From an uncultured Pseudohongiella sp. (GTDB lineage: Bacteria > Pseudomonadota > Gammaproteobacteria > Pseudomonadales > Pseudohongiellaceae), in NCBI GenBank assembly GCA_902591495.1, contig CACJAW010000007.1:1-64000 (forward strand): 64,000 nt of DNA. Reading direction: 5' to 3'. Below, piece by piece: positions 1 to 64,000 of the stretch (the first letter of the stretch is position 1; every line of letters starts with the position of its first letter). Both the position numbers and the translations under genes were made by a program. The notes under the pieces were generated by a model. That model did no database searches, had not been told where the DNA came from, and was given only the letters and a program-made list of their open reading frames with translations.

Positions 1-200
1 ATTAATTTCTATGTGTTCGAAGAACATTTTCAAAGGCCTGACCCATAGGTCATAGTTACCGTACAGTGTCCGATAAAGGACCAAAGGTTCCTCCGTTTCA
101 CTATGATGCACTATATCTATCAGTTCGTATTCACGTTTTTTATAGTGCCTATATTTGCCGCGTTTTATGTCGGAATATTCTTTCATCTTTATTGCGATTG

Positions 201-761
201 CTAGTCTCTCTGCCATTGCCTCCAGTTGTGCTTGAAGGTTCCTCTTTTTTCTTGTCCTCTACCGCGAGCTTTTCTTTCTCTAGAATGCTTACCCTTGGAT
301 ACGCGGAATTGCCTCTTTGGCCTTAATTCTTTCCCAGCAAGGACTCCATCACCGTTTTTATCCATCGCATCAAATCGGGCGTCTTGTAGTTCAGCGGCAT
401 CCAAAAAACCGTTAAAGTCGGTATCCATCTTTTCAAACTTTTTGGCCGCCAAAATTTCTTGTTTTTCAAGAAAATCCTTGGGAAGCTTTTTTTGATCTGT
501 TTTCTTTGGATTCGGTTGAAGAAATTCATCAAGGCTTAACAACCCATCTCCGTCCTTATCTCTTGGTCCTATATCAAATTGATCTCTTTCCTCAAACTCT
601 ATAAAGCTGATGACGCCGTCCGCATTAGTGTCGGCCTCTAGCCAGCCAACCTTTCCCGAAATTTCTTTAGTAAGTGCAGCCTGTATCAAGGTTGCATAAG
701 TTATTGTCGCAATCACAAAAAATTTGCTCTTAATCATACTCTTCCTCCTAAAAGCACTCAT
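201..761 (-). CDS. Secreted EF-hand (calcium-binding) domain protein
   Basis: Repeated DxNxDGxxxxxE loops (DTNADGVISFIEFE, DKDGDGLLSLDEF, DTDFNGFLDAAEL, DKNGDGVLAGKEL) after an N-terminal hydrophobic signal; likely start at the internal Met near 737. Confidence 0.8.
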   Translation of the reverse strand: MSAFRRKSMIKSKFFVIATITYATLIQAALTKEISGKVGWLEADTNADGVISFIEFEERDQFDIGPRDKDGDGLLSLDEFLQPNPKKTDQKKLPKDFLEKQEILAAKKFEKMDTDFNGFLDAAELQDARFDAMDKNGDGVLAGKELRPKRQFRVSKGKHSRERKARGRGQEKRGTFKHNWRQWQRD

Positions 762-1197
762 AACAATTATTGATACGTATGAGGAAAAAATTTCCGTCGT
801 TAAATAATGTATCGAATTTTTATGCTACGTATAAGCTTGCATAAATTAATGGGTTATTGCTGCTTGAAATTGTTATGTGTTTTAAGTTTATATTAAAGTA
901 TAGCTCAGTAAAGTCTTTAGTTTTTACTCCAGTAAATTTTGGGTATCTCGGGCATATAATCAGATAAAAATGCAGCAACCCGGGATGAAAGTGCTCCACT
1001 TGTCATGGTGGTAGACGGTTAAGAATGACTCATAGATATAGCTAAAAAGTAGTAAACTTTAAAAATTCGGCAGTAAATTAAGACCAATTCTCTTTATTTT
1101 GGTAGAATCGCGCCTCATTTCACGAGCCTATCCGTGAACGAGATTCAGGAAAAAGCTCTTTGAATAACCAATTTTCGAGACTAGATTTAGCGTAAAT

Positions 1198-3072
1198 ATG
1201 CAAGCCGTCAAAGAAAAAGACAACCATCTCAATGTCAACGAAAAAGAAACGCATGACGTGGTAGTTCGGTTTGCTGGTGATTCCGGCGACGGTATGCAGC
1301 TAACGGGTACTAATTTTACCCAAGCCACCGCTCTATATGGCAATGATCTTTCTACTTTCCCGGATTTTCCGGCAGAGATTAGAGCGCCTGTTGGAGCTAC
1401 TTTTGGAGTTTCTGCTTTTCAAATTTATTTTGGGGCCGATGACGTGACCACGTCCGGTGATGATGTCGATGTCCTAGTGGCAATGAACCCCGCAGCATTG
1501 GTTACAAATTTAGGGAAACTTGTAAAAGGCGGATTAGTAATTGTAGATAAGGGTGCGTTCACGCAGAAAAACTTAACAAAGGCTAAATATGAGATAAATC
1601 CGCTGGAAGATAATTCGTTAGATGGTTTTAGAGTGTTAAGTATTGATATACATAAACAAGTGCTAACGGCAGTGGAACCCTATGGTCTCAGTCACAAAGA
1701 TGCATTGAGATGTAAGAACATGTGGACTTTGGGATTGGTCATGTGGTTGTTCGATCGTGACAGATCTGCAACCATTGAGAGCTTAAATAAAAAATTTGCT
1801 GCAAAACCCCAGGTTGCCGATGCAAACATAGCCGCACTGAACGCGGGTCATGCCTACGGAGAAACAGCTGAATTACCGGCTGGCATCCATGTCTATAAAG
1901 TTCCAAAGGCAAAAGTCCCCCCTGGCATGTATAGAAACATTACGGGGACACAGGCTCTAGCCTATGGTCTGATAGCCGGGTCTGAACTCGCTGAAATTGA
2001 CCTATTATTTGCTTCTTATCCGATAACTCCCGCTTCAAATCTCTTGCATGAGCTTTCTTCTAAGAAAGGATTCCGAGTCAAGACGTTTCAGGCTGAGGAT
2101 GAAATTGCCGCGGTATGTTCAGCGATGGGAGCGTCCTTTGCGGGTTCTCTAGGAGTGACTTCCAGTGCTGGTCCGGGTATCGCGCTCAAGGCGGAGGGGA
2201 TTTCATTAGCCGTTGCATCTGAGCTTCCATTAGTAATTGTCAACACACAACGAGGCGGTCCATCTACTGGTCTGCCAACAAAAACTGAACAATCGGACTT
2301 TAACATGGCGCTATTTGGTCGCCATGGAGACACGCCTATACCCGTTGTAGCTGCCTCAACGGCAACCGATTGCTTTGATGTCGCGATCGAAGCGGTTCGA
2401 CTTGCTATAAGATACATGACACCTGTCATGATTCTGTCTGATGGTTATCTGGCTAATGCATCCGAGCCATGGAAAATTCCAAATTTTGATTCTCTTAAAT
2501 CGTTTAAAGTTAATCACTATGATGAGCCAAAAGATTTCAAGCCTTCGATCAGAGATAAAAACACCAACGCAAGGGTTTGGGCAAAGCCTGGCACGCCAGG
2601 AATGGAGCATCGAATTGGTGGCATCGAGAAGAGTTTCGAAACTGGTGATATTTCTTATGACCCAGCTAACCATCAAAAAATGACAGAATTGAGAAAGGAA
2701 AAGGTTGCTCAGATTGCCCATGACATACCTCTTCAGGAAGTTTGTTTTGGCGAGAGTGAGGGCAAGCTCGCCGTGCTTGGCTGGGGATCCACGTATGGTG
2801 CTATCCATCAAGCAGTTAAGAGGGCTGTTGCAGACGGAATGCAAGTATCGCATATTCACGTGCGGTATCTGTCTCCGATGCCGAGCAACCTCTGTGAGAT
2901 TCTGTCAAAATTTGATTCAGTTTTGGTTCCGGAGATGAACACCGGTCAATTCATAAAAATGATTCGCTCAGAGTTCCTAATTGATGCGCAAGGGCTTAAT
3001 AAAATAGCAGGTCAGCCATTTAAGATCGGTGAAATTCTTGCCGCTATCGTTGAAAAGTACCAGGACTTGTAG
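1198..3072 (+). CDS. korA: 2-oxoacid:ferredoxin oxidoreductase subunit alpha (gamma-alpha fusion, KorA type)
   Basis: N-terminal VVVRFAGDSGDGMQLTG gamma domain, then the alpha (PFOR-like) domain FASYPITPASNLLHEL...FQAEDEIAAVCSAMGASFAG; directly followed by a beta subunit. Confidence 0.9.
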   Translation: MQAVKEKDNHLNVNEKETHDVVVRFAGDSGDGMQLTGTNFTQATALYGNDLSTFPDFPAEIRAPVGATFGVSAFQIYFGADDVTTSGDDVDVLVAMNPAALVTNLGKLVKGGLVIVDKGAFTQKNLTKAKYEINPLEDNSLDGFRVLSIDIHKQVLTAVEPYGLSHKDALRCKNMWTLGLVMWLFDRDRSATIESLNKKFAAKPQVADANIAALNAGHAYGETAELPAGIHVYKVPKAKVPPGMYRNITGTQALAYGLIAGSELAEIDLLFASYPITPASNLLHELSSKKGFRVKTFQAEDEIAAVCSAMGASFAGSLGVTSSAGPGIALKAEGISLAVASELPLVIVNTQRGGPSTGLPTKTEQSDFNMALFGRHGDTPIPVVAASTATDCFDVAIEAVRLAIRYMTPVMILSDGYLANASEPWKIPNFDSLKSFKVNHYDEPKDFKPSIRDKNTNARVWAKPGTPGMEHRIGGIEKSFETGDISYDPANHQKMTELRKEKVAQIAHDIPLQEVCFGESEGKLAVLGWGSTYGAIHQAVKRAVADGMQVSHIHVRYLSPMPSNLCEILSKFDSVLVPEMNTGQFIKMIRSEFLIDAQGLNKIAGQPFKIGEILAAIVEKYQDL

Positions 3073-3087
3073 GTTAGAGTAAGCAAA

Positions 3088-4092
3088 ATGAACCAAGCAT
3101 TACCAACATTGACGCTAAAAGACTTTGCAACAGATCAGGAGGTGCGTTGGTGCCCAGGGTGCGGCGACTATGCGATTTTAAAAACCATTCAGAAAGTCAT
3201 GCCTGAGCTTAATCGTCCAAAGGAAAATCAAGTTTTTGTATCAGGGATTGGGTGTTCTTCGCGTTTTCCCTACTACATGAACACTTTCGGCTTTCATACG
3301 ATACACGGTCGAGCGCCGGCGATTGCGACAGGGGTGAAACTGGCAAATCCTGAGTTAGATGTCTGGGTGATTACTGGAGACGGAGATGGTTTCAGTATAG
3401 GCGGTAATCATATGATGCATGCAATTAGACGTAACGTTAACCTCCAGATTCTTCTTTTTAACAATGAAATCTATGGGTTAACGAAGGGACAATATTCTCC
3501 TACTTCTCAAGTCGGCACTCAGTCGCCTTCGTCCCCTAGCGGTTCTGTTGATGCACCGCTTTCTCCCTGTTTGGTCAGCCTTGGTTCCGGCGGAACTTTC
3601 ATCGCTAGATCCATAGATACTGAGGCAAAGCACTTGTCGGGTATCGTTAAACGGGGCAGTGAGCACGATGGCACTGCGTTCATCGAAATTCTCCAGAATT
3701 GCCCGATTTATAATGATGGCGTTTTTTCCCAAGTCAAAGATAAAAAACTTGCACCAGAGTTTAGGGTAGAGGTGCACCATGGAGAACCAATAACTTTTGG
3801 GCAAGAAAATGAAAAAGGCATAATGCTGGATAGACAGTCGCTTTCACTTCAAGTGGTGCAATGCGCCGGCAATGAGAGTGAAATCTTGATACACGATGAG
3901 CAAAATAAAGTTCAGGCCCAGCTATTAGCAGAGATGAAGGGACCCAATTTTCCAATAGCGGTTGGGGTTCTTTACAAAGAGGAAAAGAGTTCTTTTGTCA
4001 CAGATGTCTACAAAAAAATTGATGTACCTAAAAGTGAGCCCAGTGCATTTCAGGAGCTCTTGGAAAGTGGGAACACCTGGGAAGTAAAATGA
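3088..4092 (+). CDS. korB: 2-oxoacid:ferredoxin oxidoreductase subunit beta (KorB type)
   Basis: RWCPGCGDYAIL and TPP-binding GDGDGFSIGGNH...LLFNNEIYGLTKGQYSPTS; 15 bp after korA. Confidence 0.92.
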   Translation: MNQALPTLTLKDFATDQEVRWCPGCGDYAILKTIQKVMPELNRPKENQVFVSGIGCSSRFPYYMNTFGFHTIHGRAPAIATGVKLANPELDVWVITGDGDGFSIGGNHMMHAIRRNVNLQILLFNNEIYGLTKGQYSPTSQVGTQSPSSPSGSVDAPLSPCLVSLGSGGTFIARSIDTEAKHLSGIVKRGSEHDGTAFIEILQNCPIYNDGVFSQVKDKKLAPEFRVEVHHGEPITFGQENEKGIMLDRQSLSLQVVQCAGNESEILIHDEQNKVQAQLLAEMKGPNFPIAVGVLYKEEKSSFVTDVYKKIDVPKSEPSAFQELLESGNTWEVK

Positions 4093-4169
4093 TTATCACT
4101 GAATTACTTTCGCAAGACTTCCAGTGGTTGCTTGCAAAGTGTTCTCAGAATTTTACTTAAATTTTTGTT

Positions 4170-5339
4170 ATGAGTTTAAACAAATTTAAACGAAGATCTT
4201 TCCTCAAGATGGCAACAATAAGTGTGTCCGGATTTTTGCCTTTTTCTAACTGGTATGCGGCCCAACATGAAAAGTCTTTTCGGAGTATCGCCGCTTTTGG
4301 TGGATTAAATGAGCCTGATCAAAATGGTGTGATGTTACCTCACGGGTTTAGGTCTCGAATTGTTGCGAGATCGGGCGAGTCTCCTGTTAACTCCTCGAAT
4401 TATATTTGGCATCCGGCGCCGGACGGTGGGGCATGCTACGGCACTGAAGACGGTGGCTGGATATACGTCTCCAATAGTGAGATGCGAGGCGGAAGAGGTG
4501 GGGTTGGCGCTCTGCGATTTAATAGCGCCGGACAAAAAATTGATTCCTACTCTATTTTGGAAAATACAACACTAAATTGTGCTGGGGGTGCGACCCCCTG
4601 GGGTACCTGGCTTTCTTGCGAGGAATTTGATCGCGGCCAGGTTTTTGAATGTGACCCTCACGGAAAAGAGCCGGCACAGGTAAGGCCAGCACTTGGATCG
4701 TTTAAGCACGAAGCTGTGACAGTTGACATGATCAATAACAAACTTTATTTGACGGAAGATCTTCCAGATGGCGGTTTTTACCGGTTTGCTCCGGACAAGA
4801 GATTGCCGGACATATCTTCAGGTGATTTGGAGATTGCATCATTAGTCGAGCGCAGCGGAAAAAACTATCTTTCTTGGAGTAAAATTTCAGATCCCACAGC
4901 TGCCGACGCGCCAGTCAGATTTCAGGTAGAATCTTATGCTCGATTTAACGGAGGTGAAGGCATAGGTTTTTATAAGGGTCAGGTGTTCTTCACAACTAAG
5001 GGCGATAACCGGGTATGGTGTTATGACACAAAAACTAGCGAAATTAATGTAATCTATGATTTTGAAAAGAGTGATAATGCTATTTTAAGTGGTGTTGATA
5101 ATCTTACAATTACCCCCGCTGGTGATGTTCTTGTTGCCGAGGATGGTGGCAATATGCAGCTTATAGGGATCACTCCTAGCCAGAATTTAATTCCCATTGC
5201 ACAGGTTGTGGGGCATGATCGTTCCGAGATTTGTGGTCCAGCATTCGACCCTAGCCACGACAGACTCTATTTTAGCTCTCAAAGAGGCGAGACTGGCTCT
5301 AGTCAGGATGGTGTAATTTTTGAAATCAGTCGAGTATAG
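4170..5339 (+). CDS. PhoX/DUF839 family protein, Tat-exported (alkaline phosphatase PhoX-like)
   Basis: Twin-arginine signal KRRSFLKMA; WHPAPDGGACYGTEDGGWIYVSNSE, GGATPWGTWLSCEE and FKHEAVTVD are typical of DUF839 beta-propellers. Confidence 0.82.
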   Translation: MSLNKFKRRSFLKMATISVSGFLPFSNWYAAQHEKSFRSIAAFGGLNEPDQNGVMLPHGFRSRIVARSGESPVNSSNYIWHPAPDGGACYGTEDGGWIYVSNSEMRGGRGGVGALRFNSAGQKIDSYSILENTTLNCAGGATPWGTWLSCEEFDRGQVFECDPHGKEPAQVRPALGSFKHEAVTVDMINNKLYLTEDLPDGGFYRFAPDKRLPDISSGDLEIASLVERSGKNYLSWSKISDPTAADAPVRFQVESYARFNGGEGIGFYKGQVFFTTKGDNRVWCYDTKTSEINVIYDFEKSDNAILSGVDNLTITPAGDVLVAEDGGNMQLIGITPSQNLIPIAQVVGHDRSEICGPAFDPSHDRLYFSSQRGETGSSQDGVIFEISRV

Positions 5340-5400
5340 TCCTCTCGCTGATTACAAAAAAATACCTAATCGTAGCGTTTGTATACAGTAAAAACTTATT

Positions 5401-6177
5401 TTGCTAGGCTCAAACAATAGAGCCTTGGAGGCGATTATGTCCAGCGAAAAGAAAAACGGTAAGAGCAGTCTTCCTTCAGAGCATGAACCAGTTGATTCTT
5501 CAAGAAGAAACCTGCTGAAGGGTGCAAGCATGGTTGGTGTAGCTGCGTTTGGTTCAAGCGCAGAGAACATCATAGCCCAGGACGGTGGTGCCTCAAGTCG
5601 GCGGGAGATTGCAGCACGAGAGGCCTTAGAGGTGCTCACTTCTGGGGAGGCAGAAACCTTGGATGCTATATGCAACTGCCTTATACCGAGTGATGAGTAT
5701 GGCCCAGGAGCTTTTGAGGCTAGAGCCGTGCACTATATCGATAAATCTCTTGCTAGCCATAACAAAAGCATGAGAGAAAAATATATGGTAAGTCTGGAAT
5801 CTATTGATCGTTATGCGAAAAAGACTAAAGGTAAGGCCTTTCATTTGCTGAGTAATGACCTTCAAATTTCAGTTCTCTCGGATGTAGAAAATAATAAGGT
5901 GCCAGGTTGTTCACCTAGCGGAAAAGATTTTTTCAATATGGTGCGGAACCATACTATTGATGGCACTTTTTGTGATCCATATTATGGAGGCAACCAAAAC
6001 TTTGTTGGTTGGGATATGATTAATTATCCAGGGATACGGTTAGGAGCGTCTGAAGCAGATGTTGCCGCTGGAGCTAAATTAGAGCCAAACCATCAATCAG
6101 CATACGATCATGACACCTATACAAAGATGGCAAGTAACCAACTCCTCGGTCAGCTAGGGAGGAATGACGATGCCTAA
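5401..6177 (+). CDS. Gluconate 2-dehydrogenase subunit 3 family protein, Tat-exported
   Basis: SRRNLLKGAS twin-arginine signal; LDAICNCLIPSDEYGPGAFEARAVHYID pattern; overlaps a GMC oxidoreductase. Likely real start is ATG 5437. Confidence 0.82.
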   Translation: MLGSNNRALEAIMSSEKKNGKSSLPSEHEPVDSSRRNLLKGASMVGVAAFGSSAENIIAQDGGASSRREIAAREALEVLTSGEAETLDAICNCLIPSDEYGPGAFEARAVHYIDKSLASHNKSMREKYMVSLESIDRYAKKTKGKAFHLLSNDLQISVLSDVENNKVPGCSPSGKDFFNMVRNHTIDGTFCDPYYGGNQNFVGWDMINYPGIRLGASEADVAAGAKLEPNHQSAYDHDTYTKMASNQLLGQLGRNDDA

Positions 6178-7873
6178 GAAGCTCGCAAAAACTGATGTGG
6201 TAATTGTTGGTATGGGGGCCGCCGGTGGCGTTGCGGCATTACCACTGACTCACGCAGGATTAAAAGTCGTAGGTATTGAGGCGGGAGGTTGGCTAAACCC
6301 TCGAGACTTTGCGCCTGATGAACTTAGAAATGGAACCAGAAACTGGCCGCAGTCCGTTCAGAAGGCGGCGAGCGAGGCGCCGACCGTGCGAGCAGATTCA
6401 AGCCAAAAAGCAGTTCAGGGTGGACACCCAATGATGAATGCTGTAGGTGGCACGAGCATGCATTACTGGGCTCAAAGTTGGAGACTTAATCCATGGGATT
6501 TTCAGGTTGTGAGTGCAACTAAGAGACGATATGGCGAAGACCGAATTCCAGCAGGCTCAACAGTTGAAGATTGGCCATTTGGTTATGAGGAGCTTGAGCC
6601 TTACTATGAAAAAGTAGAATTTGCAGTGGGTATCTCAGGTCAAGCAGGAAATGTGAAAGGAAAAATTAATTCAGCAGGAAATATTTTTGAAGGTGAACGC
6701 CAGAGTGAGTACCCCATGCGGCCTTTGCGAACTTCTCCGTTTACTGAATTAATGACTGATGCGGCACACAGCCTTGAATGGAATCCGTTTCAAGGACCAG
6801 CGGCGATAACAAGTGAGCTTTATGATGGTCGTCCTCCGTGCCAATATCACGGGTTTTGTAACAAAGGTGGTTGTCACGTTCAAGCCAAGAGTTCCACTGC
6901 ATTTACAACAATACCGAAAGCGGTGGATACAGGTAATCTTGATGTTGTGACCTATGCCCGTGTAACTGAGGTCGTGACTGATAATGATGGAAAAGTGATA
7001 GGAGTAAATTATCTGAGAGGTAGTGAAGAATTTTTTCAGCCGGCGGATGTTGTTTTAATGGCTAGCTATGCGTATGAAAATGTTCGTCTACTTCAGCTAT
7101 CAAAGTCCAGCAGTTTTCCTAATGGGTTATCTAACAACAATGATCAGGTTGGTAGGCACTATCTTAGTCATCATCAAGGATCACCGGTGATCGCTCTATT
7201 TCCTGACAACTTACACAATTGGTATGGATTACCCGCACAGGGGGTTGCCATTGACAACTGGGCGGATGACAATTTTGATCATTCTGAATTGAATTTTATC
7301 GGGGGCGCAAACCTCTGGGTACATACCGATAGAAAACCAATCGGTGCTGCTAAAATGAGCACGTTCGGCCGGACTCGAAGTTGGGGTACAGACTGGAAAA
7401 AATTTATTATGGAAAATGCAGATAAAACCAACACAGCATATATCCAGAAGACCACTCTGCCTTATGAAACTAATTACCTAGATCTGGACCCTCAAGTTAA
7501 GGACCCACTAGGCTTTCCGGTAACCCGGATTACAGCTTCTTATAAAGAAAACGAAAAACGAATTGCGCAATTTTCACAGGACATGATGGAGAAGTGGTAT
7601 CGAGAGGCGGGAGCGACGGAGATAATAAAAACAGGTCTCGGCAATGTTATGGGGGCTTCCACTCATGCGTACGGGGGTACTCGCATGGGAGACAACAAAG
7701 AAACCAATGTAGTAAACCGTTGGGGATTTTCCCATGAGGTGCCGAATTTAGGTGTTTTGGGAGCCTCTGTTATGGGTACAAGTGGAGCTCGTAACCCGAC
7801 GTTAACTGTTCAGGCTTTGTCGTGGAGAACTGCCGAGTACCTAGTAGCTAATTGGCAATCGATCGCTGGATGA
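6164..7873 (+). CDS. GMC family oxidoreductase (FAD-dependent; gluconate 2-dehydrogenase large-subunit-like)
   Basis: VVIVGMGAAGGVAALPLTHAGLKVVGIEAGG FAD motif; C-terminal STHAYGGTRMGDN...LGVLGASVMGTSGARNPTLTVQALSWRTAEYL; 14-nt overlap with the preceding subunit 3. Confidence 0.92.
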   Translation: MTMPKKLAKTDVVIVGMGAAGGVAALPLTHAGLKVVGIEAGGWLNPRDFAPDELRNGTRNWPQSVQKAASEAPTVRADSSQKAVQGGHPMMNAVGGTSMHYWAQSWRLNPWDFQVVSATKRRYGEDRIPAGSTVEDWPFGYEELEPYYEKVEFAVGISGQAGNVKGKINSAGNIFEGERQSEYPMRPLRTSPFTELMTDAAHSLEWNPFQGPAAITSELYDGRPPCQYHGFCNKGGCHVQAKSSTAFTTIPKAVDTGNLDVVTYARVTEVVTDNDGKVIGVNYLRGSEEFFQPADVVLMASYAYENVRLLQLSKSSSFPNGLSNNNDQVGRHYLSHHQGSPVIALFPDNLHNWYGLPAQGVAIDNWADDNFDHSELNFIGGANLWVHTDRKPIGAAKMSTFGRTRSWGTDWKKFIMENADKTNTAYIQKTTLPYETNYLDLDPQVKDPLGFPVTRITASYKENEKRIAQFSQDMMEKWYREAGATEIIKTGLGNVMGASTHAYGGTRMGDNKETNVVNRWGFSHEVPNLGVLGASVMGTSGARNPTLTVQALSWRTAEYLVANWQSIAG

Positions 7874-7920
7874 TAAGAAGGCAGATTACTGCGTGAAATT
7901 TACGATTCTCCATAATCACC

Positions 7921-9087
7921 GTGGTTAGTCAAAAACAAATCATACCAATCTTGGATTTGTTCAGGCTGTTTGCTGCTCTTCTCGTGGTATTTGTTCACTA
8001 TGAGATAATATTTGGGGACTTTGTTGTCTACGGTGCGTTCGGAACAACTGCACTTTCCTGGTTTTTTGTTTTAAGTGGGTTCATCATTACCTACAGTTAT
8101 CCAAATTTGAGTTCACCCTCAGACTTAAAACGTTTTTACATCCATCGTTTTATTCGAATTTACCCCACTTATTTCCTAGCGGTTGTTGTTTCGGCGCTGT
8201 TTGTTTCAATCGGATTTTCTGTTTTGGATGAGCGATTTTTTTCTGAAGTAAGAAGGCCTTTTGAAATCTCTTATGATTTACCACAAACGAAGGACTTTCA
8301 GTTTTGGTTAAGCACTACTTTGAAGCATCTAACCTTTAGTCAATCTCTTAGCAGCATTGAAACACTCAAATTGGTATTTAACGGCCCGCTTTGGTCTCTT
8401 GTTTTAGAGGTATATTTCTATCTCGTATTCCCTGTATTGCTATTTGTTTTAAGACCCTTTAATAGCTTCCCGAGAATCATTGCGGCACTTTTTATCGGAT
8501 ATGCATTTCAATTTTTCTTGATTCAATATTTCCTACCCGATGTTGAAGTTTATGATGTCATGAATTTAAACGTACCCATATATACAAATCCCGCGATTCG
8601 CGGTTTAGAGTTTGTATTTGGTATGTTGTTATATAAGGCATTTGTCCTGCTCCCGCCTATAACAACGAAAGAGAAGCTTAATCTTTTGCCTCTGCTATTT
8701 ACTGTCTTAGCTTTTATTGCGATCAACGTTGTAGGAGAAAATTTCATTCCTTACCAGTACAGCATGTTTTTCTCAGGCGTACCTATCGTTGCGTTGTTAG
8801 TTTTTTCGTTATCACGCGCGCACTGGTACCCAACAGGCTTTGCGAATAAGGTTTGTCTTTGGGCAGGGGGAATAAGTTACGTCCTTTACTGCCTGCATTG
8901 GCCTTTGATGGAGATTATTCAGCTGTGGAATATTATTCCTCAAAGTATCGCTTTTCCTCTGCATTTATTGTTGCTTTTAGTTTTCCTTATTTTGGTTTCC
9001 CACTTAATTTACCGATGGGTTGAAACACCAACTCGTAAATTTTTATATCGAAGATTTGATACAAATCGGTATTCCGTTCATCACTAG
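7921..9087 (+). CDS. Acyltransferase family 3 membrane protein
   Basis: LDLFRLFAALLVVFVHYEIIFGDF...GAFGTTALSWFFVLSGFIITY, multiple TM segments; GTG start. Confidence 0.88.
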   Translation: MVSQKQIIPILDLFRLFAALLVVFVHYEIIFGDFVVYGAFGTTALSWFFVLSGFIITYSYPNLSSPSDLKRFYIHRFIRIYPTYFLAVVVSALFVSIGFSVLDERFFSEVRRPFEISYDLPQTKDFQFWLSTTLKHLTFSQSLSSIETLKLVFNGPLWSLVLEVYFYLVFPVLLFVLRPFNSFPRIIAALFIGYAFQFFLIQYFLPDVEVYDVMNLNVPIYTNPAIRGLEFVFGMLLYKAFVLLPPITTKEKLNLLPLLFTVLAFIAINVVGENFIPYQYSMFFSGVPIVALLVFSLSRAHWYPTGFANKVCLWAGGISYVLYCLHWPLMEIIQLWNIIPQSIAFPLHLLLLLVFLILVSHLIYRWVETPTRKFLYRRFDTNRYSVHH

Positions 9088-9211
9088 ATTCTGAGCGAAA
9101 TTTTCATACTAGAACGGCTCGTATCCTAGACACCATGGGGGATTTGTGATTATATCCGATTACTCAGATATACCAGTTAGTAATACTAATTAAAGCAAAA
9201 AAGGTAGAACT

Positions 9212-10123
9212 ATGAAGAATCTATGGCTGCTATCAGTAATTGCGGTGCTTGCAGTGGGTTGCTCACCAGCAGAAAATCCTACAATGGGAGAGTCTCAATC
9301 AGCTCAAGTGGCCTCCGCCGCCGAAGCGATGAATAACGATATACCAAGAACCCCGAGTGGTAAGCCTGATTTCAACGGAATCTGGCAAGCCCTCATGAAT
9401 GCAAATGATAATGTTGAGCCAGCTGCACCCAAGGCGGCCAACCATCTTGTTCCCGGTGATTTTGTTCCTGTCCCAGGGCCAGAAGTTGTTGCTTTAGGAG
9501 CTGTCGGGGCAGTTCCGGCAAGTTTTGGGGTGGTTGAAGGAGGCGAAATTCCTTATCGACCCGAGATGTTGGCCAGGCGAGAGGAAAATCGTGAAAATTA
9601 TTTGACGATGGATCCGGAAATTAAGTGTTATATGCCGGGGGTACCGCGAGCAAATTATCAGCCTCACCCCTTTCAGATTTTCCAGAGTGAAAGTGCCTTC
9701 TTTATTGCTTATTCTTTCGCTGGTGCTGTTAGAAATATATTTCTAGAGGATCCCGGTCCCGCGCCTGTAGATTCATGGATGGGTCAGTCATTTGGCTACT
9801 GGGAAGGAGATACCTGGGTAGTCGAGGTAACAGGCCAAGACGAGAGGACTTGGTTCGATAGAGCAGGTAACTTCCACAGCTATGAAATGAAGGTTACCGA
9901 GCGGTGGAATCTTGTTTCGGAGAATGTTATCGAGTACCAGGCGACAATTGAAGACCCTCAGACGTTCACTGAGCCATGGACTATTAAACTTCCTCTGTAT
10001 CGTCGACTTGAGGAAGGTTATGAGTTACCGCAATTTAAATGCGTAGAATTTGTCGAGGAAATGATGTACGGCAGATACAGAAAGGGCCGTGAGGGAGAGC
10101 TCAATTTTGAGTTAAATAACTAG
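9212..10123 (+). CDS. Secreted lipoprotein of the '(S)GKPDFxGxW' family, function unknown
   Basis: Lipobox-like LAVGCSPA; TPSGKPDFNGIWQ, SFGYWEGDTWVVEVTG, CVEFVEEMMYGRYRKGREG; related to the ORFs at 17450 and 49884. Confidence 0.65.
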   Translation: MKNLWLLSVIAVLAVGCSPAENPTMGESQSAQVASAAEAMNNDIPRTPSGKPDFNGIWQALMNANDNVEPAAPKAANHLVPGDFVPVPGPEVVALGAVGAVPASFGVVEGGEIPYRPEMLARREENRENYLTMDPEIKCYMPGVPRANYQPHPFQIFQSESAFFIAYSFAGAVRNIFLEDPGPAPVDSWMGQSFGYWEGDTWVVEVTGQDERTWFDRAGNFHSYEMKVTERWNLVSENVIEYQATIEDPQTFTEPWTIKLPLYRRLEEGYELPQFKCVEFVEEMMYGRYRKGREGELNFELNN

Positions 10124-10267
10124 CTCTTGGTCGAAAAGGGTACAAATTTGTCAATTTCCGCTTGGAAATTCAGCTGGCCCTTGTGTAGAATAGAGTTAAG
10201 TCAATATTTCGGGTTGCATAGATAAATATATGGCAATCTAACTTACTGATATAAAAGGTGAAAACAT

Positions 10268-10720
10268 ATGAAAATTAAACTTCTGGCGTTAGCGGCAGCT
10301 ACTGCCGTTGGTATAGTCGCAATCAAGCCACCAGCTACTACCGCTCATCATGCGTTCTCTGCAGAGTTTGATGCAAACCTGCCTGTTCGCCTAGGCGGTC
10401 CAATTACTCGAGTAGAGTGGATTAATCCTCACACATGGATTCACCTGGACAATAACGACCCAGAGGCGACCAGAGATCCAGGTCCTTGGATGGTTGAGGG
10501 CGGCACGCCTAATACCCTTCTAAGAAGGGGCATAAATCGGAATTCATTGCAAAGAGGTACTGATATTGTCGTTACAGGATATCAGAGCAAAGACCGACTC
10601 TGTGAGCCAACATGTCGTGCAAATGGGCGAGATATCACTTTCCCTGATGGACGAAAGCTTTTCATGGGTTCTTCTGGAACCGGAGCCCCAAGAGACGGCT
10701 CAGACGTTACCGAGCAGTAA
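10268..10720 (+). CDS. DUF6152 family secreted protein
   Basis: Signal peptide plus HHAFSAEFDANLPVRLGGPITRVEWINPHTWIHLD, as in DUF6152 proteins; immediately downstream of a '(S)GKPDFxGxW' protein. Confidence 0.75.
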   Translation: MKIKLLALAAATAVGIVAIKPPATTAHHAFSAEFDANLPVRLGGPITRVEWINPHTWIHLDNNDPEATRDPGPWMVEGGTPNTLLRRGINRNSLQRGTDIVVTGYQSKDRLCEPTCRANGRDITFPDGRKLFMGSSGTGAPRDGSDVTEQ

Positions 10721-10740
10721 ATAAATTTTACCTTTTAAAG

Positions 10741-10773
10741 AACCTGATCCTTGAGAGGGGATCAGGTTTTTTT
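10741..10773 (+). terminator. Rho-independent terminator
   Basis: Perfect 10-bp inverted repeat AACCTGATCC-(8 nt)-GGATCAGGTT followed by a T run, 20 bp after the 10268-10720 CDS and before a convergent gene. Confidence 0.9.
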
Positions 10774-10798
10774 ATGGACAAAAAAATATCTTCTAAAT

Positions 10799-11374
10799 TT
10801 AACGTTGAATGACCGGTTCGATTACTCGGCTGTAATCACCGCCATCTCTAAACACAGTCGAATCTAAAAAAAATCCCGCTGCGTAAAGTTGAACCTTTGC
10901 GGTCCTTAAACCCCTGTTTTCCCAGAACCACCCATGTATACCAGTGAATGGAGCATGAAAAGATCCAGTTCTGCTTACCCCGGTTCCTTGCTCAAAACTT
11001 TCAGCATACTCTTCACCTAAACCTGCTGGTTCAGCATGCATGTCGTAGTAGAGCTCTTCGTCTGATGACCAAGTGAAGACCATCGGTGCGTCCAGGTCCA
11101 TAGTGTATTTATATTCCACTGACTCGAAAGGCCCCAATTCGAACTCTACATAGTCTGATCGATGATTCAGCAATTGTTCTTCAAATGGATTCTCCGCCCG
11201 GGACAGCTCTGTAAGACCCAGAAGATTCCCGACTCCAAGGGGATCTACTCCAAACTCTGCCGGTAAAATAGTGGTTACGAGGATTACTGATCCCAATAAT
11301 ATCCCGCCACCAAGTCCAATCAGAATACTTCTATTAGAGGGCGGACTTGATGTTAAATCCTCATTATTAGCCAT
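10799..11374 (-). CDS. Transmembrane anchor protein of unknown function
   Basis: Single N-terminal TM (SILIGLGGGILLGSVILVTTILPAEF) and soluble domain with GSFHAPFTGIHGWFWENRG; directly downstream of a HupE/UreJ-like gene. Confidence 0.6.
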   Translation of the reverse strand: MANNEDLTSSPPSNRSILIGLGGGILLGSVILVTTILPAEFGVDPLGVGNLLGLTELSRAENPFEEQLLNHRSDYVEFELGPFESVEYKYTMDLDAPMVFTWSSDEELYYDMHAEPAGLGEEYAESFEQGTGVSRTGSFHAPFTGIHGWFWENRGLRTAKVQLYAAGFFLDSTVFRDGGDYSRVIEPVIQR

Positions 11375-11389
11375 AGTCTCTCCAAAAAG

Positions 11390-12079
11390 TCACACAGGAG
11401 GTAATATGAAGTAGGCACTCAGCTGATAACCAGCCAGCAGGAATCCGCCAGTCATAAGAGCGGTATTCGTTAAGAACGCGTGCCTCAAATAACTGGAATT
11501 TGCTCGCCAAATACTGAGTAGGATAAAAACAGCTGAAAGCGCGAGTATTTGTCCTATTTCAACTCCTATGTTGAAACTAATTATATTCGTAACAAGTCCA
11601 TTATCTGAAATTGTGAATTCTTGAAGTTTAGTTGCGAGTCCAAGCCCATGAAAAAGTCCAAATATGAAAACCGCGATCTTCGTGTTTGGTTCAAACCCAA
11701 ATAGCTGCTTAAAACCATCGATATTTTCAAACGCCTTATAAACGATCGACAAGCCGATGATGGTATCGATTATGTAAGCGTTCACAGAAATATTTCCTAG
11801 AACACCTGCCAATAGAGTTATGCTGTGCCCAACTGCAAATAAGGTAACGTATTGAACTACGTGCTTAGGCCGATAGAGGAAGAAAATCACACCAACCAAA
11901 AAAAGCAAATGATCATACCCTGTGATCATATGCTTGGCTCCCAAGTAGATGAACGGGAATATTGCAGGCCCATCAATTGCTTGAACGAAGTTAGCATCAG
12001 AGCCTTCAATTGTATGAGCAGTCGCTACTATTGACAGTGTTGTTAGTATTAGAAAAGAGAATAATCGCAACAAAAACAT
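11390..12079 (-). CDS. HupE/UreJ family membrane protein
   Basis: GAKHMITGYDHLLFLVGVIFFLYRPKHVVQYVTLFAVGHSITLLAGVL and GLFHGLGLATKLQEF, typical of HupE/UreJ proteins. Confidence 0.82.
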   Translation of the reverse strand: MFLLRLFSFLILTTLSIVATAHTIEGSDANFVQAIDGPAIFPFIYLGAKHMITGYDHLLFLVGVIFFLYRPKHVVQYVTLFAVGHSITLLAGVLGNISVNAYIIDTIIGLSIVYKAFENIDGFKQLFGFEPNTKIAVFIFGLFHGLGLATKLQEFTISDNGLVTNIISFNIGVEIGQILALSAVFILLSIWRANSSYLRHAFLTNTALMTGGFLLAGYQLSAYFILPPV

Positions 12080-12106
12080 GAGACTCAGTTACCTTTTCGT
12101 TGATAC

Positions 12107-12622
12107 CTATTGTGAGCTACCGTCAACAAATCGACTATTAATATCTGGATTGTAAGCTTGATGACAGGCCGTGCAGACACTATAAAGTTGGGCGCCCGCT
12201 TGAAAAAAATCTTCTTCATTCTGCTCGGCTGCGGCCTTCATAGCTAATAGTCCAGCTTCGCTCAAACCTTCGGAATAAATCATCCATGCGTCATTGTCTT
12301 CAGCCCTTCCTGGTAGTGCAAGCATGTTGCCAGATTCAACAACGATTGCGGCTTGAGCTCGGACGAAATCCCAACCCTCGTCTGTGGTCGGGTAGAGATC
12401 CTCATACCCTGCCGCATCCATTACCCAACCGGCCGAATCCCAGAGAATATCCGAAGCAGGTTCAAGTACCAAACTCATTATCTGTTGGGTGTCGAGCTGG
12501 GTGTTGTATACCGCTTCAGAGGCGGCCAGCTCTTCCGATTGCTCGTTTGAACATCCAACTAGTAAAGGAAAGCCAAGCAAGAAAAGTAACCTTCTTAATT
12601 GGTAAACTCCATCTAAGTTCAT
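12107..12622 (-). CDS. Lipoprotein with c-type cytochrome (CxxCH) motif
   Basis: Lipobox LLVGCS; VCTACHQAYNP heme motif near the C-terminus. Confidence 0.7.
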   Translation of the reverse strand: MNLDGVYQLRRLLFLLGFPLLVGCSNEQSEELAASEAVYNTQLDTQQIMSLVLEPASDILWDSAGWVMDAAGYEDLYPTTDEGWDFVRAQAAIVVESGNMLALPGRAEDNDAWMIYSEGLSEAGLLAMKAAAEQNEEDFFQAGAQLYSVCTACHQAYNPDINSRFVDGSSQ

Positions 12623-12702
12623 TGTTTTTACCTATACACTAGCAAAGACTGTGAAGTCTGCCTTAAAATGAAACTATATTCCACTCCAAGAAGAGCAGAG
12701 TT

Positions 12703-13851
12703 GTGTTAATCAAATTTAGAACCATTTTTCTTGCGATTTTATTTTTTGTGAATAGTTATGTTGCATTCGCAGAAATAATTATTCAACCGACACCAGATCA
12801 AGGGCTCCAACCTCGATTATCCGTAGACGACAACGGTAATGTCCATCTGCTCTATTTTAAGAAGCGGATTAATCGTCCAGCCTCTCGTGAAGGGAATCTC
12901 TATTATCGCAGTTATGATCACGAAACGGGACAATTTAGTCTGCCTGTTAAAGTCTCCAGTTCTGCATTTTCAATGCAGACCTTTTCTATCGCAAGGGCTT
13001 CGATGGCCATCACCGAAGACGGCAGAGTGCATGCCTTTTGGTATTACCCTAGAACCTCTGAGATGATTTATTCAAGATCAAATCCTGAGCGAACCATGTT
13101 TGAAACTCAGAGATCCATGGTAAGTGTTTTTCAGGAGGGAATTGATGCTGGGGGTGATATTGCATCTATCGGATCGAGTGTTGCTTTGGTTTGGGGTGCA
13201 GGAAAACTGACAGAAGAACATCAGCGAACAATGTTTGCTCGGTTTTCAGATGATTATGGAAAGACGTTTAGTGATGAGGTTATGGTAAGTAATCCTGACT
13301 TGGGTGCTTGCGCTTGTTGCTCTCTAGCGGCCGATTATGCAGGGTCTTCAGATTTAGTTATAGGCTACCGTTCGGCAATTGATGGGGTCGGAAGGCACAT
13401 GCAGGTATTGACACTAAAAAATATAAATCAAGGAATAACTGGCGCTTTTTATGGGGAGATGAGTGAGTTACAAGAGTGGGAAGCCTCATTTTGTCCTTTA
13501 AGTACTAATGATATTGAGAGAATGGGAGAGCAGCGGTGGTTAGTTTTTGAGACACAAAACCGAATTATGAGAATGGAATTAATGTCTCAAAATCCCGTCT
13601 CTGCTGTCGGAGAACCTTTCTCTGAAACGCGTCAGAAAAATCCAGCATTAGCAATTAATCACATCGGAGAGCAACTTATAGTTTGGGGTGAGGCAATAAG
13701 TCACTCACGTGGAGGTCGTCTCAATCTGAGATTGTTAAACAAGGATGGAAGTAATGCGGAGTATAGTTTTACTGAAAATATAATGATAAACGATTATAGT
13801 TTTCCTGCTGCAGCATCACTGCCCAATAATGATTTTATGGTCTTGCATTAA
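12703..13851 (+). CDS. Secreted sialidase-like/BNR-repeat beta-propeller protein, function unknown
   Basis: Signal peptide; repeated Asp-box-like elements (FSDDYGKTFSDEV, SVDDNGNVHLLYF, ITEDGRVHAFWY); ACACCSLAADYAG. GTG start. Confidence 0.55.
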   Translation: MLIKFRTIFLAILFFVNSYVAFAEIIIQPTPDQGLQPRLSVDDNGNVHLLYFKKRINRPASREGNLYYRSYDHETGQFSLPVKVSSSAFSMQTFSIARASMAITEDGRVHAFWYYPRTSEMIYSRSNPERTMFETQRSMVSVFQEGIDAGGDIASIGSSVALVWGAGKLTEEHQRTMFARFSDDYGKTFSDEVMVSNPDLGACACCSLAADYAGSSDLVIGYRSAIDGVGRHMQVLTLKNINQGITGAFYGEMSELQEWEASFCPLSTNDIERMGEQRWLVFETQNRIMRMELMSQNPVSAVGEPFSETRQKNPALAINHIGEQLIVWGEAISHSRGGRLNLRLLNKDGSNAEYSFTENIMINDYSFPAAASLPNNDFMVLH

Positions 13852-13854
13852 TGG

Positions 13855-14499
13855 TTAGTTTTGTGGATAGGGCACAGAGTTAATTTGCTGGCGAATTAAT
13901 TCTCTTTGGAGTTCATTTCTTCGGTTATCATTTTCAGATTGTTGTCTCTGATTTTGTAGCAGCATGGATTCTTGAAGGGATCTGCGTTCCTTGTCCTGGA
14001 CATTGATAAATTGTAGTTCAGAAATACGTCGGCTGATGGACAAATTCGAAAATGCTTGACTTTGCTTGTCTGTGAGCAATTCGAAAGCGGCAGAAACATA
14101 AGTTGTTCGCTTCTGTAAAAAATTCTCACCACAGAAAAATTCGACGTCCCTCATGCGTTGCAGGTTAGTCTCGGCACTTTCATTTGAGGAGACCGAGTTT
14201 TCCGCATAATCTTCACGCCAACTTCTTGCTACGTTGCAATTAGAGATCAAATCCGTCGTGGTCTGACCGTCAATGTGGGCCATAAAATCGACACATTTAC
14301 TCTCGTTTTTGGATCTGGAATTTAACTGATCGATGCACTCTGCGGCTGAGGTATCGAGCGTGCTGAGTGTGGTCTTTATTAAGTCAATCCTATTCTCAAG
14401 GCTGATTTCTTGAGCTATTAGCAGCGAACAAAAGAGGCCAATAGCTGCAAGGCACCCATAAATCGTTATGCTTTGGCTTAATCTACTTGTAAATTTCAA
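13855..14499 (-). CDS. Hypothetical secreted protein
   Basis: Open ORF with N-terminal hydrophobic segment and Gln/Arg/Asn-rich C-terminus; no family recognised. Confidence 0.5.
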   Translation of the reverse strand: MKFTSRLSQSITIYGCLAAIGLFCSLLIAQEISLENRIDLIKTTLSTLDTSAAECIDQLNSRSKNESKCVDFMAHIDGQTTTDLISNCNVARSWREDYAENSVSSNESAETNLQRMRDVEFFCGENFLQKRTTYVSAAFELLTDKQSQAFSNLSISRRISELQFINVQDKERRSLQESMLLQNQRQQSENDNRRNELQRELIRQQINSVPYPQN

Positions 14500-14929
14500 A
14501 TCTTTTCTTCCACTTTTTGAATCTTTTGCGGCAATACTTTTCTAGCTTCTTATGACTTGAAAACCAGAGTTCACTGGCATCCTTGATTGATTCATCGAAT
14601 TCACAGAAATCGTTGGTGTATTCTCTGCAAACCCAGGGTCTGTTTTCATAGATGCTGCAAACACCGCCAGGTAGCAAGTGACTGCAATTTGTGAAGATGT
14701 GTAAAAACCAGCCGTCTGCGTCTTTAAACACATTGATGTTTTCATGAGATACTTGCCAAAGCAAGTGGTCGAAGTCTTCCTTCGATTTAGGGGTGGGGAT
14801 TTTTTGGTTGATTGAATTGCAACAAATTGACTTTGTGCACTTGCCACATTTGTTATCTATTGTGACGTTGCTAGATTGGGTTGCATCCACGAGCTCTATT
14901 TGATCCTTCGCATTCATATTCAAATCCAA
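14483..14929 (-). CDS. YkgJ-like cysteine-cluster protein (putative zinc/iron-chelating domain)
   Basis: CGKCTKSICCNS...HLLPGGVCSIYENRPWVCREYTNDFC, a cysteine arrangement typical of the YkgJ family; overlaps the next gene. Confidence 0.75.
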   Translation of the reverse strand: MDLNMNAKDQIELVDATQSSNVTIDNKCGKCTKSICCNSINQKIPTPKSKEDFDHLLWQVSHENINVFKDADGWFLHIFTNCSHLLPGGVCSIYENRPWVCREYTNDFCEFDESIKDASELWFSSHKKLEKYCRKRFKKWKKRFEIYK

Positions 14930-15106
14930 GCAAAAAGACTAAATTTTTAAGTGAATATGCTTCACAAGATGATATTCTACCATCGGATTAAGAATAAACT
15001 AAAAACAATCGTCAAAAATACTTGCTATGAAATTGGTCAGCCAGAGTTTTATGTAAGGCCAACATATAGAGTTGCTCCGACAACTCAGAATTTAGAAGGT
15101 TTTGTC

Positions 15107-17341
15107 ATGCAGGTTTTAAAGTTCTGTTACCTTCTGGTATCGATAGTGTTTTTAACTTACTGCTCGACTGATGAGCAAATCACTACGTCGGGTTCTGTTG
15201 TTCCTGATGCTCATGATAATATTGAGATCGAGACCCTCTCAACGAAACCATGGTTGGTAACCGGTGGTAATGTATTGCTTGAGGTTCGCGTAAAGCCTGC
15301 ACTAGATATTAAACTCTTAAATTATAGTATAAACGGGCGAGATGTCAGCTCGCTATTTCGTTCCGTTACGCCGACCTCTACGCAAGCCCTGTTAGAAGGT
15401 TTACCTGTAGGACAAAGCGAGCTCCTAGTGTTTTCTTCAGAGAAAAACTACACCAAGGCTTTAACGTTAACTAATTATCCGATCAGCGGCCCCATTATAT
15501 CTGGGCCTCATGAGAAACCTTTTTTATGTGAAACTGATTTGTTTGACAAAGTGTCGGGAGGTGCGCTTCCAAAATCGATGGATGAACACTGTAGTGTGGA
15601 AACTCAAGTAGAATATGTCTATTGGTCATATACCGATGACACCTACAAGAACTGGCAGCCAACTTATGAAATTAATCCACCGAGTGACCTTGGTTATATT
15701 TCAATACGCGATGTAGGTTTTAAACCCTTCGTTGTTAGGGTTGAGACAGGTGTAGTAAATCGAGCAATTTACGAAATTGCTATGCTCCACGATGAAGTGA
15801 ACGAGCAGCTGGATCCATGGACTAAAAGTGACCACTGGAATCGAAAGTTAGTCTATACACATGGAGGTGGTTGCCGCAGAGGTTGGTTTAGACAAGGAAA
15901 TAGAACGGGTGGAGTTATGAGACGAGAGCTATTTGAGCTTGGATTTGCAGTTGTGTCTTCCTCTCTGAATGTCTTCGGTCAAAATTGCAATGACTTGCTG
16001 GCCTCTGAGACTCACATTATGGTGAAAGAGCGCTTTATCGAACACTACGGAGTTCCAAGCTATACTGTTGCTACGGGTACTTCAGGGGGTTCTTATCAGT
16101 CCCAACAAACAGCAGATAACTACCCGGGTGTTTTTGATGGAATAATAGTTGGTGCAAGCTTCCCGGATGTTACTTCGGCTACAAACTTTTCAGTAGCTGA
16201 TGCTCGACTTCTGCACCACTACTTTACTGAGGTGGATCCTGAACGATTTAGTAAGGAGCAACAAAGAATAGTTTCTGGTTTCGGAGCTTGGGAATCGATT
16301 CCGAATCTATCCAGAGGAGCAGCTCGGCTAGATCCTTTATATGATCCATCAGAATCGTTGGAAGAACAGGGTGGAGAAGTTGGGAACATAGATTTAGAAA
16401 AGCAACGCTACAGTCTCTCAAACAATCATGGATTGAGACCCACTGTTTATGATCATGCCGTCAACGTCTACAACAGAGTCCCTGATGGACTCCAGTCTCA
16501 GCGACCACTTGATAATGTTGGGGTGCAGTATGGCCTTCGCGCCTTAAATCAGCACTTAATTAGCCCTCGGCAGTTTATTGATTTGAATCGAGATATCGGT
16601 GGGTTTGATCGTGATATGAACCACATTGCTGCCCGACATAAGTCTGACGCTCAGGCCGCAAAGCGCGCGATAGAGTCAGGAAGAATTTTAAGTGGAGGAG
16701 GAGGTTTAGCTTCTACAGCTATTATCGATTACAGGAATTATATGGATCATGATACGCAGGGAAATATTCATATGCTAATTCATCAATTCTCAACTAGGGA
16801 ACGGTTAATCAAGGCAAATGGCCATGCAGATAACCAAGTTATGCAGATAGGTGGCGGCTGGGGGTTAGAAGAAAGTGATAATAGTTTGCGTGGGTTATTC
16901 GAGGCGATGGACGAGTGGCTTCTGGAGATAAAATCAGACCAAAGAGATTTGACCTTAGAGGAGAAAGTTGTCGACAATCGACCGTTAACTTTAAACGACG
17001 CCTGTTGGCATGAAAGTGATGGAGCCTTCATTAAGATTGAGGAGCTTCAGACATTCAGAGGTGATTCTCGCTGCAATAACCTATATCCAGCGTATTTAAC
17101 CCCCCGACACGTGGCTGGAGCTCCATTATCTAATGATATTGTGACCTGTCAGCTACGACCGCTTAGCCCGTCTGATTATGGAGTTGGGTTTACACCCGAT
17201 CAATATCGGGAGCTAGAAGCTATTTTCTCAGGCGGAATTTGTGATTGGACGTTAGGCGACGCAAGTCAAACCTCACTGCAATCGACGTGGATATCATTTG
17301 GTCCCTCACCGGTTAATGTCCTATACGAACAAAATAATTAG
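15107..17341 (+). CDS. DUF6351 family lipoprotein (alpha/beta-hydrolase/tannase-like)
   Basis: YTHGGGCRRGWFRQGN, GTSGGSYQSQQTADNYPGVFDGIIVGASFPD (nucleophile-elbow-like), C-terminal CQLRPLSPSDYGVGFTPDQ. ORF opens at 14951, but ATG 15107 has an AGAAGG ribosome site and starts a lipoprotein signal (FLTYCS). Confidence 0.75.
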   Translation: MQVLKFCYLLVSIVFLTYCSTDEQITTSGSVVPDAHDNIEIETLSTKPWLVTGGNVLLEVRVKPALDIKLLNYSINGRDVSSLFRSVTPTSTQALLEGLPVGQSELLVFSSEKNYTKALTLTNYPISGPIISGPHEKPFLCETDLFDKVSGGALPKSMDEHCSVETQVEYVYWSYTDDTYKNWQPTYEINPPSDLGYISIRDVGFKPFVVRVETGVVNRAIYEIAMLHDEVNEQLDPWTKSDHWNRKLVYTHGGGCRRGWFRQGNRTGGVMRRELFELGFAVVSSSLNVFGQNCNDLLASETHIMVKERFIEHYGVPSYTVATGTSGGSYQSQQTADNYPGVFDGIIVGASFPDVTSATNFSVADARLLHHYFTEVDPERFSKEQQRIVSGFGAWESIPNLSRGAARLDPLYDPSESLEEQGGEVGNIDLEKQRYSLSNNHGLRPTVYDHAVNVYNRVPDGLQSQRPLDNVGVQYGLRALNQHLISPRQFIDLNRDIGGFDRDMNHIAARHKSDAQAAKRAIESGRILSGGGGLASTAIIDYRNYMDHDTQGNIHMLIHQFSTRERLIKANGHADNQVMQIGGGWGLEESDNSLRGLFEAMDEWLLEIKSDQRDLTLEEKVVDNRPLTLNDACWHESDGAFIKIEELQTFRGDSRCNNLYPAYLTPRHVAGAPLSNDIVTCQLRPLSPSDYGVGFTPDQYRELEAIFSGGICDWTLGDASQTSLQSTWISFGPSPVNVLYEQNN

Positions 17342-17449
17342 GTGTCGGAATTTTTCGAAGAACCCATGTGATAGAGATAATCGTGCTAGACTTGATGTTG
17401 GTTTGGCCGTACCCTTTCGTTCTCGAAGTCACTAGCACTGGAGGCAAAT

Positions 17450-18451
17450 ATGCAATTTAATCGACTAATAATATTCGTTAGTTTTTGGCTTGCAGGCCAA
17501 TCGGTTTTGTCGCAGGGCTATGAACCGCCTAGAACCGAATCTGGTAAGCCTGATTTACAAGGTTATTGGACAAATGCATCAATAACTACCATGCAGCGAT
17601 CTCGTGAGCTAGCAGATTTCGGTCTGACAATTCCTTTTGATGAAGTAGCAAAATTAACTAATAACAATCATCAGAACGTTCGTCAGGCTACAGATGACAA
17701 TCAGGTGCAGGGCCAGCTCCCCGATGGCACTGATTTGGCAAGAGGCAGAGGATATAATGCTTTCTGGGTCGATCCGGGGACTCAGTTTGGAAACGTTCGA
17801 GGTGAGTATAGAAGCTCTTGGATTACTTTCCCCGATGACGGCAGAATTCCCTATTCCGAGCAGGGTAATCAACAGAGGAGGGCAGCCTACGAGAAATTTT
17901 CTGGATACGGCGGTCCTGAGGGTGCTCCCCTAGCAGAGCGCTGTCTAATTGGTTTTGGAAGTACCTCTGGACCGCCTATGAATAGTGTTCTCTACAACAA
18001 TATGTACCAAATAGTCCAAACCGAAGATTATGTGATGATTCTTGTGGAAATGGTGCACGATGCGCGCGTTATCCCGATCAATGGTGATCATCGTCCTAAA
18101 GCGATTGAACAATGGATGGGTGATTCGATTGGTTGGTGGGATGGAGACACTCTTGTTGTGGAAACCGTCAATCTCCATCCACAACAGAAGGCCCGAATGA
18201 TGGCATCTTTATCAGATCAAGGTCGGATCATCGAGAAATTTACACGATACTCTGATCAACAAATCTTTTATGAGTTTGAGGTGATTGACCCAGTTTTCTA
18301 CACTGAGAGTTGGGGTGGGGAGATCTCTTTTAACTCCACTGACACCAAACTTTATGAGTATGCCTGTCATGAAGGTAATTACGGTTTACAGGGAATCCTT
18401 GGAGGATACAGGCGTCAAGAGATGGATGCGGAGGCAGAAGCAGGAAGCTAA
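17450..18451 (+). CDS. Secreted '(S)GKPDFxGxW' family protein, function unknown
   Basis: Signal peptide; TESGKPDLQGYWTN; DSIGWWDGDTLVVETVNLH; YEYACHEGNYGLQGILGGYRRQE; full-length resemblance to the 49884-50882 product. Confidence 0.7.
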   Translation: MQFNRLIIFVSFWLAGQSVLSQGYEPPRTESGKPDLQGYWTNASITTMQRSRELADFGLTIPFDEVAKLTNNNHQNVRQATDDNQVQGQLPDGTDLARGRGYNAFWVDPGTQFGNVRGEYRSSWITFPDDGRIPYSEQGNQQRRAAYEKFSGYGGPEGAPLAERCLIGFGSTSGPPMNSVLYNNMYQIVQTEDYVMILVEMVHDARVIPINGDHRPKAIEQWMGDSIGWWDGDTLVVETVNLHPQQKARMMASLSDQGRIIEKFTRYSDQQIFYEFEVIDPVFYTESWGGEISFNSTDTKLYEYACHEGNYGLQGILGGYRRQEMDAEAEAGS

Positions 18452-18491
18452 TGTCTATTTGACAAGAGTCTTATTATTGGTGGCGAGTTTC

Positions 18492-19310
18492 TCAGTGCGT
18501 GAGTGAGTAGATTAAATAATTTATTCCGAGTCGATATGCTGAGTTTGCGTACTCCGTTGGATACCACTGATCGTAGGTATGTTCCCAGCCGTCACCCATG
18601 TCTGAATTCCAATTGACCAGGACCATTACTCTGCCGTCGTCGTCGAGGATAGCGTGATTTGTTGCGTTATTAATACCAGCTTGCCCAAAGCCCTGCCTGC
18701 CACCCCTGCCTGGGATCATCTGAGGTCCATCAATATCATAGAAAGTGTGAAAAATTTCATGATCTGCATTTAGCTCGATGAGCTCACGATCCGGAAATAT
18801 ACGAGAGAAGTCTGCATAAAACGCATCCCACTGCCTAACTCCCCAGAAGTCGTCGATCAGGAGAAAACCGCCTCGTAGCAAATACTCCCTCAGATTTTCG
18901 AGCTCCTTGGGAGACAAGGCCAAGCCTCCGTTACGTCCCATTTCAAGAGCATACAGGAACGGATAGTTGAATATCTCATCAGAATCAAAGCGAAGCACAA
19001 CTGGTTTGCTCATAACTCTGACGTTGGTCAGTCTGGCAACTCCCCTTAAGAAATTTTCATCGGAAGCGGGGAAGTCGGTGGCCCAAGGCCCTCCATACCA
19101 GCCGCCGTCATAGTAGCTATCATATTGAATTCGAACAAATGCGAACTCTCCTGCAATATCGTAGAGATCTGGGTTGTCATCCTGTGCTTGCACAATTTGG
19201 ATTGATCCGATCAAGGCAACGATAATGAGTGTTTTGATTGTATTCATAACCCTAGTCTTCGGAAGGCAGAGATAATAGTCGACTACTAAAATTGGAGTTT
19301 GTATCGACAA
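18492..19310 (-). CDS. DUF4159 domain-containing secreted protein
   Basis: FAFVRIQYDSYYDGGWYGGPWATDFPASDENFLRGVARLTNV...LREYLLRGGFLLIDDFWG is typical of DUF4159; likely start ATG at 19247 with signal peptide. Confidence 0.78.
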   Translation of the reverse strand: MSIQTPILVVDYYLCLPKTRVMNTIKTLIIVALIGSIQIVQAQDDNPDLYDIAGEFAFVRIQYDSYYDGGWYGGPWATDFPASDENFLRGVARLTNVRVMSKPVVLRFDSDEIFNYPFLYALEMGRNGGLALSPKELENLREYLLRGGFLLIDDFWGVRQWDAFYADFSRIFPDRELIELNADHEIFHTFYDIDGPQMIPGRGGRQGFGQAGINNATNHAILDDDGRVMVLVNWNSDMGDGWEHTYDQWYPTEYANSAYRLGINYLIYSLTH

Positions 19311-19373
19311 TCACAAAAGATCAAGTTATTGTGATCGCAATCAAATGAAGGAGATTGTATCTCTGCGATCGCT

Positions 19374-20783
19374 ATGATTTTACGGCTTCTTTCAATTTTT
19401 TTAGTAACCATACTTTTACCTTATGTGGGTTTTCCCCAAGACCGACTCGACTCTGTATCTAATTCAGGTCTAAGTGATATAGAAAGCTATGAGCTTCAGA
19501 TAATGAATCTCGAGTCTGCTTACGGGCCAATGGATCAACGGTTGGTAGAACCTCTTGAAGGGTTGATATCTCGTTTGATTGAGTTTGGGCGGATAGATCA
19601 AGTAGCTGAGCTTCAAGAAAAACAGTTAGCAGTCATGCGCGCAAATCTGGGATTTGAGAGCCTTGATTTGTTGCCAGTCCTGCGAGGGATGATTCAAGTT
19701 CAGCAAGCCTTGGGTAATTGGGAAGCAACGTCCGATATTCTCGACCATATCCGTTTTTTAATGGCTGCAAATTACGATCAGAGGTCTGAGGAAACGCTTT
19801 TGGCAATGGAGAACCAGGCGCAATGGAAGCTCGCCGGGTTTTACCTCGATGCAGAAAGAAATCAGTCGAATAATTTTTTGGATGCAAGAAATTTATATGC
19901 CGATATGGAACGGCTAGCGGAGGATGTCTATGGGGAAAATAGCCCACAACTTTACCCTTGGTATTACAAGCGGGCCTATAATTTAGGAATAATGGTCCAA
20001 CTTTTGAATACAAAGGGTGGGTTTGCAAATGTCTTTATTACTGATTTGATTAGGTCAGATGGAACGATGAGATTGCAAACAGATGGTCGACTAAGCGGGA
20101 CGCGGTTAAGCCCAATTGGTGCATGGAATATCCAAGACCGAAATTTTGTTCTCGGTGAGGGATACCTGCGTCAAGCGCGCGATTTAATTAATCGAATTCG
20201 TAAAATTGCAGAGTTAGAAAGTGATATCGAAGTGCAGGCGATCGCGGAAATCTATAGAGGAGATTATAATTTATTGATGGGTCGTGGGTCAGGGCGTCGA
20301 CAGTATAATTCTGCTCAAGATATGCTTTTGGAAGCAGGAGTTGCCCAAACCGAGATTGACGAGTTTTTTGGCGTTCCCACACCACTGCCTTTACCTCGGT
20401 TTTTTAATAATTTTAGTGAACTTCTAGACTACCAGAGAATTATGTTAACAGGAGTCGAGGGAATTTCTGATGAAGAACTTCATCTCGGCATATTTAATGC
20501 CTGGCACGAGAATGCAAGAGCCGTGTTAAAGCCAATGAGTGATGACCCCTTATTGCAGATTGGTCTTCCACAAAATTTAGTAGATTTGAAATTTAATATA
20601 AACACGAGAGGCAGGGTCTCTTCTGTTGATGCAGTGCGATCTGTGCCGAAAGATGAAAGAGTGGCTCGGGAAGCGTCTCGGGCGATCCGAGAAGTTCGAT
20701 TTAGACCCGCCTATGTTGATGGGAAAGCTACCCGCGTTAGAGACGTGCAGATAAGATATTTATTTGCACAAGAGCTACGATAA
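19374..20783 (+). CDS. Secreted TPR-like protein with C-terminal TonB-like domain
   Basis: Helical N-terminal region; C-terminal REVRFRPAYVDGKATRVRDVQIRYLF typical of TonB C-terminal domains. Confidence 0.65.
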   Translation: MILRLLSIFLVTILLPYVGFPQDRLDSVSNSGLSDIESYELQIMNLESAYGPMDQRLVEPLEGLISRLIEFGRIDQVAELQEKQLAVMRANLGFESLDLLPVLRGMIQVQQALGNWEATSDILDHIRFLMAANYDQRSEETLLAMENQAQWKLAGFYLDAERNQSNNFLDARNLYADMERLAEDVYGENSPQLYPWYYKRAYNLGIMVQLLNTKGGFANVFITDLIRSDGTMRLQTDGRLSGTRLSPIGAWNIQDRNFVLGEGYLRQARDLINRIRKIAELESDIEVQAIAEIYRGDYNLLMGRGSGRRQYNSAQDMLLEAGVAQTEIDEFFGVPTPLPLPRFFNNFSELLDYQRIMLTGVEGISDEELHLGIFNAWHENARAVLKPMSDDPLLQIGLPQNLVDLKFNINTRGRVSSVDAVRSVPKDERVAREASRAIREVRFRPAYVDGKATRVRDVQIRYLFAQELR

Positions 20784-20800
20784 AAACAGATTATATTCCC

Positions 20801-22012
20801 GTGAATTCACAGCAAGCTATATGGCAAAATTCTGAATTCAAGCTGTATTTGGGATCGACAGCTTTTTCGGGAATTGCATTCGCTATGCAGCAACTTCTGC
20901 TGAGTTGGACATTAATTGGCATATTAGAGGTTCCTGCGAGCCAGGTCGGATTAATTCAAGCTGCAGCTGGAATACCTGGTATCTTTGTCATGCTCTTGGG
21001 AGGGGTGCGAGCAGACGACACGGATCCAAGAACATTGTTAATTCGAGTGTACCTTTTTGCTCCTGTTTTACCGCTGTTTTTAATTACAGTGGTCCAATTG
21101 CAGCAGCTTAGCATTCAAGCGGTTCTGCTGTGGGCTTTGGGTATGAGTTTTTGTGTTTCTTACTCAAGTCCTGCTCAGCAGACAATTTTAAATCGTATAG
21201 CTAGCTCTTCCGTACAAAAAGCTGTATCAGCGGCTACTGCTGTTGGGTTTTTGGTACAAATTTTCGGACTAGGTATAGCAGGCACTATTGATAAGTTTGG
21301 TCTCTCGCCGGCCCTAGCTTTTCAAGCAACATGCGTTGGTCTCGGAGCTTTTGCTGTCCGGCGCCTCCATCCTCAACCGCCAGTAATTCAAAAAACAGAA
21401 TCACCGTTCAAAAATTTAGCTGACGGTTTTAGAGAAATCTATAAACAGCGGGACATAATGCAAACGCTAATCATCAATTTCACATCTAGCGTCTTTAATG
21501 CGGGCGCGTTTATGACAGTATTTCCCTTTATAGTGAAGGAAATTTATGGTGGAAATGCGTTCCTGCTATCTTTTCTCATGGTTATTTTTTATGCGGGCGC
21601 AACGATTTCCAATCTCTTAATGATTCGAGTAATGCCACTGGTCAGACCGGGTCGTATTTTTTTGATTATGCAGCTATCGCGAATGGTAATTTTGGGGCTG
21701 ATCTGGTTCGAACCTGTGTTCTGGATTTTTGCGCTCGCGTGCGTTGGTTGGGGGTTGAACATGGGCGTAACAATGACACTTGCAAGGACCATCGTGCAGG
21801 AATCGGCTACTGCCGAATTCAGAGCAAGAATTATGTCTGTCTATAGCCTTGGGCTACTTGGGAGTGCTCCCATCGGTGCATTAATACTGGGCAGCCTTAT
21901 TGACTCCCTAGGAATATTGAATGCGCTGATCCCTGCGATATCTATATCGATTGGATTATTTATGTACGGCATTATTTTTACAAATGTCTACAATTATCGG
22001 TCTCCGACTTAA
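20801..22012 (+). CDS. MFS transporter
   Basis: ~12 hydrophobic segments; GGVRADDTDPRTLL loop; SVYSLGLLGSAPIGALILGSLID. Confidence 0.85.
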   Translation: MNSQQAIWQNSEFKLYLGSTAFSGIAFAMQQLLLSWTLIGILEVPASQVGLIQAAAGIPGIFVMLLGGVRADDTDPRTLLIRVYLFAPVLPLFLITVVQLQQLSIQAVLLWALGMSFCVSYSSPAQQTILNRIASSSVQKAVSAATAVGFLVQIFGLGIAGTIDKFGLSPALAFQATCVGLGAFAVRRLHPQPPVIQKTESPFKNLADGFREIYKQRDIMQTLIINFTSSVFNAGAFMTVFPFIVKEIYGGNAFLLSFLMVIFYAGATISNLLMIRVMPLVRPGRIFLIMQLSRMVILGLIWFEPVFWIFALACVGWGLNMGVTMTLARTIVQESATAEFRARIMSVYSLGLLGSAPIGALILGSLIDSLGILNALIPAISISIGLFMYGIIFTNVYNYRSPT

Positions 22013-22130
22013 ATATCCGCTAGAAAAGAGTATGAACCTCAGCGGGTTTGCAATAAGTAACAATTTAGGACTAGAACAGAACGCTCAAAACGTCATAAGC
22101 TATGCCGACCTTCATGAATAGAGAGGACAA

Positions 22131-22667
22131 GTGATGAGTATATTTTTCCGAATTTTGCTTCTGTCTGCCGTATATGTTTGTTCAGCTAATGCAGCTGAAT
22201 CTCCGCTAAATATTCAGGCAATCAGCGCGACGGGTATAAACAATTTTAGGGCGCCAGAATCTGATGTGTTAGCAACAGGGCAGCCGACCGCCGAGCAGTT
22301 TGAGGTCATGGCTGAGCAAGGCATTAAACACGTGATCAATTTAAGAACTCCCGGAGAGGATACAGGATTTGATGAGAAGGCGACCGTGGAATCATTGGGG
22401 ATGAGTTATCACAGCATTCCAGTCTCTGTGGGAGAGGGCGGGATCAATACTGAAAACTCACAGACCCTCGAATCTCTGCTTGAACAGTTTGGTGAAGAAG
22501 GCGTTATTGTTCACTGTGCAACAGGCAATCGGGTGGGTGCCCTAATCTCCTTATCCGTGTTCGAAGATGGAGGCACTTTGGATGATTCAATTGCGGAGGG
22601 AGCTCGGTGGGGGATGACTTCCGAGCGACTTCAAAGTTCTGTCCGAGACACGCTTGCAGAAAACTAA
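22131..22667 (+). CDS. Secreted DUF442/protein-tyrosine-phosphatase-like protein
   Basis: LATGQPTAEQFEVMAEQGIKHVINLRTPGE and VIVHCATGNRVGAL (C-x4-R, DUF442-like); signal peptide. Confidence 0.75.
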   Translation: MMSIFFRILLLSAVYVCSANAAESPLNIQAISATGINNFRAPESDVLATGQPTAEQFEVMAEQGIKHVINLRTPGEDTGFDEKATVESLGMSYHSIPVSVGEGGINTENSQTLESLLEQFGEEGVIVHCATGNRVGALISLSVFEDGGTLDDSIAEGARWGMTSERLQSSVRDTLAEN

Positions 22668-22702
22668 ATTTGTTGGTTTTTCTTTAAGGGCTCAGGTGTA
22701 AT

Positions 22703-23287
22703 TTGATTCTTGAGTTAAATCACCGCTTTAAACTCATTAAATCAAGAAATCAGATTTTGAGGAATGTACTACTTTTTTTGTGGTTAATTTCGCTTCTGAA
22801 GTGTTCTGTCACTAACACGATTTTCTGGCCAGAGACGCTACCAGGGCGGGAATATTTCGAAGCAAACTACGAAAAAGATAAGGATAATCAACTTGTGCAA
22901 TCTAAGATTGATTATTTAGGTTGGGTGGTGAGCTTCTACGAGGGGACATTGATTGCGCCTGTTGGCTGGCTAGAGTTACAAACGATAGTGTTGGAGATGG
23001 CCGAACCTGAGAATAGACTTGAACTGGACAAGCAGCTCACTGACCTTGGTCGTCTGATCAGTGGGGAGTGGGCAAAAGAGAATAATGGGCGAGTTATAGA
23101 CTCTCGGTTGCTCAGTCTTTGGGGTTCAGTCATGCAGTTATCTAATGATCCCCAGGTTCAGGCTCAAGCTGTCGTTCTTATCGAAAAAGATGTAAATGAC
23201 CTCCTGAATCGTCAATTGATGCCTGAAGCCATAACTGATGAGCGCTATGAAGGGGTATTAGGAATTGATCTCTTTGGCGGATTTTAG
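22703..23287 (+). CDS. Hypothetical lipoprotein-like protein
   Basis: ORF with N-terminal hydrophobic segment ending LLKCS; TTG start; no family recognised. Confidence 0.45.
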   Translation: MILELNHRFKLIKSRNQILRNVLLFLWLISLLKCSVTNTIFWPETLPGREYFEANYEKDKDNQLVQSKIDYLGWVVSFYEGTLIAPVGWLELQTIVLEMAEPENRLELDKQLTDLGRLISGEWAKENNGRVIDSRLLSLWGSVMQLSNDPQVQAQAVVLIEKDVNDLLNRQLMPEAITDERYEGVLGIDLFGGF

Positions 23288-23523
23288 TCTCGTTTCAGCT
23301 GTAAAATCGCTCAATCTACCGAACTGCTTGTTGACTATGGCTAATACGCAAATATAGTGGGTTTCAGCAGTATTTTTGGCGCAAATTTTCTTAAATATTC
23401 AGTGAACTATTCGGCTAGCGTCAACGTTATACATTCTTAATAATTAAATCTACATTTGCCATAGTAAGGCAAACAATAAAAAAACCGTACACAGAATTTA
23501 TTCACAAGGGGCATAGAATCGGT

Positions 23524-24681
23524 ATGAAGCGTTTACTCCTACCCGTCATAATACTTGGAGCGTGTGCCTCTGTAGCCTACTCCCTCATTCGGAATCCCAG
23601 ACAGATAGCGGAAGTTGCGCTTGATGTAATCCCAGTCACCGTCCGGGTGATAGAAGTTCAGCAGAGCTCGGCCGAGCTAATAGTTGGTTCTCAAGGAAAG
23701 GTCCAGCCATCCATGACGGCAAATCTTTCCGCAGCTGTGGCCGGACCAATAGCATGGATAAGCCCCCAGATGGAAGCGGGTGGTTTTGTGGAGGAAGGTG
23801 AGCCCTTGCTCCGACTTGATGCTAGCGATTTTGAGACGATGCGCGCGAGGAGCAGTGCATCGATGAGACAAGCAAAGGCCGAGGCCGACCATGCGGGAAG
23901 AGAATACGGCCGGATGAAGGAGTTGGCGGTTGATAGACTCGCTAGCGAGTCCCAAGTTCAGGATGCGCAGCGTCTAGCCGAGGTAACCTCAGCCCGGTTG
24001 TCCGATGCGATGGCAAACCTTGAGCAAGCCGAGCTCGATCTAGCAAGGGCGGAAATCAAGGCGCCCTTTGACGCTATAATAAACTCTCGCGAGGTGGAAC
24101 TTGGACAGTACGTCAATCGGGCGCAAAGCGTGGCTGTTCTCTATGGCGCTGACGAAGTTGAAGTTCGGGTACCCTTGGCCATCCGGCAGTTGGGATTCTT
24201 GGATATCCCATTAGGGTTGAGGGGAGAACTTACTGATGTAGATGCTCCACTCGTGACGTTGAACGGCATGTACGGCGGCGTAGAGCACAATTGGCAGGGG
24301 AAATTGGTGCGCATTGAGGCATCCATAGACCCCAACAGCAACACTGTTCAAACTATCATTCGGGTCCAACAGCCAATGATAGATTCAACATCACGCGATT
24401 CCATTCCCCTTCCTATTGGATTGTATGTGAACGCCGACATCCAGGGCAGAATTGTTGATGATGTGATAGCACTACCGCGCTCTGTCATCCGAAATAATAA
24501 CCAGGTTTTGGTTGTTGATGCGGAAAATAAGATGTTCTTTCGGGAGGTTGATATTTTTCGACTGGAAGAGGAGAGAGTGCTTATCAGCGGGGGTCTCCTG
24601 CCAGGGGAGCGTATCTGTATTTCTCCCATTCAAGCAGTCGTCGATGGAATGGCAGTTCAGCCCGTTATAGAAGTAATCTGA
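23524..24681 (+). CDS. RND efflux periplasmic adaptor (membrane fusion protein)
   Basis: GKVQPSMTANLSAAVAGPIAWI...LLRLDASDFE, coiled coil, ARAEIKAPFDAIINSREVELGQYV; upstream of an RND permease. Confidence 0.9.
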   Translation: MKRLLLPVIILGACASVAYSLIRNPRQIAEVALDVIPVTVRVIEVQQSSAELIVGSQGKVQPSMTANLSAAVAGPIAWISPQMEAGGFVEEGEPLLRLDASDFETMRARSSASMRQAKAEADHAGREYGRMKELAVDRLASESQVQDAQRLAEVTSARLSDAMANLEQAELDLARAEIKAPFDAIINSREVELGQYVNRAQSVAVLYGADEVEVRVPLAIRQLGFLDIPLGLRGELTDVDAPLVTLNGMYGGVEHNWQGKLVRIEASIDPNSNTVQTIIRVQQPMIDSTSRDSIPLPIGLYVNADIQGRIVDDVIALPRSVIRNNNQVLVVDAENKMFFREVDIFRLEEERVLISGGLLPGERICISPIQAVVDGMAVQPVIEVI

Positions 24682-24718
24682 AACTACTTTAATAAGAACA
24701 CAAACGAGAGGACAGATT

Positions 24719-27700
24719 GTGAGAACACCTATAACTTGGTTCGTACACAATCCAGTAGCTAGCAATCTTTTAATGTGGATCTTCCTCGTTGGAGGTTTTG
24801 TTGCCTACCTGAATTTAAATCAGGAAGAATTTCCAGATATCGAAGTGGGAGTTATTCAAGTTAGCGTCCCTTATCTTGGAGCCACCCCGGAGGAGTCTGA
24901 AACTGGCGTCTGCTTGCGTTTAGAAGAAGCTCTAGAGACTACAGAAAATATTGATAGATTAACCACCACCGCCCGCGAGGGAGGGTGCGACGCTACTGTT
25001 CAACTAGCTCAAGGTGCAGACCTAAACCGATTACTTAATGACGTTAAGGGTAACGTAGACGCCATCACTACCTTTCCTTTGGAGACCGAGAAACCCATAA
25101 TAAGAGCATTCAGCAGTATCGGTAATGTTATGACCATGGCACTTTCGTCTGCGACAAATGATAAAAACATAAAGGTTGTGGCGGAAGATATTCGAGACGA
25201 TTTGCTCGACTTACCAGAGGTGTCGCAGGTAAATATTGAGTTTATTAGGCCTATAGAGATTTCTATAGAAGTCTCCGAATTTACTCTCCGTCAGTATGGC
25301 TTAACGCTAGATCAGATCTCGCGTGCAATTGCCCGCGCCTCCTTGGATTTACCAGGTGGAACAATTCGTACTACATCTGGTGAAATTTTGTTAAGAACAA
25401 AGGGTCAGGTGTATCAAGGTTCAGAATATTCAGATGTGGTTGTTGCCTCGTATCCTGATGGAACCCAGCTTCGTTTAGGAGATATAGCTACAGTTAAAGA
25501 TGATTTCGAGGAGGGATACCTTGATGCACGTCTCAATGGAGTGAATGCAGCAATAATAGACGTAATGCGGGTCGGTGACGAAGATATCATAACCTCAGCC
25601 GCTCAGGTCAGAGAATTCATGGCCTCTGCTAACTTTAATCTTCCAGCTGGCATGGAACTTGAAGTTGTTTCTGACTCTTCGGAGAGTACAAAAACACGAA
25701 TAGATACAGTAGCTAAGAACGCTTACACCGGTCTTGTTTTTGTCCTCGTAATTCTTGCTATGTTCTTACGCTTCAAAATAGCGATCTGGGTCGCAGCGGG
25801 AATCCCCATAGCCATTCTAGGCGCTTTGATTGCGTTTCCACCTATGGGTCTGACAATTAGCTCACTAACGGTAATGGGTTTTATACTAGTTTTGGGAATA
25901 GTGGTAGACGATGCAATTGTTGTTGGAGAGCGAGTCCATGCTTATGAGCAAAAGGGGCTCAGTAAGAGTGCGGCAGCAATAGAGGGGACCGTCGAAGTTT
26001 CAATACCGGTGATATTTGGTGTGTTGACTACGATTGCTGCCTTTCTTCCTCTCCTCGTTGACGATACGCAATTTTCTTCTTTTTCCAAACTCATTGGCGG
26101 TACTGTTGTATTTTGTCTGATTGCTAGCTTGATAGAGTCTCAGCTCATTCTTCCTGGCCACATTGCTCACCGCAAAACTAAGGGCTACCTTATGGACGGG
26201 TCTCGCTTAGTTACAGCTTGGCAAAGTTTTCAAGGCCGAATAGCGAGTGCGCTAGAAAATTTCGCCGAGCTAGGCTATAAGCGTGCGCTTAAAGTAGTGC
26301 TGAAATATCGGTATGCGGCTTGGTCAACTGCGACAGGAGTTATCGTTATAGTACTCGCCTTATTATGGAGTGGACGAGTTGTATTTCAGTTCATGCCCTC
26401 AATTGAGGGAGATAGAATTTGGAGCACTATTACCATGCCTGCCGGAGTGCCAGCTTCTCTTACTCAGGAAGCTGTCGCAGTTATTGAATCAAAAGCACTC
26501 GAGTTGGCTGCAGAGCTTGATGCTGAACTTGATGGGCTCAAGGTGTCCGGTGATTCTTCCATTGTTGCTGAGAACGTTATTGAGAACGTGCTTACTATCG
26601 TTGGCGGAAGTGCACCTAAGGGAGGACCGGGCGGAGGACAAAGGAGTGCTGGCAGTAGCGAGGTCGCAGAAGTGATGTTGTACCTGGCTCCGTTCTTCGA
26701 AAGGGGAGGGATAAGTGCTGCGGAAATTCGAGACCGATGGCGAGAAAAGGTAGGGACTATCCCTGACGCTCTCGAGTTAACGTTCGTATCCGATGCCTTT
26801 TCAGCTGGGGACGCAATCAACTTTAGGCTTGAGGGCAGAGATGAGGAAAAGCTTAAAATTGCTTCCACCCAGCTTCGAGAGGAGCTGATGCTTTATCCTG
26901 GTGTATTCGATGTTTCAGATAGTTTTAGAGCGGGAAAGCAAGAAGTCCAAATACAGATTTTAGAGAGGGGTAAGACCCTTGGCCTGACGTTGAACGATGT
27001 TGCGACTCAGGTACGGCAAGCGTTTTACGGGGCGGAAGCGCAGAGAATCCAAAGGGGTAGCGACGACATTCGGGTAATGGTCCGGTACCCAGAACCAGAG
27101 AGACAATCACTGGGGAACCTTGAAGAGCTCCTCATTAGAACTCCCAGCGGTGCAGAGGTTCCCTTTCTAAGTATCGCTGATTATTCTTTAGGTAATACTT
27201 ACTCTAGTATTAATCGGCAAAACGGACGCCGCATAATTTCCGTCAGAGGTGATGTTGATAGATCGGTTGTCAAACCGGAAGAAATTAGGAGAGAGTTAAT
27301 TACAAAGTATCGGCAGCAGTGGGACAGAGAGCTGGATGTAACTTTGGCAGTCGGTGGTGAAGGTGAGAGGCAGGCAGAGTCGCTTGAAGGTTTGTACACT
27401 ACCTATCCTATAGCGATGTTAATCATGTTCGCGTTACTTGCTATCCCCCTGAAATCGTACTTGCAACCCTTGGTAATCATGAGCGTGATTCCTTTCGGTG
27501 CAATTGGAGCGATATTTGGACATTTCTTAATGGACACTGCTCTGGTGTTTTTCTCAATTCTTGGAATAATTGCATTAAGCGGCGTAGTAGTGAATGCGAG
27601 TCTAGTTCTTGTGATCACCATCAACAGATTAAGAGAAGAAGGACAGAGTATGCTCGACGCGGTTTCCAATGCGGGGGCTGTCAGATTTAGGCCGATTATT

Positions 27701-27949
27701 TTGACTTCAGTTACGACATTCATCGGACTGGTTCCTTTAATGGTAACGGCAAGCCCGGCAACGTTCTTCATCATTCCAATGGCAATTTCTCTGGCTTACG
27801 GAGTGCTCTTTGCCACTGCTATTACTCTATTTCTGGTGCCTTGTTTATATTTGATTTTGAATGATCTGGTTGGATTCGGCGAACCAAACCAAGATCCAGA
27901 GTATGATGCTTATCAGACGGAACTCAACGTCAGTAAAAATACAGCGTAA
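24719..27949 (+). CDS. RND family efflux permease (AcrB/HAE1-like)
   Basis: VASNLLMWIFLVGGFVAYLNLNQEEFPDIEVGVIQVSVPYLGATPEE; LVLGIVVDDAIVVGERVH; 1076 aa with two 6-TM blocks. Confidence 0.95.
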   Translation: MRTPITWFVHNPVASNLLMWIFLVGGFVAYLNLNQEEFPDIEVGVIQVSVPYLGATPEESETGVCLRLEEALETTENIDRLTTTAREGGCDATVQLAQGADLNRLLNDVKGNVDAITTFPLETEKPIIRAFSSIGNVMTMALSSATNDKNIKVVAEDIRDDLLDLPEVSQVNIEFIRPIEISIEVSEFTLRQYGLTLDQISRAIARASLDLPGGTIRTTSGEILLRTKGQVYQGSEYSDVVVASYPDGTQLRLGDIATVKDDFEEGYLDARLNGVNAAIIDVMRVGDEDIITSAAQVREFMASANFNLPAGMELEVVSDSSESTKTRIDTVAKNAYTGLVFVLVILAMFLRFKIAIWVAAGIPIAILGALIAFPPMGLTISSLTVMGFILVLGIVVDDAIVVGERVHAYEQKGLSKSAAAIEGTVEVSIPVIFGVLTTIAAFLPLLVDDTQFSSFSKLIGGTVVFCLIASLIESQLILPGHIAHRKTKGYLMDGSRLVTAWQSFQGRIASALENFAELGYKRALKVVLKYRYAAWSTATGVIVIVLALLWSGRVVFQFMPSIEGDRIWSTITMPAGVPASLTQEAVAVIESKALELAAELDAELDGLKVSGDSSIVAENVIENVLTIVGGSAPKGGPGGGQRSAGSSEVAEVMLYLAPFFERGGISAAEIRDRWREKVGTIPDALELTFVSDAFSAGDAINFRLEGRDEEKLKIASTQLREELMLYPGVFDVSDSFRAGKQEVQIQILERGKTLGLTLNDVATQVRQAFYGAEAQRIQRGSDDIRVMVRYPEPERQSLGNLEELLIRTPSGAEVPFLSIADYSLGNTYSSINRQNGRRIISVRGDVDRSVVKPEEIRRELITKYRQQWDRELDVTLAVGGEGERQAESLEGLYTTYPIAMLIMFALLAIPLKSYLQPLVIMSVIPFGAIGAIFGHFLMDTALVFFSILGIIALSGVVVNASLVLVITINRLREEGQSMLDAVSNAGAVRFRPIILTSVTTFIGLVPLMVTASPATFFIIPMAISLAYGVLFATAITLFLVPCLYLILNDLVGFGEPNQDPEYDAYQTELNVSKNTA

Positions 27950-27997
27950 TTTGTCCCTTTTCATGATTATGATTTGTTAGGCCAACAGTAAACGTAT

Positions 27998-29218
27998 ATG
28001 TTCAAGCTTTGGTTATTTACGGCAGCAATTTGTACAGTATCGATGACTTTTGCTCAGCAAAATCAGGTTGACTTTATAAATCCCTTAGCACCTGAATTCG
28101 CGCAGTTTGGTGCGCTAGACATTGGAGTTCGCACAATTGAAGTGAGCTCGTCAGATGCGGTAGACGTGCTTAGTACACCACGTGGCGGAGAAACAGCGTT
28201 TTACGAGCGAAGGTTAACAGTAGAAGTTTGGTATCCGGCTGATCTTGCTGGCGGAGAACCCGGAGGAACATACGAAGCCATTACTCGTAATCCACAAATT
28301 ACAGCTACCCTTCAAGGGCGAGCCGCACGCAACGCTGAGGCCCTCGTAGAGTCGGGACCCTATCCGTTAATAATTATTTCACATGGTTACCCTGGTAATC
28401 GTTATCTACTAAGTCATGCAGGAGAAAACCTCGCAAGTAAGGGTTATGTCGTTGCATCAATTGATCACAAAGAAAGCACCTATGAAGACCAGCAATCGAT
28501 CGCATCAACCCTTTATAATCGACCGATAGATCAAAGGACTGTGCTGAATTCTATGGCCGCATTGTCCGAAGATATAGAGAGTCCTTTTTATTCCTTAGTA
28601 GACTCCGAAAATACAGGAATAATTGGCTATTCGATGGGCGGTTATGGGCTAGTTAACAATCTTGGTGGCGGGTTCAGCGAGCAAAGCGTCAATGGTTTTA
28701 TCTCTCCACCTAACGGGTTGCTGGAAACTCACTCGACTAACAGTCCAAATTTTAGGGACAGACTTGATGTCCGAATCAAAGCTGGTCTCCTAGTTGCTCC
28801 CTGGGGAATGAACGCTGGTTTTTGGACTGAGACCGATCTAGCAGGGATAACTGTTCCAAGTTTTTATATTGCCGGGGACCAGGATACAGTAGCCGGATAC
28901 GATAATGGAACAAAGAAAATTTATGAGGGTGCGATAAATAGCGAACGTTATCTTTTGACTTACTTGGGAGCGGGACATAACGCTGGCGCTCCGATTTCGT
29001 TGCCTATGGAGCTAGATAACGAAGAAAACGCTGAGCCCGCGACGCATTATCGTGATGATAATTGGGATAATGTAGAGATGAATAATATTATGGACCACTT
29101 TGCGACGATCTGGTTTGATAAACACTTGAAGGGAGTTGAGAGAGTCGAGGCATTAAACAATATTCCAGAAAATTATCAAGAGCGATTACTCCTCGAGCAT
29201 CTGTCTATTGGTGAGTAA
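27998..29218 (+). CDS. Secreted alpha/beta hydrolase (dienelactone hydrolase/PAF-acetylhydrolase-like)
   Basis: LIIISHGYPGNRYL; GIIGYSMGGYGL (GxSxG); signal peptide. Confidence 0.8.
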   Translation: MFKLWLFTAAICTVSMTFAQQNQVDFINPLAPEFAQFGALDIGVRTIEVSSSDAVDVLSTPRGGETAFYERRLTVEVWYPADLAGGEPGGTYEAITRNPQITATLQGRAARNAEALVESGPYPLIIISHGYPGNRYLLSHAGENLASKGYVVASIDHKESTYEDQQSIASTLYNRPIDQRTVLNSMAALSEDIESPFYSLVDSENTGIIGYSMGGYGLVNNLGGGFSEQSVNGFISPPNGLLETHSTNSPNFRDRLDVRIKAGLLVAPWGMNAGFWTETDLAGITVPSFYIAGDQDTVAGYDNGTKKIYEGAINSERYLLTYLGAGHNAGAPISLPMELDNEENAEPATHYRDDNWDNVEMNNIMDHFATIWFDKHLKGVERVEALNNIPENYQERLLLEHLSIGE

Positions 29219-29269
29219 TTCCTCACTAAGTTTCTTTATACATTCAACTCAGCTAGTTCTTATTGAAGA

Positions 29270-30532
29270 TCAGGAGAGATTTTCTAAGAAATTAAGTAAC
29301 AGTCGAGAGGTTTCTTCTGCCTGCTCCTGCTGGACCCAGTGACCTGCTCCTTGAACCAGATGCACCTCGCGCATATCTGTGCAAGCGCTCTCTTGCATGC
29401 GCTCGAAGTTACCAGGACTCTGATAGGTGCCCCAATCGCTAGCACCGCTTATAAACATTGACGGTTGATCTATCGTTTTACCCGCGTATAGCTGCTGCTC
29501 GGCTCTTCCTATTCCACTTGATCCCATGCGATATCCGTTGAGTCCGCCTTGAAAACCTGTCCGACCATACTCTTCGGTATACACTTCTAGGGCAGCGTCT
29601 GGCAGCCATGTATTTTGAGATACTTCTCTGTCAGACGGCCTATGAAGTTCAACAGTTTCAGCCATGTTCATATTAAGATCCATTATGTAATAAGTTGGCA
29701 TTTTCGCCCACTCCGCTGCAGTTCGACCAGCGAGTCTATAAGGCTTGTTGTCAGTCCAATCTGCACTTTTATAGTGATAATAGGCCCTAATAAAATTACT
29801 AAGTCCTTGTTTAGCGTGCCACATGTCATTATTTGCTTGGCGGGTTTGATAATAACGTTGATAATGCTTGCGGGGGCGAGTCAGGGCAGCCAAGTCATCG
29901 TAAATGGTTGGAGAAATTTCTGTGCTGCCTGAATTTTTTGAATCAGCAAAGTTTTTTGGTATTGATGGCGTTCCGCTGAAAGGTGCGCTCATCATCACGA
30001 CAGATTTAAAAATATCGGGTCTGGTAACAGCACACCATCCAGCTAGAGGTGAGCCAGCATCATGACCAATTACCGCAGCCACTGAGTCGTATCCAAATGC
30101 ATAAACTAGTCCAAGAGCATCCCTGACCTTATTTAATGAGCGAAAGGGAGTTAGATCCCCATCATAATTACTGTCCCAGCCCGTAGTTCTGCCATAACCT
30201 CTGACATCAGGGGCAAAAACATGGTAGCCGGCATCTGCCAAAGGTTTCATAACGTTCCGCCAGCTATAGGCCAGTTCTGGGAAACCATGCAGAAGTAACA
30301 ATGCCGGCCGGTTGGGAGTCTCAAATCCTGCTTCTAAAACATGCACGCGCAGACCATTTACATTATTCACGAACCGTGAACGTACGCCATCTGGCAACCA
30401 TTCTTGTCTGTAGGGATGCATCACACCATCAAGGGTAAACTGATTTTGTGCGAAGAGGTTGGAGCCAGCAGCGAGTGCTGGAGCTATAAGTGTGGCTGAT
30501 CTGAGTATCTGTCTTCGAGTCAATGTTTTCAT
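29270..30532 (-). CDS. Tat-exported alpha/beta hydrolase (epoxide-hydrolase-like)
   Basis: TRRQILRSATLIAP Tat signal; LLLLHGFPELAYSWRNVMKPLADAGYHVFAPDVRGYGRT; AVIGHDAGSPLA nucleophile elbow (Asp type). Confidence 0.87.
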   Translation of the reverse strand: MKTLTRRQILRSATLIAPALAAGSNLFAQNQFTLDGVMHPYRQEWLPDGVRSRFVNNVNGLRVHVLEAGFETPNRPALLLLHGFPELAYSWRNVMKPLADAGYHVFAPDVRGYGRTTGWDSNYDGDLTPFRSLNKVRDALGLVYAFGYDSVAAVIGHDAGSPLAGWCAVTRPDIFKSVVMMSAPFSGTPSIPKNFADSKNSGSTEISPTIYDDLAALTRPRKHYQRYYQTRQANNDMWHAKQGLSNFIRAYYHYKSADWTDNKPYRLAGRTAAEWAKMPTYYIMDLNMNMAETVELHRPSDREVSQNTWLPDAALEVYTEEYGRTGFQGGLNGYRMGSSGIGRAEQQLYAGKTIDQPSMFISGASDWGTYQSPGNFERMQESACTDMREVHLVQGAGHWVQQEQAEETSRLLLNFLENLS

Positions 30533-30594
30533 GTTCCAAACTTCCCCTCTCTACTGCTGTTAACTATCCAAAGCAAGTGCTAATGAATTTCTCG

Positions 30595-32100
30595 TTACAA
30601 GTCTGCCATTTCAATCGAAAAATTCATTACCATACCACCCGCCCGATCATCTGTATCAAATATTGCCAGTCGGTCAAGGTAAGCGTCAAGAGATGCCATT
30701 TTCCCAGTTGATGTGCATGCATTGACAAAAACTCCCTCAAAGCTAGTTCGAACTTTTACGGCATGCCAAGCTTTTTGGAGCGCGGGACGAAAGATTTCTT
30801 CAGATAACCAACCTTGATCTAGTCCGCGCTTAATAGCTGTTCCAATCATAGCCGTAGAAGTAATTTCTGCGAATGATCCGGGATAATCGATTACCTCATG
30901 CCACATCCCGTCTGGATCTTGGTAAGGAAGCAGTGCATTTAGCTGGTCAGCTAAAAATCCGAGGATGATATCCCGAGTGGGAAGCTCTTTAGGAAAATCG
31001 GTCAGTGCAAGCGCAAGACCAAGCGCCGCAAAACCGTTGCCTCGACTCCACGCTACATCAGCTTCTGGCGAATGTCGATAAAGGCCATTAGGGCGCAGCA
31101 ACAGATTTCGCATGTAAATGATATGTTGGGCAGCCATGTCATAGTACTTTCTGTTATTAGTGAATTTTCCTGCCTTCACTAGCAAAGGTGTCGCCATAAA
31201 GAAAGAGTCACTCATCTCATTATGCATCGGGGCAGCTTCTAAGGGGTCTCCATTTTCATCAAACGCCAATTCTGCTGCTTCCAAAATGAGTCTCAGGGAT
31301 TCTTCATCGCCGGTAGTTTCATAATGCAGAGCGAAAACTAGTTGTCCTGCCAGCGTCGATGCGTTCGTAATTTCTATCGTCTCACCTCTCAGATAGGGTT
31401 CTATCAAACCATCGACGTCATCCTCATACCCTAGGCGAAGTCGTCCGATGACACTCATCCCTGGAACGTAGACGGGTGATGAAAAATCGTGGCCATAAAC
31501 GGCTGCTAGTTGGTCAGCTAGGCCTCTCGCAGTTCGATCTACTCGTCTTTCTAACTCGCTGCGAGCGATTGAGCGTTGGAGATCGTTCATTGACTTCAAG
31601 AAGTTGACATTGGTGTTTGTCTCGGTCATACGGGAAATCGGTATGGTGCCATAACCAGCTATCCCATCACTTTCAACCGCTTCTGCAAACCCAAAGTCTT
31701 CCCCATCTTCTAAGATAATCAAATCAGGAGCATGGGTTCCAATCCATCGCCATAGGACATGTGACACGGTGTTCTCGGAATAAGCATTTCCTTCGGGCGG
31801 GAATTTTAAGAGCTCACCTTGCGGATTTGCTAGAGGAATTATAATTAGGTTTGGACCTGACTCATCGGTTTCCCTTGCGTAATCCTCAAATAAAGTATCT
31901 ATACTTGGTGCACTTCTACTGCGCCCTGGCAGTCCAGCTAAATATAGAATTGTTGGATAGTCATTCTTTTTAAGAATGCCTTTTGCGCTGATCACTTCCC
32001 GGTCCGAAGTTAAACCAACGTCCCAGTTTATTTCTTCACCAAAGGAACAAATTGAAATTAATACCAGCGAACTTAATAGATACCTTAATTTAATAAACAT
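30595..32100 (-). CDS. Glycoside hydrolase family 88/105-like protein (unsaturated glucuronyl/rhamnogalacturonyl hydrolase) with additional N-terminal domain
   Basis: DSFFMATPLLVKAGKFTNNRKYYDMAAQHIIYMRNLL...DVAWSRGNGFAALGLALAL...QDPDGMWHEVIDYPGSFAEITSTAMIG is the GH88/105 core; N-terminal ~160 aa resemble an M14/desuccinylase-like domain. Confidence 0.82.
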   Translation of the reverse strand: MFIKLRYLLSSLVLISICSFGEEINWDVGLTSDREVISAKGILKKNDYPTILYLAGLPGRSRSAPSIDTLFEDYARETDESGPNLIIIPLANPQGELLKFPPEGNAYSENTVSHVLWRWIGTHAPDLIILEDGEDFGFAEAVESDGIAGYGTIPISRMTETNTNVNFLKSMNDLQRSIARSELERRVDRTARGLADQLAAVYGHDFSSPVYVPGMSVIGRLRLGYEDDVDGLIEPYLRGETIEITNASTLAGQLVFALHYETTGDEESLRLILEAAELAFDENGDPLEAAPMHNEMSDSFFMATPLLVKAGKFTNNRKYYDMAAQHIIYMRNLLLRPNGLYRHSPEADVAWSRGNGFAALGLALALTDFPKELPTRDIILGFLADQLNALLPYQDPDGMWHEVIDYPGSFAEITSTAMIGTAIKRGLDQGWLSEEIFRPALQKAWHAVKVRTSFEGVFVNACTSTGKMASLDAYLDRLAIFDTDDRAGGMVMNFSIEMADL

Positions 32101-32109
32101 TTCGTGAGG

Positions 32110-32910
32110 TTACTCAATCTGCATGAGTTGTTTAATTTGGCTCAAGGCTGCGTTAAAGATTAGGTCAAAACCAATCTGTCCATATTCGGCAGTTGCAATG
32201 GTGGGATCACCAGAAACACCATCGACATCTGGGCCTCGGCCAGGACTCATACTGTTAGTCCGAACATGTTCTGGCGCTATAGCCAGTAACAATGAAGTGT
32301 CACGAAGTCCAGCATGACTACCAATCTGTTCGTAGTTAGCTCCTTGAGAAATTAGGTAATCATCAAAAACTCCAATTTTGTACCAGTCACCAATATGAAA
32401 GACATTTATTCCTTCCCGTGACCATTCCCGAGAAAGCTTCTCTGCTACAGATTCTTGTGGTCCCTGATTTGGTCCGCTGTCACCCATGAAAAGAATGTCG
32501 GTAAAGCCATGCTGTTTCAGGCTCCTGGCTGTATATTCTAGGACTGATTCAAAAACCTCTCGAGGTATCGATATTGTTCCGGCAAAGCGCATGTGGCCTG
32601 AGGGCGGGTCTATGTCCCCTTCGGGTACATAGGTGATTACCGGAGCGACTAAAGTATTTCCTAATGAACGAGCTATTCTTTCGGAGCCCGCGTTAATTCT
32701 ATACTTGTGTTTGCCTAGCACCATATGCGGACCATTCTGTTCGGTACCTGCTGTAGGAATAATTATCGTAGTGGAACCACTATCTATTGCAGAAGCGACT
32801 TCAGTCCAAGTCAGTTCCTCAAGAAAAACAGTGTCTGGCGTTTGCGCTAAAATAAATTTAGATATTAATACTGAGAGAATTAAGACAGAAAGGCACAGAT
32901 TTTTTGGCAT
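32110..32910 (-). CDS. Creatininase family protein, secreted
   Basis: TTIIIPTAGTEQNGPHMVLGKHKYR...GHMRFAGTISIPREVFESVLEYTARSLKQHGFTDILFMGDSG...GSHAGLRDTSLLLAI. Confidence 0.87.
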   Translation of the reverse strand: MPKNLCLSVLILSVLISKFILAQTPDTVFLEELTWTEVASAIDSGSTTIIIPTAGTEQNGPHMVLGKHKYRINAGSERIARSLGNTLVAPVITYVPEGDIDPPSGHMRFAGTISIPREVFESVLEYTARSLKQHGFTDILFMGDSGPNQGPQESVAEKLSREWSREGINVFHIGDWYKIGVFDDYLISQGANYEQIGSHAGLRDTSLLLAIAPEHVRTNSMSPGRGPDVDGVSGDPTIATAEYGQIGFDLIFNAALSQIKQLMQIE

Positions 32911-32970
32911 TTAGGAAACCTTGATAAAATCTTAGAACAATCCAAAAAAAATTGTATTGGACCAATTGTT

Positions 32971-34365
32971 TTAGTTTCTGGCACCAGCCGCCTCTAGCAA
33001 GGTTACTACGGAGGAATAACCTCTCTGCTTTGCAAAGGCAAGGGCTGTCTGTCCCTCTGCATCTGTTGAGTTGATCGGCACACCTGTTGTTAAGGCTACA
33101 GAAACAGAATCAAAAATTAATGATTCTTTGTCCTGTAGTTGACCTGATCTTCTTTCTGGTGTGCCCCAGCTCATTCTTAACCGCCAGTGACCCATTCCTA
33201 CGGCTGCCATGAGGAGGTTTATTTCACCTTCGTCCTTAATAAAATTATCACCTCTCCTTTGGGCAGGGTAATTCATATTGTTCACTATATCGGTATTAGC
33301 CCCAGCCTCGATTAGGGCTTTCATTATTTGTGGTTCTGCAAATCTCGCCGCTAGCCATAATGGGGTCGCACCAAGCAGTGAATCATGAAAATTATAATCC
33401 GTAGATTGTCTTCGAACCGGTGTAGGTTTTTCTAAAATAGCTTCTAGGTTTGCTCTGTGTTTGATTAGCACTTTTACTGCGTCTATGTTTCCACGAAGCA
33501 CAGCAGCGTGCAGTGCTGTGTGCCCACTCTCATCAGATTCTATGTTCGCGCCACTTTCGATGAGATAATCAAGAACATGTGGGTTACCGCTATGAACTGC
33601 CATTATTGCTGGACTAGTTCCGAAAGCAGAAACTTGATTGATATCACTTCCAGCTTCGACCAGTAGTTGAGTAGACCCAAGATCCCCGGATCGTGCTGCA
33701 AACATTAACGCGCTGTTGCCGCCTTGCTCAATCCAATACTTATAGTTAGGATGGCTATCTTGTTCTTTTTCAGATTTAACATAGTGCTCTCGAATGAGAG
33801 AAAGGGCATCGACGTCGGCTCCAAATTCAAGCAGAGCAGCAACAACATCTGTGTTCCCCCTCGCTGCCGCCCACATAAGTGCAGTTTGCTCCCGTGTCAC
33901 TGATACATTTGGATCGCCACCAGCTTTCAGTAATGATCTGACTACGTCCCCATTACCTGCTTGTGCAGCTGTCATTATTGCCGTTTCACCAGATAAAAGT
34001 TGGATCCTTGGATCCGCGCCCGCGTCAAGGAGCATGTCGACGGCGCTCAAGTTTCCATTCTCTGATGCAAGCCATAATGGCGTCACGCCCAGATCTGTGG
34101 TGGCGTTAACGTCCGCATTGACTGAGAGTAAACTTTGAATCGCGTCTCCACTATTATGATAACTCGCCCAATGCAATGCTGTCGTGCCGTCACCATAAAT
34201 CACATTTGGATTTAGCCCATCTTCTAGTAAAGAGGCCAACTCGTTCCACTTTTGTTCCTTTGCCAGTTCGACAAGGATTGGCATATTCTGGGCATAATTT
34301 TGAATAGAGACAGAAATGAGCGCTGTGAAAAAAACTGAACGCGATTTTAGAGTCATGATTGTCAC
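32971..34365 (-). CDS. Secreted ankyrin-repeat protein
   Basis: Multiple ankyrin repeats (DGTTALHWASYHNSGDAIQSLLSVNADVNATTDLGVTPLWLASENGNLSAVDMLLDAGADP...). Confidence 0.9.
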   Translation of the reverse strand: MTIMTLKSRSVFFTALISVSIQNYAQNMPILVELAKEQKWNELASLLEDGLNPNVIYGDGTTALHWASYHNSGDAIQSLLSVNADVNATTDLGVTPLWLASENGNLSAVDMLLDAGADPRIQLLSGETAIMTAAQAGNGDVVRSLLKAGGDPNVSVTREQTALMWAAARGNTDVVAALLEFGADVDALSLIREHYVKSEKEQDSHPNYKYWIEQGGNSALMFAARSGDLGSTQLLVEAGSDINQVSAFGTSPAIMAVHSGNPHVLDYLIESGANIESDESGHTALHAAVLRGNIDAVKVLIKHRANLEAILEKPTPVRRQSTDYNFHDSLLGATPLWLAARFAEPQIMKALIEAGANTDIVNNMNYPAQRRGDNFIKDEGEINLLMAAVGMGHWRLRMSWGTPERRSGQLQDKESLIFDSVSVALTTGVPINSTDAEGQTALAFAKQRGYSSVVTLLEAAGARN

Positions 34366-34384
34366 TTATGTCAGTCGCAGTTTC

Positions 34385-35725
34385 TTAAAGTGCTATTGGA
34401 CCAGAGCTACCGCCCATTTTCGGGACAGAGATCCCAAATTTTTCCATTAGTCCCAAGTGCAGGTCAGCCATGGTTGGTTCATTACTGTAATGAACATGTT
34501 CTCCCCCAGCTAGCCAGCCAGCTCCTCCGCCCACCAATAGAATCGGTAGGTTAACTCCAGAGTGGATCGTGCTGTTAGAAAGTCCGCCGCCATAAAGGAT
34601 TGTCATGTTATCCAGTAAGGTTCCATCACCTTCAGTCACAGATGAAAGCTTATCGAGGTATTTTGAGAACAGGGTCGTGTGATAAGTATTTATCTTTGAC
34701 ATCCGCTCCACTAAGACCGGATTATTGTTGTGATGAGAGAGCGGATGATGCGCGTCGGGTACACCAATCTGTGGGTAAGGTCGAGGGCTTTGCTCCTTAC
34801 TCATCATGAAGGTAACTACTCGAGTTAGATCGGTTTGCAACGCGAGAACCTGCAAGTCCTGCATAATTTCCATATGCTCCTCGAAGCTCGGCGGCACTCC
34901 CGCAGGTTGATCCAGCTCTGGCAAATCCATATCAATTTGTTCTTCGGCTTTCTGAATTCGCCGCTCTATATTTCTTACAGACTCTGTGTAGCCATCAACG
35001 AGATGCCTGTCTTCATAACCCAGCTTACTCTCAAGATTTGCTAGTTTCTCCATCACCGCATCTAGGATACTTGTTTGCTGCCTGAGACGAATCTCCCGGG
35101 CCTCTTTAGCTGTTGTCCCACTATCTCCAAATAACCGTTCAAACAACGCGCGTGGATTATGTTCTGTGGGTAGTGGTTGAGTTCTGCCTCGCCAAGACAG
35201 GGTATGGGTGTAGACGCAACTTAGGTTTACAGTGCAAGCACCTGCTAATGCTGGTGCGTCCATCGAGAGTTCAAGTGATGATAGTTGCGTCTTTTTTCCA
35301 AGCTCATTTGCCAGTATTTGATCTATTGAAATATCTGCAAGTATCTCAACCTCAGTCTTTCCGCCTTGTGTAACACCCGTGAGAAATGAACCGCCTGCCC
35401 CTGCGTGGGCAATATTCCAGTTGGCTTTTAGTCCGGAAATGACCTTCATTTTCTCTTTATAGTTAGCGAGAGGCTTAAGCACCGGTGTGAGTTCATAGTC
35501 GCCGACAGTTTTGGGAGACCAATACTCCATCGCCATACCGTTAGGTATATAGACCGTCTGAAATCTGTGGATTCTTTCGGGAGCGTTGGCAAAAGCTGGA
35601 GTCATCGCATCTAGCATTGGCAAGGCAAGAGCTGCGCCAACACCCCTCAACAAGGCCCGGCGAGAGAGCGCCTTGCCAGAAACAAAATTTGCAGGTTCCA
35701 AAATAGCTTTTGGTTTAATTATCAT
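34385..35725 (-). CDS. DUF1552 domain-containing protein, Tat-exported
   Basis: SRRALLRGVGAALALPMLDAMTPAFA; FQTVYIPNGMAMEYWSPKTVG, DRHLVDGYTESVRNIERRI, LSHHNNNP; pairs with an adjacent DUF1592 gene. Confidence 0.9.
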   Translation of the reverse strand: MIIKPKAILEPANFVSGKALSRRALLRGVGAALALPMLDAMTPAFANAPERIHRFQTVYIPNGMAMEYWSPKTVGDYELTPVLKPLANYKEKMKVISGLKANWNIAHAGAGGSFLTGVTQGGKTEVEILADISIDQILANELGKKTQLSSLELSMDAPALAGACTVNLSCVYTHTLSWRGRTQPLPTEHNPRALFERLFGDSGTTAKEAREIRLRQQTSILDAVMEKLANLESKLGYEDRHLVDGYTESVRNIERRIQKAEEQIDMDLPELDQPAGVPPSFEEHMEIMQDLQVLALQTDLTRVVTFMMSKEQSPRPYPQIGVPDAHHPLSHHNNNPVLVERMSKINTYHTTLFSKYLDKLSSVTEGDGTLLDNMTILYGGGLSNSTIHSGVNLPILLVGGGAGWLAGGEHVHYSNEPTMADLHLGLMEKFGISVPKMGGSSGPIAL

Positions 35726-35808
35726 TATCGCTACCTCTTAGTTGGTGCTGCACTTTTCTGCATGTTACACCTAAATATCCTTAAAATCAGGATTTTAGTT
35801 GCCATTTT

Positions 35809-38343
35809 TTAATCCGAGTCCGCAATTTGTGAGGGGACTTGAGTGTCATTTGCCGCGATTCCACTGGGAGCCATGCTAGACGTAAAAGATGGGCTGTTAA
35901 CTATTCCAAGAATTATCGACGACCATTTGTATTCTTCTTCGGAAGCCTCTCGGACAATTTGGCGAATTACCGGTTGGTCATAGTACTCCACCCGTCTCCC
36001 AAGCGCATATGTCATTAATTTTTCCGTAAGGGTATGAGCAAATTGCTCAGGTCTACTTAACATCCAATCGCGGAGGTCTGAAAAACCAGAAAATTCGACA
36101 CCACCTGGATAATTCCCATTGGGGTCCACGGGGTTTCCAACTTCATCGAATTCACGCCAAGTACCAATTACATCAAAATTCTCAAGTGCAAAACCTAAGG
36201 GGTCAATGACGACATGACACGAAGAGCAAACAGGGTCCTCTCTGTGTTGGGCCAAACGCTCTCTGATCGAAGTTGGTATCTGGCCAGCTTCGGCTTCAGG
36301 TAAAATTGGCACGTTTGGCGGTGGTGGTGGTGGCGGTGTGCCTAATAAATTATCTAGAAGCCACTTACCCCTGAGCACAGGACTTGTCCTTCCAGGGTAA
36401 GAAGTTACCGTTAGTAAAGCTCCTTGCGCTAACAGTCCGCCGCGTTTATCTGTATCTGGGAAAGTCGCCTTTCGAAAGCGGCTGCCATATACGTTTTCAA
36501 TCTCGTAGTGTTTGGCCAGGCGCTCGTTAACGTAGGTGTGGTCTGAATTAAGTAGCTTGATGATACTTGAATCCGTTTTAATGGATTCAGCTACAAACAT
36601 TTCAGTTTCCTTTTCGAAAGCTTCTATGAGACTCACATCGTATTGGGGAAACAATACTGTATTGATATTGACTTCGTCTAGGCGTCTGAGATTTAGCCAC
36701 TGAGCAGCAAAGTCTTCGACTAATGTCTTCGTTGCGAGATCTTCTTTTAGCATGCGTCTAACTTGCTGCTCATAGATTTGAGGGTCAGAGAGAGTGCCAC
36801 TTTCCGCGACTTGCAAAAGTTCCTCATCAGGAGGGCTTGACCAGAGGAAAAACGCTAGTCTTGTAGCTAACTCTGAGTCACTTAAATCAAAAGTTGCGCC
36901 ATCCGCCAGATTCGCTGGGGCATGGTAACTTCGAATAAGAAAGTCTGGATCGCTTAATATGAATTCAAGAGCAAATTGAATGCCTTCGTCGAAAGAACCT
37001 CCCTGCTCACGACCACGATTAAAGAAACTGAGTAGTATCTGTGAATCATTTTCAGTAATTGAACGTCTATATGCGTTTCGAGCTATTCTTGTCAGTATTT
37101 CTCTTGCGCAGGAGGCTTCTTCACTTAGCTGATCTGGGTAGCAAGAAAATATGAGCTGACGGCTTGGGGCGTCGCCTAAATTTTCGTCTATGGAGTAAGG
37201 TCCACCGATCTCTATTGCATGAATCTTTTGATAATCGAGATAGGCTTCACTGTTTGCTGGAAGCCTTCCACCTTGCCTTGGTTGAGGAATCTCTTCCTCA
37301 ATTACTTGTTGGCGAACGTATGAGGCGGTGACAGAGTGAGGGCCAGCAGTCACCGGGACGGTGATTTCCAACCCCTCGGTGGCCTTGTAAAGCATGTACT
37401 GCTCCCAGTCTATACTTCCTGGTTCACCAGTTCCGCTGAAACTAAGTGGAGTCGGCGTGCCTGGCGCATCACCTCCAATTGTAAATCTCTCTAATAATTT
37501 GCCGTCCAATCGCACGTCCAGAGTTTGCGCCCAGCCTAATCCCTTAACGTAGTCTTGGTAGTTTGTTTCTAAGTCAATTTTTATGGTGTATTCGCCATCG
37601 TACTGAAAGTTGTGACGCACTGATATGCCGCCGCGCGACCCAAAAGGCATGTCTTCTGTCTGACGCCAATCTTGGCTCATATAAAGAGGTATTTCGTAAT
37701 TGGTAATGCTGGGAATTAGCGGGGGCAGTCCAGTTGCTAATCTTGTCACTTGTCGAGCAACAGACATATACCTCTCCATATGAGCAGGCGTAAAAGGCAA
37801 TGCTGATGCAATATTATCAAAGCTCCCGTCTGCTGTTGGGTCGCCTGGAAGTAGCTCCATCACGTCCACGTCTATGCCCAAAAGGTTATTAATAGCGTTA
37901 TTGTATTCGTATCGATTCATTCGGTGAATTGGGGTAACTCTGCCGGGATTGGGATTCTCCAGCCAATTTCTGTCGAGCTCAGATTCTAACCAGCTAGTCA
38001 TTACTCCATAAGTCTCGAAATCGGGCCTAGGCATCCCGGATGGAGGCATCATGTGAGCGCGCAGTTTTTTTACGACTTTTTCAAAAACTTCGGCATTATT
38101 GGTTATGTCTTTAAAATCTATATTTTGTAGCGACAGTCCGGAAGTTGCCAAAACATCATTATGGCAGGCAAGGCAATACTGATTTGCGATCTGAGTCATG
38201 TCTTGCGCAGAAAAATCACTTTGCTCTTGTGCATTTACGCCGTTACTAGCGATTTGCGAGGGAAATGGTATGCCGATAACAGTGAGACCGCTGATTCCGA
38301 AAATCAGCCCCAAATGTTTACAGCTCTTCCAGATTGGTTTCAT
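35809..38343 (-). CDS. DUF1592 domain-containing (DUF1587/1592/1588/1585) secreted c-type-cytochrome-like protein
   Basis: QYCLACHNDVLATSGLSLQ (CxxCH), VTPIHRMNRYEYNNAINNLLGID, RLAFFLWSSPPDEELL, RTSPVLRGKWLLDNLLGTPPPPPPPNVP, VCSSCHVVIDPLGFALENFD. Confidence 0.93.
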   Translation of the reverse strand: MKPIWKSCKHLGLIFGISGLTVIGIPFPSQIASNGVNAQEQSDFSAQDMTQIANQYCLACHNDVLATSGLSLQNIDFKDITNNAEVFEKVVKKLRAHMMPPSGMPRPDFETYGVMTSWLESELDRNWLENPNPGRVTPIHRMNRYEYNNAINNLLGIDVDVMELLPGDPTADGSFDNIASALPFTPAHMERYMSVARQVTRLATGLPPLIPSITNYEIPLYMSQDWRQTEDMPFGSRGGISVRHNFQYDGEYTIKIDLETNYQDYVKGLGWAQTLDVRLDGKLLERFTIGGDAPGTPTPLSFSGTGEPGSIDWEQYMLYKATEGLEITVPVTAGPHSVTASYVRQQVIEEEIPQPRQGGRLPANSEAYLDYQKIHAIEIGGPYSIDENLGDAPSRQLIFSCYPDQLSEEASCAREILTRIARNAYRRSITENDSQILLSFFNRGREQGGSFDEGIQFALEFILSDPDFLIRSYHAPANLADGATFDLSDSELATRLAFFLWSSPPDEELLQVAESGTLSDPQIYEQQVRRMLKEDLATKTLVEDFAAQWLNLRRLDEVNINTVLFPQYDVSLIEAFEKETEMFVAESIKTDSSIIKLLNSDHTYVNERLAKHYEIENVYGSRFRKATFPDTDKRGGLLAQGALLTVTSYPGRTSPVLRGKWLLDNLLGTPPPPPPPNVPILPEAEAGQIPTSIRERLAQHREDPVCSSCHVVIDPLGFALENFDVIGTWREFDEVGNPVDPNGNYPGGVEFSGFSDLRDWMLSRPEQFAHTLTEKLMTYALGRRVEYYDQPVIRQIVREASEEEYKWSSIILGIVNSPSFTSSMAPSGIAANDTQVPSQIADSD

Positions 38344-38602
38344 TGTAGCTCCGCTAGCCCCAAGACCCTTACAACAGTCTTTATCTCTTCGGCCGAACAG
38401 GCCAATTTTTATGAAAAATGTGCTTAAAGATCAATGATCTAAAAGTACCCTAGGTGCGCGAATACTGCAATATTAAAATAGAAACATTCCTTTACGGCTC
38501 AGTATTCAGGCGACTATTATCCAGTTATGTGTAAATAAAGAGCGAAAATCCAATTGTCTCGTCTAACACACTGTAGTTTTAGAATAAAAAGCAGGAGAAA
38601 CC

Positions 38603-39583
38603 ATGAAAGAAAAGAAGATTCTTAATTTTAGGCTCGCCCTAATAAAGGGTTTATACAAGGCCTTTGTCTTGGCCATCGTATATAACTCTTTTTCGACGTC
38701 AACATACGCTCAGGGGGACGTCAGAAGTATCGTTGGAGTAACGAGTACTTACTCAGTAATCCCCAATATCACTTATCAAAGAGCTGCAGGTATTGATCTA
38801 AAGCTGGATGTTTATCGACCTCGTGATGTGGATGGTCCGAATCCAACCCTGATGTATATTCATGGAGGGGGGTGGACTAATGGTAGCAAAGAAGGATCAT
38901 CGTTAACTTTTTTGCCTTATCTTGAGATGGGTTGGACAGTGGTCAATGTAGCTTATCGTTTGGCTGATACTGCTCATGCGCCTGCGGCGGTAGAGGATAC
39001 TCGATGTGCACTTCGCTGGGTATATCGTAATGCCGAGCAATATGGTTTCGATAAAGAGAATATCGTAGTCACTGGTAATTCAGCAGGAGGGCATTTGGCA
39101 CTAACTACGGGCATGCTAAAAAGTGATGTCGGTATGGAGCGGCAGTGTCCGGGAGATCGTATGCGGAGTACCTGGGATGTTGGTCCAAGGAACATGGAAA
39201 CTTTGGAAGTCGCAGCGATTATTAACTGGTATGGTATTACGAGCGTTTCAGATTTGTTGAATAATGGTCCTGGAACCTCAGGAAATTTCACAGAGGCTTG
39301 GGTCGGCAGTTCGGCTGACCGCATAGCAATTGCGGCAAGAGTATCTCCTATGAATCATGTGCGCGATGATTTGCCACCGATTTTGACCATACATGGAGAT
39401 GAAGATTCGATTGTTCCCTATGCGCATGGTGTCAGATTGCATGAAGCACTTGAAAGCGCCGGCGTTTCTAACAAATTAATTACGATTGAAGGAGGTGGTC
39501 ATGGCGGTTTTAGTTCCGGTCAGATGGAAGGAATCTACTTGCAGATCCGAGAATTTTTAGATGATCATAATGTTGGTCGTTAG
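38603..39583 (+). CDS. Alpha/beta hydrolase fold protein (BD-FAE/esterase-lipase-like)
   Basis: LMYIHGGGWTNGSKEG; VVTGNSAGGHLAL (GxSxG-like); IHGDEDSIVPYAHG. Confidence 0.85.
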   Translation: MKEKKILNFRLALIKGLYKAFVLAIVYNSFSTSTYAQGDVRSIVGVTSTYSVIPNITYQRAAGIDLKLDVYRPRDVDGPNPTLMYIHGGGWTNGSKEGSSLTFLPYLEMGWTVVNVAYRLADTAHAPAAVEDTRCALRWVYRNAEQYGFDKENIVVTGNSAGGHLALTTGMLKSDVGMERQCPGDRMRSTWDVGPRNMETLEVAAIINWYGITSVSDLLNNGPGTSGNFTEAWVGSSADRIAIAARVSPMNHVRDDLPPILTIHGDEDSIVPYAHGVRLHEALESAGVSNKLITIEGGGHGGFSSGQMEGIYLQIREFLDDHNVGR

Positions 39584-39602
39584 TTTTAAATCAGTGTTCT
39601 TT

Positions 39603-39631
39603 GCGATGGAGGTTACTTTGTCCTCCATCGC
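39603..39631. terminator. Putative bidirectional terminator hairpin
   Basis: Perfect 10-bp inverted repeat GCGATGGAGG-(9 nt)-CCTCCATCGC between two convergent genes; no strong U tract. Confidence 0.5.
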
Positions 39632-39643
39632 TAGCATTCTCAG

Positions 39644-41185
39644 TCATAGCACGCCTTGATTTCTGTGATCCCCGAATTTGGGCCTTACCACATTTTTAAG
39701 AGGTATTTGTAAGCCATCGGTATCTTCCAGCCACTTATAGATGTCGTTCGCAAAATTTTGGATTCGATCTTGATGTTCTGGAGCATCAATTAAGTTTCGC
39801 ATTTCATTAGGGTCCTGACTGAGGTCGTAAAATTCGTTGGTATCCCAGATTCCATGATAACGAATATACTTATAGCGCTCGGTTCTTACACCAAACATCG
39901 TTGGCGTCTGAGGAAAGTCCATTTCCCAGTAATACTCGTAGAAAACGCGGTCTCTCCAGTCTGCCGACGTTCTTTCTAATAGCGGGACAATCGACATTCC
40001 CTGCATATGCGCTGGCGCTCGCAGGCCTGCCACGTCCAGGATTGTTGGAGCGATATCTATGTTTTGAATTAAGGCATTTATGGGAGCGCCGCCCTCTAGG
40101 CGAGTTGGCCACCGAACGAGCAGAGGTACTTTGGCAGATTCTTCATAGAAGTGGCGTTTATCAATAAGACCATGCTCTCCAAAGGAAAATCCATTATCTC
40201 CCATGTATATAACTAAGGTGTCTTCTGCTAGTTTATTTTTATCAAGAAAATCTAGAACGGCCCCAACGCTATCATCTACGCCTTTAAGTGTCTCAGTGTA
40301 ACGGTGGAAAAAATCTTCAAAGTCGATACGCCCGTGGTACATATAGTCGACACCATGCCAGGACTCGCGTTGAGCTTTCACCCAATCAGGTAGAAGACGA
40401 TCTCCATAGTAATCTCTCCCACTTGGGGGCGAGTCATCAGGAGCTGTTCTCTCTAAATCACTTACGTTGTTCGAAGTCGGATCATAAGAAGGAGGATACA
40501 CAACGTCTTGTTCCTGATAGTCGCCTAAGTGACGCGCGGCAGGGGCAAATTCGCTATGAACTGCCTTGTGAGAAAGATACATAAAGAAGGGCTTATCCCT
40601 TGCAGTTGAGGCAAGCCACTCTACAGCATGCTCGGTAAGTAAATCCGAGATATAAGTCTCCTCGTCGTATGAGATCTTGGTACCATTAATATTTAATGTC
40701 GGTCCGTAGTAGACGCCTTGACCCCTGAAGCTCTCCCAATGGTCAAAGCCTGGTTGAGGTTCATCGGTGTGGTTTCCCATATGCCACTTACCGAAAAAGC
40801 CAGTTTGATATCCGGCATTTTGGAGATACTCTGGGAAAAAAGTGAGATTGCCCGGATCTGGTGCAGCGTTATCAACGACCCTGTGCGTATGAGAATAAAG
40901 GCCAGTTAATATTGATGCCCGTGAAGGGGAGCATAACGAGGTTGTTACATAGGTATTTGGGAAATAGGCGCCTTCCCGCGCCAAACGATCCAGATTAGGG
41001 GTTTCAAGCCATGGGACTTTGCCTGTAAAGCCCATAAAGTCATAGCGATGATCGTCAGTGAGGATAAAGATTATATTCTTTGGATTGGTCCTGGAAATTG
41101 TATCCAATTTTAATGGGTTGTTAGTATTCACACATGAAGTGAGCGTTAAAAGGAGTGTAACTGTTAGGTAAGATGATTTGCTCAT
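39644..41185 (-). CDS. Sulfatase (formylglycine-dependent arylsulfatase family)
   Basis: NIIFILTDDHRYDFMGF; active-site LCSPSRASILTGLYSHTH (C-x-P-S-R); LVIYMGDNGFSFGEHGLIDKRHFYEES; lipobox LTSCV. Confidence 0.92.
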   Translation of the reverse strand: MSKSSYLTVTLLLTLTSCVNTNNPLKLDTISRTNPKNIIFILTDDHRYDFMGFTGKVPWLETPNLDRLAREGAYFPNTYVTTSLCSPSRASILTGLYSHTHRVVDNAAPDPGNLTFFPEYLQNAGYQTGFFGKWHMGNHTDEPQPGFDHWESFRGQGVYYGPTLNINGTKISYDEETYISDLLTEHAVEWLASTARDKPFFMYLSHKAVHSEFAPAARHLGDYQEQDVVYPPSYDPTSNNVSDLERTAPDDSPPSGRDYYGDRLLPDWVKAQRESWHGVDYMYHGRIDFEDFFHRYTETLKGVDDSVGAVLDFLDKNKLAEDTLVIYMGDNGFSFGEHGLIDKRHFYEESAKVPLLVRWPTRLEGGAPINALIQNIDIAPTILDVAGLRAPAHMQGMSIVPLLERTSADWRDRVFYEYYWEMDFPQTPTMFGVRTERYKYIRYHGIWDTNEFYDLSQDPNEMRNLIDAPEHQDRIQNFANDIYKWLEDTDGLQIPLKNVVRPKFGDHRNQGVL

Positions 41186-41211
41186 AAAATATAATAATGT
41201 TTAGATTTAGT

Positions 41212-41826
41212 TTAAGAGTTCAGAAGTTGCTTACGAAGTTCTTCGAAAACCGGTGCAAGCGATGTGATTAAGAGTGCTGCCATAGCGAAATTAAATGCTC
41301 TAATGTAACGCGGATAACGTAGAATAGTTTTCAGAGATGCGCCGAACCATAACCACAACAACGTACAAGGGGAGCCAAATAACATAAATATCAGGGCTAT
41401 CACAACTATTTGAAAGGTGTAAGGTTCAGATAAAACTGTATACGTTACTGTAGCGCCAACGGCTAAGACCCAAGCTTTTGGGTTTACCCACTGAAAAAGA
41501 GCAGCCTGTAAAAAAGTAAAAGGCTTTCCGCTGCTTTCCCCGTATTCAGAAATAGGGGCAGTTGCAATTTTCCAAGCAAGAAAAGTAAGATAACTGACTC
41601 CAACAATCTTTAAGGCGGTGTGCATCATTGGATAGATTTCAAAGATCTCTGCAATCCCTAAACCAACCACAATTATCATCACAGGGAAGCCCATATAAAT
41701 ACCTAAAAGGTGTTGGAGGCTTCTCCTTATTCCAAAATTTAGTCCCGAGGTCATTATCATGATGTTATTCGGACCGGGTGTGATGCATGTGCTGACCGCA
41801 AAAAGTGCTATTGCAAGATATTCCAT
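41212..41826 (-). CDS. LysE family translocator
   Basis: FAVSTCITPGPNNIMIMTSGLNFGIRRSLQHLLGIYMG; FLQAALFQWVNPKAWVLAVGA. Confidence 0.9.
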   Translation of the reverse strand: MEYLAIALFAVSTCITPGPNNIMIMTSGLNFGIRRSLQHLLGIYMGFPVMIIVVGLGIAEIFEIYPMMHTALKIVGVSYLTFLAWKIATAPISEYGESSGKPFTFLQAALFQWVNPKAWVLAVGATVTYTVLSEPYTFQIVVIALIFMLFGSPCTLLWLWFGASLKTILRYPRYIRAFNFAMAALLITSLAPVFEELRKQLLNS

Positions 41827-41859
41827 CAGTCTGGAGTTTCCTTTCTAAGTGCTTAAAAG

Positions 41860-43572
41860 CTATACCCCATACATTGTGGTTCCTCCAACCACGGTCCTGA
41901 CAATTTCAATATTCTTGATTTGATCGGGGTCTACGTCGTGTGGATCTTCAGCGAGAATAACGAAATCGGCTAACTTACCGGCGGTGATGCTGCCCTTGAT
42001 ATTTTCTTCAAACGAAGCATACGCACCGTTCATGGTGCAGATTTTCAAGGCCTCATCGATGCTAATACGCTGGTTAGGCCCCCATACTCGCCCCATCCAA
42101 TCCTTCCGAGTCACCATACTCTGAATACCCATTAAAGGTTCGTAAGGGCCTGGTGTGTAATCAGAAGCCGGCGCTACCGGTATGTCATAGTCGAGGAAAG
42201 ATTTGTGCGCGAACATCCATCTCATTTTTTCTTCGCCATAGTAAACCCACTTATTGCCATGGTAGTGGACATAGGTATAGAAGGGCGTAGGTATAGAACC
42301 AGTGGCTTTGATGCGCCGCAGCAGATCAGGGTTTACGAGAGAGCAGTGTTCAATGCGGTGTCGCGGATCGGGTCGGGGCCAAAGAGATTGTACTCTTTCA
42401 TACGCATTCAACACCATGTCGATTGCTATATCACCGTTTGCATGTATACCAATCTGGAAGTCGTTACGGTGAGCGTTTTCAACAGCCTCATGAATTTCTT
42501 CCTGACTCATCGTCAGGATTCCGTGATCGCCAGGACGTCCTTCAAATGGAGTGCTCATTGCCATCGTCCTTTCAGACGCGGAGCCGTCGGCTCCAAATTT
42601 TACGGCGCCAATACGGAAAACTTCATCGCCAAACCCCGTTCTTACGCCTGAATTCACAAGATCAAAAAAGAGTTGCCCGCGCGGAAACAAATACATTCTA
42701 AAACGGAGTCCGTCGTCAGCTCGTGCATCTTGATAGGCGATCATGTCATTTCGACTGCCTCCTGTTTGATGAACCGATGTTAGCCCGGCTGCTGTCATTA
42801 GCTGAGAAATTAATTTAATCCCGTCTCGACGCTCCTCTCGATTAGAATCGCTTGGGATCAAATCACGAAAGACGTCACGAGCTTTTTCCGCGACCAGGCC
42901 AGTGAGGACACCGCTATCATCGCGGTAAAAGCGACCATCATCCGGATCAGGTGTTTCTGCGGTAACACCTGCCATAGCAAGTGCCATACTGTTATAAACT
43001 CCGGTGTGGCCTCCACGGTGTCCAACCACAACTGGATTCTCGGGCGCTGCTTCGTCTAAATCAAAGCGATTTATTGGCCTTCCTTCGTCCAGTTTTGTAT
43101 CGTCATATTTAAAAGCCCGAACCCACTGGCCTCTTGGAGTGTTTCTTGCGCGTTCAGCGATGGCTTCCTTTATTTCAACAACAGAGCGTAGATCTGCGTT
43201 TACTTGGACTAACTCGTTAACGCCTCCTGAAGACGGGTGAGAATGGGCGTCAATAAAACCTGGGGTGACTGTCATTCCCTCTGCATCAATAATCTCAGAA
43301 CTTGATGAGGCTAGATTTAGAATATCACTAGATGAACCGACTGCGATGAACCGATCATCTCGTACTGCAAATGCTTCCGCTCTTGGCATGGAATCGTCAC
43401 TCGTTAATACTCGAGCATTCACCACCACATAATCTGGAGCTGATTTAATGTCAACTGGCTGAGCAGCAGCCAGAGTTGATTGCGTCGGTAATCCCAGTCC
43501 CGCTGCAGCGAGAGCTGAGCTAGATCCGATAAATTTGCGCCTGGAAAATTTTGCCATTTTTCCGTACCTCAA
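41860..43572 (-). CDS. Amidohydrolase family protein (YtcJ-like), Tat-exported
   Basis: FSRRKFIGSSSALAAAGL Tat signal; VTPGFIDAHSHPSSGG; QIGIHANGDIAIDMVLNAYE; DPRHRIEHCSLV. Confidence 0.9.
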   Translation of the reverse strand: MRYGKMAKFSRRKFIGSSSALAAAGLGLPTQSTLAAAQPVDIKSAPDYVVVNARVLTSDDSMPRAEAFAVRDDRFIAVGSSSDILNLASSSSEIIDAEGMTVTPGFIDAHSHPSSGGVNELVQVNADLRSVVEIKEAIAERARNTPRGQWVRAFKYDDTKLDEGRPINRFDLDEAAPENPVVVGHRGGHTGVYNSMALAMAGVTAETPDPDDGRFYRDDSGVLTGLVAEKARDVFRDLIPSDSNREERRDGIKLISQLMTAAGLTSVHQTGGSRNDMIAYQDARADDGLRFRMYLFPRGQLFFDLVNSGVRTGFGDEVFRIGAVKFGADGSASERTMAMSTPFEGRPGDHGILTMSQEEIHEAVENAHRNDFQIGIHANGDIAIDMVLNAYERVQSLWPRPDPRHRIEHCSLVNPDLLRRIKATGSIPTPFYTYVHYHGNKWVYYGEEKMRWMFAHKSFLDYDIPVAPASDYTPGPYEPLMGIQSMVTRKDWMGRVWGPNQRISIDEALKICTMNGAYASFEENIKGSITAGKLADFVILAEDPHDVDPDQIKNIEIVRTVVGGTTMYGV

Positions 43573-43902
43573 GTTAGATTGTCAGGTCGTCAACGTTTGT
43601 TTGAAATATAAGAAACTGTAATGGTCTTCACTATATCGCGCGTATGATTATAGAGCAAAGTAGTTTGAGCATTTTTGTGATCAATCGGGGTAAAATCCAG
43701 AATAAGATACATAGAATATTTGAGCGAATTAGCTCTGTATACTACATTTTTACAAGATTGTGAGGTATGTTGTACGCCCACTTTGGCGAGTTATTAGATC
43801 TCTGTCGAGGTCGGATAAAAAGCTTTAGAAAGTTAATGAAATTGTGAAAAACTGGATGTACATTCAATTAATCAATATCTCTTCAAGAGGCAACCTGAAG
43901 TC

Positions 43903-45219
43903 ATGAATGATTTGGACTTAAACGCACACTGGATGCCGTTTACTGCTAATCGGCAGTTTAAAAAAAATCCGAGATTACTGGTAGCCGGCGAGGGTGTTCA
44001 CTATACAGATTCCGAAGGAAGGAAGATATTTGATGGATTGTCAGGATTATGGACCTGCGGTGCGGGTCACGGTAGACAGGAGATAAACAAGGCTGTTACT
44101 AATCAACTTAACACGCTAGATTACTCGCCCGGTTTTCAGTTTGGTCATCCTTTGAGTTTTCAGCTTGCTAATAAAGTAATAGAGTTGACTCCTTCCGGGT
44201 TAAATAAAGTTTTCTTTACCGATTCGGGTTCGGAAACTATTGATACAGTGTTGAAGATGGCGAGAGGATATTGGCGCAACAAAGGCCAGCCGAGTAAAAC
44301 CAAATTTATTGGTCGGCACAAGGGCTACCACGGTGTAAATTTCGGCGGTTTGGGGGTCGGCGGCATCGGCTTTAATCGCAAATTATTCGGGCAATCGGTA
44401 GAGGCCGACCATATCCCTCACACCGTGTTGGAGGAAAACAAATTCAGTAGGGGAATGCCAGCTCATGGAGCTCATCTTGCTGATGAGTTGGAAGAGTTAG
44501 TGCTTCTCCATGATGCTTCCAACATTGCGGCAGTTGTAGTAGAGCCGATGTCAGGAACGTCTGGCGTTTTGCCTCCACCGAAAGGCTATCTCAATCGGCT
44601 GCGAAAAATCTGTGATGACCATGATATCCTTTTGATATTTGATGAAGTGATAACGGGATTTGGGCGGATGGGCTCGTATACTGGCGCCGAGGAGTTTGGC
44701 GTTACGCCGGATATGATGACCGTCGCAAAGCAGATTACTAATGGCTCGATTCCGTTAGGCGCAGTGGTGGTAAAATCAGCTATTTATGACGCGTTCATCG
44801 AATCAGGTGGTCCTGAGTATATGGTTGAGTTTCCTCACGGGTACACTTACTCTGCGCATCCGGTTGCATGTGCGGCAGGTATCGCAGCACTTGATTTGCT
44901 TGTTAAAGAAAATCTAGTGCAGAGGGTGAAAGAAATGTCCTCGATTTTTGAAGAGGGAATCCATAGCCTTCGTTCAGCGCCTTTCGTCACAGACATTCGT
45001 AATTACGGTTTAGCTGGAGGGATTAGCTTGGAGCATTATCCAGGAGAACCCCTGCGTAGACCGTTTGAGCTGGGCGTAAAATGTTTTGAAAAAGGCTACT
45101 ACGTGCGTTGGGGTGGGGATACAGTACAATTAGCTCCACCATTTATTTCCAGCAAAGACCAAATTGATAGCCTAATAAATGCAGTTGGAGATTCTCTAAA
45201 TGAGCTCGCAAAAAGCTGA
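43903..45219 (+). CDS. Aspartate aminotransferase family protein (beta-alanine/omega-amino acid:pyruvate transaminase)
   Basis: LNAHWMPFTANRQFKKNPRLLVAGEGVHYTDSEGRKIFDGLSGLWTCGAGHGRQEI resembles omega-amino acid:pyruvate transaminases; LLIFDEVITGFGRMG PLP site region; overlaps the semialdehyde dehydrogenase gene. Confidence 0.87.
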   Translation: MNDLDLNAHWMPFTANRQFKKNPRLLVAGEGVHYTDSEGRKIFDGLSGLWTCGAGHGRQEINKAVTNQLNTLDYSPGFQFGHPLSFQLANKVIELTPSGLNKVFFTDSGSETIDTVLKMARGYWRNKGQPSKTKFIGRHKGYHGVNFGGLGVGGIGFNRKLFGQSVEADHIPHTVLEENKFSRGMPAHGAHLADELEELVLLHDASNIAAVVVEPMSGTSGVLPPPKGYLNRLRKICDDHDILLIFDEVITGFGRMGSYTGAEEFGVTPDMMTVAKQITNGSIPLGAVVVKSAIYDAFIESGGPEYMVEFPHGYTYSAHPVACAAGIAALDLLVKENLVQRVKEMSSIFEEGIHSLRSAPFVTDIRNYGLAGGISLEHYPGEPLRRPFELGVKCFEKGYYVRWGGDTVQLAPPFISSKDQIDSLINAVGDSLNELAKS

Positions 45220-46738
45220 AAAAAATTCAGAATTCGCCAGACCGATACTTGGTCATTTTATCGATGGCAAACTCGTAAATGCTGAAGGCAGAACATCGGA
45301 AGTTTTTAACCCGGCAACAGGACAAGTTACCAAAGCAGTTGCATTAGCTGGCAGAGAGACTTACGAAATGGCTTCTTCTGCAGCTAAGCGAGCGTTTCCA
45401 GGATGGAGAAATACACCACCACAAAAACGTGCACAGGTTATGTTTACGTTCAAAAAATTATTGGAAGCCCATGCCGATGAGCTATGCGCAACGATAACGT
45501 CAGAACACGGAAAAGTTTTGGATGATGCCCGAGGAGAGTTAGGTCGTGGTATTGAGGTAGTCGAATATGCATGCGGTATTTCAGAGCTACTTAAGGGAGA
45601 GTTCTCAAAAAATGCAGGCCCTGGTATTGATAGCTGGTCAGAATTCCAACCCCTTGGTGTGGTTGCAGGAATAACACCTTTTAACTTCCCAGTTATGGTG
45701 CCGATGTGGATGTTCCCTCTCGCGATTGCCTGTGGAAATACCTTCATTTTAAAACCCTCCGAGCGAGACCCAAGCGCATCTATCCTGATGGCTCAGCTAT
45801 TGAGCGAGGCCGGCTTACCCGATGGTGTTTTTAACGTAGTCAACGGTGACAAGGAAACAGTCGATCTAATTCTAGAAGACCAGAGTGTCCAAGCAGTCAG
45901 TTTTGTTGGGTCGACACCAATTGCGGAAGCGATTTATAGAAAGGGTACAGAATATGGAAAGAGAGTTCAGGCATTGGGAGGGGCGAAAAATCACGCTGTC
46001 GTTATGCCCGATGCAGATATTGACAACGCAGTGAATGCTCTCATGGGGGCGGCTTATGGATCATGTGGTGAGCGTTGTATGGCTATTTCCGTCGCGGTCT
46101 GTGTCGGAGAAAAGGTAGGTGATCAAGTCGTCAAGAATTTAGAATCTCGAGTTAAAGCTTTGCGTATTGGCCCGGGCGAAGATACTAGCAATGATATGGG
46201 TCCACTGATCACATTGGATGCCTACAATCGCATCCACTCTTATGTTGAGAGGGGCCTGGAGCAGGGCGCCGAGCTTATTGTTGATGGGAGAGGGTTCAAA
46301 ATCGGAGGTAATGAAGCTGGGTTTTTTGTTGGTGGATTTTTATTTGATAAAGTCAAGAAGGAAATGGAAATTTATACCGATGAGATCTTTGGGCCTGTTT
46401 TGTGTGTGGTTAGGGTAGAGACTTTGGGCCAGGCGATGGAACTCATTAATGAGCATGAGTTTGGTAATGGAACTTGTATTTTTACTCGTGATGGCGAAAC
46501 CGCAAGATACTTTACCGATAATATTCATGTGGGCATGGTTGGAGTAAATGTAGCTTTGCCGGTGCCGGTGGCCAGCCAAAGCTTTGGTGGTTGGAAGCGC
46601 TCTTTATTTGGTGATCTTTATGTTTATGGGCCGGATGCGATTCGCTTCTACACAAGGCGCAAGACCATGACACAACGATGGCCTGCAAGCGATAAGACTG
46701 AGCAAGCTAAGTTTGCCTTTCCAAGTGGCGGCTCGTAG
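45200..46738 (+). CDS. mmsA: CoA-acylating methylmalonate/malonate-semialdehyde dehydrogenase
   Basis: PLGVVAGITPFNFPVMVPMWMFPLAIACGNTFILKPSERDPSA; GAKNHAVVMPDADID; GSCGERCMAISVAVCVG catalytic Cys. Confidence 0.92.
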   Translation: MSSQKAEKNSEFARPILGHFIDGKLVNAEGRTSEVFNPATGQVTKAVALAGRETYEMASSAAKRAFPGWRNTPPQKRAQVMFTFKKLLEAHADELCATITSEHGKVLDDARGELGRGIEVVEYACGISELLKGEFSKNAGPGIDSWSEFQPLGVVAGITPFNFPVMVPMWMFPLAIACGNTFILKPSERDPSASILMAQLLSEAGLPDGVFNVVNGDKETVDLILEDQSVQAVSFVGSTPIAEAIYRKGTEYGKRVQALGGAKNHAVVMPDADIDNAVNALMGAAYGSCGERCMAISVAVCVGEKVGDQVVKNLESRVKALRIGPGEDTSNDMGPLITLDAYNRIHSYVERGLEQGAELIVDGRGFKIGGNEAGFFVGGFLFDKVKKEMEIYTDEIFGPVLCVVRVETLGQAMELINEHEFGNGTCIFTRDGETARYFTDNIHVGMVGVNVALPVPVASQSFGGWKRSLFGDLYVYGPDAIRFYTRRKTMTQRWPASDKTEQAKFAFPSGGS

Positions 46739-46839
46739 ATCAACATGGTGATTTTCTGTATCAGTAAGTTCATATCTTGGAAGCATCAAACAAATCTAAT
46801 TAAATTAGAGTCTGTGTTTGTAAGGATTACTTTGGTCTG

Positions 46840-47283
46840 ATGATCAAAAGCAAATCGATTTTAAGAGTAACCCTCTCGTTGGGATTAGTTTCATATCTGG
46901 TCGCTTGTAATTCGATCAAATTACTCTCCACAAGCCCTATTAACAATGTATATTGTGATAATTTTTTAATCTATGAGATGTGCGCTGAAGACATAGACAA
47001 TGACGGAATCGTTGAGCACGTCTACTTTGCCGATACCTCTGAGGTTTTCTTATATAGGCAAGGTGCAAAAGAAAGTATTCCAGATCGACTTGCTACGCAT
47101 CGCTGCGTTAGAGCCATGGACAAGGAACTGGTTGCTACGACAAATCGTGTTTTTGGAGTCACCGATGAAACTACTTTTCTTGAGAAACAGGATATCCGAG
47201 GAGCAATGATGATAAAGTACTTCGCGTACTTACCAGAAATTACAGCTTGCAACCTGCGAGCTGAGCAGAAGGAAAATAACTAG
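46840..47283 (+). CDS. Hypothetical lipoprotein
   Basis: Lipobox-like SYLVACNS; short ORF with no recognised family. Confidence 0.5.
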   Translation: MIKSKSILRVTLSLGLVSYLVACNSIKLLSTSPINNVYCDNFLIYEMCAEDIDNDGIVEHVYFADTSEVFLYRQGAKESIPDRLATHRCVRAMDKELVATTNRVFGVTDETTFLEKQDIRGAMMIKYFAYLPEITACNLRAEQKENN

Positions 47284-47491
47284 CTTTTCGCTAAGCACCT
47301 GGGTCCAGTCAACTCATTTTTCTGTGTCTATAGTAATTCTAGGCCGTCTTCCTTATTGTTACTTGTTGTTCACAACCCTTGCAAAATGTCACATTTGGCA
47401 CTGGGGTGATTGCGTATAATTTAATCCGCACTTGTAACTCCAACTTTCTAAATCTTTTCTTAATTAAGTAAAGACTCAGAGGTGGTATGTT

Positions 47492-49720
47492 TTGCAAATC
47501 ATGGCCAGCAGTTCAGATTTTGATATAGAGGTAAGTGCTTCTGTGAAAATTTACTACCAATTACTTGTTCTAATTTTACTTTCTTTAACTGGATTTAATG
47601 GATATAGCCAAGATAACGTTGGAGACGATTCCACTATCTTATACCCATTCTCTTATTTCACTCAATTTGCGCCGCGTACCGCACTGGATATGCTTAATCG
47701 TATACCTGGTATGACTATGAGTGGTTCGAGCCGTCGAGGCTCATCAAACAGCGGTCGGAATAGCGGCGGGAGTTTTACGAATGTAAGTCGCGGAGGACGA
47801 GGTCTGGGTGCCGGAAATAATGGAGTTCAAATTTTAATCAACGGTAAACGGACAGCTGGTAAAAATAACGATACGCAGGCTCAGCTGCGCAGAATTGATG
47901 CTGATCAGGTAGATTATATAGAAATTATCAGAGGTACATCCGGGGAGCTGGATGTAAGAGGTAGTACGCAAATAGCCAACATTGTCTTATTTAATGAAGT
48001 TTCGAATACAACGATTAATTATCAGGCCAGTACCGACTACTATGCGGACCACACATCCAAGCCTGGGGGTTCAATATCCTATGCAGGACAAGAGGGTGAC
48101 CTAAATATGATTGTTAGTGCATCAGCAGTGCCAGGTTATCGCTACACGGAAATGAGGGAAAAAAGTATTTTGCCTGGTGAATTGCCAAATGATTTTATTG
48201 GTCAGACTCAAATAATAGACAACGCGACTTATACACTTTCTACCAATTTAGATTACCAGTTTAGCGCTAAGAGTAGCGCTCGCTTTAACGCCCTTCTGGC
48301 TGAGGATGACAATCCCACTGAAGTCGATCGTTTGACGGTCGATCTGAAAGGTAAAGGTTTTAAACATAGTCTAGAGAGAGAGGATAACCCGGCGACTAAT
48401 ACCAACTGGGAAGTTGGGGGAGACTATGAATTCCGTCGGAATAACGGGGACAGATTCAAAGTTTTAGGGATAGCTAATAAGAATGATACAACCAATACCC
48501 GACAAAGATGGGATGTTTTCGAGGATTTGACAGAGCAAAAGAATTTGTTTTTGGATACTGCAAGCACTTTAGAAGAACGTATCGTTCGGGGTTCATATAC
48601 CACTGATTTACTCAGTGGGCAGAGTGTTGAATTCGGCGCAGAGAGATCACAGACGGTTTTAGACTCAAAGTTGGCTCTTGAAGTGCTCTCTCTATCGAGC
48701 TCCGGACAGGATGCGTACGGGGGTTTAACGCCGGTTAGCATACCAAATGCAAATACTAGGGTAGAAGAGATACGCTACGAACCTTTTGCTATTCATAACT
48801 GGCGAATAAATCCTCGCATGTCATTGGAAACGTCTTTTGTATATGAGGCCTCAGAAATTACGTTGAGTGGTGATGTTAGCAACAGTCGTACTTTTAATTT
48901 TTTTAAACCAAAAGTTGACTATCGATTTGATATCACACCGCAACTTCAGTTGCGTGTGATGATTGAGAAGTTTGTCCGCCAGCTAAGCTTTATGGATTTT
49001 GTTGCAATCAACGATCAGACCGATGAAGATTCTGATACCTTGCCAGGTAATTCAAATCTCCGACCAGATTATTGGTGGAATTATAACTTTTTAGCCGAAT
49101 ATAGATTGCCTGATGATCAGGGAGTGGTTAGCGCTAACTTTTACCACCATCGACACAAAGACTTCCTTCAACGTATTGATGTATCTAATGGTCCGGACGA
49201 AATACGTTCCGCAGCTGGGAATATTGGAACAGGGGATATGTATGTTTTTGAGGTCAAAGGTAGTATTAGACTTAAGCGGTTAGGCATGCCAAATGTCTTA
49301 TTTACAACTACTGCGAATGTCCGAGACTCTTGGGTCAAAGATTCGTTTATAGATATCACAAGGCGTTTCAATAATTACCATAGAGGCGAATTTAATTGGA
49401 GTATTAGACACGATATTCCAAATTTGCGAATGAACTATGGCATCGAAATGCGTAATCGTATTGATGGTGGCACAAAGCGATGGGATATAGAGGATATAGA
49501 GGAGGACCATGCCGATCCATATTTCGAGGGTTTTATCGAAATAATCACGTTTGGTGACCTAACTTTTCGGTTAAATGCTCGTAATTTGACAGATGTTGAA
49601 GTGTGCCGCGACCGCATTCGATACGAGGGTCATATAGTTAACAATATTTTAGAAGAAGTTGAATATATGTGCCGCGGTTTTGGGCGAACTTTTTCTCTTC
49701 AAGTCACCGGCACCTTTTAA
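47492..49720 (+). CDS. TonB-dependent receptor
   Basis: Plug domain TALDMLNRIPGMTM...GVQILINGKRTAGK...VDYIEIIRGTSGELDVRGSTQIANIVLF; C-terminal barrel ending GRTFSLQVTGTF. Confidence 0.88.
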   Translation: MQIMASSSDFDIEVSASVKIYYQLLVLILLSLTGFNGYSQDNVGDDSTILYPFSYFTQFAPRTALDMLNRIPGMTMSGSSRRGSSNSGRNSGGSFTNVSRGGRGLGAGNNGVQILINGKRTAGKNNDTQAQLRRIDADQVDYIEIIRGTSGELDVRGSTQIANIVLFNEVSNTTINYQASTDYYADHTSKPGGSISYAGQEGDLNMIVSASAVPGYRYTEMREKSILPGELPNDFIGQTQIIDNATYTLSTNLDYQFSAKSSARFNALLAEDDNPTEVDRLTVDLKGKGFKHSLEREDNPATNTNWEVGGDYEFRRNNGDRFKVLGIANKNDTTNTRQRWDVFEDLTEQKNLFLDTASTLEERIVRGSYTTDLLSGQSVEFGAERSQTVLDSKLALEVLSLSSSGQDAYGGLTPVSIPNANTRVEEIRYEPFAIHNWRINPRMSLETSFVYEASEITLSGDVSNSRTFNFFKPKVDYRFDITPQLQLRVMIEKFVRQLSFMDFVAINDQTDEDSDTLPGNSNLRPDYWWNYNFLAEYRLPDDQGVVSANFYHHRHKDFLQRIDVSNGPDEIRSAAGNIGTGDMYVFEVKGSIRLKRLGMPNVLFTTTANVRDSWVKDSFIDITRRFNNYHRGEFNWSIRHDIPNLRMNYGIEMRNRIDGGTKRWDIEDIEEDHADPYFEGFIEIITFGDLTFRLNARNLTDVEVCRDRIRYEGHIVNNILEEVEYMCRGFGRTFSLQVTGTF

Positions 49721-49883
49721 GATTCTCAAACTAACTCATTTCTAACATCCTTTTTTGCCGTTAAATGAGAAATTAACTCTCAACTAATTGCTTTATAACT
49801 CGAATTTAACTTGAAAAAATATCCTACTCGCGTAGTTTGTGAAGTAAGCACTGCCAGTTGATTCTAAAAATTACATACGGGGC

Positions 49884-50882
49884 TTGGCTAATATGCATTC
49901 AAAGAAATTATTTGTCGTTTACTTGGCTTTGGGTCTAGTGATTTGCTGGCCTAACCTGAATGCTCAGCTTGCTGGTCGATCTCTGACGGAACACGGACAC
50001 CCAGATTTTCAGGGGACCTATACTTACCGAACGATCACACCCCTTAATCGGCCTGCTGAGCTAGCGCAGAAGCAAGTGCTGTCCGAAACTGAGGCGACTG
50101 AATGGGAAGCATACGAGAACCGCCGCCAGAATCGAGACCTTATCATTGACTCTGTGGGTGGTGCAGGCTATCCGCCGGGAGTGATTTCTTACAATGAGTT
50201 TTGGTATGAGCGCGGAAAAGAAACTATTGCGGATAGGCGAACTTCTCTTATCTATGATCCACCAGATGGGAGAATGCCAGCACTCAACGATAAGGGGCGT
50301 GAAAGGGCCAGAGTCCGGGCAGAGAATAGGCGATTGAGTATTGGTCCGGAGGGTCGAACACTTGCCGATCGCTGTTTGATGAGCGGAGGCGCTGGACCTC
50401 CACTAGTTCCTGGAGCTTACAACAACAATATTCAGATTGTTCAAACCAAAGATCACATCATGATTCTGAGCGAGATGATACATAGGGCTCGTATAATTCG
50501 TATCGATGATGCCCATCAAACCGTGCATGTCAAGTGGGATGGGGATTCGATAGCGAGATTTGAGGGAGATACCCTAGTCATTAATACGCGCCATTTTTAC
50601 TATCACGACAACGGTCGTGGCTCTTCCGACCAAATGATTCTTGAGGAACGGATCAAGCGTATCGATGAAAATACACTTGACTACGATTTCACTATTGAGG
50701 ATCCAATGTCCTGGGATGACTCGTGGTCAGCGCGTTTTCCTCTTCGTCGAATTGAAGATCCAATTTATGAGTACGCATGCCATGAAGGTAATCACGGTAT
50801 GGTTGGTATACTTGCCGGATGGCGCAGGTATGAGGCAATGGGGATGAACGGCGACGGAACCGCCAAAGCAAGTGATAATTGA
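49884..50882 (+). CDS. Secreted '(S)GKPDFxGxW' family protein, function unknown
   Basis: TEHGHPDFQGTYTYRT; DSIARFEGDTLVINTRHF; YEYACHEGNHGMVGILAGWRRYE; paralog of the 17450-18451 product. Confidence 0.7.
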   Translation: MANMHSKKLFVVYLALGLVICWPNLNAQLAGRSLTEHGHPDFQGTYTYRTITPLNRPAELAQKQVLSETEATEWEAYENRRQNRDLIIDSVGGAGYPPGVISYNEFWYERGKETIADRRTSLIYDPPDGRMPALNDKGRERARVRAENRRLSIGPEGRTLADRCLMSGGAGPPLVPGAYNNNIQIVQTKDHIMILSEMIHRARIIRIDDAHQTVHVKWDGDSIARFEGDTLVINTRHFYYHDNGRGSSDQMILEERIKRIDENTLDYDFTIEDPMSWDDSWSARFPLRRIEDPIYEYACHEGNHGMVGILAGWRRYEAMGMNGDGTAKASDN

Positions 50883-50901
50883 TAGCAAGTGATAATTGTT
50901 A
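50868..50901. repeat. Tandem 17-bp direct repeat (two copies, 16/17 identical)
   Basis: GCAAGTGATAATTGATA immediately followed by GCAAGTGATAATTGTTA, spanning the stop codon of the 49884 CDS. Confidence 0.9.
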
Positions 50902-51908
50902 GAAAGGAAATTAAAATGAAAAAAAATAAGAGGCTAGTGGCAAAATTACTATCAACTATTTTTACTTTTTGTTTCTATGTTTCTGCTCAGGGACAAGCGC
51001 TACCCGGACCCGATCCGCTTCAAATGGAGGATGCTCCGGATTTGGGTTATTACCCTGTTCCACATGGAATGAAGATACCTCCCGATGTGGAGTTGGGTGC
51101 TGCATCAAGTGTGGTATGGACCAAAGAAAATCATCTAATTCTGTTCAATCGGGGGCCTAATCCCTTAATGGAATTCGATCCTCGGGGCCGTTTACTTAAA
51201 ACTTGGGGCCAGGGAGACTACATACGGCCTCATGGTATGAGGCTCGATCCTGACGGGAACATTTGGACCACAGACGTTAATGGACACACAGTTCGGAAAA
51301 TGAATCTCGATGGCCAGGTGTTATTAACTATCGGTAAAATGGGTAAGGCAGGAGAGCCAGAGGCAGGATTATTAAACGAGCCCACTGATTTGACAATAAA
51401 TGATGAAGGTGAAGTCTTTATTCTAGTTGGTCATGGTCGTGGCACTCCGCAATTACTAAAATTCGATCGCATGGGGCGCTTTATGAAAAAGTGGGGCGGA
51501 CCCGGCACTGGTCCAGGCCAGTTTGATACACCTCATTCAATTGTTGTCGACGAGGATGGATTGATCTACGTCGCCGATCGTCAGAATAGGCGCATTCAAA
51601 TTTTTGATGACGAGGGGACATATTTAAAAGAGTGGCATTATAAAGGCCTACCCTGCGGCTTACATTTTGACAGTGAAGGGACTCTATGGATGGTGAGTGG
51701 TTTTGCGGGGGAGATCCTAAAACTAGACGAACAAGGGAAAGTTGTGGGCGCGACGGGAGAGCCTGGGAAAAAGCTAGGTGAGTTTGGTGAGGCTCATTAT
51801 ATGACTCTAGCGCCAGGAGATGTCATCTATGTGGCTGACACGATCAAGCCAGACTTGCATAAGTTTATTGAGAATCCGATTCAGTCTGCGGTTTACCAGA
51901 AGCGCTAG
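50889..51908 (+). CDS. NHL-repeat beta-propeller protein (peptidyl-alpha-hydroxyglycine alpha-amidating lyase-like)
   Basis: GRLLKTWGQGDYIRPHGMRLDPDGNIWTTDVNGHTVRKM, FDTPHSIVVDEDGLIYVADRQNRRIQIFDDEG repeats; likely start ATG 50916 with signal peptide. Confidence 0.82.
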   Translation: MIIVRKEIKMKKNKRLVAKLLSTIFTFCFYVSAQGQALPGPDPLQMEDAPDLGYYPVPHGMKIPPDVELGAASSVVWTKENHLILFNRGPNPLMEFDPRGRLLKTWGQGDYIRPHGMRLDPDGNIWTTDVNGHTVRKMNLDGQVLLTIGKMGKAGEPEAGLLNEPTDLTINDEGEVFILVGHGRGTPQLLKFDRMGRFMKKWGGPGTGPGQFDTPHSIVVDEDGLIYVADRQNRRIQIFDDEGTYLKEWHYKGLPCGLHFDSEGTLWMVSGFAGEILKLDEQGKVVGATGEPGKKLGEFGEAHYMTLAPGDVIYVADTIKPDLHKFIENPIQSAVYQKR

Positions 51909-51930
51909 TTTTTCCTCGAGACTGAAGCTT

Positions 51931-52308
51931 GTGTCAGGGAAAGTGCTTTCTTTTTTGCTGCTTCTCTCTGGAACATTGAGAGGAGAGATTCCAAATTTAA
52001 ATGATGGTATTTACTCCAAAGCGCAAGCTGAGGATGGGGCTGAACTATACGCCACCTACTGTGCTCACTGTCACCTGCCTGGCTTTTATGTCAATTTGGA
52101 GACTACATGGGAAGGTATGAGTGTTCTTGATTTTTATTACAAGATAAGTGGCTCAATGCCAGCAGACAGGCCTCGCATATTAACTCAGTCGCAGTATCTA
52201 AAGATAGTTGCATGGATATTAGCGGTCAATGGGTTTCCAAGTGGAAATAAACCAATGCTTTTAAACAACAATCTTGGACTCATTAAATTTAAGTTTGGCA
52301 GTAAATAG
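51931..52308 (+). CDS. Secreted c-type cytochrome
   Basis: YATYCAHCHLPGFYV (CxxCH), SMPADRPRILTQSQYLKIVAWILAVNGFPSG. ORF opens at 51820 but overlaps the upstream gene; GTG 51931 begins a signal-peptide-like sequence. Confidence 0.75.
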   Translation: MSGKVLSFLLLLSGTLRGEIPNLNDGIYSKAQAEDGAELYATYCAHCHLPGFYVNLETTWEGMSVLDFYYKISGSMPADRPRILTQSQYLKIVAWILAVNGFPSGNKPMLLNNNLGLIKFKFGSK

Positions 52309-52377
52309 CACCGCGGATTGATAACTTAATAGATGGTTCTCAGTTCGTTTTTGGGAGGAGTTTCCAGAGTTGAGCAA

Positions 52378-52396
52378 GTTAGAGATAAACTCTAAC
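52378..52396 (-). terminator. Possible weak terminator hairpin after the photolyase-like gene
   Basis: GTTAGAG-ATAAA-CTCTAAC inverted repeat just downstream of the minus-strand stop codon; AT-rich, no U tract. Confidence 0.3.
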
Positions 52397-52398
52397 TG

Positions 52399-53580
52399 TC
52401 AGCATAACAAACTCTCTAGGATCTTTGGGATGTTTTTCTTGAATTGAAAAAAACCCTTCTGGCAATATTGCATAGAAATATGATCTTCATGCCTAAATAA
52501 GTAGCTATACTCAATTGAAGTTCTGGACTTTAACTGATCTAAGAACGTTAAATTTTCTCCGACAAAGGGGTAGACGATGTCGAACTTGTTGATGGAACTT
52601 ATGGTTGATTCTAGACCGGAAGAAAGTATTGTCGAATTTGGGAAAAATTCACAAAATTGTGCTACGAGATCCTTCTTATATTCTATTATTGAACTACTCA
52701 ATTTAATGTGTCTTGCATCGTTGGGTAAAGTTGCCACGAAAATATTTTTATAGCTATTATATAGTTCTTCTCGACCATTGAAATTAAGGTCGTTCTCAAA
52801 AATTAGTAAGTTTTCGTGCTGTTTTTTTTCATTAGCCGCAGGAATTTTTCTTGTGATCGGGTAATTCTTGTATTCAAGTTCGAGTTTAGGATTTTCATTA
52901 ACAAGGATTTCTTTAAATCGACCTTTAGTATACGTTTCAATATTGTGACTGCTAGCTTTGTATCGTTTACCCTTTGTTTGTAGGCCAGCGACCCAACGCC
53001 AACTTAGCGTATTCGATGCAGCATCTCCATCCGCCAGGTGCTCGAGGAAAAATCGAGCCCCAAGTTGCCAGGGTAATTCGAGCGTGAAGATCCAGATGCT
53101 CGCGAACCACATTCTTGCATGATTGTGAAGGTAATTAGTTTCTCGTAGTTCCCTTACCCAGCTATCGAAGCACTTTACTCCGGTGTTGCCTTTGAGCGCG
53201 GCTTCAAAATTAATACTATTGTCGCTAGTTGGTAGATCGATAAAATCGGTCCACACTTCTGGGCGCATTTCGAGCCAGCCTTTCCAGTAAATTCTCCAGA
53301 ATATTTCCTGAATGAATTTTTCGACTTTATGATATTCGTGTTTACAGAGGGCATTGCGGATCAAGTCATATTCACTAACTATCCGATGAGAGACATATTT
53401 TGATAATTTCGAGACATGACGATTTTCAGAGTACCCAAAGTCGAAATTTCTTTTCTTTGAGTATTCAAGAACTGGTCCTTTCAAGAAGGCATGAACTTCT
53501 TTTGAGGCCTGATCTTTGTATGTATGTGTGCCAATCGAAGTGGGCTTGTCAGGGGGTGAAAAATCAAATGTTGTCCCCAT
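52399..53580 (-). CDS. Photolyase/cryptochrome-like flavoprotein: N-terminal FAD-binding domain, C-terminal antenna-like domain
   Basis: FAD domain EYSKKRNFDFGYSENRHVSKLSKYVSHRIVSEYDL...IQEIFWRIYWKGWLEMRPEVWTDF...NYLHNHARMWFASIWIFTLELPWQLGARFFLEHLADGDAASNTLSWRWVAGLQTKGKRYKASSHNIETYTKGRF matches the photolyase C-terminal domain, but no antenna domain precedes it. Confidence 0.87.
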   Translation of the reverse strand: MGTTFDFSPPDKPTSIGTHTYKDQASKEVHAFLKGPVLEYSKKRNFDFGYSENRHVSKLSKYVSHRIVSEYDLIRNALCKHEYHKVEKFIQEIFWRIYWKGWLEMRPEVWTDFIDLPTSDNSINFEAALKGNTGVKCFDSWVRELRETNYLHNHARMWFASIWIFTLELPWQLGARFFLEHLADGDAASNTLSWRWVAGLQTKGKRYKASSHNIETYTKGRFKEILVNENPKLELEYKNYPITRKIPAANEKKQHENLLIFENDLNFNGREELYNSYKNIFVATLPNDARHIKLSSSIIEYKKDLVAQFCEFFPNSTILSSGLESTISSINKFDIVYPFVGENLTFLDQLKSRTSIEYSYLFRHEDHISMQYCQKGFFQFKKNIPKILESLLC

Positions 53581-53657
53581 GAAAGGTGCCTCGAATTGTT
53601 GCTCTGGTAGAGGATGATTTAGGTTTTTGAGAAGAGTGGACGGGGAGGTTGATGAAG

Positions 53658-53681
53658 CGGGGGACGCCTTGCGCGCCCCCG
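53658..53681 (-). terminator. GC-rich hairpin between the proteorhodopsin and photolyase-like genes (attenuator/processing stem candidate)
   Basis: CGGGGGaCGC-(5 nt)-GCGCCCCCG imperfect inverted repeat 14 bp past the proteorhodopsin stop codon; no U tract. Confidence 0.4.
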
Positions 53682-53694
53682 ATCCAAAATCAAT

Positions 53695-54471
53695 TTAACT
53701 TTGACTATCTTGCTTAGCTGCCGCCCATATCGCTAGGCCAAAAGCTGTTTTGTTGATCAAGTCAGCCAGGTTGTAAATCAAGTTCAGTGAGTCGTTATCG
53801 ACGCCACCTGCCATGTATCCGAGGAAGTATCCAATCGGATAGATCGCCCATCCCACTGTTACAATAAGTCGCAGCGTTTTAAACGCGCTCTGACTTGCTG
53901 CATTTCCCGAACTTTCCGAGACTTGGTTAGCCTCTCCGGCAAAGATGAGGTATATGATATAAATCCACCCTGCCATGCCCACTACGAACCCAATTGTTGG
54001 ACTGATAACTGCCGTTTCGCCTAGATATCCCCCTAGGAGCATTACAACTGATGCCCCGAGAAGCTGCCAAAAGAGTCCTGTTCGGACTGCAGTCACAGCG
54101 GCAAGTATCAGATAGAATTCAACAATTTGTAATGGTACGGTTATCAGCCAGTCGATGTAACGATAGACGGTCGGCGAATCACCCGTGGAAACCCACACGC
54201 CCCGCATATAAAGATAGTGCCAAAACGCGACACCAGTGACGAGACCGGCGACCGTAAGCGACGTACGCCATTTTACGGCCATGTCTCCGCGCTCAGCGAA
54301 AAAGAAGACGGTAGAAGCCAACATTATCGCGGTGGCTAACCAGAAAGATATGCCGACGAAGTCGTTTGTGGCAAGTACCACGCCTCCACCAGCATCTGCT
54401 GCTTGCGCTGCTCCGCCAAATAATGCAAAGAAGACTAGAGATGCGCTTAAAAAGGTTTTTAATTTCAACAT
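53695..54471 (-). CDS. Proteorhodopsin (light-driven proton pump, predicted blue-absorbing)
   Basis: Seven TM segments; RYIDWLITVPLQIVEFYLILAAV (D..T..E motif with Q at the tuning site), conserved His in AFWHYLYMRGVW, Schiff-base Lys in NLADLINKTAFGLAIW. Confidence 0.97.
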   Translation of the reverse strand: MLKLKTFLSASLVFFALFGGAAQAADAGGGVVLATNDFVGISFWLATAIMLASTVFFFAERGDMAVKWRTSLTVAGLVTGVAFWHYLYMRGVWVSTGDSPTVYRYIDWLITVPLQIVEFYLILAAVTAVRTGLFWQLLGASVVMLLGGYLGETAVISPTIGFVVGMAGWIYIIYLIFAGEANQVSESSGNAASQSAFKTLRLIVTVGWAIYPIGYFLGYMAGGVDNDSLNLIYNLADLINKTAFGLAIWAAAKQDSQS

Positions 54472-54668
54472 TATATTCTCTCTCGAAAACTTAGTTAGAA
54501 TTGTTACTCATGATGCTTACACTTTTACACCAATGGAAAGTCATCCATATTTTGACGTCATTAATTGTCATTTTCATGTAAGGTCGCATAGAGTCCCACG
54601 TTAAAGAACGATTTTTTAAATTTTTGCGATCACATTTCTAGAAATATTTTTTAGCCATTTTCTCTCGG
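54472..54668. promoter_or_regulatory. Divergent intergenic region between proteorhodopsin and the carotenoid operon; contains palindromes
   Basis: 197 bp between divergent start codons; perfect palindromes ATTTCTAGAAAT (54634-54645) and TGACGTCA (54553-54560). Confidence 0.45.
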
Positions 54669-55793
54669 ATGAACTTTAAACTGACTTTCGGCGTTTCAAA
54701 GACTATGGCAAATTCGCATAGACTTATAACAAATCAAAATATTGTGACGCTTCACCGGGAATGCGACGCCGGTGATATAGCTGAGGTGCGCTTCAATCGC
54801 AAACCATTAGATCGCTTGCAAGTCCTTCACGAACAGTGCGAGACCTCCTTAAATGGCGCTCTAACCGAAGCATATCTATTTCACTTCACCAAACCCGGCA
54901 AAATGCTGAGAGCCCAATTGGCTATCCAGTCCGCTCGAGTGCATTCGGCAGATGCGGCCGACGCTGATCGCTGGGGATTTGCCGTCGAACTGATACACAA
55001 CGCGTCGTTAATTCACGATGATATCTGCGACTCTGACCTCTTTCGCCGCGGGCGGCAATCCGTCATGGCAAAATTCGGGCATCAAACGGCGCTTTGCCTG
55101 GGTGATGCGCTAATCGCCCATGCCTTTGGGTTACTTTCTAGGGAGAGTATCCCCAGAGCTCTAATAGCAAAGTTAGCTTCAATGGTTCGAGATTGTTCGG
55201 GCGGGCAAGCTCAGGAATTTGACACCCGAGGTTACCCTGACTGGTCTAGATATTGTGAGATAGCCGGCGGCAAAACCGCGAGCCTTCTCGCAGGTGCCGT
55301 GGAAGGAGGGGCACTTTTTGACCCTGCGGTAAGCGAGAATCCCTTACTCTCAAAATGTTGCTACCAGATGGCATTAGCCTATCAAATGCTTAATGATTGC
55401 CATAATATCGTGAGTCCGATTCTATCTAGAACTCCTTCGTCTGATTTCTCGAAAGCCCGACCAAATGCTCTCATAGTTCTTTTTAGAGATTCCCTAAGTG
55501 ATGAAGAGCGGAACGAATTCGATGTTTCTCTTCGCAAAGACTCCAAAACAGATCTCGATACACAGTTGAAAGGTTTGTGGTGGGATAGACTCGTTAGCTC
55601 GAACATGCCCCAAATGTTGGAAGAAAGGATATCTTCGATCATGAGCGAAACTCAATCTGACTATGAGCAGTTGTCACCCGCAATGCAACAAATAATAGCC
55701 CCTCTTATGACCCATACAATAAATGCAGTAGCAGAGCAAAACATTGCCTTGAGCGGTCAGTCAACGCATTACGCAAAAAAGCAGCATGGTTAA
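54669..55793 (+). CDS. crtE: Polyprenyl synthetase (geranylgeranyl diphosphate synthase, CrtE)
   Basis: First Asp-rich motif LIHDDICDSDLFRRGR; GKMLRAQL; first gene of the crt operon. Confidence 0.88.
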   Translation: MNFKLTFGVSKTMANSHRLITNQNIVTLHRECDAGDIAEVRFNRKPLDRLQVLHEQCETSLNGALTEAYLFHFTKPGKMLRAQLAIQSARVHSADAADADRWGFAVELIHNASLIHDDICDSDLFRRGRQSVMAKFGHQTALCLGDALIAHAFGLLSRESIPRALIAKLASMVRDCSGGQAQEFDTRGYPDWSRYCEIAGGKTASLLAGAVEGGALFDPAVSENPLLSKCCYQMALAYQMLNDCHNIVSPILSRTPSSDFSKARPNALIVLFRDSLSDEERNEFDVSLRKDSKTDLDTQLKGLWWDRLVSSNMPQMLEERISSIMSETQSDYEQLSPAMQQIIAPLMTHTINAVAEQNIALSGQSTHYAKKQHG

Positions 55794-57318
55794 TAGCCAG
55801 GAGTATTGGCTGCCGCTCGAAGATGGGCGGATGATCGACAAGCATTTTGTTGTTGTGGGTAGTGGTTTTGGCGGATTAGCCATGGCAATTCGTCTAAAAG
55901 CTCATGGTGCAAACGTAACACTGGTTGAAAGACTTTCAAATTTAGGCGGGAGAGCCCAAGTTTTTGAGCGGAACGGCTTCATTCACGACGCCGGACCGAC
56001 AGTTATAACTGCCCCATTTTTGTTTGATGAACTTTTCGATCTCTTTGGTAAAGACCGGAGGGACTACTGTGAGCTAATTCCTCTGTCCACCTGGTACGAT
56101 TTTATCTTTGAAGACGGATCTAAATTTAGCTATAAGGGAGATTTAGACCATACCTTTGAGCAAATTAGGCAATTTGAACCTAGTGATGTGCAGGGCTACA
56201 AGCGCTTACTAGATCTATCAGAATCGATTTTTAGAGTTGGATTCGAGCAACTATCTGACCAACCGTTCACTAGATTTTGGACGATGTTGAAGCAAGTGCC
56301 CGCACTACTGAAGCTTCAGAGCTACCGAACGGTATATGGCCTAGTATCAAAATATATATCCAACGAAAAATTACGAAAGGTTTTTTCTATTCACCCGCTT
56401 CTGGTGGGAGGTAATCCTTTTACAACTACTTCTATTTATACTCTTATCCATTTTTTAGAAAGAAAGTGGGGGATACATTTCGCTCGGGGAGGGACTGGTG
56501 CGCTTGTTAAGTCGCTCGAAAAATTAATGACCGAGGAAGGCGTTACAATAGAAACAAATTTTGACGTAACAAGAATAGAAATCAATCCTCAGACGAAAAA
56601 GGTGACCGGTCTTTCAAGTGCTGATGGTCGAGAAATTGTTTGCGATGGATTAGTCTTTAATGGTGATCCTCCCTATGCTTATGAGAACCTTCTGCCAACT
56701 GGCCTGAAACGCCAAAGATTAAGGCGGCCGGACTTTAGTACCAAATTTTCAATGGGGTTGTTCGTTCTTTTTTTTGGTACTAAACATGCCTATGACGAAG
56801 TCTCCCATCATACTATATGGCTGGGGAGAAGGCACAAAGAACTACTAAAAGATATTTTTGATGTCAGGTGTTTAGCCGATGATTTCTCGTTGTATGTGCA
56901 CAGACCAACGGCGACTGATAAATCTTTCGCACCAGAGGGGTGTGACAGCTTTTATGTGCTTTGTCCTGTTCCTAATCTACAGTTAGATACAGACTGGGAT
57001 ACTGAGGGTCATGCTTTGCGGGATCGAATTGTTGTCGCTCTGGAAAAGACTATCTTACCTAATCTTAATAAGTACATAACTGATGATTTTTGGATGAGTC
57101 CGAAAGACTTCCGTCGCGATTACAAAAGCGTTTGGGGAGCCGGTTTTTCTATTGCGCCCATTCTTTCTCAGTCAGCATACTTCCGTTACCATAATAGAGA
57201 CCCAGAGGTTAATAATCTTTTTTTTGTAGGAGCAGGCACGCATCCTGGTGCAGGAGTGCCAGGTGTATTATCATCAGCAAAAGTTACCGAAAAGTTGATT
57301 TTAGAATCGACTAGATAG
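55786..57318 (+). CDS. crtI: Phytoene desaturase (CrtI)
   Basis: FVVVGSGFGGLAMAIRLKAHGANVTLVERLSNLGGRAQVFERNGFIHDAGPTVITAPF; C-terminal NLFFVGAGTHPGAGVPGVLSSAKVTEKLI. Confidence 0.96.
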   Translation: MVNSQEYWLPLEDGRMIDKHFVVVGSGFGGLAMAIRLKAHGANVTLVERLSNLGGRAQVFERNGFIHDAGPTVITAPFLFDELFDLFGKDRRDYCELIPLSTWYDFIFEDGSKFSYKGDLDHTFEQIRQFEPSDVQGYKRLLDLSESIFRVGFEQLSDQPFTRFWTMLKQVPALLKLQSYRTVYGLVSKYISNEKLRKVFSIHPLLVGGNPFTTTSIYTLIHFLERKWGIHFARGGTGALVKSLEKLMTEEGVTIETNFDVTRIEINPQTKKVTGLSSADGREIVCDGLVFNGDPPYAYENLLPTGLKRQRLRRPDFSTKFSMGLFVLFFGTKHAYDEVSHHTIWLGRRHKELLKDIFDVRCLADDFSLYVHRPTATDKSFAPEGCDSFYVLCPVPNLQLDTDWDTEGHALRDRIVVALEKTILPNLNKYITDDFWMSPKDFRRDYKSVWGAGFSIAPILSQSAYFRYHNRDPEVNNLFFVGAGTHPGAGVPGVLSSAKVTEKLILESTR

Positions 57319-57323
57319 TTACT

Positions 57324-58283
57324 ATGACGTCGGATGAAGAGATAGAGAATCGTTCAAAGGCAATTCTGTTTCGAGATGGAAAAACATTTTGGTTTGTTTC
57401 GCGATTTTTGAGCAAAAAATTTTCTCGAGACGCGGCAAGATTATACGCATTTTGCAGAATGTTGGACGACTGGGCTGATGTTGGTGACCATGCCGGCCCC
57501 AAGAAGCTCGACGATTTAGTAGAGTTTTTTAACAGTTCTTCACGAATAAAAAATAATTTCAAAGATCGCATTTCGTCTATCAAAACCTTTTCTGAAGAAG
57601 AAAAAAAATTGACATTCGAATTCCTAAGACTTGGATTATCCCGTCCTATCCTCCTGCAACTTCTAAAAGGTCTACAGAGGGATACCGAACGTGCATTAAT
57701 TGAAGAAAAGTCTGAGCTTATCGTGTATGCCTATCGTGTTGCGGGCACCGTCGGTCTATTTATGGCGCAGATACTCGGAGCAGAGAGTGAAAAGGCAAAG
57801 TATTATGCTGTAGATCTTGGGATAGCTATGCAATTAACGAATGTTTGCAGAGACGTTTTAGAGGACGCACGAATGGGTAGGAGATATTTACCTAGTAGTT
57901 TTCCACCTAAAAATATAGCGGAAGCAGATTTAAAAACACGGGAGGCCATTGCAGATTGTATCCGTGAAACGCTCATTCTTGCAGATCGCTACTACGAGTC
58001 AGGTGTTCAAGGAATTCACTACCTCCCGAGGCGGTGCAGGTTTGCTGTCTACATGATGGCAAAGATCTATCGGCATATCGGTGTCTTAATTTTGAGTAGT
58101 GGAGTTACCTGGTGGGAAGAGCGTGTCTACGTACCTATTTATAAAAAGATCTTTCTGACTCTTTCCGCCCTTCCAAAAGCCCTCATTTATCTGATTAGTA
58201 GTGATGCACAAAAAGAAGAGAGAAAGGAGCATGCCGCGCAGTTGCATGAAGTCTTGCTCGGGCTGCCAGGCGTTGATAAATGA
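57324..58283 (+). CDS. crtB: Phytoene/squalene synthase family protein (CrtB)
   Basis: SRDAARLYAFCRMLDDWADVGD; YAYRVAGTVGLFMAQILGA; GIAMQLTNVCRDVLEDARMGRRYLP. Confidence 0.96.
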   Translation: MTSDEEIENRSKAILFRDGKTFWFVSRFLSKKFSRDAARLYAFCRMLDDWADVGDHAGPKKLDDLVEFFNSSSRIKNNFKDRISSIKTFSEEEKKLTFEFLRLGLSRPILLQLLKGLQRDTERALIEEKSELIVYAYRVAGTVGLFMAQILGAESEKAKYYAVDLGIAMQLTNVCRDVLEDARMGRRYLPSSFPPKNIAEADLKTREAIADCIRETLILADRYYESGVQGIHYLPRRCRFAVYMMAKIYRHIGVLILSSGVTWWEERVYVPIYKKIFLTLSALPKALIYLISSDAQKEERKEHAAQLHEVLLGLPGVDK

Positions 58284-59395
58284 CTATTTCTAGGGACGAT
58301 TCAATTGGTATCGTAGGAGCTGGATTATCCGGCTTGTTGCTTGCTAATCAACTAATTGCGAGAGGATACGAAGTAACTCTTTTCGGTGAAAAAGACAACA
58401 GAAATCAAATATTAGGTAGCTGGCGAAATGCAGCTACGCCGTCGCCTCAAAAGCATTATGTGTTAGGTAATTGGTATTCGTGGGAATTCAAATTTAATAA
58501 CCAAAAATTCTTACAAAAAGGTGCCAAGTACCATTATGAAGTCATTGACGGAAAAGCGATGAAATCGGATATTGAGAATAGTCTCCAAAGGGTTTCAAAC
58601 TGCACCAGAATACTCGAAAATATTGCTTCTATAAAACGTCATGATAGAGGTCAAGAGGTCAGTTTTGAATCGGGGAGACAAAGCGTTCCTGTAGACTTTT
58701 TGGTTGATACTCGTCCACCGATCAGAGCGACTTCATGCTGTGTTCAGCAATTTATCGGACTTTATGTAAATATAGCTCCGAGCGATATTGGGTTGGACAA
58801 GCCCTTGATCATGGATTACGGATCATGCGGGACGGAGAAAGATAATTCAGCATTTATATATGCGCTTCCTTTATCTAATGGTCGAGTCCTCATTGAGGCA
58901 ACAACATTTGATGTTAAAGTCAGAAATGATAGTTTCTTTTTGAGAAACATTGAATCATGGTGGTCGTTGCGTACTGAGCAGAACTTAAAGGACAAAATCG
59001 AATGTAAGGAGAGTGGAATATTGCCGATGGGTAAGATTAAGCCGCGCTTTAATCCAGAGAATTCCTTTGGGTCTGCTGGAGGAGCAACACGACCTGCTAC
59101 AGGTTACACCCTGGTGGGCATAGAGAGGCAGTTGCAAACGACTGATTTATGGACAATAAGCGGAGGGATCCCAAAGTTTGAATTTTCAAAACTTAGTCAG
59201 TTTATGGATTCAAAGTTTTTGAGGGTCCTTCGAAATGAGCCAAGCAGCATGAGAGAGATATTCCACGAAATGGCGAGAGGCATGACCGGCGATGAATTCG
59301 CACGGTTTTTGTCAGATAGATTTAATCTTAGGATTGCTGCTAAAGTCATTTATAAAATGCCTAAACGGTTATTTTTAAGAAATTTATTCAGGTGA
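58280..59395 (+). CDS. crtY: Lycopene cyclase (CrtY)
   Basis: IGIVGAGLSGLLLANQLIARGYEVTLFGEKD; FIGLYV; YALPLSNGRVLIEATTF; SAGGATRPATGYTLV; position between crtB and blh. Confidence 0.92.
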   Translation: MTISRDDSIGIVGAGLSGLLLANQLIARGYEVTLFGEKDNRNQILGSWRNAATPSPQKHYVLGNWYSWEFKFNNQKFLQKGAKYHYEVIDGKAMKSDIENSLQRVSNCTRILENIASIKRHDRGQEVSFESGRQSVPVDFLVDTRPPIRATSCCVQQFIGLYVNIAPSDIGLDKPLIMDYGSCGTEKDNSAFIYALPLSNGRVLIEATTFDVKVRNDSFFLRNIESWWSLRTEQNLKDKIECKESGILPMGKIKPRFNPENSFGSAGGATRPATGYTLVGIERQLQTTDLWTISGGIPKFEFSKLSQFMDSKFLRVLRNEPSSMREIFHEMARGMTGDEFARFLSDRFNLRIAAKVIYKMPKRLFLRNLFR

Positions 59396-60267
59396 CTATT
59401 TTGCTATCAGATCTCGAAATTATCTGTCTTTTAGCTATTGCCGTTTTTGGAGTGCCGCATGGCGCTTTTGACTATGAATTCATCAAGACAGCGACAAAAG
59501 AACGCGGTGGTAATTTCGCATTGATGATTGCTGCTTATCTAACACTTGTCATTCTCTCTTTAATATTATGGTTTTTGGCGCCAACCTTTTCGATTCTCAT
59601 TTTTCTTCTAATTTCGACTTATCATTTTGGTGCTGCCGATGCATTAAATTATGGTATCAAGTCAGAAAATCTAAAACATCTCAAAATCTGCTCGACGATT
59701 ATGCAGGGTGGCCTCATCACTGTTTTGCTACCATTGCTTCATTGGGCAACGATTTCGGAATACTTTCGCGAGCTTCAAAGCGACCATGGAACATTGTTAA
59801 ATTGCCTCATGCTCGGCGGTCTTGTCTGGGCAATAAGTGCCTTGGTTGTCTTTGTGAACCTCTTTCAAAGTAAACAAAGAGAAAAGCTTATTGCCATACC
59901 TTTAATCTGTTTGTCAGTTTGGGTGATGGAGCCGTTGCTATTTTTTGCGATTTTCTTCTGCTGCTCTCACTCATGGTCTCATTATAAGAAAAGCCACCGG
60001 CGCCTCTCGTTTGAAGGTTTTTCCCCGTCAGCGAGCTTTTTTGCTATAACGGTCTTGGCGTGGGTATTAATTGCTATAGTTGGTCTAGGTCTCTTGTCCG
60101 TGAGCGACGAAGGACTCCGGCTTACTTCAAATCCTAATCTATTGAGGGGAGTTTTTGCTTCGCTTTTTGCTTTGACTGTCCCGCACATTCTAGTAGTAGA
60201 TTTCCTGATCTTCTCCATATGGCGAACGGAAGGGTCGACTCCAGAAGACAGCGTATTAACAACGTGA
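59392..60267 (+). CDS. blh: Brp/Blh family beta-carotene 15,15'-dioxygenase (retinal-producing)
   Basis: FGVPHGAFDYEFI, STYHFGAADALNYG, FCCSHSWSHYKKSHRR, LTVPHILVVD histidine motifs; polytopic; GTGA overlap with crtY. Confidence 0.94.
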   Translation: MTILLSDLEIICLLAIAVFGVPHGAFDYEFIKTATKERGGNFALMIAAYLTLVILSLILWFLAPTFSILIFLLISTYHFGAADALNYGIKSENLKHLKICSTIMQGGLITVLLPLLHWATISEYFRELQSDHGTLLNCLMLGGLVWAISALVVFVNLFQSKQREKLIAIPLICLSVWVMEPLLFFAIFFCCSHSWSHYKKSHRRLSFEGFSPSASFFAITVLAWVLIAIVGLGLLSVSDEGLRLTSNPNLLRGVFASLFALTVPHILVVDFLIFSIWRTEGSTPEDSVLTT

Positions 60268-61280
60268 ACTCAGAATCAGAAATTCACAAAAGAAAAAACG
60301 ACCATCTCGCCTTGGCTGGTTCCCCCGCGTGCCAGATGAATAGTTCCAACGGCCTTGAAACCGTTCTCTTTGAGCCAGTGGCATTACCCGAGTTGAATTT
60401 TGCTGAAATAGATACCCGCGTTCAATTCGTAAATAAACCCCTATCGTTTCCGTTTTTGATTTCTTCCATGAGCGGAGGTGTGCGCGAGGCAGACAAAATG
60501 AATACAACTCTTGCCGAGGCAGCTGAGGCCTGCCAAGTTGCCTTGGGATTGGGATCTATGCGAATAGCCTTGGAAAAAAAATCTGCTCGGACATCTTTCA
60601 AATTGCGGAGTATTGCTCCAACTATCCCAATTTTGGCGAACATTGGTGGCACACAGCTTATCCAGAGGAATGGGACTTGCGATGCTCTTCGATGTATTGA
60701 GTTAGCTGAAGCAGATGGCATCTATGTTCATCTCAATGCCCTGCAAGAATTATTACAGCCAGGAGGCGATACTGACTGGCGAGGCGTTTCGGCAGCAATA
60801 AAAGAACTTGTTGCTGAGTCGCCCGTACCTGTTTTTGTCAAAGAGGTCGGCCATGGGATAAGCGCCAGTTCAGCTAAAATACTGATTGACCTCGGTGTTT
60901 CATGGATAGATGTCGCCGGCACTGGTGGCACGAGCTGGAGCCAGATAGAACATACAAGGAGCGGAGTAAGAGGGACTTCTGCTTTCGCTGAGTGGGGTGT
61001 AAAAACTAGAGAGGCAATTGAAGCAATCAGAGGTAATGGGAACTCGTGCAAGTTGGTTGGGTCAGGAGGGCTTCGCAATGGATTAGATGTCGCGAAAGTT
61101 ATTCGGATCGGAGCTGATATTGGTGCCGCCGCGCAACCATTCTTGGAACCAGCAAGGACGAGCGTGGACAAGACCATTCAGGTTATTAAATCTTGGGAAA
61201 AAGATCTAAAGATTGCCATGTTTTGCACCGGTAGTAAAAATCTAACTGAATTGAAGATAGCTAAATTACTTTCAGGTTGA
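60264..61280 (+). CDS. fni: Type 2 isopentenyl-diphosphate delta-isomerase (FMN-dependent)
   Basis: HKRKNDHLALA, FPFLISSMSGGVREADKMNTTLAEAAE, ALGLGSMRIAL, DVAGTGGTSWSQIE, VGSGGLRNGLDVAKVIRIGADIGAAAQPFL. ORF track opens at 60219; GTG 60264 gives a 4-nt GTGA overlap with blh, matching the other junctions. Confidence 0.92.
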   Translation: MNSESEIHKRKNDHLALAGSPACQMNSSNGLETVLFEPVALPELNFAEIDTRVQFVNKPLSFPFLISSMSGGVREADKMNTTLAEAAEACQVALGLGSMRIALEKKSARTSFKLRSIAPTIPILANIGGTQLIQRNGTCDALRCIELAEADGIYVHLNALQELLQPGGDTDWRGVSAAIKELVAESPVPVFVKEVGHGISASSAKILIDLGVSWIDVAGTGGTSWSQIEHTRSGVRGTSAFAEWGVKTREAIEAIRGNGNSCKLVGSGGLRNGLDVAKVIRIGADIGAAAQPFLEPARTSVDKTIQVIKSWEKDLKIAMFCTGSKNLTELKIAKLLSG

Positions 61281-61286
61281 AGGATA

Positions 61287-62408
61287 GTGAAACTCGAAAC
61301 TGAAGTACAACTCACATCAAAGGTTGTCTCTGCGCTCAAATTAATGTTTGTTGCAGACTCGTTGTCCATGCCCACTCATTGGTTTTATCGAATTGCAGAT
61401 ATTTATTCCTTTTACCCGAATGGTATAACAACTTTAGAGAATGCGCCTTCACACCATCCGGGTTCGATTATGAGTCTTCATTCGGTTGAAGGAGGAGGGC
61501 GGAAGAAAAATTCCCATACAAGTAAGTCTTCTCAAATTGTCGGTGATGTAATTCTTAAGGGTAAAGAAATTTACTGGAATCGACCAAACATCCACTATCA
61601 CCACGGAATGCGGGCTGGAGAAAATACACTTAATGCCCATTGCGCTCGACTCTTAATGCGAACTATTAATTCGAATGGTGGTAATTACGATAAGACCCTA
61701 TTTTTGCAGGCGTACATAGATTTTATGACCTCAAATACACCTCTGCATCCGGATACCTATGCAGAATCATATCACCGAGAATTTTTTGCAAACTTAGAGC
61801 GTGGTCTGCCTGCTGAAAGTTGTGGAGGTAAAACTCATGATACTGCCTCGATTGGTGGTTTAGTAACGATAGGCCCTCTTGCACTGTCACTATTTTTATC
61901 GGGACTAAATGTCTCTGAGGTAAGAAAAATTTGTTCTGAACACCTACAATTAACTCATCCTGATAGCCATCTGCGGAGAATTTCTGAATCATATGTAACA
62001 CTGTTGGGGAGACTACTTCTAGAAACAAATACGAAAGATTTCGCCGAGCTCATAAAGGAAATCTCGATCGAAAGTATTGGTATAAATATTGAGGAATTGG
62101 TGCGAAGGCAGTTGTCTGATGAAATGGTAGTTGGAGGAAAGTTCTCCTCCGCATGCTATATCACAGATTCATGGCCGAGTGTTTTATATCTTGCCTTAAA
62201 GTATATTGATGATCCAAAGAAAGCTCTCTTAGTAAATGCAAATCTCGGTGGAGATAATGTTCACAGAGGAGTCGTACTCGGAACAATACTTGGATTAGCA
62301 AGTTTCTCTGATCCTGTTCCTTTCTACGACGAATTAACCGAGAGCGAAGCTACTACCAGAGAAATAGAAATGCTTTGCAGTTCGAGTCAGTCTTTAGAAG
62401 TCTCCTAA
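61287..62408 (+). CDS. ADP-ribosylglycohydrolase-like (DraG/ARH fold) protein
   Basis: FVADSLSMPTHW, HHGMRAGENTLNAHCARLLMR, THDTASIGGLVTIGPLAL, ANLGGDNVHRGVVLGTILGLASF match the layout of the ARH fold; 6 bp after idi. Confidence 0.78.
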   Translation: MKLETEVQLTSKVVSALKLMFVADSLSMPTHWFYRIADIYSFYPNGITTLENAPSHHPGSIMSLHSVEGGGRKKNSHTSKSSQIVGDVILKGKEIYWNRPNIHYHHGMRAGENTLNAHCARLLMRTINSNGGNYDKTLFLQAYIDFMTSNTPLHPDTYAESYHREFFANLERGLPAESCGGKTHDTASIGGLVTIGPLALSLFLSGLNVSEVRKICSEHLQLTHPDSHLRRISESYVTLLGRLLLETNTKDFAELIKEISIESIGINIEELVRRQLSDEMVVGGKFSSACYITDSWPSVLYLALKYIDDPKKALLVNANLGGDNVHRGVVLGTILGLASFSDPVPFYDELTESEATTREIEMLCSSSQSLEVS

Positions 62409-62412
62409 TTCT

Positions 62413-64000
62413 CTAGTTTGAGACGTTCTGCATAATTTCCCATAATTTGTTCGATGAAACTGGCATGTCTACATGCCGTACACCAATTTCAGATAGGGCG
62501 TTTACAATGGCATTGACAATAGCCGGGGGTGCGCCAATTGCGCCTGCCTCACCGGCACCTTTTATGCCCAATGGGTTTGTTTGGCAGGGCACCTCATTTC
62601 TTTTGAATTGGATCGCAGGAAAATCGTCGGCGCGAGGCATTGTGTAATCCATGAAACTTGCGGACAAGAGCTGCCCTGATCCCGACTCATACTGACATTT
62701 TTCAAGCATTGCTTGCCCGAGCCCTTGTGCAATTCCTCCGTGGACTTGGCCCTCAAGTAACAATGGGTTAATGACCTTGCCGAAGTCGTCAACGACATTG
62801 TAATCGACAAGCTCAATCTGACCCGTGGCCATATCAATTTCCAATTCGCACACGTGTGTCCCATTTGGGTATGTTGCTTCCTCTGGAGCAAAGGACTCCT
62901 TTTCATCAAATGCTACACTACCGTCACCGGCAGCTGTTTCCGCAACGGACTGAAAATCGACAACACGGTCTGTCCCGACAATTTTGAAGGCTCCTTTGTC
63001 GAATTCGACGTCTGAGACTGCACTCTCAAGTAATTCAGCTGCGGTTTCTTTTGCTTTTTCTATTATTTTTTTCGATGCTGAGCCAATCGCTGATCCGCCC
63101 ACTGGCACCGATCGGGATCCCATGGTCCCCCCGCCAGTTTCAACTAAGTCAGAGTTACCTTGAACTATAGAAACATCTTCAAAGGCAATGCCTAAAGATT
63201 CGCAAAGAATTTGTCTGAAAGCTGTCTCATGACCTTGACCATTTGAAAGGGTACCAATGTAGAGTGTCACGTGGCCCTTTTTTGAAACCTCAAGTCGTGC
63301 TTGTTCTGGGGACCCTCCAGCGCAGCGTTCGATGTAGCTGGCTAGACCTATACCTAAAAGTTTTCCATGACTTTTTGCCTTTTCCCTTCTTGATTCAAAG
63401 TCATTCCAGTTAGCTGCTTCTAAAGCATCGTCTAGATTTTTTTCGAACTCACCGGAGTCATAATTTGAACCTAAGACTGTTTCAAAAGGCATAGCGCTGC
63501 CAGAAATAAAATTTCGTTTACGAATCTCAGCAGGGGTAATTCCTAGATCGTAAGCAGCGACGTCAAGCAGTCTCTCAATGGCATAAATCGCCTCTGGTCG
63601 TCCGGCTCCGCGATATGCGTCAACCGGGGCGGTATTTGTAAATACCCCTTTGACTTCGACATAGGCAGTGGGGATAGCATAACAGCCTACAAGCATTGAA
63701 ACTCCAGCATCAGTTGGTACAAAGGGTCCAAAGTTTGACAAGTATGCTCCCAAGTTGGCCGTGGTACTGACCTTTAGGCCGAGTATTTTTGCATTATCAT
63801 CGACAGCAAGCTTGAGATTACTGACGTGATCCCTTCCATGGCTGTCACAGAGAAATGCTTCGCTGCGCTCAGAGATCCACTTGACTGGTCTTCCAAGTTT
63901 TTTAGCCGCAAAAAGCACGCAAACGTATTCTGGGAACAGGAAAATTTTCATGCCAAATCCGCCGCCTACGTCATCGCAAGTGACAAGAATTTGATTTTCT
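62413..64000 (-). CDS. Xanthine dehydrogenase/CO dehydrogenase large-subunit-like molybdopterin-binding protein (partial, N-terminus beyond window)
   Basis: Frame is open to 64000 (…ENQILVTCDDVGGGFGMKIFLFPEYV); DAYRGAGRPEAIYAIERLLDVAA; GSRSVPVGGSAIGSAS; VGGGFG and GIKGAGEAGAIGAPPAIVNAI motifs. Confidence 0.94.
   Translation of the reverse strand, partial: ENQILVTCDDVGGGFGMKIFLFPEYVCVLFAAKKLGRPVKWISERSEAFLCDSHGRDHVSNLKLAVDDNAKILGLKVSTTANLGAYLSNFGPFVPTDAGVSMLVGCYAIPTAYVEVKGVFTNTAPVDAYRGAGRPEAIYAIERLLDVAAYDLGITPAEIRKRNFISGSAMPFETVLGSNYDSGEFEKNLDDALEAANWNDFESRREKAKSHGKLLGIGLASYIERCAGGSPEQARLEVSKKGHVTLYIGTLSNGQGHETAFRQILCESLGIAFEDVSIVQGNSDLVETGGGTMGSRSVPVGGSAIGSASKKIIEKAKETAAELLESAVSDVEFDKGAFKIVGTDRVVDFQSVAETAAGDGSVAFDEKESFAPEEATYPNGTHVCELEIDMATGQIELVDYNVVDDFGKVINPLLLEGQVHGGIAQGLGQAMLEKCQYESGSGQLLSASFMDYTMPRADDFPAIQFKRNEVPCQTNPLGIKGAGEAGAIGAPPAIVNAIVNALSEIGVRHVDMPVSSNKLWEIMQNVSN

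Follow-up and report, generated by a model that had tools for sequence, protein, structure and literature searches.

A very probable NewPHL-class photolyase, with its FAD domain first and a Rossmann-like domain last, adjoins proteorhodopsin in an uncultured Pseudohongiella

In an uncultured Pseudohongiella, a gene adjoining that for proteorhodopsin (PR) very probably encodes a photolyase of the NewPHL class, the short photolyase-like proteins of inverted topology. It was found in a stretch of 64,000 nucleotides, here called the window. The protein is set in this class by published descriptions and by the features that could be tested: an FAD-first domain order, a tryptophan dyad (by sequence), and no FeS cysteines were all found. 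Membership in the class would explain the swapped domain order. A preliminary description of the locus had seen a new geometry in that order, but there is none to claim, because a swapped photolyase of this kind belongs to a widespread class whose inverted topology is already published (PMC13274461, PMC9426592). The gene and its two domains, with the evidence for each, are as follows.

52399..53580, minus strand: putative NewPHL/SPL-type photolyase gene, 393 aa (intact ORF, Pfam, family search, AlphaFold)
52930..53508, minus strand: N-terminal helical FAD/catalytic domain, residues about 25–217 (Pfam FAD_binding_7, hhalign, AlphaFold helices 21–217)
52402..52818, minus strand: C-terminal Rossmann-like alpha/beta "Z-domain," residues 255–393, with the motif D366...KGFF-FK--IP (AlphaFold, Foldseek, family conservation)

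The 393-aa frame is free of internal stops, as had been reported. Upstream of its ATG the frame stays open for only 38 codons, too few for an antenna domain ahead of the FAD domain, and no DNA_photolyase (antenna) domain was found at the N terminus with Pfam, with NCBIfam, or in the upstream frame. The protein does start almost directly with the FAD domain: canonical photolyases align with residues about 25–217 (hhalign probability 99.8%, E = 3e-28), and FAD_binding_7 (PF03441) matches residues 89–207 (E = 8e-21). The NCBIfam photolyase models match the FAD half only, with scores far under their cut-offs. When the protein is aligned jointly with canonical photolyases and a segment of Escherichia coli PhrB, the PhrB residues E274, W277, R278, N341, D372, D374, and N378 correspond to E92, W95, R96, N153, D184, D186, and N190, which upholds the four equivalents named earlier (E274, W277, R278, and N378). 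The FAD and electron-transfer residues are invariant across the alignment of the NewPHL-like family. The tryptophan triad W306/W359/W382 that had been proposed stands in part: W359 and W382 align with W171 and W194, but W306 has no counterpart. None of the 15 family members in a multiple alignment carries Trp in the W306 column, where the query has T118, and Trp is also absent there from the columns of the 70-member alignment; W110, in RPEVWTD, pairs with PhrB W300 and not with W306 in a pairwise alignment. With no Trp in that column, the electron relay of the family is, on this sequence evidence, a dyad (W194/W171) and not the canonical triad. FeS cysteines are absent, because only a single column of the 70-member alignment, C137, has at least 50% Cys.

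Relatives are encoded at no fewer than 589 places in the sampled prokaryotic genomes (genome contig scan). The best 80 of these at least 589 mostly match residues about 22–391, and so are nearly full length, at roughly 35–51% identity; they have the same domain order, for which the preliminary description had proposed to search. Their holders are Pelagibacterales, Rhodobacterales, other alphaproteobacteria, and some gammaproteobacteria. In a tree, the query clusters with a copy from a congeneric sister species (G001), with one more gammaproteobacterial sequence (the third), and with sequences of SAR116/OM182. This cluster adjoins the Pelagibacterales branch, and the resulting Pelagibacterales/SAR116/gammaproteobacterial branch is separate from that of the Rhodobacterales. 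The gene occurs in 3 of 37 genomes of the genus, several of them incomplete and its own only 66% complete; its distribution is therefore patchy, and it was perhaps acquired laterally. All 11 alphaproteobacterial genomes examined have one partial FAD_binding_7 match above the cut-off, the others being canonical and nearly full-profile, and because there is one such partial match per genome, the Rhodobacterales NewPHLs can hardly be other proteins. Annotated plasmid-borne relatives, for example that of Ruegeria sp. TM1040, are named only "FAD-binding domain-containing protein." No full-length relative was found in viral contigs or phage records, and the top matches in a viral structure library are photolyases over the FAD half only. 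When the family profile was searched against PDB sequences, all matches were canonical photolyases and cryptochromes and covered the FAD domain; there is thus no evident solved structure of a NewPHL.

The founding NewPHL paper is Emmerich 2020. NewPHLs, or SPLs, repair cyclobutane pyrimidine dimers (CPDs) in single-stranded DNA and have an inverted domain topology (PMC13274461). The proteins of Dinoroseobacter and Methylobacterium, which act on single-stranded DNA, have their FAD domain at the N terminus and a Z-domain at the C terminus, and Prochlorococcus "phr7" belongs to the same class, Phr7 being without FeS cysteines (PMC9426592). The Dinoroseobacter shibae NewPHL has a "mere Trp dyad" (PMC8948257). 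With NewPHL, SPL, and Phr7 the query shares the N-terminal FAD domain, a C-terminal non-antenna Z-domain, a length of about 380–420 aa, the dyad, the lack of FeS cysteines, and a family with many alphaproteobacterial members. It differs from these published proteins in that it is gammaproteobacterial, adjoins proteorhodopsin, and has Met in place of W370. Trp occupies residue 370 (52471–52473, minus strand) in 80% or more of family members; both PR-linked copies have Met there, and the third gammaproteobacterial copy likewise has no Trp.

An AlphaFold2 model built from the 70-member alignment (mean pLDDT 93.5, pTM 0.91 for the whole protein) has helices at residues 21–217, then a five-stranded alpha/beta domain at 257–362, and then further helices. 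Together with Pfam and hhalign, this layout agrees with the FAD-first, alpha/beta-last order of the preliminary description. Modeled alone, the C-terminal domain takes the same fold (pLDDT 92.5). In Foldseek searches of the PDB, whose alignments run in sequence order, the FAD half resembles class I, class III, DASH, and plant cryptochrome structures. For the C-terminal domain, the best E-value belongs to phosphopantetheine adenylyltransferase (5e-4, TMq 0.50) and the best TM-score among the matches listed to PhrB 5kcm (TMq 0.56, probability 0.98, rmsd 4.0, 128 columns), followed among those listed by 6dd6 and 6x24 (0.53 each). The matched part of 5kcm is presumably its N-terminal alpha/beta domain, because this is the sole alpha/beta domain of that structure. 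Adenylyltransferases give similar TM-scores, and the fold is a generic one. As modeled, then, the C-terminal domain is Rossmann-like and, at the level of fold, antenna-like. Conservation across the 70 members is high in the FAD domain (mean majority frequency 0.75 for residues 89–217) and lower in the C-terminal domain, apart from its last 31 residues (0.55), which contain the invariant D366, G376, and F378 and the motif KGFF-FK--IP.

The C-terminal half might descend from an antenna domain that was once N-terminal, shifted to the other end of the protein, and perhaps still binds a chromophore, a reading that is compatible with NewPHL membership and that we regard as possible but rather unlikely. 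The Rossmann-like fold, whose strands succeed one another as they do in the antenna domain, speaks for it, as do the top TM-scores listed, all of them to photolyase/cryptochrome chains, and a weak but collinear profile match: against a profile of 45 antenna domains the C-terminal half scores 21.0 in hhalign, above 30 column shuffles (maximum 16.1) and the reversed profile (12.5). The hhalign controls comprised positive, reversed, shuffled, CoaD, and universal stress protein (Usp) comparisons. Against the reading, the probability of the match is only 4% (range for the C-terminal half versus the antenna domain, 1.6–4.1%), compared with 51% and a score of 33.1 for the positive control, antenna versus DPRP; the Usp control scores 21.4, equal to the antenna match. 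The best Foldseek E-value, moreover, goes to the adenylyltransferase, and DNA_photolyase (PF00875) was found in the C-terminal half of none of the 70 members. Pfam gave nothing significant for the C-terminal 139 aa, and a PDB profile search with this half gave no significant antenna homology. Antenna-domain homology by sequence was therefore rejected, Pfam, the PDB profile search, and hhalign all being non-significant. Of the antenna likeness earlier ascribed to residues 255–393, the Rossmann-like fold holds and kinship by Pfam or profile comparison does not; the two checks proposed for it, fold and a PF00875 match, gave opposite answers. "Circularly permuted antenna" describes at most a fold-level resemblance. 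Because the strands follow the unpermuted beta-alpha-beta order, the domain is at most relocated to the other end of the protein and not permuted internally, so a circular permutation within it, as the earlier reading had it, is not indicated.

The neighborhood of the gene comprises the following features.

53658..53681, minus strand: GC-rich hairpin in the gap between PR and the photolyase gene, without a T-tract and with a z-score of only -1.5
53695..54471, minus strand: proteorhodopsin, 258 aa, 114 bp upstream of the photolyase gene and co-directional with it (ORF list, Pfam)
54669..61280, plus strand: divergent crtE, crtI, crtB, crtY, blh, and an FMN-dependent idi2-like gene, the carotenoid/retinal genes for PR (Pfam; same order in the sister species)

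The adjacency to proteorhodopsin that had first drawn notice is real, and the sister species has the same block of PR, NewPHL, and carotenoid/retinal genes in the same order (blh encodes beta-carotene 15,15'-dioxygenase). In both species the carotenoid/retinal part of the block ends with a conserved ADP-ribosylglycohydrolase-family gene (61287–62408, plus strand). A terminator scan found no T-tailed terminator between PR and the photolyase gene; a hairpin similar to that of the window can be read downstream of PR in the sister species (L125, about 1450–1475, minus strand), and it is possible that the hairpin attenuates read-through from PR. The arrangement of PR and NewPHL beside carotenoid/retinal genes is slightly unusual: a search of the flanking sequence fetched for the other 80 loci, up to 6 kb on either side of NewPHL, found no PR. 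A second photolyase gene lies within about 6 kb in 33 of these 80 homolog loci, which speaks for a role in repair. In many Pelagibacterales (loci L003 and L008–L033, mostly of this order) a DPRP-type photolyase gene lies a few kilobases from NewPHL on the opposite strand, and the NewPHL gene and this DPRP-type (prokaryotic 6-4 type) gene could form a photorepair island.

The setting lends some appeal to an improbable alternative, that the protein is a cryptochrome-like light sensor regulating the PR/carotenoid cluster and not a repair enzyme, since in two species its gene lies next to that of PR and runs in the same direction, and since the genome additionally encodes a canonical photolyase of 521 aa. 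The lack of PR in the flanks of the other 80 loci, the photolyase genes near 33 of them, the retention of the catalytic residues, and the fact that published members are CPD photolyases (PMC9426592, PMC13274461) all argue against it. More doubtful still is a combination of readings, in which the C-terminal domain is a relocated antenna still in the antenna position and the PR-linked protein works with the PR cluster, for example under shared light control, and not in stand-alone repair. The absence of the N-terminal domain and of the end of the Pfam FAD domain might suggest a canonical photolyase that is truncated or in decay, or else an artifact of assembly or a frameshift, but this can be dismissed: the frame is intact, the ortholog of the sister species is nearly full length and 65% identical, and the alignment of 70 homologs, conserved through the C-terminal domain, argues decisively against it.

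If the protein is a NewPHL-class photolyase, its CPD repair, preference for single-stranded DNA, and FAD chemistry would be those of the published class. The N-terminal helical domain would bind FAD, which may be photoreduced through a relay of two tryptophans, W194 next to FAD and then W171. Under blue light FADH- would donate an electron and so split cyclobutane pyrimidine dimers, the substrate most likely being CPDs in single-stranded DNA. The Rossmann-like domain would replace the C-terminal helices of ordinary photolyases (in PhrB, those after about residue 405); to judge from the model, it probably closes the FAD pocket and does not hold an antenna pigment. Because NewPHL adjoins PR in two species, a light-harvesting pump and light-driven repair would share one cluster. 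What is new here is this pairing, conserved in one gammaproteobacterial lineage, which would bring together light capture and light-driven DNA repair at one locus, along with the proximity of many Pelagibacterales NewPHL genes to a second, DPRP-type photolyase gene.

Other photolyases resemble the query in part. E. coli PhrB, a class I CPD photolyase, and the 521-aa photolyase of the same genome share its FAD core and the equivalents of E274, W277, R278, N378, W359, and W382; in contrast to both, the query has the opposite domain order, no PF00875, no W306, and other structure in place of the C-terminal helices. The preference of DASH cryptochromes for CPDs in single-stranded DNA parallels that published for NewPHL, but DASH carries an N-terminal antenna domain, and the query scores 51.7 bits with the NCBIfam DASH model, far under its cut-off of 317. 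In Phr4+Phr5 and Phr6 of Synechococcus/Cyanobium the FAD domain precedes the photolyase alpha/beta domain, as in the query; these proteins, however, carry FeS cysteines and an InterPro-recognized photolyase domain (PMC9426592), and the query has neither. Another photolyase-like protein with its FAD domain first is of a second kind: it is encoded at L086:1345–2598 in an organism of the same order as the query's, is about 417 aa long, and has FAD_binding_7 at residues 89–216 and a C-terminal half without a Pfam match. Its FAD domain is only 32% identical to that of the query, and by BLASTP the C-terminal halves are unrelated.
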